Assembly: GCA_903869185.1 (NCBI GenBank)
Contig: CAIPYC010000165.1
Coordinates: forward strand, 1 to 48,058
From: an uncultured cyanobacterium
GTDB taxonomy: Bacteria; Cyanobacteriota; Cyanobacteriia; Cyanobacteriales; Microcystaceae
Length of the DNA: 48,058 nt
Reading direction: 5' to 3'
Shown here one piece after another: positions 1 through 48,058 of the stretch. The stretch's first letter is position 1, and each line of letters opens with the position of its first letter. A model generated the notes under the pieces. It was not told the origin of the DNA, searched no databases, and saw nothing but the letters and a program-made list of their open reading frames with translations. Position numbers and translations under genes: made by a program.

Positions 1-136
1 ATAGTTTGCTTGAAGTGGTAGAAAATGTAAATTTAGAAATTTTAAAATCAATATAAATATATGTCAGCATGGATTAAAATTGGAATACCTGATAAACATT
101 TTACCAGTGTTAAAAGGTCAAAGGATACAAACGCTC
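1..136. repeat. terminal direct repeat, left copy
   Basis: Bases 1-136 are identical to 47923-48058. The repeat covers the end of one gene (stop at 54-56, the tail of the gene starting at 47493) and the start of the next (61). A gene order that continues across the join shows the molecule is circular or circularly permuted. The repeat is either an assembly overlap or a short true terminal redundancy. Confidence 0.95.
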
Positions 137-537
137 CATTAAATGGTTACTATGAAGATGGCACTAATACCTATGATATATCATATTATTACCACGACAA
201 TATTTTTAAAGCCTTGCGCCAAACTTATTACAATATAGCAACTAAAACTGATTATGAATTTAAAAATAGATGGAATTTTTTTGAAGTATTACCAAGATCA
301 GAAATCCCAATACCTATTAACAAACAACAATTACAAAATATTAAAGAATTAAAGAATTTACTTTTAAACTCAAATTTTTCTGAATATATTGTTATCCCTG
401 AAGATAAGTATATGGCAGGATATTTAACTGAATATAGTCAAGGGAAAAAATCATTGCTGAAATTTGTAAATTGGTTTATTTTTTGGACAAATAAATATCA
501 CAGTCAAAATAAAACTCCATTTTATTATTATAATTAA
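61..537 (+). CDS. hypothetical protein, 158 aa, accessory operon
   Basis: I do not recognise this protein. It is soluble, rich in Tyr, Asn and Lys, and has no signal peptide or membrane segment. Aromatic residues cluster at both ends. It starts four bases after the stop of the upstream gene (47493-47978 on the circle) and ends four bases before the next ATG, so it sits inside the plus-strand accessory operon. The start has an AT-only upstream region and no Shine-Dalgarno, like its neighbours. The first 76 bases of the gene are repeated at the other end of the contig. Confidence 0.75.
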   Translation: MSAWIKIGIPDKHFTSVKRSKDTNAPLNGYYEDGTNTYDISYYYHDNIFKALRQTYYNIATKTDYEFKNRWNFFEVLPRSEIPIPINKQQLQNIKELKNLLLNSNFSEYIVIPEDKYMAGYLTEYSQGKKSLLKFVNWFIFWTNKYHSQNKTPFYYYN

Positions 538-541
538 CCCT

Positions 542-1207
542 ATGTTCACAATCAACAAATACCTACAATACAAAAACACCGCTGACAGCAAGCCTAGAGT
601 GCTTGTGGAAGGGGTGGATTATAAATATATTAGCTACAACACAGAAGAGTTTTATCATAAATTTATAGCAAATGGCAACGAATTTGAGGTCGGTAATATT
701 AAAGATAAAACTGAAAGAGGGTATTTAATTAACATCGATGGAGGATACGATCAGGAAAAAAGAATGGTTGCCAACCTCTCAGACACACGTCTTTTGCTCT
801 CGGTAGAGATTGAAAATTATAGGTGGTCTGACGTTATTTCTGATAAGGTTTTAAATATTAGAGAATTACAAGTCGTCCATTACTTAGGAAGAAAAGCAGA
901 TAATGAAGAAGACTACGATAGAGAAGAATGTTGGGGTATTGCAATTTTCAATAATAGTGAAATGTGTGTATTTTTTCCACACCCTCAAATTACTTGGGGG
1001 ATATTTCCAAAAAATATTAAAGATAAAGAAGGTCTTTTAACTTATACTGGAATTAATGCCAGTAGCTTAAATTATGATGATATGATTGAAAGAATAGAAA
1101 CTTTTGATTTTGAATCCGACCCCAAAAAATACTCCAAACTTTTGTGGAATTTGTCCGAAGAGGAGGGTTGGAAGAAGGTTTTTGGGTTGTTAAATATAAA
1201 AGTATAA
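542..1207 (+). CDS. hypothetical protein, 221 aa
   Basis: Unrecognised soluble protein, acidic overall, with no membrane helix. Residues 130-160 are hydrophobic and aromatic, including a CWGIAIF stretch and an FFPHPQITWG stretch that look like core beta strands. It is tightly packed in the operon (4 bp after the previous stop, 2 bp before the next ATG). Function is unknown; the position among small phage genes upstream of the integrase suggests an accessory role. Confidence 0.75.
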   Translation: MFTINKYLQYKNTADSKPRVLVEGVDYKYISYNTEEFYHKFIANGNEFEVGNIKDKTERGYLINIDGGYDQEKRMVANLSDTRLLLSVEIENYRWSDVISDKVLNIRELQVVHYLGRKADNEEDYDREECWGIAIFNNSEMCVFFPHPQITWGIFPKNIKDKEGLLTYTGINASSLNYDDMIERIETFDFESDPKKYSKLLWNLSEEEGWKKVFGLLNIKV

Positions 1208-1209
1208 GT

Positions 1210-1368
1210 ATGCCCAACACCAAAGCCTTTTCAGCAACTACCATGGATATTTTGAAAAAAGAAATAGACAATTTCCTAAATTCTAAATTGAATAAAAATA
1301 TCAATGTAATTAGTCTAAGCCACTCCAGCAATTCAGCTGGATATACCGCAATTTTAATTTATGTATAA
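1210..1368 (+). CDS. small hypothetical protein, 52 aa
   Basis: Reads MPNTKAFSATTMDILKKE at its start and ends in IYV. ATG at 1210 lies 2 bp after the previous stop. Its last eight bases, ATGTATAA, contain the start codon of the next gene. This is the same coupled junction seen at four other places in this genome and is the main support for the reading frame. No known family. Confidence 0.6.
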   Translation: MPNTKAFSATTMDILKKEIDNFLNSKLNKNINVISLSHSSNSAGYTAILIYV

Positions 1369-1519
1369 CTTTTTTTTAAAAATACTCTTATTTTGCCTTA
1401 AACAAGCTGAGGAATTTAACAGAGCAATTGTAGATAAAATTAATTTAGACAATGCCATCAGAAAAAGGATGAGTAAAAAAGCAAAAGGATTAAAAGTAAT
1501 TTTTGACCAAAAAATATGA
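1361..1519 (+). CDS. small hypothetical protein, 52 aa
   Basis: The start ATG overlaps the previous gene by 8 bases, and the TGA stop overlaps the next start as ATGA. The first 14 residues are hydrophobic (NFFLKILLFCL), a possible short membrane or signal segment, followed by a basic tail rich in Lys. Its frame is supported by the two coupled junctions. Function unknown. Confidence 0.55.
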   Translation: MYNFFLKILLFCLKQAEEFNRAIVDKINLDNAIRKRMSKKAKGLKVIFDQKI

Positions 1520-1656
1520 ATAAATTTGATAACGACCAACAAAAACTATTTGAGGCTTGGGAAAATTTCAAGCGTGAGTTCGTGGACGGAGTAGGGAAAA
1601 CTGCGAGCCCCATATTAAAGACTCTAGTGTTTGTTTTAAATAAAATTTTTAAATAA
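1516..1656 (+). CDS. small hypothetical protein, 46 aa
   Basis: Starts at the ATGA overlap with the previous gene and ends 2 bp before the next ATG. The N-terminal half is charged and probably helical (residues 1-25), and the C-terminal part is hydrophobic (ILKTLVFVLNKIFK). It may be an amphipathic or membrane-associated peptide. No family recognised. Confidence 0.5.
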   Translation: MNKFDNDQQKLFEAWENFKREFVDGVGKTASPILKTLVFVLNKIFK

Positions 1657-1658
1657 TT

Positions 1659-1904
1659 ATGCCAAACAATCTAGCACCAACAGTAGAAGCAATTACCAAA
1701 AATTTAAAAAGAAATAACTTTAAAGGAGCTACAGTGAATGAGTTTTTTGGGATCAAAAAACAGACTGCAAAAGCAAAAAGCTTGGATTATACTGACCCAA
1801 AATGGATTCCAACAGGTACAAAAAAGATGAGGAAAAATAAAACATGGCTTGAAAAAGAAGTTGCAAAATTTAGAAAAAAGTATTTTGACCAAAACCAAAA
1901 ATAG
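1659..1904 (+). CDS. basic small protein next to the integrase; possible excisionase/RDF
   Basis: An 81-residue, strongly basic protein. Residues 25-37 (TVNEFFGIKKQTA) look like the recognition half of a helix-turn-helix of the kind seen in excisionases, followed by a wing-like segment and a basic C-terminal helix (WLEKEVAKFRKKY). It is encoded 16 bp upstream of the serine integrase, the usual place for a recombination directionality factor. The DNA-binding role is inferred from charge and context only. Another possibility is a small transcription regulator of the integrase. Confidence 0.55.
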   Translation: MPNNLAPTVEAITKNLKRNNFKGATVNEFFGIKKQTAKAKSLDYTDPKWIPTGTKKMRKNKTWLEKEVAKFRKKYFDQNQK

Positions 1905-1920
1905 AAAATAGCTACCGTGT

Positions 1921-3567
1921 ATGATAGGTTTAATTTATCTCAGAGTTTCTACCGACGACCAAGAGAGTGGACTGGAAATGCAAAGAGCAATTACCAAAAA
2001 AGTTTGTGACAAATTAGATATAAAAATAGTTGATACTTACGAGGATGTAGCCATTTCAGGAGCTAGCCGAAATAGGCAAGGACTTAAAGATTTAAAAGCT
2101 AAAATAGCCAAACTGGCTGACAGTAGCGAAGAAATAGCGATTATTGTTTATGATATTTCCAGAATTGCCAGAGACATGACCATTGGTGAGGAAATTATCC
2201 AACTCTGCAAAAAAAATAAAGTAGCTATTGTAGATAGCACAGGCAAAATTACCAGGATTAATGGTTGGGCAGATAGTGCTTTTATTCGTTTTCAATTTAT
2301 GATGTCTACAACTGGCAAAGAGATCAAAAATGAAGATGCTATAAATGGAATGAGCCAAGCCCTTAATCAAGGTAGGTGGATATTTCAAGCACCTAAAGGT
2401 TACAAATACGAAATGAAATATCATGAAAAATTAGGTATAAAATGCAAAACTTTAGTATTTAATTACGAATCAGAAATAATCAAAGAAGCCCTAGAGGGTT
2501 TTGCTAGTGATATTTTTAAAAGTCCAAACCAAGTTCGTGAGTTTATTTTATCCAAAAATGCCAAAATTGAAAAAGCTAACCTAAAACAATTTTTAACCAA
2601 TCCACTGTATGCAGGAAAAATTGAATATCCAACTTGGAAGGTTAGTTTTAGGGAGGGAGTACATCAACCCCTTATTTCGATGGAAACCTACCAAAAAATT
2701 TTAGATAAATTTGAAATCAAAACCGAAAATGGCTACACAGTTAATTCTATAGAAGATTTTGCCCTCAGAAGGCACATTAAGTGTAATGAGTGCGAAGGTT
2801 GGCTAACTGGTTGCTGGGTGAAGGGTAGGGATAGAAAATACAAATCTTACTTCTGCCAAAATAAAAAATGTAAGTATTATCACAAGCATATGAACGGCGA
2901 CAAGCTAGAAGCTAAGTTTGTGGAGCTGTTAGAGTCCATAAAGCTTCCTAATTACATTTTGGAGACTGCCAAGGAATCGTTTGAGCTTGCATCTCAATTA
3001 CAATTAAAAAGCTTAGAAAATACCAAAAAAGAGGGTTTAAACGAAGTCAAAAAAATAGATAGGCAAATTACTAATCTCTGGGAAAGATTAAAAGACTGTG
3101 AGATAGAAATTATTGCCAAAAAATATGAATTAGAAATTGCAGATTTAGAAAAACAAAAGGTTATTTTGTCTGCTCATTTAAAAGAATTAGCCAACTCAGA
3201 AATCGATACCCAAACAAAATATCGAACCACGATTAATAGAGCAATGGTAATGCTCGAAAAACCTGATAAAATGTGGCTTTTGGGTAGCCTAGAACTAAAG
3301 CGCTTACTGTTTAATATTGTGTTTGAAGAGTATATTTTTGTTTGTCCAAATGATTTATATCCAACCGCCCGATTTTCTCTAATTTACCAGCTTTTTAGCC
3401 AGTTTGAAAATCAAAAAAAGGTGTGGTGGACTAATCCTACCCAAATATCCAACGTAATTGAGACCAAATTACTGAATCTTGTTAAGTCAATTCACCCCCA
3501 CGTCCAGCACGTGGAAAAGGGTGAATGGGATCGTGTTTTTGATATTTTAAACCTAGTAATCAATTAG
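1921..3567 (+). CDS. int: large serine recombinase (phage integrase)
   Basis: A 548-residue site-specific recombinase expected to integrate the circular phage DNA into the host chromosome. The N-terminal resolvase domain (1-150) has the catalytic motif IYLRVSTDDQ with Ser10, and a later DISRIARD segment carrying the conserved Arg residues. A recombinase domain follows (about 150-280; QGRWIFQAPKGYKYE), then a zinc ribbon with paired Cys residues at about 288-325. A coiled coil (about 355-425) and a C-terminal region complete the protein. Length and domain order match large serine integrases. It is the next to last gene of the plus-strand operon. The attP site is not identified, but a strong hairpin lies in the last 80 bases of the gene. 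Confidence 0.95.
   Translation: MIGLIYLRVSTDDQESGLEMQRAITKKVCDKLDIKIVDTYEDVAISGASRNRQGLKDLKAKIAKLADSSEEIAIIVYDISRIARDMTIGEEIIQLCKKNKVAIVDSTGKITRINGWADSAFIRFQFMMSTTGKEIKNEDAINGMSQALNQGRWIFQAPKGYKYEMKYHEKLGIKCKTLVFNYESEIIKEALEGFASDIFKSPNQVREFILSKNAKIEKANLKQFLTNPLYAGKIEYPTWKVSFREGVHQPLISMETYQKILDKFEIKTENGYTVNSIEDFALRRHIKCNECEGWLTGCWVKGRDRKYKSYFCQNKKCKYYHKHMNGDKLEAKFVELLESIKLPNYILETAKESFELASQLQLKSLENTKKEGLNEVKKIDRQITNLWERLKDCEIEIIAKKYELEIADLEKQKVILSAHLKELANSEIDTQTKYRTTINRAMVMLEKPDKMWLLGSLELKRLLFNIVFEEYIFVCPNDLYPTARFSLIYQLFSQFENQKKVWWTNPTQISNVIETKLLNLVKSIHPHVQHVEKGEWDRVFDILNLVIN
3490..3526 (+). other. strong imperfect hairpin in the 3' end of the integrase gene
   Basis: ATTCACCC (3490-3497) pairs with GGGTGAAT (3519-3526), and CCACGT (3498-3503) pairs with ACGTGG (3509-3514). 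The loop is CCAGC and there is a four-base AAAA bulge on the 3' side. Fourteen base pairs in an AT-rich genome are unlikely to be chance. It could be an RNA processing signal or part of a recombination site. No T-tract follows, so it is not a typical terminator. Confidence 0.65.
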
Positions 3568-3568
3568 T

Positions 3569-4027
3569 ATGTCCAAACTTTTTATATTTTTCACATTTAT
3601 CACTAGTCTAATCACTAGCAATTTCTTTTTTGTACCTATACAAAAAGCACCAGTAATCACGCCAAGTAGTTCTACGAGTTCAAGTAGTCCTAGTTCGGAG
3701 GCTAAAGTAGTGCTAAGTAGCTCTAGTAGTTCCATTACCAGTCAAACAAGTAGCCCAAAGCCCCAAACCTACCAAAAACAAGTTGTAGCAAGCAGTTCAA
3801 GTTCAATCGCACCAATTACCACTGCTAGCTTGCCAGCTGATTACGTACCGGCTCCAATTTTGCCACCAATTCAGCCTAGTAGTTCCAGCAGTTCAATTTA
3901 TACCTCAGATAGACCGCTACCAGTCAATTACGAGCCAGTACCAGTTTTTAAGACAGAATCCAGCCAAGCCACTGAGCCATTTAATCGTGGTAAATACGAG
4001 GATTTTGTAGGGGCGTATATGAACTAA
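3569..4027 (+). CDS. secreted serine-rich low-complexity protein
   Basis: A 152-residue protein with an N-terminal signal-like segment (MSKLFIFFTFITSLITSNFF). A long disordered region rich in Ser, Thr and Pro follows, including runs of four to six Ser. The C-terminus is charged (FNRGKYEDFVGAYMN). It probably acts outside the membrane as a surface stalk or spacer. It starts one base after the integrase stop and shares 4 bases with the convergent tail-tip gene, leaving no room for a terminator. It could be a lysogeny-expressed surface protein of the host; that role is inference. Confidence 0.75.
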   Translation: MSKLFIFFTFITSLITSNFFFVPIQKAPVITPSSSTSSSSPSSEAKVVLSSSSSSITSQTSSPKPQTYQKQVVASSSSSIAPITTASLPADYVPAPILPPIQPSSSSSSIYTSDRPLPVNYEPVPVFKTESSQATEPFNRGKYEDFVGAYMN

Positions 4028-7000
4028 ATCTCCCTCACTGTGATTACTTGATTCATTTCTGGTGGCTCACTATTGTGATCAATAGCTATTACTGTACCAG
4101 TAAGTAGCCTACCTTGTCTATTTTTGATTTGTACGATCAAACCAAGTATTAGTTCTGGAATGTAGTTATTTAGCCTTACTTGGACAACTTCGTGTGGATC
4201 CTTAAAATTATTCAAAAAATAAGTATACAGGAATGCTACAGATGGAGTTACTATAGTGTTATTAGCAATAGGCTCGGTTAGTGTAGTATAGGCAAAATCT
4301 GCATCTATTTCTAGTTCTTTGATACCATACTTTTTTTGGCTGGTTAAATCCTCCAGAAAGTATTGAAAATCTGTATTGCCTATATTAGAATTCAAAAAAT
4401 GTGCTTTAGGAACGCAATTAGCTTTTAAAGTCAAATATCCTAAGTATCTATCTGTAGAGTTAGAATTATAAAAAGTGACGTAAGGCACACCATTTTCAAT
4501 TCCTGTATCAATTATTGAGACTCCAGTATTATTGTAGCTGGCATTAGGATCGGTAGAGACAACCCAGCTTTGAACGTAGATGCTATTTATTGGAATATAA
4601 ATATAATCTAGGATTGAAGAATTAATTGTGTAAGGCGTCCCTAAAACATAGTAAGTTACAGATACATTGTATTTTACATTATCTTTTTGGTCTAAGTATA
4701 CTTTTTTTCTTGCATTGGCAGCTATAACCTCGTTGGAACCTGAATTGTAGAAATTAATAAAATAGATTGAACCTTGATTAAAAATATTTGGGAAAACGTT
4801 AAGCTTAAATTTCAATCTGTTAAAAATAAAATCGTTAGTGGTAGTATCAGACAAATAGCCACCATCGTCAATTAGATTATCGTTGATTACAAATGGTGTT
4901 GGCTTAGTTAAGTCGGCAGTAGAAATTGCTGGATTATACCACGTTTTATAGCCACTTCTAGCAATTAGTCTGTTATTAATCGGGTCAAAAGTAATATAGC
5001 CAAGAGTAGCATTTAGTATTTTTTCGATCACTGAGCCTATAGTATCAAACATGTCTATACTAAACAGGCTTTGTTTTTTATAGTTCTGAATTGTTCCATA
5101 TGTAGGGTGTGTGTACCACAGTCCTAAATAATCATCACCTGTATTTAAAAAATTAATATCCACATCGTAAAAAGAACTAGGGAAACAAAAAGAAAGAATA
5201 TATTTAAGATTATCATTCAGCCAAGTTTGTGGTGAGCTTGTAATTCCAACCAAATTGTTATTAGGGAAGCTCGGCAAATCAACAAATCTTTTGGTTTTGA
5301 TTTTTTCAAAATAATCTAAAATGGTAAAACTTACATCGTCCTCATTAAGTAGTCTAGTATCAATCACACCTCCCAAAGCACTTTGTTGATAGTAAGTAGC
5401 CCCGTCGTCGCTAGATACAGAATTTTTAAGCACTATTGGCTCGCCAGGTATATACTCCACAGCTTGGTCAACATTTTTATTTAGAATTAAATTAGCATAA
5501 TACACACTTTGGCTACCACTAGTAGTTTGGAAATTACACTTGAAGGTAATCATATTTGACCAATTACCAGTCCCAGTTTTAGTAAAATCACCTTTTTTAA
5601 TTTTAATTTTGTTAGAAATCCCATCTACCAAAGTGTTTTGATTGAGTGATAAACTAGCTTGGTAAGTAGTAGTTGCGCCCGAGCTTTCAAAGCGTAAGTA
5701 GGAATTAGCCAGGCTAATATTAGCAACTGTATCGCAAGCAAAATCTAATTCAATATAGTCTAAATCAGTGCTGTTATAGGTTGTAGAATTTACCTCGTTT
5801 GGCAGATAAAAAGTAGATAAATCATTTAAATTATTGCTGGATAAATCAAGTGCTTGAATACTTACAGAATCTACCAGAGCAGAGGTAGTAATCGTATTTT
5901 TTCTTGAAAAAGCTTGTATAAGGTTACTTAGTGGATCTGTTTGAGTGTATTGAGTAGAGTTTGTCCAACCTTCCGCATCAATGCCAGTAGCTAGGGTTTT
6001 TCTAAACACATTTTGAATTTTGGCAGTTGCAGAGGTTGTACTGGAGCCAAAGACTCCATTACTTAATTTACTAGAAATATTGAAAGCCCCAACTGGTGCA
6101 TAGCTAGTATAACTCCAGCTAGTATTGCTTGTATTAGTTTGGCTACCAATGCTAATAGTTGGCATATCAGTAATAGAATATAGCCTGTATTTGTTGTTGA
6201 TATAGCTTCTTACTGTATCTCTATCTGTAGAACCCAAAGCACTTTGGAAAATCAAAATTTCAGCTATATCTCCGCTAAAATTACGTGAAATACCATTACT
6301 ATTTGCTCCAATAATTAATCCGCCAGTAGGATCTATTGGATTAGTACCTGCTATAGTTCCAATGTTTGTGTTATTGAGATAGAAGCTAGGCGAGCCTGAG
6401 CTAATTGTCATTGCCACTACATTAAAGCCAGTACCAATAGAAGTAGCAACACTTATCCATCTGGAATTTTCATACAAGGCTAAAAGATTATTACCATTTA
6501 CACTATTATCCGTTACCGATGTCCCAATTCCAATGGCTACTCCATTAGGCGTGCCATTACCAATTTTTAAAAGATTACCATGAGCAGAACTACTTGGAGG
6601 TCTAAAAACTACGAATACAGTTAAATTTTGAACGCTTGGAATAGGTAGAGTATTTTGACCAGTTAGCCAAGCAGTGTAAGGGGAAGAAAAATTATTAAAA
6701 TTTATTGTTTCTATGCCATTAACTTGGTAAAATGATAAAATTGGAGTGTGGGCAGAATCTCCATTAGCAACAAAATCAAAATTACTTTTTTCATTTGCCC
6801 AAGTAGATTTAATAGAATTAAAAGATGGGTCTAGTTGATTATTGCTAACCCTATAATCCCTATAATTGCCCATGAACCAATGAGTAAGAGTAGCGTTACT
6901 AAAAATACTACCAATCACGGAGCTATCTGATAAACTAGCTAAGGCTGGATTTCCATATTCAAAATAAATTGTCTTGGTAGAGTTAGAAGCAATACTAGGT

Positions 7001-7326
7001 ACAACTATGAATATACAAGTTGCAGGATTAGCAGGGGATTGAACGAAAAAGCTAAGAGGAGTCGTTCCATCACTATCATACACTCTTAAATCGTTAAAAT
7101 TATATGCGGAATTGTAGGCTAAATGATCGCTCAAGTGGTTGTACACCACACACACGGTATAGTTAGTTTTTGCCGTTTTACCTGTATTATCCAGGGTGAT
7201 TGCTCTTTTGTAGGGATTAGTTCTGGTGGCGTTAAAATCACTTTCATTATTATAATTACTACCGATACCTACGTCTGGAGAGATTTTTTTAACTTGTAAA
7301 CTAAAATCAGAAGCGATGGAAGCCAT
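4024..7326 (-). CDS. tail-tip / host-attachment protein with DUF2341 and LamG domains
   Basis: An 1100-residue protein at the end of the tail block, downstream of the tape measure and a distal tail gene, the normal place for a Tal-type protein. Residues about 30-140 match the DUF2341 pattern (NPYKRAITLDN, FNDLRVYDSDGTTPL, TIYFEYGNPA). Residues about 165-385 look like a LamG/concanavalin-like domain (FVVFRPP, FSGDIAEILIFQSAL). The rest (400-1100) is beta-rich and ends in a segment with conserved baseplate style (VVQVRLNNYIPELILGLIVQI). It probably binds a host surface glycan at the tail tip. The adhesive N-terminus joined to a tail-hub C-terminus is noteworthy. Confidence 0.8.
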   Translation of the reverse strand: MASIASDFSLQVKKISPDVGIGSNYNNESDFNATRTNPYKRAITLDNTGKTAKTNYTVCVVYNHLSDHLAYNSAYNFNDLRVYDSDGTTPLSFFVQSPANPATCIFIVVPSIASNSTKTIYFEYGNPALASLSDSSVIGSIFSNATLTHWFMGNYRDYRVSNNQLDPSFNSIKSTWANEKSNFDFVANGDSAHTPILSFYQVNGIETINFNNFSSPYTAWLTGQNTLPIPSVQNLTVFVVFRPPSSSAHGNLLKIGNGTPNGVAIGIGTSVTDNSVNGNNLLALYENSRWISVATSIGTGFNVVAMTISSGSPSFYLNNTNIGTIAGTNPIDPTGGLIIGANSNGISRNFSGDIAEILIFQSALGSTDRDTVRSYINNKYRLYSITDMPTISIGSQTNTSNTSWSYTSYAPVGAFNISSKLSNGVFGSSTTSATAKIQNVFRKTLATGIDAEGWTNSTQYTQTDPLSNLIQAFSRKNTITTSALVDSVSIQALDLSSNNLNDLSTFYLPNEVNSTTYNSTDLDYIELDFACDTVANISLANSYLRFESSGATTTYQASLSLNQNTLVDGISNKIKIKKGDFTKTGTGNWSNMITFKCNFQTTSGSQSVYYANLILNKNVDQAVEYIPGEPIVLKNSVSSDDGATYYQQSALGGVIDTRLLNEDDVSFTILDYFEKIKTKRFVDLPSFPNNNLVGITSSPQTWLNDNLKYILSFCFPSSFYDVDINFLNTGDDYLGLWYTHPTYGTIQNYKKQSLFSIDMFDTIGSVIEKILNATLGYITFDPINNRLIARSGYKTWYNPAISTADLTKPTPFVINDNLIDDGGYLSDTTTNDFIFNRLKFKLNVFPNIFNQGSIYFINFYNSGSNEVIAANARKKVYLDQKDNVKYNVSVTYYVLGTPYTINSSILDYIYIPINSIYVQSWVVSTDPNASYNNTGVSIIDTGIENGVPYVTFYNSNSTDRYLGYLTLKANCVPKAHFLNSNIGNTDFQYFLEDLTSQKKYGIKELEIDADFAYTTLTEPIANNTIVTPSVAFLYTYFLNNFKDPHEVVQVRLNNYIPELILGLIVQIKNRQGRLLTGTVIAIDHNSEPPEMNQVITVREI

Positions 7327-7329
7327 AGG

Positions 7330-7716
7330 TTATAATTCAAAAACTAAAAATTCAAAATTATAGTAAGTTTCTGTGTCCGATACTATTTCTATGCTCTCAT
7401 TATTAAATTGGACGTACGCCCAGTTGTTAAATATATAATAACCACTATGCCCTGGTATTTGTACCCACCACCTTCTAGAGCTCAAAGCATAGCTAGCAAA
7501 GTTGGCATATACACCACTAGTAACATATTTGAATTTACATCCCCATACTCTTTTTCTTTGGCCAAGCACTGCGACGTCTCTATGCCCATGATAAGTTACC
7601 TTATTTTTAGTCTGCTCTTGACGTCCAATTGCCAAAGGACCACTCCCATCAATAGTTTTATTTAGTTGAGTTAAACTTCCCGAAGTTGCACCAATAGATA
7701 TTTTGACAGCAGACAT
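7330..7716 (-). CDS. distal tail protein candidate (Dit-like position)
   Basis: A 128-residue beta-rich protein encoded between the tape measure and the tail-tip gene, where siphophages carry the distal tail hub protein. It has many aromatic residues and a central VWGCKFKY strand. It is short for a full Dit protein, so it may correspond only to the hub-forming domain. It starts 5 bp after the tape-measure stop and ends 3 bp before the tail-tip start. Function is assigned by position. Confidence 0.6.
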   Translation of the reverse strand: MSAVKISIGATSGSLTQLNKTIDGSGPLAIGRQEQTKNKVTYHGHRDVAVLGQRKRVWGCKFKYVTSGVYANFASYALSSRRWWVQIPGHSGYYIFNNWAYVQFNNESIEIVSDTETYYNFEFLVFEL

Positions 7717-7721
7717 AATAG

Positions 7722-10166
7722 TTAGGCAATTTGAAATCCTTGTTGTTTAGCCACTTGTTTGGCTTGTTTGAAAAAGTCGGTTAAAGATTGGTTGGAAAGT
7801 AAAATTGGTTGATTGGGCATGTTAATTATTAGATCCCCGCCTTTGCTGTTATTATTGCTTACATTGTTAATATTTTGATTTGTGCCTCCATTTTTATATG
7901 GGCTAACAATAGAGTTGGCTATTTGTTGGCTAGTGGTATTAATTGGCGCTTGCCCTTTTTGCATACCAAGATTAAGTCCTTGCATGGTATAGTCTCCAAT
8001 TTCCATCATTACTTTGGAGGGTGAGTGGATATTAAGAGCATCTTTGAACCCTTTTTGGATACTATCTCCTAATTGATTGGCTAAATTCTTTAAATCATTC
8101 CATTTATTTTTGAGTCCATTCATCAACCCTTCAATGATATTTCTACCTATGTCGTATAGGTTTATGTTTTTTAAACTATTAAATGCGTCTGAAATAAAAT
8201 TTTTAATATTATTAAAATTATTTACAATTGCATTATACATTTCTACATCTTTGTCCCAGATAAATTTAGTAAAGTTATCCCAAGCATTCTTACCAAAATT
8301 AACTATATCGTTCCATATCTGGTTTATTTTTGAAGGCAGAGAAAGCAAAAAATTAAAAGTATTTACCATTGCTGAAATAAGAAAATTAGTAAATGAATCC
8401 CAAAGACTTTGGATAAAATTAATAAACTTAATAAACTCTACAACTGTTAAACCAGCCATAAAACCAAAAGCGTAGGCAATAGAATTTAATTTGTCTTGCC
8501 AGCTACTTGCCAACCAATTTATAACTGTATTCCAGACATTTTGTATTAACTGCAGAGCTGGTGCAAAGAAATCCACAATAGAGTTAAGCCCGCTATTAAA
8601 TACACCTACTAACCAATTCCAAGCTAAACTTAACTGTTGCGTGACAAAACCCCAATTTTTCCAAAGCAAAAACCCAACTCCAATTACCGCACCAATAGCC
8701 AAAGCCACTAAAAATATAGGGCTAGTAACAATTACCATTGCTATGCCAAATAGAGCCATCGCACCTGTAGCCAGTAACATAATACCATTAAAAATTGCCA
8801 CAGCTCCATAAACTAAAGCAAAACCAGTTGCAATTCCACCCAAAAACCCAGCAAGGTTAATAATCCAATCTTTATTTTGGTTATACCAATCAGCCCACTC
8901 TTGGAATTTCTGAGTAACTTTTGGTATTTCGTCTTTAACCCAGTTAAAAGCAACTTTCAAATCCTCAAACGAAGTTTTAACAAACTCTCCAACTTTTTTA
9001 ATCACTTCTTGAATTTCCCCTCTATGATCTTGAAATGCTTTTGTTGCCCACTGTACACCTTGAATAAGCATCGGTAAAATTGCTGTTCCAACTTCAATCA
9101 TCATTACATTAAGGTTATTCATCCCAACTTTGGTGAGAATATCTAGGTTATCTTGGGTTGCGCTATAACTATCAGCAAGAGCATTTTGACCTTGGTCAAC
9201 TTTAGCTAGTGAATCTGCCATTAATTTACCCCCACTTGCTCCATCTACCATTAGAAACTTAAGTCCTCTTATTTCGGGCATGATTTCTTTCATTGTGGTT
9301 ACATTACCACCGGTTGCTTTTTCTACATCTTTTAACGCATCTTGAAGACTCATTGAACCTTGTCGAACTTTTTGAAAATCTTCGTAAACATCAATACCTG
9401 TAGTATGAGCTAAATCATCCATCGCATTTCTAGCTTGTTTAGTTGGAACTTCTAAATGTAACAATGCTTGATTAATACTAGTTACAGCCTCACTAGCATC
9501 AATTCCGTTACTAGTCATCATAGCCATAGAACCCATGGCTTCTCTAAAATTCACCCCTGTAAGTTTGGTAGTGCTAGCCAGCGTTCCCATCACTGGAGTT
9601 AGCTGATCCATGGTCATGTTACCACCTACCATAGCGCCGTGCATATAGCCCAGATACTTAGCCGTTTCGTTGGCGTTAGCTCCATAATCGTGCATCGCAA
9701 TTGCCACCGCTCCAGTCACGTGACTAACAGTATCTCCAGTTACAATCGCCGCTTTGTTGGCTTCTGTGATCAATTGAGTACTTTGAGCCAAACTAAATCC
9801 TTCCGACCCAGCCGTTCTATATGCTTCAGCGATGTCTTTCATTGGAGCAGGGCTAACCATCATTACCCCCTTGATTGCATCGCTAAGTTGAGCAGTTTGG
9901 GCAGTTGTTAAATCAAGGTTACTACTAGTTTCCCGAATAGTCTTTTGGAAGTCTACTGCCATTTTAACTGACAGACCAGTAAAAGCAACCGCTGCAACCC
10001 CAGCTGCTAAACCTATACCAACAACTGCTTTCCCAGCCGCAGCTAAAGCATCAGTCACACCATTTCCATTGTCTCCCAACCCCTTCAATTCATTACTCAC
10101 ACCTTTGAGTTGCTTGGAGGCGTCATCTTGGGCTTGGATTATGATTTTTAAAAGCTCGTTGGTCAT
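7722..10166 (-). CDS. tail tape measure protein
   Basis: An 814-residue protein that sets tail length and passes through the tail during DNA ejection. The N-terminus (1-40) is helical and polar. Residues about 50-75 are hydrophobic, and residues about 95-330 match the conserved TMP region (VMMVSPAPMKDIAEAYRTAG, GSMAMMTSNGIDASEAV). Hydrophobic helices lie at about 435-510, and more amphipathic repeats with W/F/N follow to about 690. The C-terminus has the typical LNIHSPSKVMMEIGDY motif. At 3 bases per residue it predicts a tail of roughly 120 nm (about 1.5 Angstrom per residue). The two chaperone reading frames lie directly upstream. Confidence 0.95.
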   Translation of the reverse strand: MTNELLKIIIQAQDDASKQLKGVSNELKGLGDNGNGVTDALAAAGKAVVGIGLAAGVAAVAFTGLSVKMAVDFQKTIRETSSNLDLTTAQTAQLSDAIKGVMMVSPAPMKDIAEAYRTAGSEGFSLAQSTQLITEANKAAIVTGDTVSHVTGAVAIAMHDYGANANETAKYLGYMHGAMVGGNMTMDQLTPVMGTLASTTKLTGVNFREAMGSMAMMTSNGIDASEAVTSINQALLHLEVPTKQARNAMDDLAHTTGIDVYEDFQKVRQGSMSLQDALKDVEKATGGNVTTMKEIMPEIRGLKFLMVDGASGGKLMADSLAKVDQGQNALADSYSATQDNLDILTKVGMNNLNVMMIEVGTAILPMLIQGVQWATKAFQDHRGEIQEVIKKVGEFVKTSFEDLKVAFNWVKDEIPKVTQKFQEWADWYNQNKDWIINLAGFLGGIATGFALVYGAVAIFNGIMLLATGAMALFGIAMVIVTSPIFLVALAIGAVIGVGFLLWKNWGFVTQQLSLAWNWLVGVFNSGLNSIVDFFAPALQLIQNVWNTVINWLASSWQDKLNSIAYAFGFMAGLTVVEFIKFINFIQSLWDSFTNFLISAMVNTFNFLLSLPSKINQIWNDIVNFGKNAWDNFTKFIWDKDVEMYNAIVNNFNNIKNFISDAFNSLKNINLYDIGRNIIEGLMNGLKNKWNDLKNLANQLGDSIQKGFKDALNIHSPSKVMMEIGDYTMQGLNLGMQKGQAPINTTSQQIANSIVSPYKNGGTNQNINNVSNNNSKGGDLIINMPNQPILLSNQSLTDFFKQAKQVAKQQGFQIA

Positions 10167-10169
10167 CGG

Positions 10170-10415
10170 TTATTTATTTTGGCTTTGCCTTCTTTTATGT
10201 CCCTGTGCTTCTGCTTGTTTGTATTCTATTAGCTTTATAATTGTTTCCGCGGAGTTCTCTTCATAGAATTGCTTTTCACTTAGCCCCCATTCAAACATTA
10301 GACTTAGTTCGTTGTATTCTGCTGGTACTCTACTTGTATCGTTGGCAAAAGCTTCGGATACCAATAGAAAGTTCTCTTCACTAACTAAACTTGTACCTGT
10401 GTTGGGGTTGGTGTT
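10170..10415 (-). CDS. tail assembly chaperone T segment, made by -1 frameshift
   Basis: This frame has no ATG. The open frame continues upstream without a stop, through the 3' end of the preceding chaperone gene, to the slippery heptamer at 10415-10421. After slippage it adds about 81 residues (NTNPNTGTSLVSEENFLLV..., ending KRRQSQNK), giving a fusion of about 223 residues. This is the G/GT arrangement of long-tailed phages, in which the GT product recruits the tail tube and binds the tape measure. A TTG at 10364 could be an independent start, but frame, overlap and gene order favour frameshifting. Confidence 0.8.
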   Translation of the reverse strand, partial: NTNPNTGTSLVSEENFLLVSEAFANDTSRVPAEYNELSLMFEWGLSEKQFYEENSAETIIKLIEYKQAEAQGHKRRQSQNK

Positions 10416-10840
10416 AAAAAACTTGCTTCTTGAACTAGAGCGAGTAACTTTTCACCATCCTCGGCGTCTAAACTGGCTAAAGTTTCCTCAGAAATGTTAA
10501 ACAAAGCCTTGATTAGTTCGTCCTCTTGGAGGTCTTTGTTGGCGGTCAAGGTTACCAGACTTTCTGGACTTGGTTTTGGATTATTTGGATCAGTTAAATC
10601 AAATTTAACATCTTTAAATTGCAAGTTTTTTATTTCTCTAAGCTTTAGAAATTTAAGGTTTTTGCTTTTAAAAGTAACTGTAGTTCCATCAGTCAAACTG
10701 ATTTGAATTCCGTCTAACTCCTGTAAAGTTCTCTTAACTGGTGCTGGATTAGCTACAGCATTTTCTTTTTGAGCTTGTAACTGAGCTAAAGCGTCGTTAC
10801 TTACCTGCTCGGCGGTTGGTTGTGGTTGTATATCGTTCAT
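10385..10840 (-). CDS. tail assembly chaperone (G-type)
   Basis: A 151-residue cytoplasmic protein between the major tail protein and the tape measure, the standard position for the tail chaperone. It starts with a disordered Q/A/P-rich stretch. A beta-alpha domain follows (LDGIQISLTDGTTVTFKSKN; LKLREIKNLQFKDV), then a helical C-terminus (LAALVQEASF-type). The 3' end holds a slippery heptamer that can redirect ribosomes into the -1 frame. It probably prevents premature tail polymerisation; that role comes from gene order, not from sequence similarity alone. Confidence 0.75.
   Translation of the reverse strand: MNDIQPQPTAEQVSNDALAQLQAQKENAVANPAPVKRTLQELDGIQISLTDGTTVTFKSKNLKFLKLREIKNLQFKDVKFDLTDPNNPKPSPESLVTLTANKDLQEDELIKALFNISEETLASLDAEDGEKLLALVQEASFLTPTPTQVQV
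10415..10421 (-). promoter_or_regulatory. -1 programmed frameshift site T TTT TTA
   Basis: On the minus strand the zero-frame codons are AGT TTT TTA ACA, which gives the canonical slippery heptamer T TTT TTA, nine codons before the TAG stop of the upstream gene. Shifting back one base enters the open frame that runs to 10170. The frame arithmetic fits exactly: 10415 and 10364 differ by a multiple of three. Confidence 0.8.
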
Positions 10841-10862
10841 AAAAATAAATGATTAATTAAAA

Positions 10863-11870
10863 TTAGGCAGTTGCGCTTGTTGAGTTGATCAAAGTAGCTT
10901 GCACGGTATAACCTGCTACAGTGTCTAACTGTGGCATAAAGGTTGCATCTACAATGGCTGGAGCGTCTTTGTCGGTTTTAGTCATCGTATCCATTCTACC
11001 TACACCCCAAATAAATTTAAGAGTTGGTTTGAGTGTAGAAGTACCAATAACTGAACTTTCAGAACGCAACCCTACAATTTGGAAAGCTTGTTTGATGCCA
11101 GTAAAGGAGTTAGTTTCTAGGGTATTACCAACAGCTGTTTTTGGTAGGTAACTAAATTTAAATTCGGTTTTGAATTTGGCTTTAATTTCATCCACTGGAG
11201 TTAAAGAGCCAAGAGCCTTATCATCAACAGTTTCGTTACTCAATTTAAGAGAAAAAGAACGAGTATCAAAAGCAGTTGGAGAGCTTAGTCCACTTACAGT
11301 AGTTGCGTAGCTAATGGCAAAGTGTTTACCATACAAGTACATACTTGGTGCAGTGTAACTAACTGTTTGAGTACTTGCAGCTGTCCTTGCTAGTCCTGTG
11401 ATAGTAATCGAGCAAGTAGCATCGCCTCCAGCTTCAGCTTTGATTTCTAAGTCTTTAATTTGGCATCCATTAACCTTATACCAGTTTAAAGTTCCAGATG
11501 TATCTACACCATTTTGAAAGAATAGAGTAAAAGCTAAGGGTTGCGCATTGTTTAAATTAGTACCAACCCAAGTAGTAGCACCTAGTGCAGTTGTAGGTGT
11601 TAATTGACCAAAAAAGTAGTAAAGAATATTGGTTAGGTTATTAGCATCTAACTTAAATTCTAACTTACTTTCGAAATCTTGATATTGAATTTCAGTGCTT
11701 AAAACCTCATCTAGTACGCCAAAATTGGAGTTATCGATATAAGGTTCATTCTTAACATTGTCATCAAAACTGATAACTGGTAGCCACCAAGCGGCGGTTG
11801 TTTGTGCTGTATTTCTTGTACCTTCCTTTGCGAATCCTACGGCGAGTTGTCGCCCTAATATTGTTGCCAT
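10863..11870 (-). CDS. major tail (tube) protein
   Basis: A 335-residue beta-rich protein encoded before the tail chaperones. It begins with a segment typical of tail tube proteins (ILGRQLAVGFAKEGTRNTA) and has repeated Thr/Ser/Gly-rich strands. The DNA contains no tail sheath gene, so the particle should be a siphovirus. The position after the tail terminator and a small acidic protein fits. The start ATG is 2 bp after the upstream stop, and no Shine-Dalgarno is present. Confidence 0.85.
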   Translation of the reverse strand: MATILGRQLAVGFAKEGTRNTAQTTAAWWLPVISFDDNVKNEPYIDNSNFGVLDEVLSTEIQYQDFESKLEFKLDANNLTNILYYFFGQLTPTTALGATTWVGTNLNNAQPLAFTLFFQNGVDTSGTLNWYKVNGCQIKDLEIKAEAGGDATCSITITGLARTAASTQTVSYTAPSMYLYGKHFAISYATTVSGLSSPTAFDTRSFSLKLSNETVDDKALGSLTPVDEIKAKFKTEFKFSYLPKTAVGNTLETNSFTGIKQAFQIVGLRSESSVIGTSTLKPTLKFIWGVGRMDTMTKTDKDAPAIVDATFMPQLDTVAGYTVQATLINSTSATA

Positions 11871-11872
11871 AA

Positions 11873-12142
11873 TTATTGTTGATTGTTGTTTAAATTGTTT
11901 ATATCCTCTGATTTTAGGGGCTCAGAAGTAGTAGCCTCACTAGGAGGATTTATCTCTGGCACTATTTCAGGAGCTACCTCGCTAGAGGGTGTTTGCTCAA
12001 AATTGACGTCTGGATTGCCAGCTACAAAAGCTTCATATTGAGCTACTGCATCGTTATAGCTAGAAGCCAAAAATGACTTACCTATACTTGGGAAAAAATA
12101 ACTTTCTTGCTCTATTTCCTGATTGATTAGTGTTTTTGGCAT
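11873..12142 (-). CDS. small acidic protein of the tail block, 89 aa
   Basis: Unrecognised. The N-terminal half has one possible small domain (YFFPSIGKSFLASSYNDAV), and the C-terminal half is a disordered acidic tail rich in Glu, Pro, Ser and Asn. It lies between the tail terminator and the tube gene. The start codon is partly inside a hairpin (12141-12167), and the 13-base block motif lies 38 bases upstream. It may be the first gene of a separate transcription unit for tail proteins. Confidence 0.65.
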   Translation of the reverse strand: MPKTLINQEIEQESYFFPSIGKSFLASSYNDAVAQYEAFVAGNPDVNFEQTPSSEVAPEIVPEINPPSEATTSEPLKSEDINNLNNNQQ

Positions 12143-12167
12143 AGTGCTTGATGTTCACCTGCACTAT
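12141..12167 (-). promoter_or_regulatory. hairpin overlapping a start codon
   Basis: ATAGTGC and GCACTAT (12161-12167 and 12141-12147) form a 7-bp stem with a 13-base loop. The 3' arm includes the first two bases of the ATG at 12140-12142. The loop contains AGGTGA, the closest thing to a ribosome binding site nearby. The structure could limit translation of the 89-residue gene. Confidence 0.45.
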
Positions 12168-12179
12168 AGCCTTTCAGTT

Positions 12180-12192
12180 CAGTTCGTATTTT
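12180..12192 (-). promoter_or_regulatory. late-block motif AAAATACGAACTG, copy 1
   Basis: Read on the minus strand, AAAATACGAACTG is followed five bases later by AAAG. It lies 38 bases upstream of the ATG at 12142. The same 13 bases occur at 17442-17454 and 25090-25102, each just upstream of the first gene of a structural sub-block. Confidence 0.55.
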
Positions 12193-12696
12193 TTAAAGTT
12201 GGTTTTTGTCGATTATATTCCAAACCTCCACCACAAAATCCTCATAAATTAGACCATCTTTAGTGATTGGATTAGGGCTAAAAGTCTTTGCCACTTCTTT
12301 AACAATTAAATTAATCCAAACAGTCACTCCACTGCCATTAGTGTAACCATCTGCTATACTTTGGGTTTGTAATTTATTCAAAATTAATTGCTCTAAAGTA
12401 TCAATTCTAGCTTCTTGTAGTGGATCTACATTATCATCAGAGGCGTACTTCCACACTGCCGTGATCATGTATTGGTAACTTCTCAAATAGCTTCCAGTAT
12501 CTAAATTAAATTTGCTACTTTCAAATGCATTGGTTGGCGAGCCATAACCACCCGAAGTTATGTATATATATGGATCAGAAATTCCAGCATTGCGATAGTG
12601 AGTGGATACACTAAGGCTACTACCTTCAAAAGTTAAAGATTGAAGTATAGTTTGTAATTCTGTTTTGTGAGTTGCCCTGTAATCTGGTATGGACAT
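12193..12696 (-). CDS. tail terminator protein candidate
   Basis: A 167-residue protein encoded after the HK97 gp10-like gene, the usual place of the tail terminator that caps the tail tube. An N-terminal helix (DYRATHKTELQTILQSL) and alternating strands and helices match that fold in general. No enzymatic motif is seen. Its stop lies inside the 12180 motif. Assignment rests on synteny. Confidence 0.6.
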   Translation of the reverse strand: MSIPDYRATHKTELQTILQSLTFEGSSLSVSTHYRNAGISDPYIYITSGGYGSPTNAFESSKFNLDTGSYLRSYQYMITAVWKYASDDNVDPLQEARIDTLEQLILNKLQTQSIADGYTNGSGVTVWINLIVKEVAKTFSPNPITKDGLIYEDFVVEVWNIIDKNQL

Positions 12697-12701
12697 AAAT
12701 T

Positions 12702-13172
12702 TTAATTTGGTTTGTTAAGAAAATCTTGAATATTTTTTTGGATTATACTTTGGGCTTGGTTGGTCGCTTTTTCTATTGCTGGTGCAAAGAATGGGTATGC
12801 TAAAGTTCCAGGATGATTGACTTTGCGAGCAAATCGTTTAACCCCGCCAGAAGTCCACCTAAGGAATCTACCACTTTTAGGGTAAATGGTATGGGCTTTT
12901 GTACCTTTTTCAATAAAAATTCCATAATATTTACCTACCTCTACTTGATAGGCTAGGTTGTTGAGTTTTGTAGAAGTAACAGACCTTTTTAAATCGCCAG
13001 TCCTTTTCCAAGGTACTTTGCGAGAATAAACAGAAGCTTGTAGGTTTTTTTTAGCTTCGTTTCTGATCAGACTGGAAATATTCAAGACTGATTTTTCCGC
13101 GGGCTTAGTAATACCTTGCTCTAAAAGGGCTTTTAATTCTTGATTACCTTCAATGTGAAAATTAAAGCTCAT
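12702..13172 (-). CDS. HK97 gp10-like neck/tail completion protein
   Basis: A 156-residue basic protein. The N-terminal helix (NFHIEGNQELKALLEQ) is followed by segments typical of the HK97 gp10 family: a KRTGDLKRSV stretch and a KYYGIFIEKGTKAHTI stretch, then a YPFFAPAIEKA region near the C-terminus. Proteins of this family join the head connector to the tail tube. Its start overlaps the upstream TGA stop as ATGA, so the two genes are translationally coupled. Confidence 0.8.
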   Translation of the reverse strand: MSFNFHIEGNQELKALLEQGITKPAEKSVLNISSLIRNEAKKNLQASVYSRKVPWKRTGDLKRSVTSTKLNNLAYQVEVGKYYGIFIEKGTKAHTIYPKSGRFLRWTSGGVKRFARKVNHPGTLAYPFFAPAIEKATNQAQSIIQKNIQDFLNKPN

Positions 13173-13498
13173 GCTAATTCGGGTAAGGTTATAGTTTTAA
13201 CGTGCAGTTTGTAATAAGGCTTTAAAACTGAACTGCCTTTTTGGTATAGTGGGTTTTCAATTACCTGGTAGGCTTGCGAGCCAATTTTAAGGTAGTCACC
13301 TTTAAGCGGAATAAAGCTTATTGTACTTTGGGCTACATAAACATTAAAAGACACACCTACAGGGTCACTTTCCAATTTGCCAGTAGACGCATAAATAGCA
13401 AAATTGCTAAAAGTACCAATCAAAGTTTTAGTATGACTTACATCTTGGTAATATTTAACCGTCACTGGTAGGAATGTTGGTTTTTGGTGTATCTCCAT
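13169..13498 (-). CDS. head closure / stopper protein candidate
   Basis: A 109-residue beta-rich protein between the connector gene and the gp10-like gene, which is the usual place of the head-completion (stopper) protein. The last 40 residues contain a compact barrel-like pattern (GDYLKIGSQAYQVIENPLY). It ends with TGA in an ATGA overlap, which is direct evidence that TGA is a stop codon here. Confidence 0.6.
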   Translation of the reverse strand: MEIHQKPTFLPVTVKYYQDVSHTKTLIGTFSNFAIYASTGKLESDPVGVSFNVYVAQSTISFIPLKGDYLKIGSQAYQVIENPLYQKGSSVLKPYYKLHVKTITLPELA

Positions 13499-13549
13499 AA
13501 AAACGGCTTTAATAATTACAAGATTTTAAGTTTTTATTTCTTTTTTGAC

Positions 13550-14224
13550 TTACATAGCCATACCCACCTCACTATCCACCATGGCATAAGAATATAGGGC
13601 AGAAGCTAGACTTGGCACACTTTCAAGGTTCCCAGAGGCTAAATTTGCAGCATTGACTAAATATTCAGGAGGTACAGCATAAAAAGTTTCTAAGTTTTCT
13701 ATTTTATCTCTTTGAATTAGACCATTACCTTGGTATTTATTCCAAGTGTAGGCTGTCAAAGTTGCAAAATACAAAGCTCGTTCCAGATCAGCTGGCAGAC
13801 TACTTGCATAGCCAAAAGTACCAGTAATTACTAAATAGCTGACCTTAGTTAGCGCATACCCAAATAGGCGGATACTAACTACTGGTAAAGGGTTAGAACT
13901 ATCCCAGTTCACTTGGTTGTTTGGATATTCCAAAATATAATCAGTATCTTTAGTTAGCACCGTTCCAGTATCTCCAACGCTAGAGTAGTAAGTAACCACC
14001 AGCCCACTTTCCTGCCAAGCACCGATAGTACGTTTAGTAATACCGTTACTATAGCCAAAAAGTTTAGGGCTGGTTTTGCTAGTCTGGTAACTAAAAGTAG
14101 TTCTAGTTATTTTATCAATACTACTACTAAAAGACTGCAAAATCCAAGTTAAATAGGTGTCAAAAGTTGAATCTGACGCCAATCCAGCTCGAAGTTTGAA
14201 GTCTGATAGAGTAATATAGGACAT
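13550..14224 (-). CDS. head-tail connector (gp6-like adaptor)
   Basis: A 224-residue protein downstream of the capsid genes. The N-terminus (YITLSDFKLRAGL...TYLTWILQSFSSSIDKITRTTF) matches the gp6-like connector pattern of an alpha-helical adaptor that binds the portal ring. A beta-rich middle follows, then a helical segment (LPADLERALYFATLTAYTWNKY), which is typical of this family. The start shares one base with the previous stop (TAATG). It should form the neck with the next three genes. Confidence 0.8.
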   Translation of the reverse strand: MSYITLSDFKLRAGLASDSTFDTYLTWILQSFSSSIDKITRTTFSYQTSKTSPKLFGYSNGITKRTIGAWQESGLVVTYYSSVGDTGTVLTKDTDYILEYPNNQVNWDSSNPLPVVSIRLFGYALTKVSYLVITGTFGYASSLPADLERALYFATLTAYTWNKYQGNGLIQRDKIENLETFYAVPPEYLVNAANLASGNLESVPSLASALYSYAMVDSEVGMAM

Positions 14225-14559
14225 TAGGCAATAGGTCTAACTTTAACTGCCAAGAGAGGTGTACCTCCAGTAGAAGCTGAGAAGTTGACTCTTGCGTATC
14301 TGTAGCTTCCGCGATTTACTGTGTGAACATATAATCCATTTGCAGTTACTGCTGTAGAAGCTTGATTAAGAACGGCAACAGCTGTAGAAGCGTCAACAGA
14401 TAAGTCAATGTTAAATGTTGCATTGGTACCAACTGCAGACAAAGTAATTTCAAAAGAAAAAACACCAGCATCTACAGAGTCAAGATCAACCCAGGCAGTT
14501 GTAGTTGCTGAGCCAACACCTGTGACGTTAAGTAGGGTTTGTGGGATAAGTTTAGCCAT
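14224..14559 (-). CDS. small beta-rich protein, capsid decoration candidate
   Basis: A 111-residue protein composed almost entirely of Thr/Ala/Val/Ser-rich strands (VGSATTTAWVDLDSVDAGVF). It has no charged core or membrane helix. Its place two genes after the major capsid gene and its immunoglobulin-like look suggest a head decoration or cement protein. This is inference; no family is recognised with certainty. Confidence 0.55.
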   Translation of the reverse strand: MAKLIPQTLLNVTGVGSATTTAWVDLDSVDAGVFSFEITLSAVGTNATFNIDLSVDASTAVAVLNQASTAVTANGLYVHTVNRGSYRYARVNFSASTGGTPLLAVKVRPIA

Positions 14560-14567
14560 AATATATT

Positions 14568-14867
14568 TTATTTAGTTACATTTAGATCAACATTTTTGGA
14601 TTGAACTGTAGAAGTAGGAATTGCTTCAACTTCAGTTTCTTTCCCAGATACTTTTTCAATAATAGGTGTCTGTTCGTTAACAACTTCACCACGAACAGTT
14701 ATTTGAGCAATGTAAGAACTGCCTTTGGCATAGATTAGGTCGTTAGGAAAGACATCTGCATCGTCAAAAGTCTCGTTGATTGTTAGTACTCTTGATTCGT
14801 ACTGACCTGTTTCTTTGTTTTTAATAGACAAAGAATATGTAGGAATTTTTAGTTTGTAGATAGCCAT
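14568..14867 (-). CDS. hypothetical head-region protein, 99 aa
   Basis: Unrecognised. The first 70 residues form a short beta domain (KLKIPTYSLSIKNKET; SSYIAQITVRGE), and the rest is Thr/Glu-rich. It starts 8 bp after the capsid gene stop and ends 8 bp before the next start, so it belongs to the head operon. It may be a head accessory or stabilising protein. Confidence 0.55.
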   Translation of the reverse strand: MAIYKLKIPTYSLSIKNKETGQYESRVLTINETFDDADVFPNDLIYAKGSSYIAQITVRGEVVNEQTPIIEKVSGKETEVEAIPTSTVQSKNVDLNVTK

Positions 14868-14875
14868 AATTAAAA

Positions 14876-16123
14876 TTAGTTAGCGACATTAACAGTGGAT
14901 AAAGTAGCTTTAACAAAAGAATCGTTAAGAGCTGGTCTTGCATCTGCAAAAGAGTAGCCAATCATGTTAGTTACCAAAGAACTTGCCTTGCTGTATGGAT
15001 CCATTAACATTCTAATATCTCCATTTTCACCCCACAAGTATTGAGTGCTAGGAGCACCAATAATTAAAGGAGCTGTGTTTGAAGAAGTTAAAACAGCTTC
15101 AGTTACAACGTAAGGAATACCAAAGACTTTTTGGTTAATGAAATCTACAATTTGACCAATCCAAGCATTAGAACCAGAAATTACAGTTCTCATTAGGATT
15201 GCTTCCAATTGTCCATTCATGAAAGCTAGCATATCGTCTTTAGCGATACCAGTGGCAGCTAAAGTACCATAACCCTTACTGAACATATCAATAATTGTGT
15301 TACCAGTAGAGACTGTTAAGGAAGTAGCATTGGTAAGCATTCCAAGAGGTTGGTTAGAACCAGTACCTTGAATAGCGTAGTAATCGCGACCATAAGCCAA
15401 TGCTCTAGCAACTAAATCAGTTACAGATACCATCAAACCTGGATTGATTTTCTCAATTAATTCGTTAGTAATTGGTAAAACAACTCCGTATTGAATTGGG
15501 TTTAAAGTAACCTGTTTGATACCATTAGTTGAATCCTCAACTGTGGTTCCAATATTGGTTAATGCTGTACCAGCGGTACCAAAAGTAGCAATAGGACGAC
15601 CAATCATTGTTGGAACAGCCAAGTTACCATTAGGTACATTGATTTTGTTTAACTCGTTGTATACCTTACCCCATTTAGGCATTCTTAGAACTAAATAGTT
15701 AGCCAAAGAAGTCTGAACTGTGTTACCACCTCCAGGAGTTGTAGTATCTTCAAGCACACCAGCTGCACGTTTGTAATCCCTTTTAATTTCAATAGCTTTT
15801 TCTTTATCACCTAAATGACCAAGTGCTTCAGCATGATCTAGTGTTTCGCCTAAAGAAATTTGAGGAATTTGACCATCCTCTGTTCTGATCTTAGAGTTGG
15901 CTCTAATAGAGCGGTTTAATCCGCTGATAAGTTCAGGGTTTTCCAAAGATGTTAAAGTAAAAGCGGCTAAGAAGTCAACTTTACCATCTTTAGTTTTAGA
16001 ATACTGTTGATTTCGTTGAAAAGATTCAGCGAATTTGTTGTTTTCAGCATCTAAGGCAGTTTTAGATACTTGGGTAGTAAGAACTTTACCAAGTTCTGCC
16101 ATTTGTTTTTCGTCAAAAGACAT
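14876..16123 (-). CDS. HK97-fold major capsid protein
   Basis: A 415-residue capsid subunit. The N-terminal 130 residues are charged and helical, like the delta/scaffold arm that the prohead protease removes. The mature part starts near the TPGGGNTVQTSLANYLVL segment and shows the HK97 E-loop/P-domain pattern (NVPNGNLAVPTMIG; GVVLPITNELIEKINP; AYGRDYYAIQGTGSNQPLG). It lies directly after the protease-scaffold gene (2 bp apart), as in HK97-type phages. Confidence 0.95.
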   Translation of the reverse strand: MSFDEKQMAELGKVLTTQVSKTALDAENNKFAESFQRNQQYSKTKDGKVDFLAAFTLTSLENPELISGLNRSIRANSKIRTEDGQIPQISLGETLDHAEALGHLGDKEKAIEIKRDYKRAAGVLEDTTTPGGGNTVQTSLANYLVLRMPKWGKVYNELNKINVPNGNLAVPTMIGRPIATFGTAGTALTNIGTTVEDSTNGIKQVTLNPIQYGVVLPITNELIEKINPGLMVSVTDLVARALAYGRDYYAIQGTGSNQPLGMLTNATSLTVSTGNTIIDMFSKGYGTLAATGIAKDDMLAFMNGQLEAILMRTVISGSNAWIGQIVDFINQKVFGIPYVVTEAVLTSSNTAPLIIGAPSTQYLWGENGDIRMLMDPYSKASSLVTNMIGYSFADARPALNDSFVKATLSTVNVAN

Positions 16124-16125
16124 AA

Positions 16126-17418
16126 TTAATAGATTTTAGATTTGATTTTTTGCTGTATAATTTCGTCTACACTTTTCTTAGCTCCTCCATCCTCAGACAA
16201 GTTAGCAGGTTGATTCAGACCTCTACTTTCAGTTTCTGGGTTAGCCTTGATAGGATCAACGGCAATTAAAGCTGGATTTACAGAGCGAGTGTTTGGCTCG
16301 TCTTCGGATTTTTCTTTTTGTTTTAGTTCGGCTAAATCTGCCACTATTTGGTCAATCTTATCTGCCAAGGGCTTGATTAATTGTTTAAATAATTCAGTAT
16401 CTGCCTTGGTATCGTCATTTTTAGGCTCTTTAGCTCTGGTTTCGCTTCCAACTGGGTTTTCACTTGGAGTCTCAATTGGTTGCTCAGTAGTAGCTGGAGC
16501 TGGTAGCTCTGGTTCAACAGGTGGTGTGTTTTCGGCTGGTTTTTCTTCAGTTGGAGCTTCTACCTCAGCTTCTCTTTTGGTACTTTTTGCCCCCTCGTCT
16601 CCAGCCATTTTGGCGTGTAAAGCTCTTGTATAATCTACTAACTCGTCGTGGTTTGGAGCTTCCATATCTAGAGCTGTAGCCACCATTTCCTCACCGTTTG
16701 CAGTTCGGCAGCGGTAGCTCATTTCCTTATTTTCGTTCTCATCTAATTGAGAAACCCTGCAGACTGTGCGAGTATCATCCTTTTTGACCACTACTGGGTC
16801 GTGTTGTTTAAAAGCCATATTGTTTGATTTATTGGTTGAATTTGCTGTTCTAAAGTTTTGTTTGTTGATTATAAATGCCATATCTTGGCTTGGTGGCTCA
16901 TCTAAAAGAGTAACACACAGACACCTCCACTTCTTGTAAGTGGTTCTACCGTTAGCATCTGTTAGGGTAAATTCTGGGTAAGGTCTTGGGTCAAATTCTA
17001 CAGATACATAGCCAATCCGCCCTTCCTTAACTGCTTCGTAGGCATTACCGTCAGAAATTGTTTGTCCGTTCTTATCTTTAATAAAAAGTTGAGCAGATTT
17101 TGGTATACCAATATCAAAAATCAAAGTCTTGATGTGTCCTTGGGTTGGAGATTCGTTTAATTCAATAGAACCATCGGGATTTGCCCTCACATAGCGGATG
17201 TACTGCCTAAGGACTTTAGAACCAGTGTTTAAATTCAGGTGTCTAAAATCAACTACAATAGATTGAACTGGTGTGTCACAACCCTCAGGATCAATAATGG
17301 TATTGTAGGTATCAGGCTTTTCGCTAACTACACCTACAGTCAATACACCCATATTATCTTGAGTAGATCGGGCTAGTATTGGTAAGTCTAAGTAGGTACT
17401 GTAGGTTTGGTTATCCAT
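16126..17418 (-). CDS. prohead protease (S78-like) fused to a scaffold-like C-terminus
   Basis: A 430-residue protein. Residues 1-190 fit the HK97 prohead protease: GVLTVGVVSEK near the start, a likely catalytic His in VVDFRHLN, and a likely nucleophile Ser in GRIGYVSVEFDPRP. Residues 200-430 are acidic and Pro/Glu-rich and end in a predicted coiled coil (FKQLIKPLADKIDQIVADL). This looks like a scaffold. An internal ATGGC at 16818 in an AT-rich context could start a separate scaffold product. The protease assignment rests on short motifs and synteny between portal and capsid genes. Confidence 0.7.
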   Translation of the reverse strand: MDNQTYSTYLDLPILARSTQDNMGVLTVGVVSEKPDTYNTIIDPEGCDTPVQSIVVDFRHLNLNTGSKVLRQYIRYVRANPDGSIELNESPTQGHIKTLIFDIGIPKSAQLFIKDKNGQTISDGNAYEAVKEGRIGYVSVEFDPRPYPEFTLTDANGRTTYKKWRCLCVTLLDEPPSQDMAFIINKQNFRTANSTNKSNNMAFKQHDPVVVKKDDTRTVCRVSQLDENENKEMSYRCRTANGEEMVATALDMEAPNHDELVDYTRALHAKMAGDEGAKSTKREAEVEAPTEEKPAENTPPVEPELPAPATTEQPIETPSENPVGSETRAKEPKNDDTKADTELFKQLIKPLADKIDQIVADLAELKQKEKSEDEPNTRSVNPALIAVDPIKANPETESRGLNQPANLSEDGGAKKSVDEIIQQKIKSKIY

Positions 17419-17684
17419 AGCCTAACCCTACAACTTTTGACCAGTTCGTATTTTTTAACTCTTTAAATTAGCTAACTAAAATTTGTTGAAACCCACTTGC
17501 GACACTCTATAAAGTTCGAACTAAGTAAACGTTGGGTACCGTCGTTGACACACTTCGAACTTTTGACAAAAAGCAGTAATTGCAAGCATAGCTAGGCTAT
17601 GGATAACCCAATTCCACCTATAATCGTTGTAGGTATCTCCAATAATGGCTTAGTCAGCGCCGAAATAATTGAAATTAGGCTAGA
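17409..17684. other. 266-bp control region with 16-bp inverted repeat and TTCGAA palindromes
   Basis: Between the portal and protease genes. A perfect 16-bp inverted repeat (TAGGCTATGGATAACC) occurs at 17593-17608 on the plus strand and 17409-17424 on the minus strand. The latter covers the start codon of the protease gene. Between the arms lie a 10-bp palindrome AGTTCGAACT (17513-17522), a second TTCGAA (17554-17559), two copies of AACTTTTGAC and several TTGAC hexamers. A 29-codon plus-strand frame (17599-17688) starts in the right arm; I do not regard it as proven. Confidence 0.55.
17442..17454 (-). promoter_or_regulatory. late-block motif AAAATACGAACTG, copy 2
   Basis: Second copy of the 13-base motif on the minus strand, 24 bases upstream of the start at 17418, followed by GTCAAAAG. 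It marks the start of the protease-capsid-neck block. Confidence 0.55.
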
Positions 17685-19907
17685 TTAATAGTTGCTAGTC
17701 TCGCTTTCGTAATACAAACAAGTACACCTACACGTAGGGTGAAATAGTGGTGAGTCGCCTCCAAAAGGAAAGTCATCGTTAATAGGTATTCTCCCTACAC
17801 CTTCGTTGCTCATACAGCCAGGGCAAACATCAAACACCGAAGTTTGAGCCTGCTTATACCCAGTTTTATACTCGTTTTTAAACATTATGTACTGGCTTTT
17901 TTCCACTGCATTACCACTTTCAGTTTGGGCAATTCGTTTGGCTCTTCCCACAGTTAAGCCGTCAACATTCTCTCGAATCGCTTTAACAATTTGACTAAGT
18001 CCAGTAGTGATATTGTCTGTAATAATCGTCTCAACTAAGCCTGCTGTAGCTTCATCTAGTCCGCTAAAGCCTGCTGTGCCTTTAAGTAATTCGCTAGTTC
18101 GTTTATCTATATAGTCATAAACTTCGTGTCCAAATACACCAAAGACATCGTCGTCTGCTCTAGTATGTTTTTTTACTTGGCCGTTAAAGATTTCAGCGCC
18201 TAGTTTACCAAATTCAATCAAGTCTTTTTTAAAGGCTGGAAAAGAATAAAACGTCTCAAACTTAGCTACTTTAAAATTACCTTTGCCTAATTCTTCAACA
18301 CTGGTTTTTTCAATGTTGCTTATAGTTTTTTCAATTTGTTTAACCAAAGCCTTTTGGATTTTATCCTCAAATTTAGAGTATAGTTCAGTTTTGACGACCA
18401 AAGTTGAGGGCGTATCTTTAGTTTTAGGTTGATACTTTAAGTTACTACGGCTTTTAGTAGTTTGACTGTCTTTTAAGCCTTTTTTATTCTCCTCAATGGC
18501 TTGTTGTTGATCGCCATTAGTTACCTCACTGTCCTTACTTGGTTTAGTCTCTGCTGTCGCTGGTTCAGGAATACTTTCAGCCTGTTTTTTCCTACTTAAA
18601 CCTAAAGATTCCAAAACATCATCGCCAATTTCAAATTGACCAGGTAAGGTTTTTTCAGCAGTTAAAAACGTATTAAATGTTTCAATATTTTGACCTCTAA
18701 TTTGTATGTCTTCAGCCGAAGGATCATAGCTTTGAATGTAAGGGTAAAGTTCAGGATCATAATCGTCAAAAAACATAGACAAAATCTCAGTTACAGTTTC
18801 GGCTAATTTCTGTTGTAGCCAATCAGTGTTTAGCTCACTTACATTTTCTCTATTTTGCTCAGAAGTTGAATAATTAGCACTTTCGGTAAAACCAAGATTA
18901 GACAAAGCCACCCCATAGCTAGCTTGTAATTCTTTTTGGACAGTTTCAATCAAAGCTATTGTTTGCATTTCTACATTATTTACCCCAATTTTCTCAATTT
19001 TAGTTGGAATCTTACTTACCAAATCTTTACTGCGATTTCTTAGCCCTGTGGTTTGCTCTAGTAGATTAGTAAAGCCAATCCAGTTATCTTGCATTACTTT
19101 AAGCATTTCCACGTCTTTAGCATTTGAGTAATCTGGGCTAATGGCTTTGCTAAAATTCATACCATTAGCATAAACCAATTCCGAAGCTACAAAAGATGAG
19201 TATTTTAAATTAGCAGCTCTAGTAGCTACAATAGCTGGAGAATTGCCAAACCTAAAGTCACCATCAGTGCTAATATACACAGAGTGAATCACATGATCTT
19301 TATCTAAAGTTTTTAGTACACTTTGGCTCCAATCTAAAATTTCGTATTTGCTAATTTCACGTTTAGCATAGTCTGGATAAATTCTCACCCTATATTTGCC
19401 TTCAGCTAAAAATGGTTCACACTTTAATTGGATTTTTTGATATTCTTTACCCCCCATATACACAGGTACATTGGACTTCTCAAACCAAATTAAAGCATTG
19501 CCACCACCACTACCAATCCAAGCTTGCACTAATTCTTTTTGCACTTTATCCCAGCCTAGAGTTTTAAGCGTTTCAGCATACAGTTTAGCTTTGCGATTGC
19601 CACCCATTATTGCCCAATTATTTTTAAATAAAGAAGCATAGATTACTCTAATCATTCCAAAGACTACTGGATCTTGTACCACGTAGTTCAAAGCCATTGG
19701 AGGCACACGATAATCATATATACCTACATTTTCACCACCACCAACGCCAATATAGCCAAAACGACCACCACTATAAGTGGCATTGTTCATACCATAAAAC
19801 CAACCTTCGTAATCCGTAGCAGTAGGAGCACTCGCTGACCTTTGAGTTGTGGCTTCTAGTCGTAATTGCTTTTGTTTTGCCTTTTGCTTGATTCTATATT
19901 TGGACAT
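17685..19907 (-). CDS. portal protein fused to MuF-like minor head protein
   Basis: A 740-residue protein. Residues about 20-430 are portal-like, with the helix and wing pattern of dodecameric DNA-entry portals (YVVQDPVVFGMIRVIYASLF; VYANGMNFSKAISPDY; NTDWLQQKLAETVTEI). Residues about 440-510 are a charged linker. The C-terminus (about 510-740) is a MuF-type minor capsid domain: GRAKRIAQTESGNAV, then FDVCPGCMS and the closing FHPTCRC motif. Portal and MuF are separate genes in many phages. Here they form one chain, placing one MuF domain per portal subunit. The TerL gene is not adjacent but 5.5 kb away. Confidence 0.9.
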   Translation of the reverse strand: MSKYRIKQKAKQKQLRLEATTQRSASAPTATDYEGWFYGMNNATYSGGRFGYIGVGGGENVGIYDYRVPPMALNYVVQDPVVFGMIRVIYASLFKNNWAIMGGNRKAKLYAETLKTLGWDKVQKELVQAWIGSGGGNALIWFEKSNVPVYMGGKEYQKIQLKCEPFLAEGKYRVRIYPDYAKREISKYEILDWSQSVLKTLDKDHVIHSVYISTDGDFRFGNSPAIVATRAANLKYSSFVASELVYANGMNFSKAISPDYSNAKDVEMLKVMQDNWIGFTNLLEQTTGLRNRSKDLVSKIPTKIEKIGVNNVEMQTIALIETVQKELQASYGVALSNLGFTESANYSTSEQNRENVSELNTDWLQQKLAETVTEILSMFFDDYDPELYPYIQSYDPSAEDIQIRGQNIETFNTFLTAEKTLPGQFEIGDDVLESLGLSRKKQAESIPEPATAETKPSKDSEVTNGDQQQAIEENKKGLKDSQTTKSRSNLKYQPKTKDTPSTLVVKTELYSKFEDKIQKALVKQIEKTISNIEKTSVEELGKGNFKVAKFETFYSFPAFKKDLIEFGKLGAEIFNGQVKKHTRADDDVFGVFGHEVYDYIDKRTSELLKGTAGFSGLDEATAGLVETIITDNITTGLSQIVKAIRENVDGLTVGRAKRIAQTESGNAVEKSQYIMFKNEYKTGYKQAQTSVFDVCPGCMSNEGVGRIPINDDFPFGGDSPLFHPTCRCTCLYYESETSNY

Positions 19908-19913
19908 AATTTC

Positions 19914-20123
19914 TTATTTTTTTAAACTTCTAATAATTCTTTCCGATAACTCTTTATTTTGTTTGTTAATGTCTTTTATTTTTGTATTACCTAAAACATT
20001 AGCTACATCCAAAAGTAAGTTTTCCATATTATTGATCCTCTTTTTAAGAGCTCTATTCTCCTTAAAAAGATAGGCGATTACGCCACCACCCAAAGTTGTT
20101 AAAAGTATTATTGGTTCAGTCAT
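19914..20123 (-). CDS. small membrane protein with coiled coil, holin candidate
   Basis: A 69-residue protein with one N-terminal membrane helix (IILLTTLGGGVIAYLF) and a charged coiled coil (ENRALKKRINNMENLLLDV). It is encoded in the cluster after the CHAP lysin, so a holin or lysis-control function is plausible. Its start overlaps the previous gene by eight bases (ATGACTGA). Confidence 0.6.
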   Translation of the reverse strand: MTEPIILLTTLGGGVIAYLFKENRALKKRINNMENLLLDVANVLGNTKIKDINKQNKELSERIIRSLKK

Positions 20124-20310
20124 TTTTATCTTTTTTAATTTCTTCTAAAATTTGGATAAAGTATTTTCTTGATTCAAGAGCATTTTGCCTCAGAAGTTTG
20201 ATTTCTAAAGGTTCTACTTTCAGTGCGTTAAAATGTACCCACACAAACAAAAACATAAAAACTATAAAGTCTATGTCTAATTTCAAGTTTGGAGTTACAG
20301 GTATAATCAT
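20116..20310 (-). CDS. small protein with membrane segment, 64 aa
   Basis: One hydrophobic helix near the N-terminus (DFIVFMFLFVWVHFNAL), then a charged helix (LLRQNALESRKYFIQILEEIKK). It is joined to both neighbours by stop-start overlaps: ATGA upstream and ATGACTGA downstream. It is probably part of the lysis cassette. Function not established. Confidence 0.55.
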   Translation of the reverse strand: MIIPVTPNLKLDIDFIVFMFLFVWVHFNALKVEPLEIKLLRQNALESRKYFIQILEEIKKDKND

Positions 20311-20552
20311 AGGCTTTGAATTTCTTTAGCGATTTCTCTGTAAAGTCCGAGAAGATAAAATACTGGAATATACCAATATAGATTGTACAGAATTGTAAGC
20401 GCAAAATCATTTTGTCTATTATGCCAACAAGTAAAAAATAGCATTGCAATCAAGCCATGCAACTGCAAAGCCCTTACAGCCTGTTGGCGCATGGCTCTAA
20501 GGATTATACTAACCCTTTCTTTTGACTGAAATAAATATAGAATTACTTGCAT
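20307..20552 (-). CDS. small membrane protein of the lysis cassette, 81 aa
   Basis: It follows the endolysin stop by one base. Two hydrophobic stretches (LHGLIAMLFFTCW and TILYNLYWYIPVFYLLGLY) suggest two membrane helices, with basic residues at the N-terminus. The number of helices and the location fit a class II-type holin. The TGA stop overlaps the next ATG. No homologous family is recognised with certainty. Confidence 0.55.
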   Translation of the reverse strand: MQVILYLFQSKERVSIILRAMRQQAVRALQLHGLIAMLFFTCWHNRQNDFALTILYNLYWYIPVFYLLGLYREIAKEIQSL

Positions 20553-20553
20553 G

Positions 20554-21945
20554 TTATAATTGTGTATTACCAGGTAATTTTGCCTCGACTTTAGTTATAT
20601 TATTGTTAATTTTCTCATCAATTTTAGCTGTTACATTTGGATCAAGTTCAGGAGTAACCTTTGCTTGTTCTTTTTTAAGAATTGGGATCAAAACAGCTGT
20701 AGCTAAATAGCCTACCTCAGGTGATTTTATAACTAAATAATTGACTAATTCAATTCCAATAAAAGTTAGAGCATAAGTTAAATAAGCTATTAAATGTTTT
20801 TCTCTGATTGTTTTTGAAACTCCAATAAAGAATTTATTGAAACTAAACTTTTCACTTGGACTTGTTGGCTGAGTAGTTAACTGGGATTGAAGTTCTTTGA
20901 TTTGATTTTTTAAATCCTCATTCTCTTTTTTAGTTGCCTCATCAGTCTGATAGACAGTTTTTTCCGTGACGTTTGGGTTTTTTTGTAATAGTTCTACCTG
21001 ATCTTGAAGGGTTTTAATTTTATCATTTAAATTGCTAATTTCCTGCTGTAAGTTTAATTTGTCAGTGTTAAGACCGTCTACCTGCACTTGCAAACTTTGA
21101 TTAGCATTTTTAAAGCTTTCTAAGCTAGACTGTAGATTAGTAATTTGATTTTTAAAACCATCAATCGAATTATTTTGGTTCAAAATAATAGCCTCAGCTA
21201 CACCTTTTTTATTGGCTAAATCGTTTATTTCAGCGTTACTTTGATTAAAATAACCTAAATAACTATCCATAAGCATACGCACAGCAGTAGCAGGATCTTG
21301 ACCGCCATCTTCTATGTTTGCGTGAATTTTACTTCTTTCTACACCCCAGCCAAGACCATCTCCACCAATAGGCTGAGCATCTGGAATCACATTGTACTTT
21401 GTATCCATAAATACGTCAGAAATACCTTGTTTAACGTATTCAAAAGTTTGTTGAGACATATTGTTGTTATTAATTATTGGTTGATTGCTATTTGAATTGG
21501 TTTGCTTTACCCTTAGCCAGCCTAGCACTCCATTGTAATTGTGATTGACTAGTCTTACAGACAAAGGTTGACCCCACTTTTGATCGATAGAAACAAAACT
21601 AGAACCATTGGCAGAATCCACAACTGCAATGTGTCCATCGTAGCCAGTTAATCCTGGGTATTCACCCCAGATTATGATGTCTCCTTGTACTGGAAATTGA
21701 TTTAGGTCATTTGGATTGTTAGTTATTAGCTCATAATCATCAGCGTACACCATTGAGTTAGGGTAATTTTCAAATACATTAATAGCCCCACCATCAGCTA
21801 CTGGCACAGATCCAGTTGCGTACCATCTTTTGCCTTGCACAAGTTCAATGTAGGCTTTGGCTACATCTACACACTGGTCGCCTGCCACCTTGTCCCAGTT
21901 TAGGAAAGTTCCAATGTAAGTAGTTTTAAATTGTTCGTGGTTCAT
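20554..21945 (-). CDS. CHAP-domain endolysin with coiled coil and C-terminal membrane segments
   Basis: A 463-residue lysin. The CHAP peptidoglycan hydrolase domain (about 1-145) has the nucleophile Cys in VAGDQCVDVAKA and the catalytic His in YDGHIAVVD. A middle segment (about 160-230; YVKQGISDVFMDTKY) precedes a long coiled coil (about 235-355). Near the C-terminus are two hydrophobic helices (LTYALTFIGIELVNYLVI; VGYLATAVLIPIL) and a charged tail. The start MNHEQF at 21945 is preferred because the longer frame begins inside the preceding gene. Fusion of a lytic domain with a membrane-anchored or holin-like tail is unusual. Confidence 0.85.
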   Translation of the reverse strand: MNHEQFKTTYIGTFLNWDKVAGDQCVDVAKAYIELVQGKRWYATGSVPVADGGAINVFENYPNSMVYADDYELITNNPNDLNQFPVQGDIIIWGEYPGLTGYDGHIAVVDSANGSSFVSIDQKWGQPLSVRLVNHNYNGVLGWLRVKQTNSNSNQPIINNNNMSQQTFEYVKQGISDVFMDTKYNVIPDAQPIGGDGLGWGVERSKIHANIEDGGQDPATAVRMLMDSYLGYFNQSNAEINDLANKKGVAEAIILNQNNSIDGFKNQITNLQSSLESFKNANQSLQVQVDGLNTDKLNLQQEISNLNDKIKTLQDQVELLQKNPNVTEKTVYQTDEATKKENEDLKNQIKELQSQLTTQPTSPSEKFSFNKFFIGVSKTIREKHLIAYLTYALTFIGIELVNYLVIKSPEVGYLATAVLIPILKKEQAKVTPELDPNVTAKIDEKINNNITKVEAKLPGNTQL

Positions 21946-21959
21946 AAAAAAATAAAAAA

Positions 21960-22568
21960 TTAATAAAGTGCTACCCAAGGTACACCAGTTACAGGTGTAA
22001 TAGTGTTAATTGCAATACTTGAAGGCATTGTATTTTGCGCCGTAATCTGACCTGTGGTAAAAGCAGAGTTGCTAAATAGTACATTAGACTGAGTACCATT
22101 AGGTGTTCCAATTGCGGTCATGTCTATCTGTGGGGCTGTTGTTTGGGCTGAATTATTGTAAATTATACCCACAAAATACAACCCTTTAGCTGCACTATAA
22201 GTTGCTGTAAAAGGCACTTGCACAAAGGTATTAGCGGTATTTTTCCAAATGGTTTCATCGTTAGCAGTAATAGCTACTCTAGTTTGAGTTCCTGCCGAAT
22301 AACTAAACAAAGCTAATCTATTCTCATTATTGCCAGTAAATACTCCAGCAACTTTACTATAAAAAGCAATCCCTGTAATTAAGCTAGGTTGAGCTAGCCA
22401 AACAGCTACAAATCTAATAGCATTATTAGTTAGATTAACCCCACTGGAAGCCAAAACCTTATCTACACTAAAAGCTTTAATGGGAGAACCTAAAGCTGAA
22501 TAAATATCAACCAAGTAAGATTGGGAGGGTAAGACTGGAGGTATAAAAGATTGTAAACTTGGAGGCAT
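21960..22568 (-). CDS. tail fibre / receptor-binding protein, 202 aa
   Basis: A Ser/Thr/Ala/Asn-rich beta protein with a jelly-roll-like pattern (ITGIAFYSKVAGVFTGNNENRLALFSY; KGLYFVGIIYNNSA) often seen in phage fibre heads and carbohydrate-binding modules. It is the last of five structural genes between the terminase and the lysin. It is the most likely receptor-binding tip among them, but no specific family is identified. Confidence 0.6.
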   Translation of the reverse strand: MPPSLQSFIPPVLPSQSYLVDIYSALGSPIKAFSVDKVLASSGVNLTNNAIRFVAVWLAQPSLITGIAFYSKVAGVFTGNNENRLALFSYSAGTQTRVAITANDETIWKNTANTFVQVPFTATYSAAKGLYFVGIIYNNSAQTTAPQIDMTAIGTPNGTQSNVLFSNSAFTTGQITAQNTMPSSIAINTITPVTGVPWVALY

Positions 22569-22569
22569 A

Positions 22570-22872
22570 TTAAATCGAAGAAATTGGTATTGTAAGGCTT
22601 ACTACAGAGGCTAAAAGGTTAATTTGATTTAAATCTGGCGCACTGAAAACAACTTTTTCACCTGGTATAATTTTTAAGCTTGAGCTTGTTGCTGTTGATC
22701 CATCCGTTTCAAAATAAATGTTAGCTGTAGTGTCTGTGTTTTGAATTACAAAAGTATAGCTTGGCTTAGCCCCTCTAGTTGCTATAAAAGTACGCATTTT
22801 ATCTCCTGTGCTTGAATCTTGCCTAAGGATTTTTTGTAAAGGTTGGGCTGTGCTAGTGATCGTTATAGTCAT
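22570..22872 (-). CDS. small beta-rich virion protein, 100 aa
   Basis: Short Thr/Ser-rich protein of alternating strands (PSYTFVIQNTDTTANIYFET), encoded between two fibre-type genes with gaps of 1-2 bp. It looks like a small structural or cement protein of the fibre complex. Function unknown. Confidence 0.55.
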   Translation of the reverse strand: MTITITSTAQPLQKILRQDSSTGDKMRTFIATRGAKPSYTFVIQNTDTTANIYFETDGSTATSSSLKIIPGEKVVFSAPDLNQINLLASVVSLTIPISSI

Positions 22873-22874
22873 AG

Positions 22875-23444
22875 TTAATTAGTTATGGCTTTAGCGCTTA
22901 AAACAGTGTGGGGGTTCAAAAAACAGTAGCCTTCAATCGCTGTAGTTGCTGATTCAGAATAAATTGTAACCCTGAGCCTCATATGATCGCTTTTACCTAC
23001 TGGAATTGGTAAAACAAAAGAATTAGAATTATTGGCTTTAGAAAGGAAAGAGTAAGAAGCTCCCGAATCTACTAAAACAGCACCAGCATTGTTAGTCGGC
23101 ATTACGTCAACAGACAAATCGGGATCTAGTGTCCACTTAAGGGTATCTTTTGTGTCGGCTGTAACATCCATTGATGCCCATTCACCTTTTAGTTCTGTCC
23201 CCCATTCGACTTGAACTTTGATTAAATCTGTTAACGCTGAAAAATTGTAAAAATAGCCTGTTACAGAACCATTAACAATAGGTGGCACGGATCCTGAAAC
23301 ATCATTCGCCCAATAGGTTTTGTATGGATTTACATTGCCTGTATTGATTATACCTGCGTTAATATAATACCCATCAGCCCTGTTGGTAGCTGTAACATTG
23401 GTAGTGAATCTATTTGCTTCGTATTTTTTTATTAATCGTGACAT
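22875..23444 (-). CDS. fibre-region structural protein, 189 aa
   Basis: Beta-rich protein with the features of a virion beta-sandwich (LIKVQVEWGTELKGEWASMD; DHMRLRVTIYSES). It has no signal peptide or catalytic motif. Its location in the fibre block suggests an adhesin or baseplate accessory. Not recognised further. Confidence 0.55.
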   Translation of the reverse strand: MSRLIKKYEANRFTTNVTATNRADGYYINAGIINTGNVNPYKTYWANDVSGSVPPIVNGSVTGYFYNFSALTDLIKVQVEWGTELKGEWASMDVTADTKDTLKWTLDPDLSVDVMPTNNAGAVLVDSGASYSFLSKANNSNSFVLPIPVGKSDHMRLRVTIYSESATTAIEGYCFLNPHTVLSAKAITN

Positions 23445-23446
23445 AG

Positions 23447-24583
23447 TTAAAAAGTATTAGCTAAAAATACAGAGTCAATGTACATTCCTGATTGTACAGA
23501 GGAAGTTGGGCGGTTAATGCATCTTAGCAACAAATTACATCCATTTTGGTACTGTGGAAGTTGATTTGTTGGATTGTTGTAAAAATCTGTAGCTGGAGTT
23601 GAAGAAACAAATTGAGCTGCTTGAGTAGATCCTAAAATCGCTTTTAAATCCCATTTGAAGCCATTGCAATAAAGCGCTTCATAGATTCCTGTTGGTTGGT
23701 CTATTACCAACGCACAAAGAGCTGTTGAGTATTTTGGAGGTTCGTTAAATGGCAAATCATAATAGGCAACTGAGTTAGAAGCAACTGTTGAGCCATCTGA
23801 CGCTGTGTATCCAGGTGTGATAAAATCTGTATAAGTTACTGTATCTAAACCTTTAGAATCGTACATCCACTTTTTGTCGTAAGTGGAATTATTAGTTGAA
23901 ACTCTGTAGTGAGCCTTAAACCAAGTCCTACGCCCATTAGTAGAAGACTGGGGTTGGCTAACTTGAGAAACATATTGTGTATCCATACCGAACTCAAAAC
24001 CATATCCCCCATATAAATAGCCAGACCTCCAAATCATTTCCATCCCAATAATTTGTTTTTTGGCGTTTGCTCCGATCAATTTTGTCCCTTGGCTTTTTCT
24101 TGCCCAAGCGGTGATTCCATCCCTTTTAGGCGTTTCAATCGCTAGTGAATAGCCCCTAGCAGATACAGTACTTAGACTTAATCCTGGGATTGATTGATTT
24201 TGTGAGTACTGATCGTGTGAGTGCCAACCTTTCAAGTCTCCATCTTCAAAAGTATCAAAAAAATCTGCTATAAGGTTTGGATAGTCTTTTATTAATTCAG
24301 GAAAAAGATCAGCAATATTTTGAGTTGCTTTTGACTTTGATGGTAAATCGTAAAAAATCATTAATTTATCAGTATTATTCATTAAGCTTGTGTTAAAAGT
24401 CAAAGTTAGCACATTTCCGCTTACAGTGCCTCCAAGGTTAGAGTTAGCAAAATTGTAAATAATAGCTCCAGTTGTAACATTGGTAATTAGTAATAATTTA
24501 CTTAATTCAATAGTGCTAAAAGAATTAAAAGTTACTTGTTTAGTAGCTTTGTTAAAGGTGTAATTTTCTATTAAAGTTTTCAT
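23447..24583 (-). CDS. fibre-region protein, 378 aa, possible carbohydrate-binding head
   Basis: The first 90 residues form a small beta domain (YTFNKATKQVTFNSFSTIEL). The remaining 290 residues start with a DGDLKGWHSHDQY segment, resembling the beginning of many sugar-binding beta-sandwich domains, and contain many Trp, Tyr and Gly (WRSGYLYGGYGFEFGMD). It may bind a surface glycan. Enzyme function cannot be shown from the sequence. Confidence 0.55.
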   Translation of the reverse strand: MKTLIENYTFNKATKQVTFNSFSTIELSKLLLITNVTTGAIIYNFANSNLGGTVSGNVLTLTFNTSLMNNTDKLMIFYDLPSKSKATQNIADLFPELIKDYPNLIADFFDTFEDGDLKGWHSHDQYSQNQSIPGLSLSTVSARGYSLAIETPKRDGITAWARKSQGTKLIGANAKKQIIGMEMIWRSGYLYGGYGFEFGMDTQYVSQVSQPQSSTNGRRTWFKAHYRVSTNNSTYDKKWMYDSKGLDTVTYTDFITPGYTASDGSTVASNSVAYYDLPFNEPPKYSTALCALVIDQPTGIYEALYCNGFKWDLKAILGSTQAAQFVSSTPATDFYNNPTNQLPQYQNGCNLLLRCINRPTSSVQSGMYIDSVFLANTF

Positions 24584-24587
24584 AAAA

Positions 24588-25052
24588 TTAAGTTAAAGCA
24601 ATTATTAAAGCTAACGTGTCCAATTGGGACATACCACTTAAGCTCACATAAGCTGTGCCATTCCACCTATAAATCGTGTTAGTAGATTTATCTACGTACA
24701 TTGTAGCATCGCCTCCAGTAGCAGGGAAAGAAGCTAAATCTGCATAGAAAAGTACACTAGTGTAAACTTGTCCACCACTTGTCGCCCCAACTAAATCAGA
24801 TAAATTCACATTACCAGAAACAGGTACACCAATGGCAAAATATCTACCGCTTACATCTACAATATAATTACCAGCTGAAAGACTAACTGTTCCAGTACCA
24901 CTTGAAAGTGGGCTAGTTACTCTAGTTCCTGGCTTAATTGTGGTACCTTCAACCACAACCCCTAAATTTGACTCCAAAGTAAACCCTACTATAGCGCTAC
25001 CTAAGCTAGTGCCTAGCAAGTCTTGAAAGTTAAGATTGATAGTTGCTGCCAT
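24588..25052 (-). CDS. fibre/baseplate-region protein, 154 aa, first gene of the fibre block
   Basis: Beta-rich N-terminus (NLNFQDLLGTSLGSAIVG), then a segment with a TIYRWNGTAYVSLSG motif of the type found in phage tail-fibre linkers that carry a small sugar- or fibre-associated repeat. A promoter-like sequence ends about 9 bases before the ATG, so the mRNA may be almost leaderless. Probably a fibre adaptor. Confidence 0.6.
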   Translation of the reverse strand: MAATINLNFQDLLGTSLGSAIVGFTLESNLGVVVEGTTIKPGTRVTSPLSSGTGTVSLSAGNYIVDVSGRYFAIGVPVSGNVNLSDLVGATSGGQVYTSVLFYADLASFPATGGDATMYVDKSTNTIYRWNGTAYVSLSGMSQLDTLALIIALT

Positions 25053-25060
25053 TAAGGTTG

Positions 25061-25102
25061 ATTATACCTTAATTGTTACTACTTTCAATCAGTTCGTATT
25101 TT
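25061..25102 (-). promoter_or_regulatory. promoter with late-block motif copy 3
   Basis: On the minus strand, AAAATACGAACTG (25090-25102) is followed by TTGAAA (25083-25088), a 16-base spacer and TATAAT (25061-25066). The start codon at 25052 is only about 9 bases downstream of the -10 box. This is the best-looking sigma70-type promoter in the structural block and is placed before the fibre genes. Confidence 0.65.
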
Positions 25103-25394
25103 ATTTTATCACTCCTTTGTTTTTTAAATCGTTGAGTTTATCTTTAATTTCGTTATAAGTTCTTTTTCTAAACACAGCACAAAGCCTGAATACTTCTAAT
25201 CTTTCATTGCCATCCCTACTAAACAAAGGTATTTTGTTATATTCGCCAATTAGTCTGTTAGTCTCTTCTTCTGCCCATATACTATTTTTCTTTTTGTACC
25301 TGACTTTCTTTTTAACAACTTCACCGTTCCAAAGTCTTAGTTCTTTGTAGTTTGCATTTTGTTTGTTAAATTCAGCAATTGTAATTTTCCGCAT
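25101..25394 (-). CDS. small basic protein after TerL, 97 aa
   Basis: Lys/Arg/Asn-rich. Residues about 35-60 (NSIWAEEETNRLIGEYNKI) resemble the first helix of a Myb/SANT-like DNA-binding fold, and the C-terminal part is helical (YNEIKDKLNDLKNKG). It begins 2 bp after TerL. It may take part in DNA packaging or regulate late genes. The assignment is weak. Confidence 0.55.
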   Translation of the reverse strand: MRKITIAEFNKQNANYKELRLWNGEVVKKKVRYKKKNSIWAEEETNRLIGEYNKIPLFSRDGNERLEVFRLCAVFRKRTYNEIKDKLNDLKNKGVIK

Positions 25395-25396
25395 AA

Positions 25397-26929
25397 TTAA
25401 TAAACTTTTAAAAATGAGTAATCTGGTTTTAAATCTAAATCAAAATAAGCTCGCATCATAAAAGTATCTCCACAGTCTGGAGATCTACCTTTCAATATGA
25501 TTTTTTGTTGGGCTTTTGAGTTAATTTTCTTTTTACCTTCGTTGTCTGGTTTTTCTCTTTTTATAGCTCTCAAATCTTGAGATATTAATTCCCTCACAGA
25601 ATAAGTTTTAGATCCCACTTTCACAATATCAGTTTTAACTCCATCTACCCAAATATTGTCAGTGGTAATAGTCGCCTTACCTTTATTGACTATGTCGGCA
25701 GCATGATAATAACACTGGGTTTTTAAATTTTGATAGGCTGGTGTAATAACCTGACGGTTTGCATCGGTTATTTGAATTACTGGAGCATCTCCATAGAAAT
25801 TAGAATAGTTATAATCAGACATACCCCAACCTAGCCCGTCACTATCTGCGAGTGTGTCCGATTTCCCAATTTTAAACTCTTCGCGGTCTTTTTCCACAAT
25901 CTCTTTGAGAGATTCCGGTGTAGATTTTGTTTGGATATTGATCTTAACTACCTTCCAGCCAACCCAAGTTTTAACTACGGCCAAATCTTTACCAAAACCT
26001 GCCACATCGATTGTGATATATCTCTTATCTGATTCATCTACATAATTTGAGAATAAGTCTTTAACCTTTTGGTAATCAAAAATAGCTAGGTCATCTTGTG
26101 TAACTTTCCAATTTCCATCCAAAAGCTTTGCTTGCTCTTCTACAGTTTGAGACTGCAGATTAGCTAAATATCCTGGATCTGCTGTAAGTAGTTTTTTGTT
26201 GTCATATATCGAACCTGCGATAAAAGTAATCGATTTAATTAAATCCTCTAAATTTATGCCCTCAGGCATGTTGGTAAATTTGTGTGGCACTTTTTCTATT
26301 ACCTCTTGCTTAGAATCCCCCCAAACATATTGGTCTTGATCTACAGTAAAATATCTTAGCACTCCGTCACGATCTTTAATTGGAAACCCAGTCTCTTGGT
26401 CTATCCACCAAGCTACTAAATCCGCTACAAAAGAATCAGGATCAGGGTTGGTTGTTGCGCGAATAACTGGTTTGACACCAGAAGTTGACCTATTACGGCT
26501 CAGCATGTAAAGAAATTGCTTTTTGGTGAAGTGAGTTAGCTCGTCAAAACCAATATAAGCAATCTGTGTACCTTGCCAGTTAAAAATATCAGTTTCATAT
26601 TGTAGGTGAGAAAATGTACATTTTGCACCGGTGGAAAATTCCCAGCTCCTAGGTGAAGACAATCTAGGCACTGCCCCAACTAATGGAAAAAGTTTCATTG
26701 ATTCGTCCCACAGTCCACCTTCATTTGTAATTTGAGGAGTTTCCCGTCTAAAAATTACTGCCCCAAACTTAGTCTCTTTTTGATTATATTGAGGTGCAGT
26801 GTACCTTAAAACATCCAGAAGCAAAGCAAAAGTTTTGCCAACGCCAGCGCCAGAACCACCAATAATTATGTCAGCTGGAGAGCTTAAAAATTTTTGTTGG
26901 TAGCCTTCTTGTGGTTTAATTTCCGTCAT
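25397..26929 (-). CDS. terL: terminase large subunit
   Basis: A 510-residue packaging motor. The ATPase domain has Walker A GGSGAGVGKT at residues 24-33 and Walker B IAYIGFDE at 123-130, with coupling motif ATTNPDPD at about 158-165. The RNase H-like nuclease has TIDVAGFGKD (Asp308), DSDGLGWG (about 362-369) and a C-terminal SPDCGDTFMMRAY segment. It overlaps the TerS gene by 14 bp. Unlike most HK97-type phages, the portal gene does not follow directly; fibre and lysis genes are in between. Confidence 0.95.
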   Translation of the reverse strand: MTEIKPQEGYQQKFLSSPADIIIGGSGAGVGKTFALLLDVLRYTAPQYNQKETKFGAVIFRRETPQITNEGGLWDESMKLFPLVGAVPRLSSPRSWEFSTGAKCTFSHLQYETDIFNWQGTQIAYIGFDELTHFTKKQFLYMLSRNRSTSGVKPVIRATTNPDPDSFVADLVAWWIDQETGFPIKDRDGVLRYFTVDQDQYVWGDSKQEVIEKVPHKFTNMPEGINLEDLIKSITFIAGSIYDNKKLLTADPGYLANLQSQTVEEQAKLLDGNWKVTQDDLAIFDYQKVKDLFSNYVDESDKRYITIDVAGFGKDLAVVKTWVGWKVVKINIQTKSTPESLKEIVEKDREEFKIGKSDTLADSDGLGWGMSDYNYSNFYGDAPVIQITDANRQVITPAYQNLKTQCYYHAADIVNKGKATITTDNIWVDGVKTDIVKVGSKTYSVRELISQDLRAIKREKPDNEGKKKINSKAQQKIILKGRSPDCGDTFMMRAYFDLDLKPDYSFLKVY

Positions 26930-27449
26930 TGCGGTTATTGGAAGGAATTATAAAAATAGTTTGGCTAGGCGCTACTGGATCCACTGGTTTGCCATCTTTG
27001 CCTAGTGCTTGAGATTTTTCCGGTGCATAATAACTCATTGCTTTCATAATTTTATCAATAGCTGAATTTACCCCTGTCGAATCGTACTGCCACACTCCTT
27101 CACCTGTTTCGATGTCAACTACTTGCTTTTCTTTTTTTTCTATTGGATCCCACTTCATAACCGGAACTTTTTGAAGACTGCGGTCAATTACCTCTTGAAG
27201 AGTTTGAATCATGATCCCTTTGCTAATATCAAGAGTTCCTTCTATATCTTCCTGTAATTCCTTGATCCTTGCCCTTACCTTGTCGTTCTTCATCATAAGG
27301 CAAGCTTTGCTCCAAATTGTCTCTTGTTTCATTTTACTAGTATTAAATGCTTTCCTATACGCTTCACTTCTATTGCCCATGCATAAAATGTATTCGTGAG
27401 CAAATCTTTCTTGCTTCTCCGTTAGTTTTTTTTCTTTTATTTCAACCAT
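26916..27449 (-). CDS. terS: terminase small subunit
   Basis: A 177-residue DNA-recognition subunit. Residues 8-60 carry the typical terminase small subunit pattern (LTEKQERFAHEYIL...GNRSEAYRKAF) with a helix-turn-helix (TIWSKACLMMKNDKVRARI). A central helical oligomerisation region follows. The C-terminal tail is disordered and may contact TerL. It overlaps TerL by 14 bp, as expected for coupled production. Any cos or pac site was not identified. Confidence 0.9.
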   Translation of the reverse strand: MVEIKEKKLTEKQERFAHEYILCMGNRSEAYRKAFNTSKMKQETIWSKACLMMKNDKVRARIKELQEDIEGTLDISKGIMIQTLQEVIDRSLQKVPVMKWDPIEKKEKQVVDIETGEGVWQYDSTGVNSAIDKIMKAMSYYAPEKSQALGKDGKPVDPVAPSQTIFIIPSNNRNDGN

Positions 27450-27463
27450 AAATCATTATTAAA

Positions 27464-27796
27464 TTATTTATTATTAATTCTCTCCCAAAGTTCTTTATTT
27501 AGTTTTTTGATATGTAATTCTCGATCTATAAATATTCGTATTCTAAACTCTAATTCAATAAGAGTAATTTTTTCTTTAAAAATATTTACAACTTCATTTA
27601 AACTAAAAGGAAAAGACACTGACCCATGGAGACCTTGACTTACGCCGATATTTACCGAGAAAAAACGCAATTCTTTATCAATTCCTCCATATTCTACATG
27701 CGTTATATGAAAAAAAGGTTTAGCTTCGTCTCTTACATATTCCAAGTATATTTTAAAAAGAGTCTCTATAATATTTTCTGTAATTTTATTTTGCAT
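27464..27796 (-). CDS. hypothetical protein, 110 aa
   Basis: Unrecognised helical protein with charged ends (TLFKIYLEYVRDEAKPFF; LHIKKLNKELWERINN). It lies just upstream of TerS with a 14-base gap. No membrane segment. It could be an early gene that happens to share the transcript. Confidence 0.6.
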   Translation of the reverse strand: MQNKITENIIETLFKIYLEYVRDEAKPFFHITHVEYGGIDKELRFFSVNIGVSQGLHGSVSFPFSLNEVVNIFKEKITLIELEFRIRIFIDRELHIKKLNKELWERINNK

Positions 27797-27807
27797 AAAT
27801 TATAATT

Positions 27808-28017
27808 TTACTTTCTAAACTTCCCCCTTCTCCTTACTTCACTCAAATAGTAAACACTTGCGATCAAAGCTACACCTACAACATAAAAAGCTACAGGTAG
27901 CCAAAAAGGCGATAGCACAACCCACCAATTCCAATTAATCAAGTTTAATAGCCTAAGTAGAATTAGAAAGCCTGTAAAGCTAAGATATAGTAAAGTTAAG
28001 GTTATGTTTTTAGTCAT
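27808..28017 (-). CDS. small membrane protein, 69 aa
   Basis: Two predicted membrane helices (TLLYLSFTGFLILLRLL and VVLSPFWLPVAFYVVGVALI) and a strongly basic C-terminus (EVRRRGKFRK). Could be an inner-membrane accessory protein, for example in superinfection control. Function unknown. Confidence 0.6.
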   Translation of the reverse strand: MTKNITLTLLYLSFTGFLILLRLLNLINWNWWVVLSPFWLPVAFYVVGVALIASVYYLSEVRRRGKFRK

Positions 28018-28022
28018 ACAAT

Positions 28023-28436
28023 TTAATTTAAAACTTCAATAATTACTCCAGGATTATATTTGTCTACTTGATATTCTTCAAAATAAGGCACTAGAAAGTC
28101 AGCACTGTCATCTTCTAGCCAAGCGTGCCTAAACATTAAATCTTGAACTATCTGAGCAGCAGTTATATACCTAAATCTTTTTAGATCCCTTCTAATAAAA
28201 GTAAACTTAACTTTCAAAGGTTTCTTTTTATTCTTAGCTAACTTGAGGAATTTAAGCCTAAAATTGGCATAGTAAATCTCAGTGGCTTCGATATATTCTA
28301 CATGTACAGGTTGTCCAAGACTTTTATTACTTGGTACTTCTCCAGGAATAAAGATTGTAGGGTCTCCCATATAATCTAAATCTTCTAAAACTGCTTTGCG
28401 TGCTTGTTCTAGGTTATATTGTTGTTGTGGTGTCAT
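28023..28436 (-). CDS. RusA-like Holliday junction resolvase
   Basis: A 137-residue protein. Early residues IFIPGEVPSNK match the beginning of RusA-type proteins. The metal-binding region has an R-D-L-K-R-F-R-Y segment (Asp84), QDLMFRHAWLEDDSADF (Asp99, Asp109, Asp110) and the closing PYFEEYQVDKYNPGV. These correspond to the Asp residues that bind metal in RusA. It should resolve branched DNA before packaging, fitting its position just ahead of the terminase genes. The protein overlaps the upstream gene by 23 bp. Not proven to be active. Confidence 0.6.
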   Translation of the reverse strand: MTPQQQYNLEQARKAVLEDLDYMGDPTIFIPGEVPSNKSLGQPVHVEYIEATEIYYANFRLKFLKLAKNKKKPLKVKFTFIRRDLKRFRYITAAQIVQDLMFRHAWLEDDSADFLVPYFEEYQVDKYNPGVIIEVLN

Positions 28437-28821
28437 ACATTTTTTTAATTATTTCTTCTAGGTTAGGGATTAGTTGTTTTATTTGAAATTCATTTTTGAG
28501 TTCTATGATTGATGACCAGTGGGCTAAAGTATTTAAAATATCTAATTTGTGTTGTAATGGCTCTTTTTCTTCCAAAGACTTTTTTAGAAATGCTTCAAAA
28601 TGATTAAATGCTAATTCCATTCTATTATTATACGCGGGGATCATATCGTATATGGTAGCCAGTAAGTTTTTAACATCTTCTCTTCTTGCTAAATATAAAT
28701 AGTCTGGTTTTGTAGCGTATCCGTATTCTTTTTCCGTCTCTTTTAAATTAATTTTGTTAAATTCTGCCACAAAATTACTTATAATAATTGATTGTTCGGG
28801 CGATAGTGGTAATTCTTGCAT
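28414..28821 (-). CDS. hypothetical helical protein, 135 aa
   Basis: Unrecognised, all-helical by composition, no membrane segment. It overlaps the RusA-like gene by 23 bp, suggesting coupled expression. Its C-terminus is Thr-rich. Possibly a small phage early protein. Confidence 0.55.
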   Translation of the reverse strand: MQELPLSPEQSIIISNFVAEFNKINLKETEKEYGYATKPDYLYLARREDVKNLLATIYDMIPAYNNRMELAFNHFEAFLKKSLEEKEPLQHKLDILNTLAHWSSIIELKNEFQIKQLIPNLEEIIKKMYDTTTTI

Positions 28822-28841
28822 ATTATTTAATTATCACTTGG

Positions 28842-29027
28842 TTATTGGTTAGTTTTTAAAATTTCTAGTGCCATATTAGCACCTAAAGAAAGTAAATAAA
28901 CTGGCATTAGCTTTTGTGGGTCAGAATCTACGTTTAAAGTTTTTTTCAAGGTGCTAGCCATTAATTGACCTTCTGTTGTACTAGCATATTTTAATAAATC
29001 TTCACTGGTAATTGTATTTGGTAACAT
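28842..29027 (-). CDS. small helical protein, 61 aa
   Basis: The start MLPNTITSEDLLKYA at 29027 is preferred over a longer frame to 29183, because that frame runs inside the preceding gene and this ATG follows its stop by four bases. Helical, with the sequence STLKKTLNVDSDPQKL near the middle. Function unknown. Confidence 0.5.
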   Translation of the reverse strand: MLPNTITSEDLLKYASTTEGQLMASTLKKTLNVDSDPQKLMPVYLLSLGANMALEILKTNQ

Positions 29028-29031
29028 AAAG

Positions 29032-29301
29032 TTAGTTATTTGATATTTCTCCTGTTTTTTGGATTTTAAATTGTTCATAACAAACAGCTGGTGGTTTACT
29101 AGATGTTTTAAAATTGCTGCAATATTGTTCAGTAGTAATCGAGCCGTTGTTATATTGGTACCGTAAATTCCAGTCTTGAGCAAAAAGAATAATAGACCAG
29201 CCGAATGCTAGCCCACATCCAGCCAAAATTAATAACATACTAATTAAAAAAATATTTTCGCCTAGTGTGTTATCTTCGAAATCAAATATAATTTTAAACA
29301 T
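29032..29301 (-). CDS. small membrane protein, 89 aa
   Basis: One clear membrane helix (IFLISMLLILAGCGLAFGWSI) near the N-terminus, followed by a Cys-containing soluble tail (EQYCSNFKTSSKPPAVCYEQ). The two Cys residues could form a disulphide outside the membrane. Function unknown. Confidence 0.5.
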   Translation of the reverse strand: MFKIIFDFEDNTLGENIFLISMLLILAGCGLAFGWSIILFAQDWNLRYQYNNGSITTEQYCSNFKTSSKPPAVCYEQFKIQKTGEISNN

Positions 29302-29309
29302 GAATATAA

Positions 29310-29366
29310 TTATTTACAAAATAGTTTGGATGGTTTTAGGTCTTCAAGGGTAAAAATTAGGGACAT
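29310..29366 (-). CDS. possible 18-residue peptide
   Basis: ATG at 29366 follows the preceding stop (29372-29374) by five bases, and the stop precedes the next ATG by eight. The spacing copies that of real genes here. Sequence MSLIFTLEDLKPSKLFCK. Too short to be certain. Confidence 0.25.
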   Translation of the reverse strand: MSLIFTLEDLKPSKLFCK

Positions 29367-29371
29367 AAGGG

Positions 29372-29479
29372 TTATTTAAAATCTTTGAAATTGATATAAG
29401 CTTGCACACATAATATTATTAACAATATCAAACTAGCTGTGTCCATTATTAAAGTAACTATAGATAATATCTCTGACAT
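29372..29479 (-). CDS. tiny single-pass membrane protein, 35 aa
   Basis: Reads MSEILSIVTLIMDTASLI followed by LLIMLCVQAYINFKDFK, essentially one membrane helix. ATG at 29479 lies ten bases after the stop of the upstream gene. Such tiny membrane proteins are common in phage operons. Support is frame, spacing and composition. Confidence 0.4.
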   Translation of the reverse strand: MSEILSIVTLIMDTASLILLIILCVQAYINFKDFK

Positions 29480-29488
29480 AATAATTAT

Positions 29489-29698
29489 TTAATTTTTTAC
29501 ATTTAAAATTTCTTTTAAAAACTCTGGTACTTCTACCTTTTTTGGCTGTTTAACTTCAAATTTTCGACCCAAAATTTCTACAATTTTGTCGTGGTTAATG
29601 GCTAGCTTTTCTTGTTGTTGTCTGTGAAGTTGCCTTTGCAATTCAAGATCGTGTTGAGTTAATCTTGGCTTTTGGTTTGGGTGGGTGGTGGAGGGCAT
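29489..29698 (-). CDS. small Gln/Lys-rich protein, 69 aa
   Basis: The central region is a short coiled coil (LELQRQLHRQQQEKLAI). The C-terminus contains KKVEVPEFLKEILNVKN, which looks like a peptide binding motif. Its ATG is seven bases after the zinc-ribbon gene. No family recognised. Confidence 0.5.
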   Translation of the reverse strand: MPSTTHPNQKPRLTQHDLELQRQLHRQQQEKLAINHDKIVEILGRKFEVKQPKKVEVPEFLKEILNVKN

Positions 29699-29704
29699 AA
29701 TTAT

Positions 29705-29830
29705 TTAAATTCCTTTAATTTTAAGATCTCCACATTTCTCGCAGCGAAAATGAAGTTCATTTAAGCGGCAATTATACGATGACTTATTTGTTCTTCCTAC
29801 TCCGATTATCTCCCACTTATGGTCGCACAA
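29705..29830 (-). CDS. small zinc-ribbon protein with non-ATG start
   Basis: A frame with Cys and His spacing typical of a phage zinc ribbon: CDHKWEIIG, later NCRLNELHFRCEKCGDLK. It has no ATG. TTG at 29830 gives 41 residues, and ATT at 29848 would give 47. It is in the same frame as the ATP-grasp gene, immediately after that gene's TAA. It could also be reached by stop readthrough as a C-terminal zinc ribbon. Confidence 0.45.
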   Translation of the reverse strand: MCDHKWEIIGVGRTNKSSYNCRLNELHFRCEKCGDLKIKGI

Positions 29831-29857
29831 TCCAAGTATTTTTCTAATTATTTTAAT

Positions 29858-30622
29858 TTATTTAAGTTTATCTTTTATTTTATCAGGTTGATAGCTTACT
29901 CCTCCAGGTGCCATGTCAATACAATACCATTTATTATTCGCTCCTTTCATCCAATCAATGGACCAAAATCCAGGTAAGATATTAGCTATTTTTTTAGTTT
30001 CACGCATTAAAAATTTTACTTCTTCATCTGATTCAAAGTTTAATTCGTTTAGGTAATCTAAATCTACCATTTCGTCATGTTCTATTGCTTCTTTAATCCA
30101 ATATTCACAATGAGCTAAGATTTTTTTATCTTTAAAGAAATAGCGTCTTTCAGCCCTCAAAGGCATGTTTCCAAAGCTTGGAACGACACCAAACTCTTTA
30201 ATTACTGGTGGAATATACTCTCTTATAACCCATTCATCTAAAGCAAAAAATAAATCTTTCATCAACATTGATTGTAATGTCGAGAGAACTTTTTCAGACA
30301 TTTCATCTTTAGAATTTACTAAACAAGCATCTTTAAAATTATGTTTGTCAGACCCAGCTGAATTTCTTAAAAAACAAGGATATCCTAATTTTTGACCTGC
30401 TAGTTGTAACATTTCAATTAAAGCTTTAAACTCAATTTGTTTTTCAGCCTCTTTTACAGATTTTTCACACAAGGGAATTAAATCACAATCTGTTGTAATA
30501 ACAATTGTTTTTGGATATAATACTCCACTTTTTTTTACCGCTGTGTGCCAGTAAGAAAATTTTACTGGGTTAAAACTTAGCCATTGATTTTTTTTATACT
30601 TAGGAATTTTAATTTTAAACAT
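29858..30622 (-). CDS. ATP-grasp-like protein
   Basis: A 254-residue protein. The last third carries motifs of phage ATP-grasp enzymes: YIPPVIKEFG, RAERRYFFKDKKILAHCEYW, and the closing FWSIDWMKGANNKWYCIDM with acidic metal ligands near residues 223 and 239. ATP-grasp enzymes ligate a carboxylate to an amine or thiol, or to a peptide. Substrate is unknown. It starts inside the end of the previous small gene (ATGTTTAA overlap). Some phages carry such enzymes for peptide or nucleotide modification. Confidence 0.65.
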   Translation of the reverse strand: MFKIKIPKYKKNQWLSFNPVKFSYWHTAVKKSGVLYPKTIVITTDCDLIPLCEKSVKEAEKQIEFKALIEMLQLAGQKLGYPCFLRNSAGSDKHNFKDACLVNSKDEMSEKVLSTLQSMLMKDLFFALDEWVIREYIPPVIKEFGVVPSFGNMPLRAERRYFFKDKKILAHCEYWIKEAIEHDEMVDLDYLNELNFESDEEVKFLMRETKKIANILPGFWSIDWMKGANNKWYCIDMAPGGVSYQPDKIKDKLK

Positions 30623-30773
30623 ATTGATTGTTATTTTTTGACTCTTTAATTAGCTCTTGAACTGTTACCCCTTTATCTTGTGCGATACAAATAAGTAACA
30701 TTGCGAAAGCATCCATGACTGGGCTAGAAATAACTTCTAGTTTTGGTTTGGTAGGTTCTAATTGATTTGGCAT
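30615..30773 (-). CDS. small hypothetical protein, 52 aa
   Basis: Starts MPNQLEPTKPKLEVISS and ends NNNQYV with the 8-base ATGTTTAA junction into the ATP-grasp gene. A helical segment (DAFAMLLICIAQDKGVTVQ) occupies the middle. Frame supported by the shared junction type. No function assigned. Confidence 0.55.
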   Translation of the reverse strand: MPNQLEPTKPKLEVISSPVMDAFAMLLICIAQDKGVTVQELIKESKNNNQYV

Positions 30774-30809
30774 ATTTGATTAATTTTGATTAATTTTCAA
30801 GATTTCAAT

Positions 30810-32024
30810 TTACCCCGTTTCCAATGCCAATTTGCGTTTCTCTAGCCCTACAAGGCTTGCTATTCGTACATCCTCAGGCGAGTTCATAATCGCCTTAAAA
30901 ATGGAAGGTGTAATTTGGTAGTTGCTGATGGATATTTGATCGTTTGCTACTTTGTCTTTGATTGATTCAATCAAAACTTGATTCTCTTTTTCCACGATTT
31001 CTCTGGAGAGTGGGTGGATCTGCTCCTGTGCTTTTTCTCTTGCTTGTTGATCGGCGTCAAAGTCAAAAGTAGATTTAAAAGTCGTGTCTAATTGACTGTT
31101 TTCGGCTAATTTTTCTATTTTGTGGACTTCCTCACGATCCTGTTTCAGGTTCTCTTGGTAGATTTTCTCGGATTCATTCCAGTTGGTTTTCCCACCAGTA
31201 GAAGTACCAATTTTGGCTATATTTTCCATTTTCTTGTCGTGAAAATCTTGAATCCGTTGGTTGGCTAGCTCAGTTGATTTTTGGACAATTTGAGCTTTGG
31301 CTTTGGCTTGTTGGTAGTCTGAGTTAGCCCTTTGACACCAGCTAAACCATGTTTTGTCTGGATTAGACGGAGGATTGGTTAGGTAATGGAGTTTGAATTT
31401 GGTTAATTCAGCTTCAAAGTCGTTGGTGTCCATGTCTGGGCAAGCTTTGCTAACGGCTTGCTGATAAACTGGGTTGGGATAAAAAAATTCGAGTTCATCT
31501 TTTTCGAAATCTTCAGAAAAATTCTCAATATCTTTTTTAGAAGAAGTAGATAACTGATTATTGGTATACTGATAGTCCGACTTTTGAGTCGGGATGGCCT
31601 CGACTTTTGAGTCGGGGTGGCTTTCGTCAGTTTTGCTTATGTTTTCGTCCACCGCTACTTTTGAGTCGGGATGGCTCAAATGAGATATAAGTTTTGCGTA
31701 ATTCTCACCAAAAGCAAAAAATGTCCTTCTACTTTCTCCTGCTTCGTAATACTTTTTAAGTATGCCAGTTTTAGCTATATTAAGAAGTCGTCTTGATAAT
31801 ACCTCTTTGCTTTCAATTTCTAGTAATGGGCATTGCTCTAATATGTAACCATAGGCAAACCAAAAATATGGAATACCATCAACAATCTTTACTGTTAAAC
31901 TAGGAGTCCTAGAGTATTGGGCCATAAACTCAATTATAGCTCCGTCTTTTAGATCCAGCTTCACACCAGTTTCTTTGGAAATCTCAACTAATGCTTTTTG
32001 GTTGATGTAGAAGCCGTATTGCAT
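30810..32024 (-). CDS. winged-helix replication initiator-like protein
   Basis: A 404-residue protein. The N-terminal 115 residues form a winged-helix domain of the type in phage replisome organisers (LDLKDGAIIEFMAQYS; WFAYGYILEQCPLLEIESKE; LLNIAKTGILKKYYEAG). A long disordered Ser/Asp/Lys linker follows, then a helical segment (VYQQAVSKACPDMDTNDFEAEL...TWFSWCQRAN) like the helicase-loader-type C-terminus. The linker is encoded by three direct DNA repeats (31580-31675) that may be origin iterons, as in the lambda O gene. It probably starts replication of the phage genome; family assignment is by fold-like pattern. Confidence 0.65.
   Translation of the reverse strand: MQYGFYINQKALVEISKETGVKLDLKDGAIIEFMAQYSRTPSLTVKIVDGIPYFWFAYGYILEQCPLLEIESKEVLSRRLLNIAKTGILKKYYEAGESRRTFFAFGENYAKLISHLSHPDSKVAVDENISKTDESHPDSKVEAIPTQKSDYQYTNNQLSTSSKKDIENFSEDFEKDELEFFYPNPVYQQAVSKACPDMDTNDFEAELTKFKLHYLTNPPSNPDKTWFSWCQRANSDYQQAKAKAQIVQKSTELANQRIQDFHDKKMENIAKIGTSTGGKTNWNESEKIYQENLKQDREEVHKIEKLAENSQLDTTFKSTFDFDADQQAREKAQEQIHPLSREIVEKENQVLIESIKDKVANDQISISNYQITPSIFKAIMNSPEDVRIASLVGLEKRKLALETG
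31580..31675. repeat. three 19-bp direct repeats in the initiator gene, origin iteron candidates
   Basis: ACTTTTGAGTCGGGATGGC occurs at 31580-31598 and 31657-31675, and with one change at 31603-31621 (GGGGTGGC). Each has internal dyad CGACT...AGTCG character. They encode the SHPDSKV-type repeats of the disordered linker, so DNA-level conservation is stronger than the protein needs. Confidence 0.6.
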
Positions 32025-32026
32025 AT

Positions 32027-32188
32027 CTAAAACAATGGATTAAAAGTTTCAAAGACCTGTAGTTCTTTGATAATCAAACAGACTGTAGAGTATGGTATCT
32101 CAAGGGCTCGAGCTATAAACCTCCTTGTATACCCTTCTTTATTAAAAAGGCTATAAATTCGGTGTTTAGTTCTAGCGTTGTGTTTCAT
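32027..32188 (-). CDS. small helix-turn-helix protein
   Basis: A 53-residue DNA-binding protein starting MKHNARTKHRIYSLF. Its ATG overlaps the previous TGA as ATGA. The segment GYTRRFIARALEIPYSTVCLIIKEL is a typical helix-turn-helix with a sigma-4/terminase-like look. It may repress or activate the replication block. A longer start at 32209 is possible but less likely. Confidence 0.6.
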   Translation of the reverse strand: MKHNARTKHRIYSLFNKEGYTRRFIARALEIPYSTVCLIIKELQVFETFNPLF

Positions 32189-32922
32189 ACTTCTACTTTT
32201 TTTAACCAATTAAGAAATTTAACCTTACTATCAATGGTAGCTTTCTTTGCTCCTACGTAAGTTTCGTGATTGTTATCTCGATAATAATCATTTCGTGATT
32301 CTCTGTGTGAATGCTTGTAAATTTCAGCTTTTTCTTTTGGGGTTTTGTGATTCCATTCATCTTGTGAGTAATATCTATCAATATAAATTCTACGAACTAG
32401 CTCATTAATTTCCACACCAATTTCGTTTTTCTTTTCTTGTTTTAGGGTTTTAAAGTCTTTAGCCGTTTTAACTTGAATTACATTTAACAGGGTTTTTTGT
32501 GATTCTACCTTAGCTAGGCGATCTTCAAACTCTTGGTTTTTATCAGCTTGCCTTTTCATGCCAATCAACATCATTTCCATCATTCCAAGTAGCTGGCTAT
32601 CACTTAGACTATTAAAATCGGCTGTTGGTTGGGCTGGTGTTAGTTGAGTATCAGTGGAAATTTCTTTAAATGGTTTTTCAATAGTTTTTTCAATCCATTG
32701 ACTTATAAAAAGTTTAGCCTCTTTAGTTCCAATCCAATCAGCTAATTTGATCACTCCAGATTTTGACCAAAAAACTTTGTAGTTGGTGTGACTATCTGTA
32801 ACATAGTCTACATTTCTTGATAGTTCCGTTTTGTGTCTGCTCTTATGAGTTCTAATTGCCTCTTGAGTCACACCAAAACCCTCTGCTATCTGCTCGTTGG
32901 AATAAGGAAAATTTTCAATCAT
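32185..32922 (-). CDS. antirepressor-like regulator
   Basis: A 245-residue protein. The N-terminal 70 residues form a HTH-like domain (YSNEQIAEGFGVTQEAIRTH) followed by VFWSKSGVIKLADWIGTKEAK, a pattern seen in phage antirepressors. A coiled coil lies at about 115-150, and the C-terminal region is basic and Tyr-rich. It probably regulates the lysis-lysogeny choice. Its stop is fused to the start of the small HTH gene. Exact family uncertain. Confidence 0.6.
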   Translation of the reverse strand: MIENFPYSNEQIAEGFGVTQEAIRTHKSRHKTELSRNVDYVTDSHTNYKVFWSKSGVIKLADWIGTKEAKLFISQWIEKTIEKPFKEISTDTQLTPAQPTADFNSLSDSQLLGMMEMMLIGMKRQADKNQEFEDRLAKVESQKTLLNVIQVKTAKDFKTLKQEKKNEIGVEINELVRRIYIDRYYSQDEWNHKTPKEKAEIYKHSHRESRNDYYRDNNHETYVGAKKATIDSKVKFLNWLKKVEV

Positions 32923-32928
32923 AAAAAT

Positions 32929-33117
32929 TTAAATTAGTTTATCTTCTTTAGCTAAAATTTGAAACATTTGCATGAAACCACGGCAGATCTTTCTAAGTGA
33001 GTCTACTTCCCCACTTCTCATCTCCCTTCCTTTTTCTTTTTTAAAAGCCTCCATCCTACTAGCAACTAGCTTTTCAAAGGCTTCGTTTGCTTGGTTTTGC
33101 TCTGCGATAGTTGCCAT
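32929..33117 (-). CDS. small helical protein, 62 aa, first gene of the minus block
   Basis: Entirely helical and charged (ANEAFEKLVASRMEAFKKEKG...VDSLRKICRGFMQMFQIL). No membrane segment. It is the first gene downstream of the structured intergenic control region. Possibly a small regulator or a replication accessory. Confidence 0.55.
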   Translation of the reverse strand: MATIAEQNQANEAFEKLVASRMEAFKKEKGREMRSGEVDSLRKICRGFMQMFQILAKEDKLI

Positions 33118-33141
33118 AATTGCGTTATTCTAATTTTCGCT

Positions 33142-33163
33142 TGACAAGATTTAGCACTTGTCA
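33142..33163. promoter_or_regulatory. inverted repeat operator candidate
   Basis: TGACAAG (33142-33148) and CTTGTCA (33157-33163) separated by 8 bases make a 22-bp dyad, 25 bases upstream of the minus-strand start at 33117. It overlaps a TTGACA hexamer. Typical spacing for a dimeric repressor site. Confidence 0.5.
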
Positions 33164-33233
33164 TACCTACTGTTTGACCCCAAATTTGGAACCAAAACAT
33201 AAAGTAAGTTGCCCTACAGGCTCAGTCTAGGAA

Positions 33234-33322
33234 GTGGTTAGGTAGGTTATATATCCAAAACCATTGGTGTAATTTAGCTAAAAATATTATGCAACTATTA
33301 TTTTTAAGCCTACCAAAACCAC
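33234..33322. other. long imperfect inverted repeat in the intergenic control region
   Basis: GTGGTT-A-GGTAGG (33234-33246) is complementary to CCTACC-AA-AACCAC (33309-33322), enclosing about 60 bases that hold a small CCAA/TTGG hairpin. The 299-base gap between 33117 and 33417 contains no convincing gene. The structure could act in an RNA leader of the minus-strand operon. Confidence 0.45.
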
Positions 33323-33333
33323 AAAAATATTTA

Positions 33334-33360
33334 CAGTTGAACAAGTCAACTGGATTTTTT
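33334..33360. terminator. bidirectional intrinsic terminator
   Basis: CAGTTGA (33334-33340), loop ACAAG, TCAACTG (33346-33352), then GATTTTTT on the plus strand. On the minus strand the hairpin is followed by TAAATATTTTTG. It lies downstream of the minus-strand gene ending at 33417 and probably ends the two-gene module transcript. Confidence 0.6.
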
Positions 33361-33381
33361 CCTAGATTGAACCTGTAAAAC

Positions 33382-33422
33382 TGAGAATTTCTCAACGCTT
33401 TACAGCTTGGATATGATTATAG
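33382..33422 (+). repeat. module inverted repeat, left copy, with hairpin
   Basis: A TGAGAA-T-TTCTCA hairpin (33382-33394) precedes a 24-base sequence starting TTTACAGCTTGGATATG (33399-33422) that is repeated in inverted orientation at 34326-34349. The repeat overlaps the stop codon of the gene at 33417. In the minus-strand transcript this copy is complementary to the 5' leader. Confidence 0.8.
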
Positions 33423-33950
33423 TTTTAATGATTCTAATTCAATTAGTCGCTCGTCTATTCTTTTAAGTTTTTCTGGTATTTGCTCTAAATTGGGTCTTGT
33501 TCTGTTCAAGTTAAGACCGTTGGTTATTCTAAGTAATTCAAGCAAAGTTAAAAGCTTTTCTTTCTTTTCCAAACCCTCTTTCCCATAAATATCTATAAAG
33601 TCTAAACTTAGCGCATTTTCTAAGATACTAAGCTCAAATATAGGTAAAAAAACATCTGCACCATTTTTTGAAATAGAATCTTGGTAAACTTTAAATTTAT
33701 TCTCTCCGACAAAAAATATAAAATCAGTAATTTCTACCCTAAGTTTTTCGAATTCAGGGGCTAAACACTTTGTGATATAGTTTTTTTCAGCCAGTCTATT
33801 TAACTTTTTAATATTGTTAATCTTAATATTTTCAAAAATAAGATATATTAAAGGGGCAAATGTTGCCACTGCCCCGATAATAGTTGCTAACGAGCTACTT
33901 GTCGCTGGATGGGCTTCTATCCAATAGGTTATGTTTGATATGATCTGCAT
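33417..33950 (-). CDS. membrane-anchored protein, 177 aa, second gene of the inverted-repeat module
   Basis: One N-terminal membrane helix (SLATIIGAVATFAPLIYLIF), then a charged cytoplasmic region with helices (LEKLRVEITDFIFF; LENALSLDFIDIYG; KLKRIDERLIELESL). No known family. It overlaps the upstream gene by 56 bp, unusually long, and shares its transcript. The pair, bounded by inverted repeats with its own promoter and terminator, looks like an independent cargo module, perhaps for exclusion or defence. That function is inference. Confidence 0.7.
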   Translation of the reverse strand: MQIISNITYWIEAHPATSSSLATIIGAVATFAPLIYLIFENIKINNIKKLNRLAEKNYITKCLAPEFEKLRVEITDFIFFVGENKFKVYQDSISKNGADVFLPIFELSILENALSLDFIDIYGKEGLEKKEKLLTLLELLRITNGLNLNRTRPNLEQIPEKLKRIDERLIELESLKL

Positions 33951-34335
33951 AAAAAGGTAAAAAACAATCTAAGTACCAACCAAAGCTCCAAAAGAATTCT
34001 TTGCCGTATTTATACTTTTTCCTTAAGCTAAAGGTAGGTTTATCAAAATGATCTCTAACATTTTTAACAAAGTCAAAATAGTACTCATAGTAAGTTATCC
34101 GATCGTTTGAAAATTTTTCAAATTGTTTTTGTACCACTGGCAAATGCCTTTGAGGGTGTGACTCCAGCAGTAATTGCATTTTATAGCATTCATTTCTAGA
34201 CCTTTTCCACTGGGTAATATATAGAGCTATGGCAAACTCTTCATCTTCAGTTATCCCATATTTTTTATATACCTTTTCTTCATCATCAAAGAATTGATGA
34301 ATCAGACGATATTCTAATTGTGTTTCTATAATCAT
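33895..34335 (-). CDS. hypothetical protein, 146 aa, first gene of the inverted-repeat module
   Basis: The ATG at 34335 is chosen; an upstream TTG at 34341 is also in frame. Helical and rich in Tyr, Phe and charged residues (YYEYYFDFVKNVRDHF). It ends with a Trp/aromatic-rich segment (FFWSFGWYLDCFLPFY) that could touch or enter a membrane. The start codon lies inside the 24-bp inverted repeat, so protein and repeat sequence are both constrained. No homologous family recognised. Confidence 0.65.
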   Translation of the reverse strand: MIIETQLEYRLIHQFFDDEEKVYKKYGITEDEEFAIALYITQWKRSRNECYKMQLLLESHPQRHLPVVQKQFEKFSNDRITYYEYYFDFVKNVRDHFDKPTFSLRKKYKYGKEFFWSFGWYLDCFLPFYADHIKHNLLDRSPSSDK

Positions 34336-34366
34336 ATCCAAGCTGTAAAACTGAGATTGCTCTCAA
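34326..34366 (-). repeat. module inverted repeat, right copy, with hairpin
   Basis: On the minus strand a TTGAGA-GCA-ATCTCA-type hairpin is followed by G and the 24-base repeat beginning TTTACAGCTTGGATATG (34326-34349). It is placed a few bases after the predicted transcription start, so it forms the 5' end of the mRNA. Confidence 0.8.
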
Positions 34367-34371
34367 GGGGA

Positions 34372-34400
34372 GGTATAAAATAAAAATGAATTGTAGTCAA
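34372..34400 (-). promoter_or_regulatory. promoter of the inverted-repeat module
   Basis: On the minus strand TTGACT (34395-34400), 17 bases, TATACC (34372-34377). The predicted start falls about at the beginning of the hairpin at 34366. It is divergent from the promoter at 34413. Confidence 0.55.
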
Positions 34401-34412
34401 TAGAACTTTAAC

Positions 34413-34442
34413 TTGACATAGTTTAACACTTATTATTACTAT
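34413..34442 (+). promoter_or_regulatory. promoter for the gene at 34503
   Basis: TTGACA (34413-34418), 18 bases, TACTAT (34437-34442). A second TTGACATA follows closer to the gene (34486-34493) and could be a regulator site. The divergent arrangement with the 34372 promoter suggests a small regulatory switch region. Confidence 0.6.
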
Positions 34443-34502
34443 ATAAATATATATCACTTAATTAACAATCAAAACAATTTATATTGACATAACCTTTTTT
34501 TT

Positions 34503-35030
34503 ATGGCTAAACTAAACTTACTAAAACAGCATTTTAAAACTATATTACAAGTTCCTGAACTTAAAATTAAATTGGAAAAACTTATGGGCATTGAACTAAA
34601 AACTAAAGACGCGGTAGAAGCTTTTTCACTATCAATGAAAAAGAACTTTAACCCAATCCCAAAAGATTGGAAAACTGACGACAAACTCATAAGTAAATAT
34701 GAAGGAGCAAAAATTTTGGATAAATGGATGACGATCAATACTTTTACTAAATATGTATCCCTTGGATATTTTAGAAGTACGGAAGATAGTAAGGTTTACT
34801 CCGAAGAAATCAAAAAATATAAAGATATTTGTTTATACACTGACGAGCTTTACGACAAGCATATTTTAGAAAAAACTAAAGAATATGGGACTAACAGAAT
34901 ATTTTTATTTCCTGCCAGTGTAAACAAACTAAAACTAAGCGATCATAACCAAAAAATAAAATCTGCTTTATACGTAGCCAAGCAAAAATGGTTTCAAGAC
35001 ACTTTAGAATTTATTGACTTTGAGACATAA
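34503..35030 (+). CDS. hypothetical protein, 175 aa, divergent from the module
   Basis: Soluble, Lys-rich helical protein (LLKQHFKTILQVPELKIKLEKL) with a middle segment YEGAKILDKWMTINTFTKYVSLGY resembling a HTH or nuclease accessory. I do not recognise it. It is transcribed alone, between its own promoter and the small RNA unit at 35032-35127. Such isolated genes in temperate phages are often lysogenic functions such as repressor or exclusion genes, but this is only context. Confidence 0.65.
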   Translation: MAKLNLLKQHFKTILQVPELKIKLEKLMGIELKTKDAVEAFSLSMKKNFNPIPKDWKTDDKLISKYEGAKILDKWMTINTFTKYVSLGYFRSTEDSKVYSEEIKKYKDICLYTDELYDKHILEKTKEYGTNRIFLFPASVNKLKLSDHNQKIKSALYVAKQKWFQDTLEFIDFET

Positions 35031-35031
35031 C

Positions 35032-35060
35032 TTGACAACACCTGTTTAATTTAGTATTCT
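35032..35060 (+). promoter_or_regulatory. promoter of a short RNA unit
   Basis: TTGACA (35032-35037), 17 bases, TATTCT (35055-35060). The same -35, spacing and -10 occur at 40669-40697. It begins two bases after a stop codon and leads into the terminator hairpin at 35079-35127, not into a gene. Confidence 0.6.
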
Positions 35061-35066
35061 TAAGTA

Positions 35067-35127
35067 GAATCACGATGTACCAGTACGAAAAAAGGTTTTG
35101 TCCTTAATTGTGCTGGTTATTTTTTTG
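35067..35127 (+). ncRNA. short RNA candidate ending in an intrinsic terminator
   Basis: ACCAGTAC (35079-35086) pairs with GTGCTGGT (35110-35117) with one G-T pair. An inner AAGG/CCTT stem extends it. A run of T (35120-35126) follows. With the promoter at 35032 this defines a transcript of about 60 nt between two convergent genes. It could instead be only a terminator for the gene at 34503. Confidence 0.45.
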
Positions 35128-35134
35128 CCCAAAT

Positions 35135-35611
35135 TTAATGTTCTAATTTAGATTTCAGATAACTTATAAAGTCTATTTTTTCTTTAGCAGTTTTTTTAAG
35201 CAAAACTGAATATCTATTTTTGTCTGGTACCAACAAAAGTTTTAGTTTATTTTTATTATATAAATGTTTAATTAAACAAGCAAAATCACCATCACCCGTT
35301 ACTACGATCGCCTGATCATAATCTTGGAAATCTATCATAGCTTGCAAAACCAATTCTGCATCGCAGTTTCCTTTTATTTTACCATCTGGAAGAGTCATAC
35401 TTTCTTTAAAAATTAGTATGAAACCATATTTTTGAAGAGATCTATAAAGATCAGAGTTTGCAGGAATATATCCTATAAATAGATAAGCTACTTCAACTTG
35501 ATATTTTTCTTTTAAATAAATTCTAAATTTATTATAATCCAACTTCCAGCCAAGAGTTTTCATAGCCATATATAGGTTATTTGAATCTATAAAAGCGTAA
35601 TTTTTGGTCAT
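35135..35611 (-). CDS. NYN domain (PIN-like) nuclease
   Basis: A 158-residue single-domain protein of the NYN/LabA group. The conserved acidic residues are visible: Asp9 in YAFIDSNNLY, Asp84 in GNCDAELVLQ, and Asp107 and Asp109 in VVTGDGDFACL. NYN proteins are metal-dependent RNases. A TTGACA (minus strand, 35643-35648) lies upstream. Its place next to the methyltransferase-nuclease transposon is suggestive of a defence cluster, though it lies outside the terminal repeats. Confidence 0.85.
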   Translation of the reverse strand: MTKNYAFIDSNNLYMAMKTLGWKLDYNKFRIYLKEKYQVEVAYLFIGYIPANSDLYRSLQKYGFILIFKESMTLPDGKIKGNCDAELVLQAMIDFQDYDQAIVVTGDGDFACLIKHLYNKNKLKLLLVPDKNRYSVLLKKTAKEKIDFISYLKSKLEH

Positions 35612-35724
35612 ATAAAACTATTGAAACTTTCAAAACTTTCCTTGTCAAAAAAGAAAAGAACTGCTAAGTCTTTAATATCTTGACAACTGTTCTTATTTCT
35701 AAGTCAGTAAAACCATAAAAATAT

Positions 35725-35748
35725 GGTAACTATATACTTGACAGACCC
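35725..35748 (+). repeat. left terminal inverted repeat
   Basis: 24 bases beginning GGTAACTATATACTTGACAG; the exact reverse complement is at 38150-38173. It contains a TTGACA hexamer reading inward. Confidence 0.95.
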
Positions 35749-35749
35749 A

Positions 35750-36229
35750 TCAAAGATGATTTTTGTTGCTCCATTGCTGAAATTCACTCATGTTCATAAC
35801 TTTTAAAAGCTTGTTATCCGTTTGGTCTCTTAACCATTCTTCAGCCTGTTTTTTGTAACCTCCACCATCAATCAAAATTATTGTTTTTGTAGGATATTTC
35901 TGTTTAATATTTAAAACTAGAAAAGGGTATTTCTCATCAACAGACCCAGCGGTTTGTTGCCACTTACTTTCAATTAATAAACCTTCTGGCCATAAAGTAG
36001 GATGGTAAATATAAAAATCACAATAAAGCTTTGTATTGTATATACTTTGACCTATAAAAACTTGCCTTGAGTAAATTGGTTGTTCTAAGTAGATTGCTGA
36101 AGTAAACTTTTTTTTATCTATAAATTGATAACCTTTCCTTGATAAAATACCTTCAATAAAAACTTCTAATTCGTTTCCATTGTCATTTGCAACTTTACCT
36201 CCAATTGGCTTGACTGGATATTCATTCAT
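35750..36229 (-). CDS. PD-(D/E)XK nuclease, restriction partner candidate
   Basis: A 159-residue single-domain nuclease. The active site is visible as Asp71 in LYCDFYIYHP and Glu87-Ser-Lys89 in LLIESKWQQ, with an upstream acidic helix (ELEVFIEGILSRKGY, Glu26). The later VLNIKQKYPTKTIILIDGGGY looks like the second half of the fold. It is the last gene of the transposon and stops with TGA two bases after the left terminal repeat. With the adjacent methyltransferase it forms a likely type II restriction-modification pair. Specificity cannot be read from the sequence. Confidence 0.75.
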   Translation of the reverse strand: MNEYPVKPIGGKVANDNGNELEVFIEGILSRKGYQFIDKKKFTSAIYLEQPIYSRQVFIGQSIYNTKLYCDFYIYHPTLWPEGLLIESKWQQTAGSVDEKYPFLVLNIKQKYPTKTIILIDGGGYKKQAEEWLRDQTDNKLLKVMNMSEFQQWSNKNHL

Positions 36230-36264
36230 GAGCGGATATTTTTTGTTTATACCCTTTCTGTCAA

Positions 36265-37179
36265 TTAGTAATTAGTTATTAAAACTTCATTTACACTATT
36301 TCTTTGGCCAGGTTTGCAATTAACAAATCTAGGAGCAGAAACAAATTGAATATTGTAATTTTTGTATAAATCTTTAATAAAATTTGTGTCTGAATTAGAA
36401 AGCATAAAATACACACCATTTTTGTTTAAAAAATCACAAAAATCTCTTAATCGTGCTTGATCTTTTTCAGTAAAATCTAATTTAGTGTAATTTGTAAAAG
36501 AAGTTTCATTCGTTGGATGGTATGGAGGGTCAAAATAAACTAGATCTCCTAAGGAAGGTTTAATACTATCAAACTCTTTGTATTCAATTTTAGTATTTTT
36601 CAAAGCCTCATAACAAGCCCATATATTTTTTTCTTGAGATATGTTGGGGTTTTTATATTTACCCATAGGTACATTAAATTCTCCTTTTTTATTTACTCTG
36701 TAAAGTCCATTGTAGCAAGTTTTATTCAAATATAAAAATCTTGATGCAATTTCTATTGGGTCTTTTAGCTCCTGTCTAGATCTGATCTTATAATAATACT
36801 CTTCACTGTGCTTTAACTCGTGGATTTTAAGTGCTTCAATTAACTTTAAAGGGTCTTTTTTAACAACATTATAGCTAAGTACCAAATCTAAGTTAATATC
36901 AGATAAAAAAGATTTTTTAAGCTTACTACTAATCTCAAAAAATAATGCACCACCCCCAACAAATGGTTCGTAGTAATTATTAAATTCTTTTGGTAACCTA
37001 GACACGAGATCTGACATTATACTTCTTTTTCCACCAACCCACTTAACAAATGGGGTTGCTTTTTCTGTCTCTTCATCAAGTGGATCGGGTAAGGTATTTA
37101 GGTTAAAGTTGGCAAACTTAAACAAAGCCTCTTCAAAGGGTAAATCTAATTTTACAATAGGCTCTTTTAGTTTTAACAT
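36265..37179 (-). CDS. Dam-type (D12 class) adenine-N6 DNA methyltransferase
   Basis: A 304-residue methyltransferase. The SAM-binding motif is PFVKWVGGKR (residues 43-52), EPFVGGGALFFE lies at 71-82, and the catalytic DPPY is at 217-220. The length and YNGLYRVNKKGEFNVP segment match the Dam/D12 class, whose members often modify GATC. A 40-residue N-terminal extension precedes the domain. It is encoded one base after the transposase gene. GATC sites are still present in this phage (for example 1751, 2322, 3529), so site loss has not happened. Confidence 0.9.
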   Translation of the reverse strand: MLKLKEPIVKLDLPFEEALFKFANFNLNTLPDPLDEETEKATPFVKWVGGKRSIMSDLVSRLPKEFNNYYEPFVGGGALFFEISSKLKKSFLSDINLDLVLSYNVVKKDPLKLIEALKIHELKHSEEYYYKIRSRQELKDPIEIASRFLYLNKTCYNGLYRVNKKGEFNVPMGKYKNPNISQEKNIWACYEALKNTKIEYKEFDSIKPSLGDLVYFDPPYHPTNETSFTNYTKLDFTEKDQARLRDFCDFLNKNGVYFMLSNSDTNFIKDLYKNYNIQFVSAPRFVNCKPGQRNSVNEVLITNY

Positions 37180-37180
37180 A

Positions 37181-38110
37181 TTAATTCTTAATTAATTGGC
37201 TATAAGTTAATCTACCAAGTGTGTTTTGTAATAAATAATCAAATCTTTCTGATTGTTCTAAATTTCTTGTGTTGTATCTAAAGGCAAATTCAGCAAAATA
37301 TCTATGTAAATGTTCTTTACTGATAAAATGATAGATACCGATTACACTTCTCTTGGCAAGTGACCAAAAACCCTCTAAAGTGTTGGTGTGAGCTTCGCCG
37401 TTTACATATTCATTTGCAGAGTGATTAACTGAATCGTGCATATAAAAGCTTGCGAGGCTATTATAAGCCCTGTATTCATCAGTAATAAGGTTTGAACCAA
37501 TTAAAACGTTGTTCATCACGTGAACTTGAATAGTGTTACTTTTTGCGTCCTTTAAAATTTCAGTTTTAACAATACCCCCTCTTTCAAGCAGACCTAAAAC
37601 TGCTGTTTTGGTTTCTGTACTTCGTCCTTGTGTACCTTTTATCTTTTTAGAATTGTGCTTGTTCTTTTCCTTGCCCCCAATATAGGTTTCATCAGCTTCA
37701 ACTTTATTTCTTAATTTAATATCTTTAAATTCTTTAGTTAAAGTCGCCATTCTTAAACGGTGCAACATAAACCAAGCTGTTTTTTGGGTTACACCTAAAT
37801 CTTTGCTTAATTGGACTGATGAAATACCTTTTTTGTGGTTAGTTATTAAATAAATAGCACCAAACCATTTTTGTAATGGTATTTTACTTTCTTCAAAAAT
37901 TGTACCAGTTCTAGCATTAAACTTTTTCCTTGTTTCAGCACACTTAAAAGTTTTTCCATCTTTAAACTTATAAACTCTATCTGAGCCAGTAAATGGTGAA
38001 ATTACTTTACCACTCCATTTCATTTGAGCTAAATGTTGTTGACAAGCTAACTCATCTTTGAAAGTAGTTAGTAAGTCTAAAAGAGTGTTATATTTTTTTA
38101 CTTGTACCAT
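37181..38110 (-). CDS. IS1595 family transposase
   Basis: A 309-residue DDE-type transposase. I chose the ATG at 38110 (MVQVKKYNTLL) because the longer frame crosses the terminal repeat. The N-terminal zinc-ribbon-like region has lost its first Cys pair (SPFTGSDRVYKFK), as in many members of this subgroup. The catalytic core has EADETYIGG (Asp140), TDEYRAY (Asp211) and NTLEGFW (Glu246). A helix-turn-helix (QLSKDLGVTQKTAWFMLHR) binds the ends. All residues needed for activity seem present. Confidence 0.9.
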   Translation of the reverse strand: MVQVKKYNTLLDLLTTFKDELACQQHLAQMKWSGKVISPFTGSDRVYKFKDGKTFKCAETRKKFNARTGTIFEESKIPLQKWFGAIYLITNHKKGISSVQLSKDLGVTQKTAWFMLHRLRMATLTKEFKDIKLRNKVEADETYIGGKEKNKHNSKKIKGTQGRSTETKTAVLGLLERGGIVKTEILKDAKSNTIQVHVMNNVLIGSNLITDEYRAYNSLASFYMHDSVNHSANEYVNGEAHTNTLEGFWSLAKRSVIGIYHFISKEHLHRYFAEFAFRYNTRNLEQSERFDYLLQNTLGRLTYSQLIKN

Positions 38111-38131
38111 AGAAATAGTTTTACTATCTCT

Positions 38132-38160
38132 ATAGTAGATTAATTTTTTGGGTCTGTCAA
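38132..38160 (-). promoter_or_regulatory. transposase operon promoter
   Basis: On the minus strand TTGACA (38155-38160, inside the terminal repeat), 17 bases, TACTAT (38132-38137). The -10 lies in a 16-base palindrome TACTATAGAGATAGTA that could bind a repressor. Confidence 0.65.
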
Positions 38161-38173
38161 GTATATAGTTACC
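38150..38173 (-). repeat. right terminal inverted repeat
   Basis: Exact reverse complement of 35725-35748. It carries the -35 element of the transposase promoter. Confidence 0.95.
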
Positions 38174-38290
38174 TTTATTTTTATCATTCAGACTAAGCCA
38201 GAATATACTAGCCAAGTTTTGTCTTTAGTCATAGGTTTGCTTGGCGGTGGTTCTTTAGGCTATGCTAAAGGCAAAGAAGTAAAAAAATAA
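38174..38290 (+). pseudogene. 3' remnant of a membrane-protein gene cut by the transposon
   Basis: An open frame without a start codon begins exactly at the transposon end and encodes about 38 residues. They contain a membrane-helix-like segment (SQVLSLVIGLLGGGSLGY) and a basic tail (AKGKEVKK). In the upstream direction the frame hits a stop inside the transposon. A matching 5' part is not recognisable left of 35725, so a deletion may have accompanied insertion. Confidence 0.5.
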
Positions 38291-38331
38291 CACTTTGACC
38301 AAAAGTAAAATCTGCACTACACATAGCTAGT

Positions 38332-39504
38332 ATGTATCTTAGAAACTCAGATATTATCAAAGGTTATGGTATCAGTAGTGGTACTGCTAGCCAGTGGTCT
38401 AATAACGCCAAAGAAGGCAAAAATAACCTAACTTTGGTTGAAGTAGAGGGCAAACAATATATTCAGGATACACCAGCCAACCACGAAGAATTAGATAGAC
38501 TATATCAATTAGGGCGAAATAAACTAAAATCAGATTACAAAAAAGAAATTATAGCAAGTAAAGAATTTTTGAGCCTGTTTACTGATGAGCAATTAATTGA
38601 GTTTATATCAGATCTTGGAAAATACGAAATCAACGGCAAATTTGGCTATTTTGGTAATGGCGCAAATATTTGGGACAAAATCTATCACGAAGGTAATTCT
38701 AGGCTTCAAGTACTTTCTTTGAACGTAATCAACAAGTTAATGGAGTTACTTAGTGTTTACTTAGAAAACAAAAGTTACAATGTTTTTGATGTTGGCGCTG
38801 GCAATGGCGAGCCATTATTTCCATTTATCCACGCCTTAAATGCCAAAAAACAGCTAAACAAGTATTATTCCATAGATATTTCCAAAGAAATGAACGAACT
38901 AGCTAAACAAAATATTGAAAAAGAAATTGGAGATAATTATGGAGGATACCTAACCACAGACATAGAAGCTACCACCTTTTCTACTTACTTCTACAAAAAC
39001 ACCCCAGACAGCACCAACAATATCATTTGTTTTTTTGGTCGTACGATTGGTAATATTTCCGACAGAGTTAGAATTTTTGATAATATTGCCAAGGGCATGA
39101 CTGCCAAGGATTTGTTTGTTTTCAATTTTTCCCTGGATACCAAACAAAACAACCAAGATTTGAATAAAATGAAAAGTAATATCCAAAATGAACTACATTC
39201 TAGTTTACCCGAATTACTAGGAATTGAAATTGATCAAAAAACTTTCTACACCGATTTTAATCCTGAACTAAACTTTAAATTCAAAACCTTCAAAGCAACC
39301 AAAGAGTACCAAATTAATTTTCCAGTCTTTAATCATACCAAAAAAGTCCACATTCCGATAAACACAGAAATTACAGTTTGGCGCGCCTATACCCTAGACC
39401 AAAAAGAAATCATAGACGAACTAGACAAGGCAGGTTTGGAAGTACTAAGTTTAACCAAAGACAAAACTGCACAAACTGCAATGATTATTTGTAGATTGAA
39501 GTAG
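38332..39504 (+). CDS. EgtD-like SAM-dependent methyltransferase with N-terminal DNA-binding-like domain
   Basis: A 390-residue protein. The N-terminal 75 residues (YLRNSDIIKGYGISSGTASQ) resemble a small HTH domain. From about residue 110 it resembles histidine-specific methyltransferases of the EgtD group: SAM motif VFDVGAGNGE (151-160), YYSIDISKEMNELA, NIICFFGRTIGNI and the substrate-side end TAQTAMIICRLK. I recall similar two-domain proteins from Patescibacteria. The substrate is unknown; methylation of histidine or a modified base are both possible. It is transcribed alone with no Shine-Dalgarno. Confidence 0.7.
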   Translation: MYLRNSDIIKGYGISSGTASQWSNNAKEGKNNLTLVEVEGKQYIQDTPANHEELDRLYQLGRNKLKSDYKKEIIASKEFLSLFTDEQLIEFISDLGKYEINGKFGYFGNGANIWDKIYHEGNSRLQVLSLNVINKLMELLSVYLENKSYNVFDVGAGNGEPLFPFIHALNAKKQLNKYYSIDISKEMNELAKQNIEKEIGDNYGGYLTTDIEATTFSTYFYKNTPDSTNNIICFFGRTIGNISDRVRIFDNIAKGMTAKDLFVFNFSLDTKQNNQDLNKMKSNIQNELHSSLPELLGIEIDQKTFYTDFNPELNFKFKTFKATKEYQINFPVFNHTKKVHIPINTEITVWRAYTLDQKEIIDELDKAGLEVLSLTKDKTAQTAMIICRLK

Positions 39505-39510
39505 GGCTAG

Positions 39511-40377
39511 TTATAAAAGCTCCTGTTGTTTTTCACCTATTTCATAGTCTAGTACCTTCAAAATTTCATATTTAAAAGAAGTTTTATCACCTTCCACTTT
39601 TTTGATTTCTTTCAACCAAACTTTAAATTTATCTACTGAACTTGGTCTTTTAATCCCTAATTTTACATCGTTAAGGAACACAGTGTCTTTAATTGTGGCA
39701 GTTATTATATCACTATCTAACTTAAAAGACCAATTATCAGGTTCACCACTAAAACTACCTCTTTTAAATTTCAAAACAACTTCTTTTTCAGTTATATATT
39801 CATTAGGGTTAGAAACTTGGTTGGAATAGGCTTCAAGATAAGGTATATCATCTTTCGTTATTTGAGCAAAAGTATCTGGTTCATTTTTAATCCCTGTTTT
39901 AATTCCATTGTCACCAGACAAATATATAGGACCCTTAAAAACAGGATTTACCATTTTAATAATAGTAGGTTGGTTGTATAAAACGCCTATTTTGCTTTGT
40001 CTAGCATCCAAATTCTGTGTGAAAGTTTCAGGAACTTTCTCTCCACCAAACTTTCTAATCCAACTAATTAAATTATCCGAACCATCTTTAACCAAACCTA
40101 ATATAGATAAAATCTCTTTAATTTGATTTTGAGTTTGTGGTAAAAATACGCCAGCTAAAAGAGTAGTTTGTAATAATAGTTCAATTTCTATTGATCCTGG
40201 CTTAACTGGTAAAATATTAACTTTTAATTCTTTTCCTTCTGTTATATTTAATATTTTGTTTGTTTGTTGTATTAATTCACCTAAGCCAAACATTAAAGAC
40301 GCCATAACCTCAAAAGATATACCTTGATTTTGGTCTGCATCCAAACTATAAACAAAATTGACTCTATTTTCGGACAT
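39511..40377 (-). CDS. hypothetical protein, 289 aa
   Basis: Unknown soluble protein. I chose the ATG at 40377 (MSENRVNFVYSLDADQNQGI); upstream ATG codons at 40386 and 40398 are possible. The first 100 residues have a compact alpha-beta pattern (FEVMASLMFGLGELIQQTNKIL; VNILPVKPGSIEIELLLQ). The middle is beta-rich, and the C-terminus has a VLKFKRGSF type strand set and a DDW-type end. A TTGACA at 40408-40413 on the minus strand may drive it. It stands alone beside a structured RNA candidate, a pattern seen in phage-borne defence or counter-defence genes; that role is not shown. Confidence 0.65.
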   Translation of the reverse strand: MSENRVNFVYSLDADQNQGISFEVMASLMFGLGELIQQTNKILNITEGKELKVNILPVKPGSIEIELLLQTTLLAGVFLPQTQNQIKEILSILGLVKDGSDNLISWIRKFGGEKVPETFTQNLDARQSKIGVLYNQPTIIKMVNPVFKGPIYLSGDNGIKTGIKNEPDTFAQITKDDIPYLEAYSNQVSNPNEYITEKEVVLKFKRGSFSGEPDNWSFKLDSDIITATIKDTVFLNDVKLGIKRPSSVDKFKVWLKEIKKVEGDKTSFKYEILKVLDYEIGEKQQELL

Positions 40378-40412
40378 GCCTATCATTTTCCAATTCATAA
40401 TATTTTTTGTCA

Positions 40413-40594
40413 AAACCTAAAATCTGGAGGCTAAGGGTTTACACCTTAGCAATCTGCCCTCGGACATTGTTGCAACAATTTTGGCTAGGCTCTTGCGAGA
40501 ACATAAGCACTACCGATATTTGATTAAGGGGCTTGCGTCTCTCTTCCGCCACTCCAGGTTTTAACTTTCACCACCCCTACCAAGGGGCTTTTTT
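40413..40594 (+). ncRNA. structured RNA candidate
   Basis: The region 40424-40557 is closed by CTGGAG...CTCCAG, with AAAACC/GGTTTT extending the stem. Inside are GCTAAGG-GTTTACA-CCTTAGC (40430-40450), the palindrome ATTGTTGCAACAAT (40466-40479) and CTC-TTGC-GAG (40490-40499). A strong intrinsic terminator follows at 40574-40594. No protein-coding frame is present. The GC content is higher than its surroundings. The plus-strand orientation is indicated by the terminator. Class unknown. Confidence 0.6.
40574..40594 (+). terminator. strong intrinsic terminator
   Basis: CCCCT (40574-40578), loop ACCA, AGGGG (40583-40587), C and six T. A GC-rich stem in an AT-rich genome makes this the clearest terminator in the window. 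It ends the RNA candidate upstream. Confidence 0.85.
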
Positions 40595-40668
40595 GTTGTT
40601 TTGTCAACTCCATTTAACTAAACATTCTTTTATTTGGTGGGGTAGAAGTAGTGCAAGACAAATTTATC

Positions 40669-40697
40669 TTGACATCTTTTAGCAAGTTATGTATTCT
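40669..40697 (+). promoter_or_regulatory. promoter of the accessory/early plus-strand operon
   Basis: TTGACA (40669-40674), 17 bases, TATTCT (40692-40697), the same core as the 35032 promoter. The start would be at about 40704, seven bases before the leader hairpin at 40711. Confidence 0.75.
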
Positions 40698-40703
40698 TAT
40701 AAT

Positions 40704-40960
40704 TAGGTAGTTGAGAAACCTTAAATTCACTCAAAGTTTTACAGCTGGACACTAAATATCAAAAACTAATATAAACCTAGCCAAGTAATTGATCAGATTT
40801 AGCCTGTATTATCCGTGCTAGATTATCAACCAACAGCTAAGTTTATACCTACTGGCAACGGTAGGACGCAAAAAATACCCCAATTAAGGAGTATTTTAAG
40901 CACAAAACTTTCAAAGTTGCCCTTTTATTTAGGGTAAAAACTTTAATTACGTCAAATTTT
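40704..40960 (+). promoter_or_regulatory. long structured 5' leader
   Basis: About 257 nt without a gene. It begins with a TTGAG...CTCAA hairpin (40711-40734) and GTTTTACAGCTGGACACTA (40736-40754), complementary to 42236-42249. Three more hairpins follow: CCTAC/GTAGG (40848-40865); a 9-bp AAAATACCC/GGAGTATTTT stem (40872-40897); and a two-part AAAGTT-CCCT/AGGG-AACTTT stem (40913-40944) close to the first ATG. It is probably a riboregulator. Confidence 0.6.
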
Positions 40961-41107
40961 ATGTCACAATTACAAATTATTCAAAATACAATCGCAACCA
41001 AAAGGCTTTTAGCCAATAAGGCTACAGCAAGCCAAAGATTTAAGTATTTAGCTGAAATAGAAAAGCTTAAGGAGTTGGAATTAGAAATCAGTTTAAAATC
41101 TAAATAA
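40961..41107 (+). CDS. small helical protein, 48 aa
   Basis: First gene after the structured leader. Helical and basic, with a coiled-coil-like end (FKYLAEIEKLKELELEISL). It ends on the base before the next ATG. Unknown function; a candidate regulated product of the leader. Confidence 0.55.
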   Translation: MSQLQIIQNTIATKRLLANKATASQRFKYLAEIEKLKELELEISLKSK

Positions 41108-41254
41108 ATGTCTACAACAACCAAAATGATTATTCTTGCGGTTCTAGCAACTGCATTTTTAATCTTAAGTATTATTTATACTTACAACCAAAACGTACCA
41201 CTTTATGCTCAAGGTCAAATTTCTGACACTGCAGCAATTTCTTACAAACAATAA
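41108..41254 (+). CDS. small membrane protein, 48 aa
   Basis: One N-terminal hydrophobic helix (MIILAVLATAFLILSIIY) and a short polar tail. It starts directly after the previous stop. Probably a type I-like inner-membrane peptide. No family recognised. Confidence 0.55.
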   Translation: MSTTTKMIILAVLATAFLILSIIYTYNQNVPLYAQGQISDTAAISYKQ

Positions 41255-41263
41255 AACAATCAC

Positions 41264-41641
41264 ATGTTTAATCTTTTCAAAACAAATACAAATAATTACT
41301 TACAACGTGCGCAAGAAAACTTAATCTTCGCACACAGAAACTCACAGCCAAAAAGCTACGAGTACCTAACGCACAAAACTAACTACCTACAAGTAGTTCT
41401 AGCAGATGGCACACTTGAAAATCTGCCACAATTTGGATACACACCTAACCGAATTGCAGTAAAGCTAAGCAAAAACATCGCAGACAAATTCTACCAAAGT
41501 TTAGAAGCGATTTTAGAGCGAGAGAAAAAAGCTAGCAAAGTTGAGGCAGGCAAAAAGGGAGGTCTTGCTAGGGCTAGCAGACTTCAAGCACAATCAAAAA
41601 CAGCTCAAAAAAATCCTAGCAGGGTTGTAGCACAATCCTAG
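41264..41641 (+). CDS. basic protein with Lys-Gly-Gly motif, 125 aa
   Basis: N-terminal 85 residues are mixed alpha-beta (LTHKTNYLQVVLADGTLENL). The C-terminal 40 residues are strongly basic and contain GKKGGLARASRLQAQ, a type of segment found in small nucleic-acid-binding proteins. The end of the gene is repetitive in DNA (AATCCTAGCAG twice). Could bind DNA or RNA. Confidence 0.6.
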   Translation: MFNLFKTNTNNYLQRAQENLIFAHRNSQPKSYEYLTHKTNYLQVVLADGTLENLPQFGYTPNRIAVKLSKNIADKFYQSLEAILEREKKASKVEAGKKGGLARASRLQAQSKTAQKNPSRVVAQS

Positions 41642-41678
41642 CAGAAATTTTTAGCAAAACAAACCAAACAAAAACTAT

Positions 41679-41942
41679 ATGAACCACAAACAAAAAATAC
41701 TAATGGAGCAGGACATATTAGCTGATATTTTATCAGACAATATCTTCTCGGATCTTACGAGCTATACTCAAAGTTATTCTTTGACAACCGCTCTCCCCCA
41801 CCGTGCCTTTTACCGCGCTTCTACCGTCGGTTACCGTACGGTACACCGTCACGGACACCGTACACGGAAGAGCACACAATTACAGCAGGGGAGGGGACTT
41901 CAAGCTATAAACTTTAACCAATTTTCTTATGACTTTAGGTAA
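41679..41942 (+). CDS. small basic protein with a repeat-rich coding region, 87 aa
   Basis: The N-terminal half is acidic and helical (LMEQDILADILSDNIF). The C-terminal half is basic and rich in His, Arg and Thr (YRTVHRHGHRTRKSTQ) because its DNA holds a dense cluster of ACCGT/ACGGT repeats. The amino-acid composition therefore follows the DNA signal. It overlaps the next gene by 14 bp. A genuine protein is likely but not certain. Confidence 0.5.
   Translation: MNHKQKILMEQDILADILSDNIFSDLTSYTQSYSLTTALPHRAFYRASTVGYRTVHRHGHRTRKSTQLQQGRGLQAINFNQFSYDFR
41799..41867. repeat. ACCGT/ACGG repeat cluster with a 12-bp palindrome
   Basis: About six ACCGT-type pentamers and several ACGG elements occur within 70 bases, including the palindrome TACCGTACGGTA (41832-41843). 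The GC content is far above the rest of the genome. Could be a protein-binding array (origin, centromere-like or regulator site). Confidence 0.6.
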
Positions 41943-42231
41943 AATTTCTTTCTTAGGATTTTTCCTAATTCTAGTTATAATTTCACTTTGGTTCGTAGGA
42001 GGATACCCAACTATGAGCTGGCTCACAGCAATTCTGATCGCCCAGGTTTATTTCAAACAAGGCGCGCCTGAATTAGCAACTACCATCTACAAAGAAGATA
42101 CTGCTACTCCATCAAGTTTGGACGATCCTCGAATTAATTTGAGGCAGTTTAAAAACATCAAGCAAAAACTAATCCAAGAATCCGAAGCCGAGTATGATAA
42201 TGATAATTCATACTCCTACGACTTCAACTAG
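41929..42231 (+). CDS. membrane protein, 100 aa
   Basis: Two hydrophobic helices (ISFLGFFLILVIISLWFVGG and MSWLTAILIAQVYF) followed by an acidic soluble tail (DDPRINLRQFKNIKQ). It overlaps the previous gene by 14 bp and ends just before the complementary leader element at 42236. Unknown function. Confidence 0.65.
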   Translation: MTLGKISFLGFFLILVIISLWFVGGYPTMSWLTAILIAQVYFKQGAPELATTIYKEDTATPSSLDDPRINLRQFKNIKQKLIQESEAEYDNDNSYSYDFN

Positions 42232-42235
42232 ATTA

Positions 42236-42270
42236 TAGTGTCCAGCTGTTAGACTTTGTTTTTAGTCTAA
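42236..42270 (+). promoter_or_regulatory. hairpin and leader-complementary element before the RecT-like gene
   Basis: TAGTGTCCAGCTGT (42236-42249) is the exact reverse complement of 40741-40754 in the operon leader. It is followed by TTAGACT-loop-AGTCTAA (42249-42270) and AT-rich sequence up to the ATG at 42290. It could pair with the leader over 14 bases or act as a weak terminator. Confidence 0.6.
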
Positions 42271-42289
42271 TATTTTTATATTTTTATAT

Positions 42290-43102
42290 ATGTCCACACA
42301 ATTAGCAACAGTAATCACAGCCGACAACGTCACAGGCTTAGCTAACCACTTTATCAAATCTGGCTGGTTCAAAGACGTTACAGATGTAAGTAAAGCCGTA
42401 GTTAAGCTTATGGCAGGTCAAGAATTAGGAGTAGGTGCGATGGCTTCTATGAGTGGTATTAATATTATTCAAGGCAAGCCTGTTTTATCTGCCAACCTAC
42501 TTGCTAGCCAAATCAAAGCTAGTGGCAAATACAACTACAAAGTAATCACTAGAACTATCGACAAATGTGAGATTGAATTTTTTGAAAAGTTTAATACTGA
42601 AAAATACGAAAGTATAGGTAAAGCAGATTTTACTATTGAAGAAGCAGCTAACGCCAAACTAACTGGTAAAGATAACTGGCGTAATTACGCTTCTGATATG
42701 CTCTTTGCTCGTGCAATTAGTAGAGGAGCTAGAACTTACTGTCCTGATGTCTTTAATGGTTCTCCTGTTTATGTACCTGGTGAATTACCCGAAGAGGACA
42801 CTAAACCAACTATTGACTTTATTTCCGACCAAGACCTAAAGTTGATCCTAAAAACCTTGCTACCAAAAATTGCAGAATTAAAAGGCGAAACAGTAGTTGA
42901 AATGCAAAAGAAACTACAAGAATCCTACGAGGTCACAGGACTAAACAACCTTACAGTAGCCCAAGGTAAGCACTTAATTAGAGAAATAGAAAATAGAGTA
43001 ATGAATCTGGAAGCAATTAAATTTGAACAAATCCAACGTGAAGAAGTCCAAACCGAAGCCGAGCAAGTATTTGAAAAAGAAATAGAAACTCAAACTAAAT
43101 AA
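42290..43102 (+). CDS. RecT-like phage recombination protein
   Basis: A 270-residue protein. The conserved core (VVKLMAGQELGVGAMASMSG; NIIQGKPVLSANLLASQIKASG; DNWRNYASDMLFARAISRGA; RTYCPDVFNGSPVYVPGEL) matches a phage protein family that is often annotated as RecT-like single-strand annealing protein. The C-terminal part (200-270) is a charged coiled region. It would anneal homologous single strands during replication or recombination. Exact family needs a profile search. Confidence 0.55.
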   Translation: MSTQLATVITADNVTGLANHFIKSGWFKDVTDVSKAVVKLMAGQELGVGAMASMSGINIIQGKPVLSANLLASQIKASGKYNYKVITRTIDKCEIEFFEKFNTEKYESIGKADFTIEEAANAKLTGKDNWRNYASDMLFARAISRGARTYCPDVFNGSPVYVPGELPEEDTKPTIDFISDQDLKLILKTLLPKIAELKGETVVEMQKKLQESYEVTGLNNLTVAQGKHLIREIENRVMNLEAIKFEQIQREEVQTEAEQVFEKEIETQTK

Positions 43103-43107
43103 CTAAT

Positions 43108-43416
43108 ATGTCCGAGTTAAAAAGTAGAATACAAAAAGATACTGTTTTAGTTCAAAGGATACTTAATTTTATCCAGCAGGATCCTTTGTATATTTTGACT
43201 TTCGTTGAAAACGTAGACTACCACCAACTAGGTACAGAATTATTACAAGACTGCACCAATCCAGCTTCCAAATTCTACAAAGACAACGGTTTTGACGACA
43301 TCGACGACGGCGAAAGTGGGAGCTTCAACAATCAAATCAATTCTTTTACCGAGCATTTTTACCGAGTAAAGGAAATCGCAAACTACTTTTTAACCCTAAA
43401 AATTTTAACCAAATAA
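43108..43416 (+). CDS. hypothetical protein, 102 aa
   Basis: Helical and acidic (DDIDDGESGSFNNQINSF). It begins after the RecT-like gene with a 5-bp gap. No family recognised. Possibly a partner of the recombination protein. Confidence 0.6.
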   Translation: MSELKSRIQKDTVLVQRILNFIQQDPLYILTFVENVDYHQLGTELLQDCTNPASKFYKDNGFDDIDDGESGSFNNQINSFTEHFYRVKEIANYFLTLKILTK

Positions 43417-43430
43417 TTTTATAATTATAT

Positions 43431-44015
43431 ATGCCTAAAATAAAATCAATTACTATAAACTTACCAATAAATACTACATCTCATGCTAAGTTAGTAATTT
43501 CTGATACAAGTAAATTAGATAAAGACCAATTGCAAGCTTTAGAATCATTGGCTATTATTGATGGTCAAATCGAATATGAACCTGAGCCAACCCTACTCAA
43601 ACGACCAGATGGAAGTTTAATTACTGAGCTTGAGGAAGGATCGGAAATAACGATAATAGATATAGATTTCAGCCTTATTCGAGTAGTTTATAAAGATGAT
43701 TTATTAAATAGAATCTTAATTAAACAAGGTAAAGTTTTTTTGAGAAAAGACGAAACCTTAGCCTTAAAAAAGGCTTTGATGCTTACCAAACAAAACATAA
43801 TTCAGTTTGAGATTAATCGGTTGAATGCGGAGGAAGGAAAAAACTTTGGGCAAGTGTTTTGCTTTAGATTATCTAAAGATAAAGAAACGGTAGAAGTTTT
43901 AGCAACTTTCGAAAACACTTTAAATGTTTTACTTTTTAGCAATGGAACCGCTGAAACAATTTTAGCAAAATACTCCCAGGACGAGTTGAAGCAGTACTTG
44001 GGGATTATAATTTAA
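43431..44015 (+). CDS. hypothetical protein, 194 aa
   Basis: The N-terminal 65 residues are beta-rich (SITINLPINTTSHAKLVIS), the rest is mixed. No motif or membrane segment. It is one of the larger genes of the accessory operon. Unknown function. Confidence 0.65.
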   Translation: MPKIKSITINLPINTTSHAKLVISDTSKLDKDQLQALESLAIIDGQIEYEPEPTLLKRPDGSLITELEEGSEITIIDIDFSLIRVVYKDDLLNRILIKQGKVFLRKDETLALKKALMLTKQNIIQFEINRLNAEEGKNFGQVFCFRLSKDKETVEVLATFENTLNVLLFSNGTAETILAKYSQDELKQYLGIII

Positions 44016-44033
44016 ACTAATCTTATATTTTAT

Positions 44034-45080
44034 ATGTCTAAACTAATTTTTTGCGATCTTAATAAGTCGTTAGTAAGTAAGGTAAGAACTTTATTTAAAC
44101 AATACAAAACCAATAAATGGAATGTAGAACTAGAAGCAGTAACAGGAGATATTTTTAAATGCCAAAAAAAGAATATTGGCTTTAAAATATGCACAGCATC
44201 AAACCCAGACTTTAATATGGCTGGGGGATTGGATAAACTAATTCTTGATAAGTTTGGCGGTGAAATAAATAACCCACAAGAATTTTGTTGGGATAACAAT
44301 GTATTTTATACAATTTCAGTTAATACTAATTTAGTAGCTACTAAAGAACAAGCCAAAAGAGCTTTAATTGGTATTTTTGGATATAAGGCAAAGAATTTGA
44401 TTTTCAGTGGATTGGGAACAGCAATTGGTGGCATGAGTGAAGAAGATTTTTTGATAGTGTTAGAAGAAGTATTAGGGGCTGACTTGAGTTATGCTGACTT
44501 GAGTTATGCTGACTTGAGTGGGGCTAACTTGCGTGGGGCTAACTTGAGTGGGGCTAACTTGAGTTATGCTGACTTGAGTTATGCTGAATTGAGTGGGGCT
44601 AACTTGCGTGGGGCTAACTTGAGTAATGCTGACTTGAGTAATGCTGACTTGAGTAATGCTGACTTGAGTAATGCTGACTTGAGTTATGCTGAATTGAGTA
44701 ATGCTGACTTGAGTAATGCTGACTTGAGTGGGGCTAAAATTTTTAATAGTTTAGATTGGCTGAAAAAAAACTTTAAATCAGACGAAAAAGGTCTAATTGT
44801 CTACAAGAGAATTGGTAGTAGTACAGATTATACAGCCCCTACTAGTTGGGTAATTGAGCCAGGTTCGATAATTGAAGAACTAGGTGTTAATCCTTTACCT
44901 ACCGTTCATTGTGGCAGTGGAGTTAATTTTGCTACTTATGAGTGGGCAAAAGATTATGCCAGTAGCTCTGATTTATGGGAGTGTAGAATTAATTGGATGG
45001 ACTTAGCTAGTGTTGTAGTACCTTATAACACAGATGGTAAGGCAAGATGCCAAAGATTAGAATTAATATTAAAAAAATAA
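44034..45080 (+). CDS. macro domain - pentapeptide repeat - DUF5758 fusion protein
   Basis: A 348-residue protein of three parts. Residues 1-147 fit a macro domain: [15 protein letters not shown] (about 55-69) matches the ligand-binding loop, and [15 protein letters not shown] (about 125-139) the second conserved loop. Residues 149-233 are 17 pentapeptide repeats (A-D/N-L-S/R-x), expected to form a right-handed quadrilateral beta-helix. Residues 234-348 match the DUF5758-like C-terminus ([34 protein letters not shown]). Macro domains bind or remove ADP-ribose, and pentapeptide repeats often mimic DNA. It could counter an ADP-ribosylation-based defence. That role is inference. Confidence 0.8.
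44478..44732 (+). repeat. 17 tandem 15-bp units encoding pentapeptides
   Basis: Units such as GCTGACTTGAGTAAT recur with near identity, including codon choice. The repeat therefore looks recently expanded and could vary in length by slippage. Confidence 0.9.
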
Positions 45081-45089
45081 CTTTATAAT

Positions 45090-45458
45090 ATGGCCCAAAA
45101 AATCAAATTCAAATGCTGGGAAATAGAAAATAAACAAATGTTATGGATGGATAATCTTGATTTAACTGTTTGCAATGATTATCCTGATGAATATATTTTA
45201 CTACAATTCACAGGTTTAACTGATGTAAACGATGTAGAGATTTACGAGGGAGACCTTGTTATGGTAGAATCAAGTCTTGAAGACGACCAAGAAGAAAAGC
45301 CAAGACTTGGTAAAATTGCTTGGACAAGATTGGGGTTACCTTCCTTTAGATTTTTAGTTTTTAATAAAGGAAATTTTGAGTACCCTAAAACCTGCCATTT
45401 ATCCAATTTTGAAGTAGTCGGTAATCTCCACCAAACCCCAGAATTTTTAAACAACTAA
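45090..45458 (+). CDS. YopX family protein
   Basis: A 122-residue protein with the YopX pattern: KFKCWEIENKQMLWMDNL at the N-terminus, LQFTGLTDVNDVEIYEGDLV in the middle and FEVVGNLHQTPEFL at the end. YopX proteins are common small phage and prophage proteins of unknown function. The length is normal for the family. Confidence 0.85.
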   Translation: MAQKIKFKCWEIENKQMLWMDNLDLTVCNDYPDEYILLQFTGLTDVNDVEIYEGDLVMVESSLEDDQEEKPRLGKIAWTRLGLPSFRFLVFNKGNFEYPKTCHLSNFEVVGNLHQTPEFLNN

Positions 45459-45462
45459 CCTT

Positions 45463-45612
45463 ATGCCAACAAACTACAAAAAATTATTAGAGCAAGACCT
45501 CAAAACCAACTACAAAATGGAAAAATGGGATTTTGCTGAGTTGGTATTCCAGCTACTTGGATTAGCAATTATTGTTACAGCTTTGTTACCTTTTATTTTA
45601 CAATTATTTTAA
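45463..45612 (+). CDS. tail-anchored membrane protein, 49 aa
   Basis: The sequence MPTNYKKLLEQDLKTNYKME is followed by a C-terminal hydrophobic helix (LVFQLLGLAIIVTALLPFIL). It starts 4 bp after YopX and ends 5 bp before the next gene. No homologous family recognised. Confidence 0.55.
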   Translation: MPTNYKKLLEQDLKTNYKMEKWDFAELVFQLLGLAIIVTALLPFILQLF

Positions 45613-45617
45613 ATTTT

Positions 45618-46115
45618 ATGCCACAACTAACACCACACCAACAACACGACTTATATCTTTGGAAAGACAACCAAAATCAACCTTTGCCAGCAAGCCTTGA
45701 GAATTTATTGATTGAGGATTGTTTGGAGGAATTGGAAAATCCTGAAACAAGGATACTATTTAACTCACTTAGCCATATAGATTTTATAACAGGGCAAATT
45801 AAAAAATATGGCTTTGGTAATGGTTGTCGTTCTTTTGAATCATTATATAGCAATGAGCAAAAGCTTATAATCCAAAACCTCCTCTCACGCATAGATGGTC
45901 AAGCAGTGATGCCATTTTTGGATGTGGAGGCATATAAAACATTGTCTTATCCTATAGAACTTAAAACCCTAGACCACTTACTTTACCGAGAGTTCACAGA
46001 AGCCTTGCGAGTAGGAAAGAGTTTTGACGAGGCTTTGCAAATAATCACTAAACTTTATATTTTACACTTTGCTACTATTCGCCAACAACGAAGAAGAGAG
46101 CAGAGGACTTTTTGA
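45618..46115 (+). CDS. hypothetical protein, 165 aa, paralog of the 46253 gene
   Basis: Unrecognised. It shares FNSLSHI, LLSRIDGQAVMPF and REFTEALRVGKSFDEAL with FNSLEHI, CLSRVNGQAILGVF and YEAFDKPLRRGKLLDESV of the gene at 46253, in the same order, so the two are diverged tandem copies. The extra N-terminal 45 residues are charged. The TGA stop lies within the overlapping frame of the next gene. Confidence 0.65.
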   Translation: MPQLTPHQQHDLYLWKDNQNQPLPASLENLLIEDCLEELENPETRILFNSLSHIDFITGQIKKYGFGNGCRSFESLYSNEQKLIIQNLLSRIDGQAVMPFLDVEAYKTLSYPIELKTLDHLLYREFTEALRVGKSFDEALQIITKLYILHFATIRQQRRREQRTF

Positions 46116-46260
46116 CGCTTTTCTTTGCTACTCACACGACCAGAAAACCAGTTGTGCTAACAATCCTATTACTTTTGAGCCAAAAAGTGATAAGTGGATC
46201 GAAGGACAAAAAAAAGAAGCTGATAAAATTTACAATTTAATAGCAAATATTTATGTCTAA
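46069..46260 (+). CDS. small acidic protein with non-ATG start, 63 aa
   Basis: No ATG is available; TTG at 46069 is the only plausible start, 47 bases inside the previous gene in another frame. The acidic stretch ANNEEESRGLFDAF and the end NLIANIYV with an 8-base ATGTCTAA junction support the frame. It could also be reached by frameshifting from the preceding gene. Confidence 0.45.
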   Translation: MLLFANNEEESRGLFDAFLCYSHDQKTSCANNPITFEPKSDKWIEGQKKEADKIYNLIANIYV

Positions 46261-46717
46261 TAATCAATCAATCCAATTTTTACTGAAACAACTGGCTACT
46301 AATGAGCAGGATAGAGACGGGTTTAATAGTCTTGAACATATTTCAGGAATTACAGTTGAAATTAAAAGTTCTGTTTTTAGTGATGGCAAGCCTTTTTTGT
46401 CATTTTGGACAGAAGTTGACAATCACAGCGAAGTTTCTAGTGATGGAAGGTTTGAGTATTTGAGCAACCCTTTTAAAATCCAAATCATCCGTACTTGCCT
46501 TAGCCGTGTGAATGGTCAAGCTATTTTGGGGGTATTTGAGGGCGGTTATACGCTTGGCTATACAAGTTATTTTTCTCATATTTATTACGAAGCCTTTGAC
46601 AAACCACTCCGCAGAGGCAAACTCCTTGACGAATCCGTCCAAGCACTTCACGACAAAATGCTGGAGTTAGTGCCTGAGTATCAAACTTTTTTAATTAATA
46701 ATCAATCAAATGTCTAA
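46253..46717 (+). CDS. hypothetical protein, 154 aa, paralog of the 45618 gene
   Basis: It shares three motif blocks with the protein at 45618. Its start and stop both lie in ATGTCTAA junctions (46253-46260 and 46710-46717). Beta-strands dominate the middle (TVEIKSSVFSDGKPFLSF). Function unknown. Confidence 0.7.
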   Translation: MSNNQSIQFLLKQLATNEQDRDGFNSLEHISGITVEIKSSVFSDGKPFLSFWTEVDNHSEVSSDGRFEYLSNPFKIQIIRTCLSRVNGQAILGVFEGGYTLGYTSYFSHIYYEAFDKPLRRGKLLDESVQALHDKMLELVPEYQTFLINNQSNV

Positions 46718-46949
46718 TACCTTCCCTTACGCAACTTTTGAGCCAAATAAACAACATACTTATATAGAAGTTAATGGTAATACAGCTACCAATACCCCAA
46801 TAATAAGTAAAATGTCTTACACGGAATATAAATTTATTAAAGAACTAGAAGATTTATTACATTTTTGTAAGCTTTTGGGAAGTTTAAAACACAAAATATT
46901 AGCTAACAAAATTGAAAAAAAACTTAAAGAATTAAAAAATTATGTCTAA
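46710..46949 (+). CDS. hypothetical protein, 79 aa
   Basis: Mixed beta and helix, ending in a Lys-rich coiled-coil-like stretch (HKILANKIEKKLKELKNYV). Both ends lie in 8-base ATGTCTAA overlaps with its neighbours, giving good support for the frame. No family recognised. Confidence 0.6.
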   Translation: MSNTFPYATFEPNKQHTYIEVNGNTATNTPIISKMSYTEYKFIKELEDLLHFCKLLGSLKHKILANKIEKKLKELKNYV

Positions 46950-47484
46950 TACATACCAACTTACCCAACAAATCCACCAGCAAGTCCATAGGATTGCTGA
47001 GGAGAAGGGGATAAAATTTGAGATAGAAAATTATAAATATTTGTACCCGAAAGATAAATTTTCCTTTAAAGACCAAAGAACAATATTAGATGAAGATGAC
47101 AACTTTTATCTTTCGTATAGATATAACGAAGAAGGCTACTCACCTACCCCTTTAATAGATAGTGAAAAACAAATCAAACAAATCTTGGTGGCGGTAAAAA
47201 ATATTTTGGGGCTGAATGTTGATTGGAGTGTTATTAAAAGAGATTTAAAATTATTGCAATTTGTATCAATCTCTACTGATTTTTCAACATTTTATCTAAA
47301 TGAGGTTAATTCTAAAGTTTATGCATTTGGCAAGAAATCATATTTAGAAGGTCGAATTCAAGCCCTTAAAGAATCACAAGCCGAAGCCCTTTGCCAAAAA
47401 TGGCTAGATGGTTTAGAGCCAATGTTTGAAACCAACCCAGACCAAGTTTTGGGTGAACTTTTAGAAATTTTAAAAGGAATTTAA
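46942..47484 (+). CDS. hypothetical protein, 180 aa
   Basis: The N-terminal helix (LTQQIHQQVHRIAEEKGIKF) precedes a Tyr-rich middle and a helical end (EALCQKWLDGLEPMFETN). No motif, no membrane segment. Starts in the ATGTCTAA junction of the previous gene. Confidence 0.65.
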   Translation: MSNTYQLTQQIHQQVHRIAEEKGIKFEIENYKYLYPKDKFSFKDQRTILDEDDNFYLSYRYNEEGYSPTPLIDSEKQIKQILVAVKNILGLNVDWSVIKRDLKLLQFVSISTDFSTFYLNEVNSKVYAFGKKSYLEGRIQALKESQAEALCQKWLDGLEPMFETNPDQVLGELLEILKGI

Positions 47485-47492
47485 TTATTTAT

Positions 47493-47978
47493 ATGTCTAC
47501 AAGAAGCCTTACCAAAATAATACTTAACAACCAAGTTAAAGTTGCTCAATATGGTCAATATGATGGCAATTTAACTGGAGCTGGTTCAATAATTGCTAAT
47601 TTTATATCAGAAAATTTAAACAAGGATTGGAAATTAGAAAGATTTAAAGAGTTGGTAAATAATTTAATACCAATTACAGATAGGGAAACACTCTTTAAAT
47701 TAATTAAAGAGAAATGGTCAAACCAAAGTCTACCTGATGCTTTTGTAGTCGAAACTGGTGCAGAAATTTTAAATATTATCAATGATCACTTAACAGACTA
47801 TGTTTTTTTAACACCAGAATTTGAAAAAGATTTTTTGTGTGAATTTTGTTATACAATTAATTTAGACAACGAAACTGTAAAAGTAAATAATTCAACAGAA
47901 ATACCCTTTGAATTATGGACTAATAGTTTGCTTGAAGTGGTAGAAAATGTAAATTTAGAAATTTTAAAATCAATATAA
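47493..47978 (+). CDS. hypothetical phage protein, 161 aa
   Basis: Begins MSTRSLTKIILNNQVKVA and contains QYGQYDGNLTGAGSIIANF. This resembles a widespread family of phage proteins that start MSTRS...YxQYDGYPxG. The function of that family is unknown. The last 56 bases of the gene are repeated at the beginning of the window. Confidence 0.65.
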   Translation: MSTRSLTKIILNNQVKVAQYGQYDGNLTGAGSIIANFISENLNKDWKLERFKELVNNLIPITDRETLFKLIKEKWSNQSLPDAFVVETGAEILNIINDHLTDYVFLTPEFEKDFLCEFCYTINLDNETVKVNNSTEIPFELWTNSLLEVVENVNLEILKSI

Positions 47979-48058
47979 ATATATGTCAGCATGGATTAAA
48001 ATTGGAATACCTGATAAACATTTTACCAGTGTTAAAAGGTCAAAGGATACAAACGCTC
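47923..48058. repeat. terminal direct repeat, right copy
   Basis: Identical to bases 1-136. It includes the ATG (47983) of the gene annotated at 61-537, which is truncated here only because the window ends. Confidence 0.95.

Follow-up and report, generated by a model that had tools for sequence, protein, structure and literature searches.

A Predicted Type II Restriction-Modification Pair as Likely Cargo of an IS1595-Type Transposon in a Tailed-Phage Contig

Three tightly spaced, co-directional genes, predicted to encode a transposase, a DNA methyltransferase, and a nuclease, lie between perfect inverted repeats in a 48,058-bp tailed-phage contig that was binned with a cyanobacterial genome (the whole contig is referred to here as the window). 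Do these genes travel together as one mobile unit, and do the last two form a restriction-modification (R-M) system? The phage setting itself is readily recognized: the contig carries terminase, portal, major head, tape-measure, endolysin, RecT-like, and integrase genes, and its ends share an identical 136-bp direct repeat. These features would fit a complete tailed phage, circular or circularly permuted and perhaps temperate, that probably infects the cyanobacterial host of its bin. The bin has two PSII-family matches, which mark it as cyanobacterial: of 14 control genomes, only Synechococcus elongatus gave a match to this family. The phage part contains 100 GATC sites compared to 118.6 expected (observed/expected = 0.84), indicating little avoidance of GATC by the phage, a point against the reading favored here. 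As set out below, we consider it likely that the element is a self-contained IS1595-type transposon with a Type II R-M pair as cargo.

Organization of the element

The element spans 2,449 bp (positions 35725 to 38173, minus strand). Its promoter-proximal terminal inverted repeat, at the element start (38150 to 38173, minus strand), is identical over 24 of 24 bp to the repeat at the far end (35725 to 35748, plus strand); the next longest pair at 100% among the matches listed was 13 nt. Ends similar to these were found in relatives, and in a comparison with ten other elements only L075 and L077 were also identical over the first 24 bases. Allowing up to three mismatches, the 24-mer gave only one forward and one reverse match in the source genome, where the element is present as a single copy.

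Between the repeats are genes for a 309-residue IS1595-family DDE transposase (37181 to 38110), a 304-residue DpnM/Dam-like N6-adenine DNA methyltransferase predicted to recognize GATC (36265 to 37179), and a 159-residue PD-(D/E)XK nuclease of the PDDEXK_11 family, a predicted restriction enzyme (35750 to 36229), all on the minus strand. One base separates the transposase stop from the methyltransferase start, and one base separates the nuclease stop from the left repeat. These features bore out the first-pass annotation, which had described perfect 24-bp inverted repeats around exactly three genes. Its further proposal, that the terminal repeat supplies the promoter −35 hexamer, fits the sequence as well: TTGACA (38155 to 38160, minus strand) lies inside the repeat at element position 14 and is followed after a 17-nt spacer by a −10 hexamer, TACTAT (38132 to 38137, minus strand), a consensus match that by itself is no proof of function. 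A −35-like hexamer (TTGACA, TTGCGT, or TTGACG) also occupies position 14 in five relatives (L031, L131, L132, L207, and L264). This single promoter would drive the transposase, methyltransferase, and nuclease, in that order, as a packed operon.

The transposase matched PF12762 (4.9e-42; 144 bits, cut-off 27) and NF033547 (204.7 bits, cut-off 75). Because a TTG open reading frame extending to 38215 starts outside the element, the start codon of the gene should be the ATG at 38110. The catalytic triad is present in the window protein; in an 89-row alignment, D140 was conserved in 89 of 89 rows, and D211 and E246 were each conserved in 88, with one gap each. With its DDE transposase and 24/24-bp terminal repeats, the element belongs to the IS1595 family in the broad sense (NF033547/PF12762), and we claim no named subgroup.

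No target duplication borders the window copy (flanks, AAAAATAT / TTTATTTT). Neither of the two proteins flanking the element had a relative in the viral scans, so that no empty site was found to account for the missing duplication. To the right of the element, a 38-codon open frame resembles a cut gene end; its relatives are all weak, the best one outside the genome having an E of 0.022.

Recurrence of the three-gene unit and its mobility

The first-pass annotation had called for a search for the same three genes inside such ends elsewhere, and this search returned 13 further elements. A transposase scan of genome contigs confirmed at least 583 relatives, and among the best 80 of these, five had the same methyltransferase and nuclease alongside, arranged as in the window: L031 (SAR202, Chloroflexota), L057 (Moraniibacteriota), L075 (a planctomycete), L076 (Eremiobacterota), and L077 (Acidobacteria). 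Nuclease profile searches, which matched 3 of 379, 18 of 350, 26 of 292, 8 of 246, and 11 of 247 genomes in the sampled phyla (counts that include the seeds and the window's genome), added L131, L132, and L181. Viral contigs contributed L183, L264, L212, L268, and L207, the last counted together with L206, which represents identical matches on a second contig. The 14 three-gene elements, including that of the window, thus cover five named phyla besides the window's own as well as IMG/VR contigs, with eight of the other 13 from genome collections and five from viral contigs.

Perfect 8-bp target duplications flank 8 of the 14 elements (L031, L075, L076, L077, L131, L132, L183, and L264), and in L057 the duplication holds at 7 of 8 positions. 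Both repeats but no target duplication were found for the window element, L207, and L212; for L181 and L268, only one end was recognized or was in the available sequence. Since eight elements are flanked by perfect duplications, the three-gene lineage is a real transposon, although this hallmark is seen in the lineage and not in the window copy. Together, the recurrence and the duplications support the earlier proposal that the R-M pair is carried as one transposon. No flanking repeat pair was seen around the transposase-less co-directional pairs L133, L134, and L135, and a distant blastn search of plasmids with the whole element gave 23 records with pieces of it, none covering 80%.

Elements with other contents were common among the same transposase relatives. 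Within the best 80 of the at least 583, 43 loci had repeats at least 16/24 alike and spanned 1,958 to 4,783 bp; 33 of these had perfect duplications, and 31 of the 33 were without this R-M pair. The 43 elements encode 81 cargo open reading frames of at least 100 residues, with matches to RhuM (9), P63C (9), Bro-N (6), and KilA-N (5). Other R-M-like cargo was found in L073 (N6_N4 methyltransferase with MvaI/BcnI), L006 (C5 methyltransferase), and L017 and L049 (N6_Mtase), and on this basis cargo of the methyltransferase or R-M type seems to be a recurring feature of IS1595 elements.

The three genes have diverged in parallel. Across 13 elements (the partial L268 was left out), distances were strongly correlated between transposase and methyltransferase (0.89), transposase and nuclease (0.90), and methyltransferase and nuclease (0.91; permutation p = 1e-4). 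In a quick transposase tree of 89 rows, in which the window's own place is weakly supported, the 14 three-gene elements required 4 label changes versus 13.2 in shuffles, with 0 of 500 shuffles as low. A methyltransferase tree of 47 rows (L084, which duplicates L103, was omitted; the bootstrap had not settled) placed the 14 elements on one side, together with four co-directional transposase-less pairs and two distant viral rows, and on the other 27 convergent rows without a transposase, all from the window's phylum; the separating branch had support of 96/97. The starred branches of this tree force at least three changes. The simplest reading would be a single capture of the pair followed by transposase losses, but more than one capture, or exchange of the transposase, may instead have taken place.

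One observation speaks against simple cohesion: of the four zinc-ribbon cysteines, all kept by the other 13 three-gene elements, three are missing from the window transposase. Consistent with this, its N-terminal zinc ribbon scored below the PF12760 cut-off (20.4 versus 25.4 bits); the available text of PMC8101967 assigns a zinc ribbon to all IS1595 subgroups except IS1016. Because 45 of the 89 sampled transposase rows share the cysteine-poor state, we do not conclude that the ribbon was lost by plain decay, even though the window is alone among the 14 in lacking it.

Does the window copy still move? Its lack of a target duplication and its single copy suggest that it may not. Accordingly, we give real but lesser weight to an account in which the R-M pair works while this copy has become fixed in the phage and no longer transposes, its flanks having been rearranged after insertion. 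The divergent zinc-ribbon state among the three-gene elements and the cut-gene-like frame on the right would also be in keeping with such an outcome. Against it stand the perfect 24-bp repeats, matched by few of the elements compared, the intact transposase triad, and the frequency of the cysteine-poor state. In addition, counted over both cysteine states together, 31 genome-contig elements without the pair, drawn from the best 80 of at least 583 relatives, have perfect duplications. The account is compatible with the favored transposon reading for the lineage; for the window copy, that reading would include movement of the copy itself.

The predicted restriction-modification pair

The methyltransferase matched PF02086 (1.2e-60), and its TIGR00571 score (301.3 bits, cut-off 114.85) places it in the Dam/DpnM subfamily. 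Among solved structures, DpnM was closest (234 bits), and the next entry, a DNA adenine methylase, scored 142 bits. The residues of Escherichia coli Dam that contact GATC, as named in the available part of PMC10073500 (K9, Y119, L122, R124, and P134), correspond by manual count on the alignment to K46, Y156, L159, R161, and P171 of the window protein, and K46, L159, R161, and P171 are invariant in 11 methyltransferase rows. The retention of these contacts points to GATC as the predicted specificity.

The nuclease matched PF20472 (3.7e-39) and had no match at E 0.01 in NCBIfam, PADLOC, or PHROGs. Across 14 nuclease rows, D71, E87, and Q91 were invariant and K89 was present in at least 90%; the window nuclease therefore carries the PD-(D/E)XK catalytic residues sought in a Type II R-M nuclease. 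When an AlphaFold2 model (mean pLDDT, 91.7) was compared with PDB structures, the Type II restriction enzyme BstEII ranked first (Z = 10.8 over 140 residues at 3.3 Å); for it, Foldseek returned E = 1.1e-3; no Foldseek match reached E 0.001. Next in rank were Bax1 and Can2, nucleases that are not restriction enzymes (Z = 8.6 to 8.7). A profile of the nuclease aligned over 104 columns with the catalytic part of DpnII in 13 aligned cyanobacterial DpnII proteins (probability 83.7; E = 8e-6, a value for one comparison, with 0.2% for the single control, a methyltransferase alignment). All 13 of the cyanobacterial DpnII loci compared carry a methyltransferase 35 to 54% identical to that of the window. 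Taken alone, the window nuclease did not match the DpnII family PF04556 at E up to 1, and we do not place it in that family; other PDDEXK_11 members match PF04556 weakly, below its cut-off. By tblastn, the nuclease found one plasmid record (30% identity) and no phage record, while viral contigs yielded no match to the single sequence and 43 loci to the profile.

Linkage of the two genes extends beyond the transposon. Even in places where no transposase turned up, nuclease relatives adjoined a D12 methyltransferase, in 19 of 19 loci; these loci represent 19 of the 25 genomes other than G000 that matched. Further sets of nuclease loci had a D12 match in 16 of 19, 24 of 27 (L136 to L162), and 12 of 18 cases (L163 to L180), counts that include weak nuclease matches, some three-gene elements, recurring genomes, and the window itself (L140, within L136 to L162). 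Methyltransferase and nuclease genes are thus linked across taxa, as is looked for in a Type II R-M system. Elsewhere in PDDEXK_11, the partner is an N6_N4 or phage-Dam methyltransferase (L182, L269, and L290). The first-pass annotation had held that a nuclease found apart from any methyltransferase would speak against the pair, and here the outcome was divided by distance. Relatives matching over most of the nuclease at 38% or more, with upstream DNA available, had a methyltransferase neighbor in the loci examined (Pfam-checked in some of them), whereas such a neighbor can be missing from viral matches that are weaker or only partial (L273, L279, and L296 among them); distant phage members such as L279 lie beside a DNA polymerase instead. 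In the favored reading, the methyltransferase would mark GATC, the small DpnII/BstEII-like nuclease would cut DNA without this mark, and the pair could provide defense against superinfection or post-segregational stabilization.

GATC in transposase promoters and comparison with known systems

GATC lies between or on the −35 and −10 hexamers in 6 of 13 three-gene elements (L268 was left out) versus 0 of 74 other IS1595 loci. It falls in the spacer of L057, L075, L076, and L212 and overlaps the −35 hexamer of L132 and L207, in which both terminal repeats also contain GATC. The promoters of the window element and of its close kin L031, L131, L183, and L264 have none. The 74 control loci come from genome contigs only, lack the pair, have at least 100 nt upstream with gene starts estimated from alignment, and include several near-identical streptococcal copies; 30 of them have a promoter score of at least 10/12, and 8 have GATC anywhere in 130 nt. 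Shuffling of 11 promoter cores (L077 and L181, with no convincing promoter, were dropped) reached six GATC in 3 of 20,000 trials, a figure that overstates the strength of the signal because the six elements belong to two related clades and the counts are not independent. This pattern suggests that self-methylation may control the transposase in sister lineages, though not in the window element.

A more general, and tentative, hypothesis is that of a widespread old lineage whose own Dam-type methyltransferase would serve both as the antitoxin of the restriction enzyme, which would punish loss of the element, and, in several branches, as a brake on the transposase. The brake would act through GATC in the promoter, to which L132 and L207 add GATC in each of the two terminal repeats. 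If this is true, a fresh unmethylated copy would transpose and be expressed freely, while an established methylated copy would be quiet. A narrower version, in which the methyltransferase mainly controls transposition, as Dam does with IS10, and the nuclease is a secondary stabilizer, appears improbable. It would account for GATC in the promoter cores and in the terminal repeats of L132 and L207, but not for the GATC-free promoters of the window element and its four close kin. Besides the clustering of the six GATC elements in two clades, the nuclease is present in all 14 elements (its presence was a criterion for choosing them), and pairs lacking a transposase exist as well.

Even less probable, in our judgment, is a phage gene set with an incidental transposase, in which phage DNA would be shielded by the methyltransferase against GATC enzymes of the host, and the nuclease would attack host or rival DNA. 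Viral contigs do account for five of the other 13 elements, and the window itself is a tailed phage, but the remaining eight are from genome collections, and the target duplications identify the transposon rather than the phage as what moves. Chance juxtaposition or an assembly artifact, for which we found no point in favor, can be set aside as very unlikely, given that the same gene order recurs in 14 elements of different assemblies, eight of them with perfect target duplications.

The presence of three-gene relatives in distant bacterial groups and in viral sequences suggests that ready-made transposons of the kind favored here can be a vehicle for the spread of restriction systems. The R-M pair and transposase form one packed set, recurring across phyla with correlated divergence, and offer a concrete unit for ideas about selfish R-M genes. 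With GATC in the sister promoters, the idea that a transposon may control itself through a DNA mark of its own making becomes directly testable.

Methyltransferase passengers of IS1595 elements may have been described by Siguier in 2009. Among the papers listed in our literature searches, none was described as reporting this pair in an IS1595 element, which does not establish that such a report is absent from print. IS1595 elements with passenger genes are known, namely, the tIS elements MTnSag1/tISSag10 and tISCpe8 (PMC5704250, in the part available). As far as the accessible text of PMC5704250 and PMC8101967 goes, these share with the present element an IS1595 DDE transposase, terminal repeats of about 25 bp, extra genes, and, in the window's relatives, target duplications. 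They differ in cargo, which here consists of an R-M pair; the title given to tISCpe8 is that of a lincomycin-resistance element, and MTnSag1/tISSag10 and tISCpe8 are each described as mobilizable. The window copy further departs from them in having no duplication and lacking most zinc-ribbon cysteines. The DpnII/DpnM Type II system, which recognizes GATC, resembles the pair in that the methyltransferase is closest to DpnM and the nuclease profile aligns with the catalytic part of DpnII; unlike DpnII, the window nuclease has 159 rather than about 285 residues, carries ExK in place of the ExN of the aligned DpnII row, and does not match PF04556 alone.

Methylation-dependent control has precedents of two kinds. 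Dam acts on IS10, IS50, and IS903 through GATC in their transposase promoters (available portions of PMC9296519 and PMC10073500), as GATC in some sister promoters, but not that of the window copy, would allow; here, however, the transposon itself encodes the methyltransferase. The R-M systems CfrBI, AhdI, and LlaDII regulate themselves by promoter methylation, according to the part of PMC12707154 available, and a methylation site in a system promoter is likewise proposed for the sister elements; the promoters concerned are those of the R-M genes there and a transposase promoter leading the operon here. Movement of R-M genes is also documented. PaeR7I moved with the help of insertion sequences, but those were chromosomal elements acting on a plasmid (PMC3031569, in the text available), whereas the present R-M genes are inside the transposon, downstream of the transposase. 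Movement of R-M genes inside insertion sequences and transposons has been reported, and R-M systems travel on mobile elements (PMC4176335, available part). Given known IS1595 passengers and known R-M mobility, we rate the element as a variant of what is known, the variation being an R-M pair as IS1595 cargo.

The phage genome and the surroundings of the element

The two termini of the 48,058-bp contig carry an identical 136-bp direct repeat (window 1-136 and 47923-48058), which suggests that the contig is probably a complete phage genome, circular or permuted, of ~47.9 kb. Outside the element, both GGCC (6 sites observed versus 71.3 expected) and CCGG (6 observed versus 21.5 expected) were strongly avoided in the window. 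This scarcity looks as if the phage host restricts such sites.

The element is flanked by genes for an NYN/LabA-like protein (window 35135-35611) and an EgtD-like methyltransferase (window 38332-39504); viral scans detected no viral relatives of either protein. Close to the element, a 300-aa protein (window 39511-40413) matches the PADLOC candidate defence family PDC-S42 (1.2e-21). The open reading frame at 44034-45080 contains tandem repeats with a period of 15 bp (window 44445-44774).

Relatives of the three-gene element and of its nuclease

In two of the relatives with the same three genes, the region upstream of the transposase contains an additional antisense open frame (L076:3375-3980 and L077:105-940), and HxCxxC-like motifs are repeated in both frames. 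Another such relative, L031, has a different 69-aa CxxC open reading frame (6512-6721).

Locus L103 has a relative of the methyltransferase-nuclease pair, with the two genes in the same order and without a transposase. Its nuclease (L103:4848-5312) has ExQ in place of the ExK motif and is possibly inactive. A distant PDDEXK_11 nuclease at viral locus L279 (4962-5462) has no adjoining methyltransferase; it lies between an open reading frame matching uracil-DNA-glycosylase and 3′-5′ exonuclease and, on the other side, a family A DNA polymerase.

Cargo of other IS1595 elements

Among the best 80 of at least 583 transposase relatives from the genome-contig scan, 26 related open reading frames form one cluster, located downstream of the transposase in many IS1595 elements (L004, L005, L042, L044, and L069, among others). 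Additional methyltransferase or R-M-like cargo was detected at L073:2937-4483, L006, L017, and L049, with one such set comprising a methyltransferase and an MvaI/BcnI endonuclease. IS1595 cargo also includes matches to the RhuM, P63C, Bro-N, and KilA-N families; RhuM and IS1595 are both named in one published paper.
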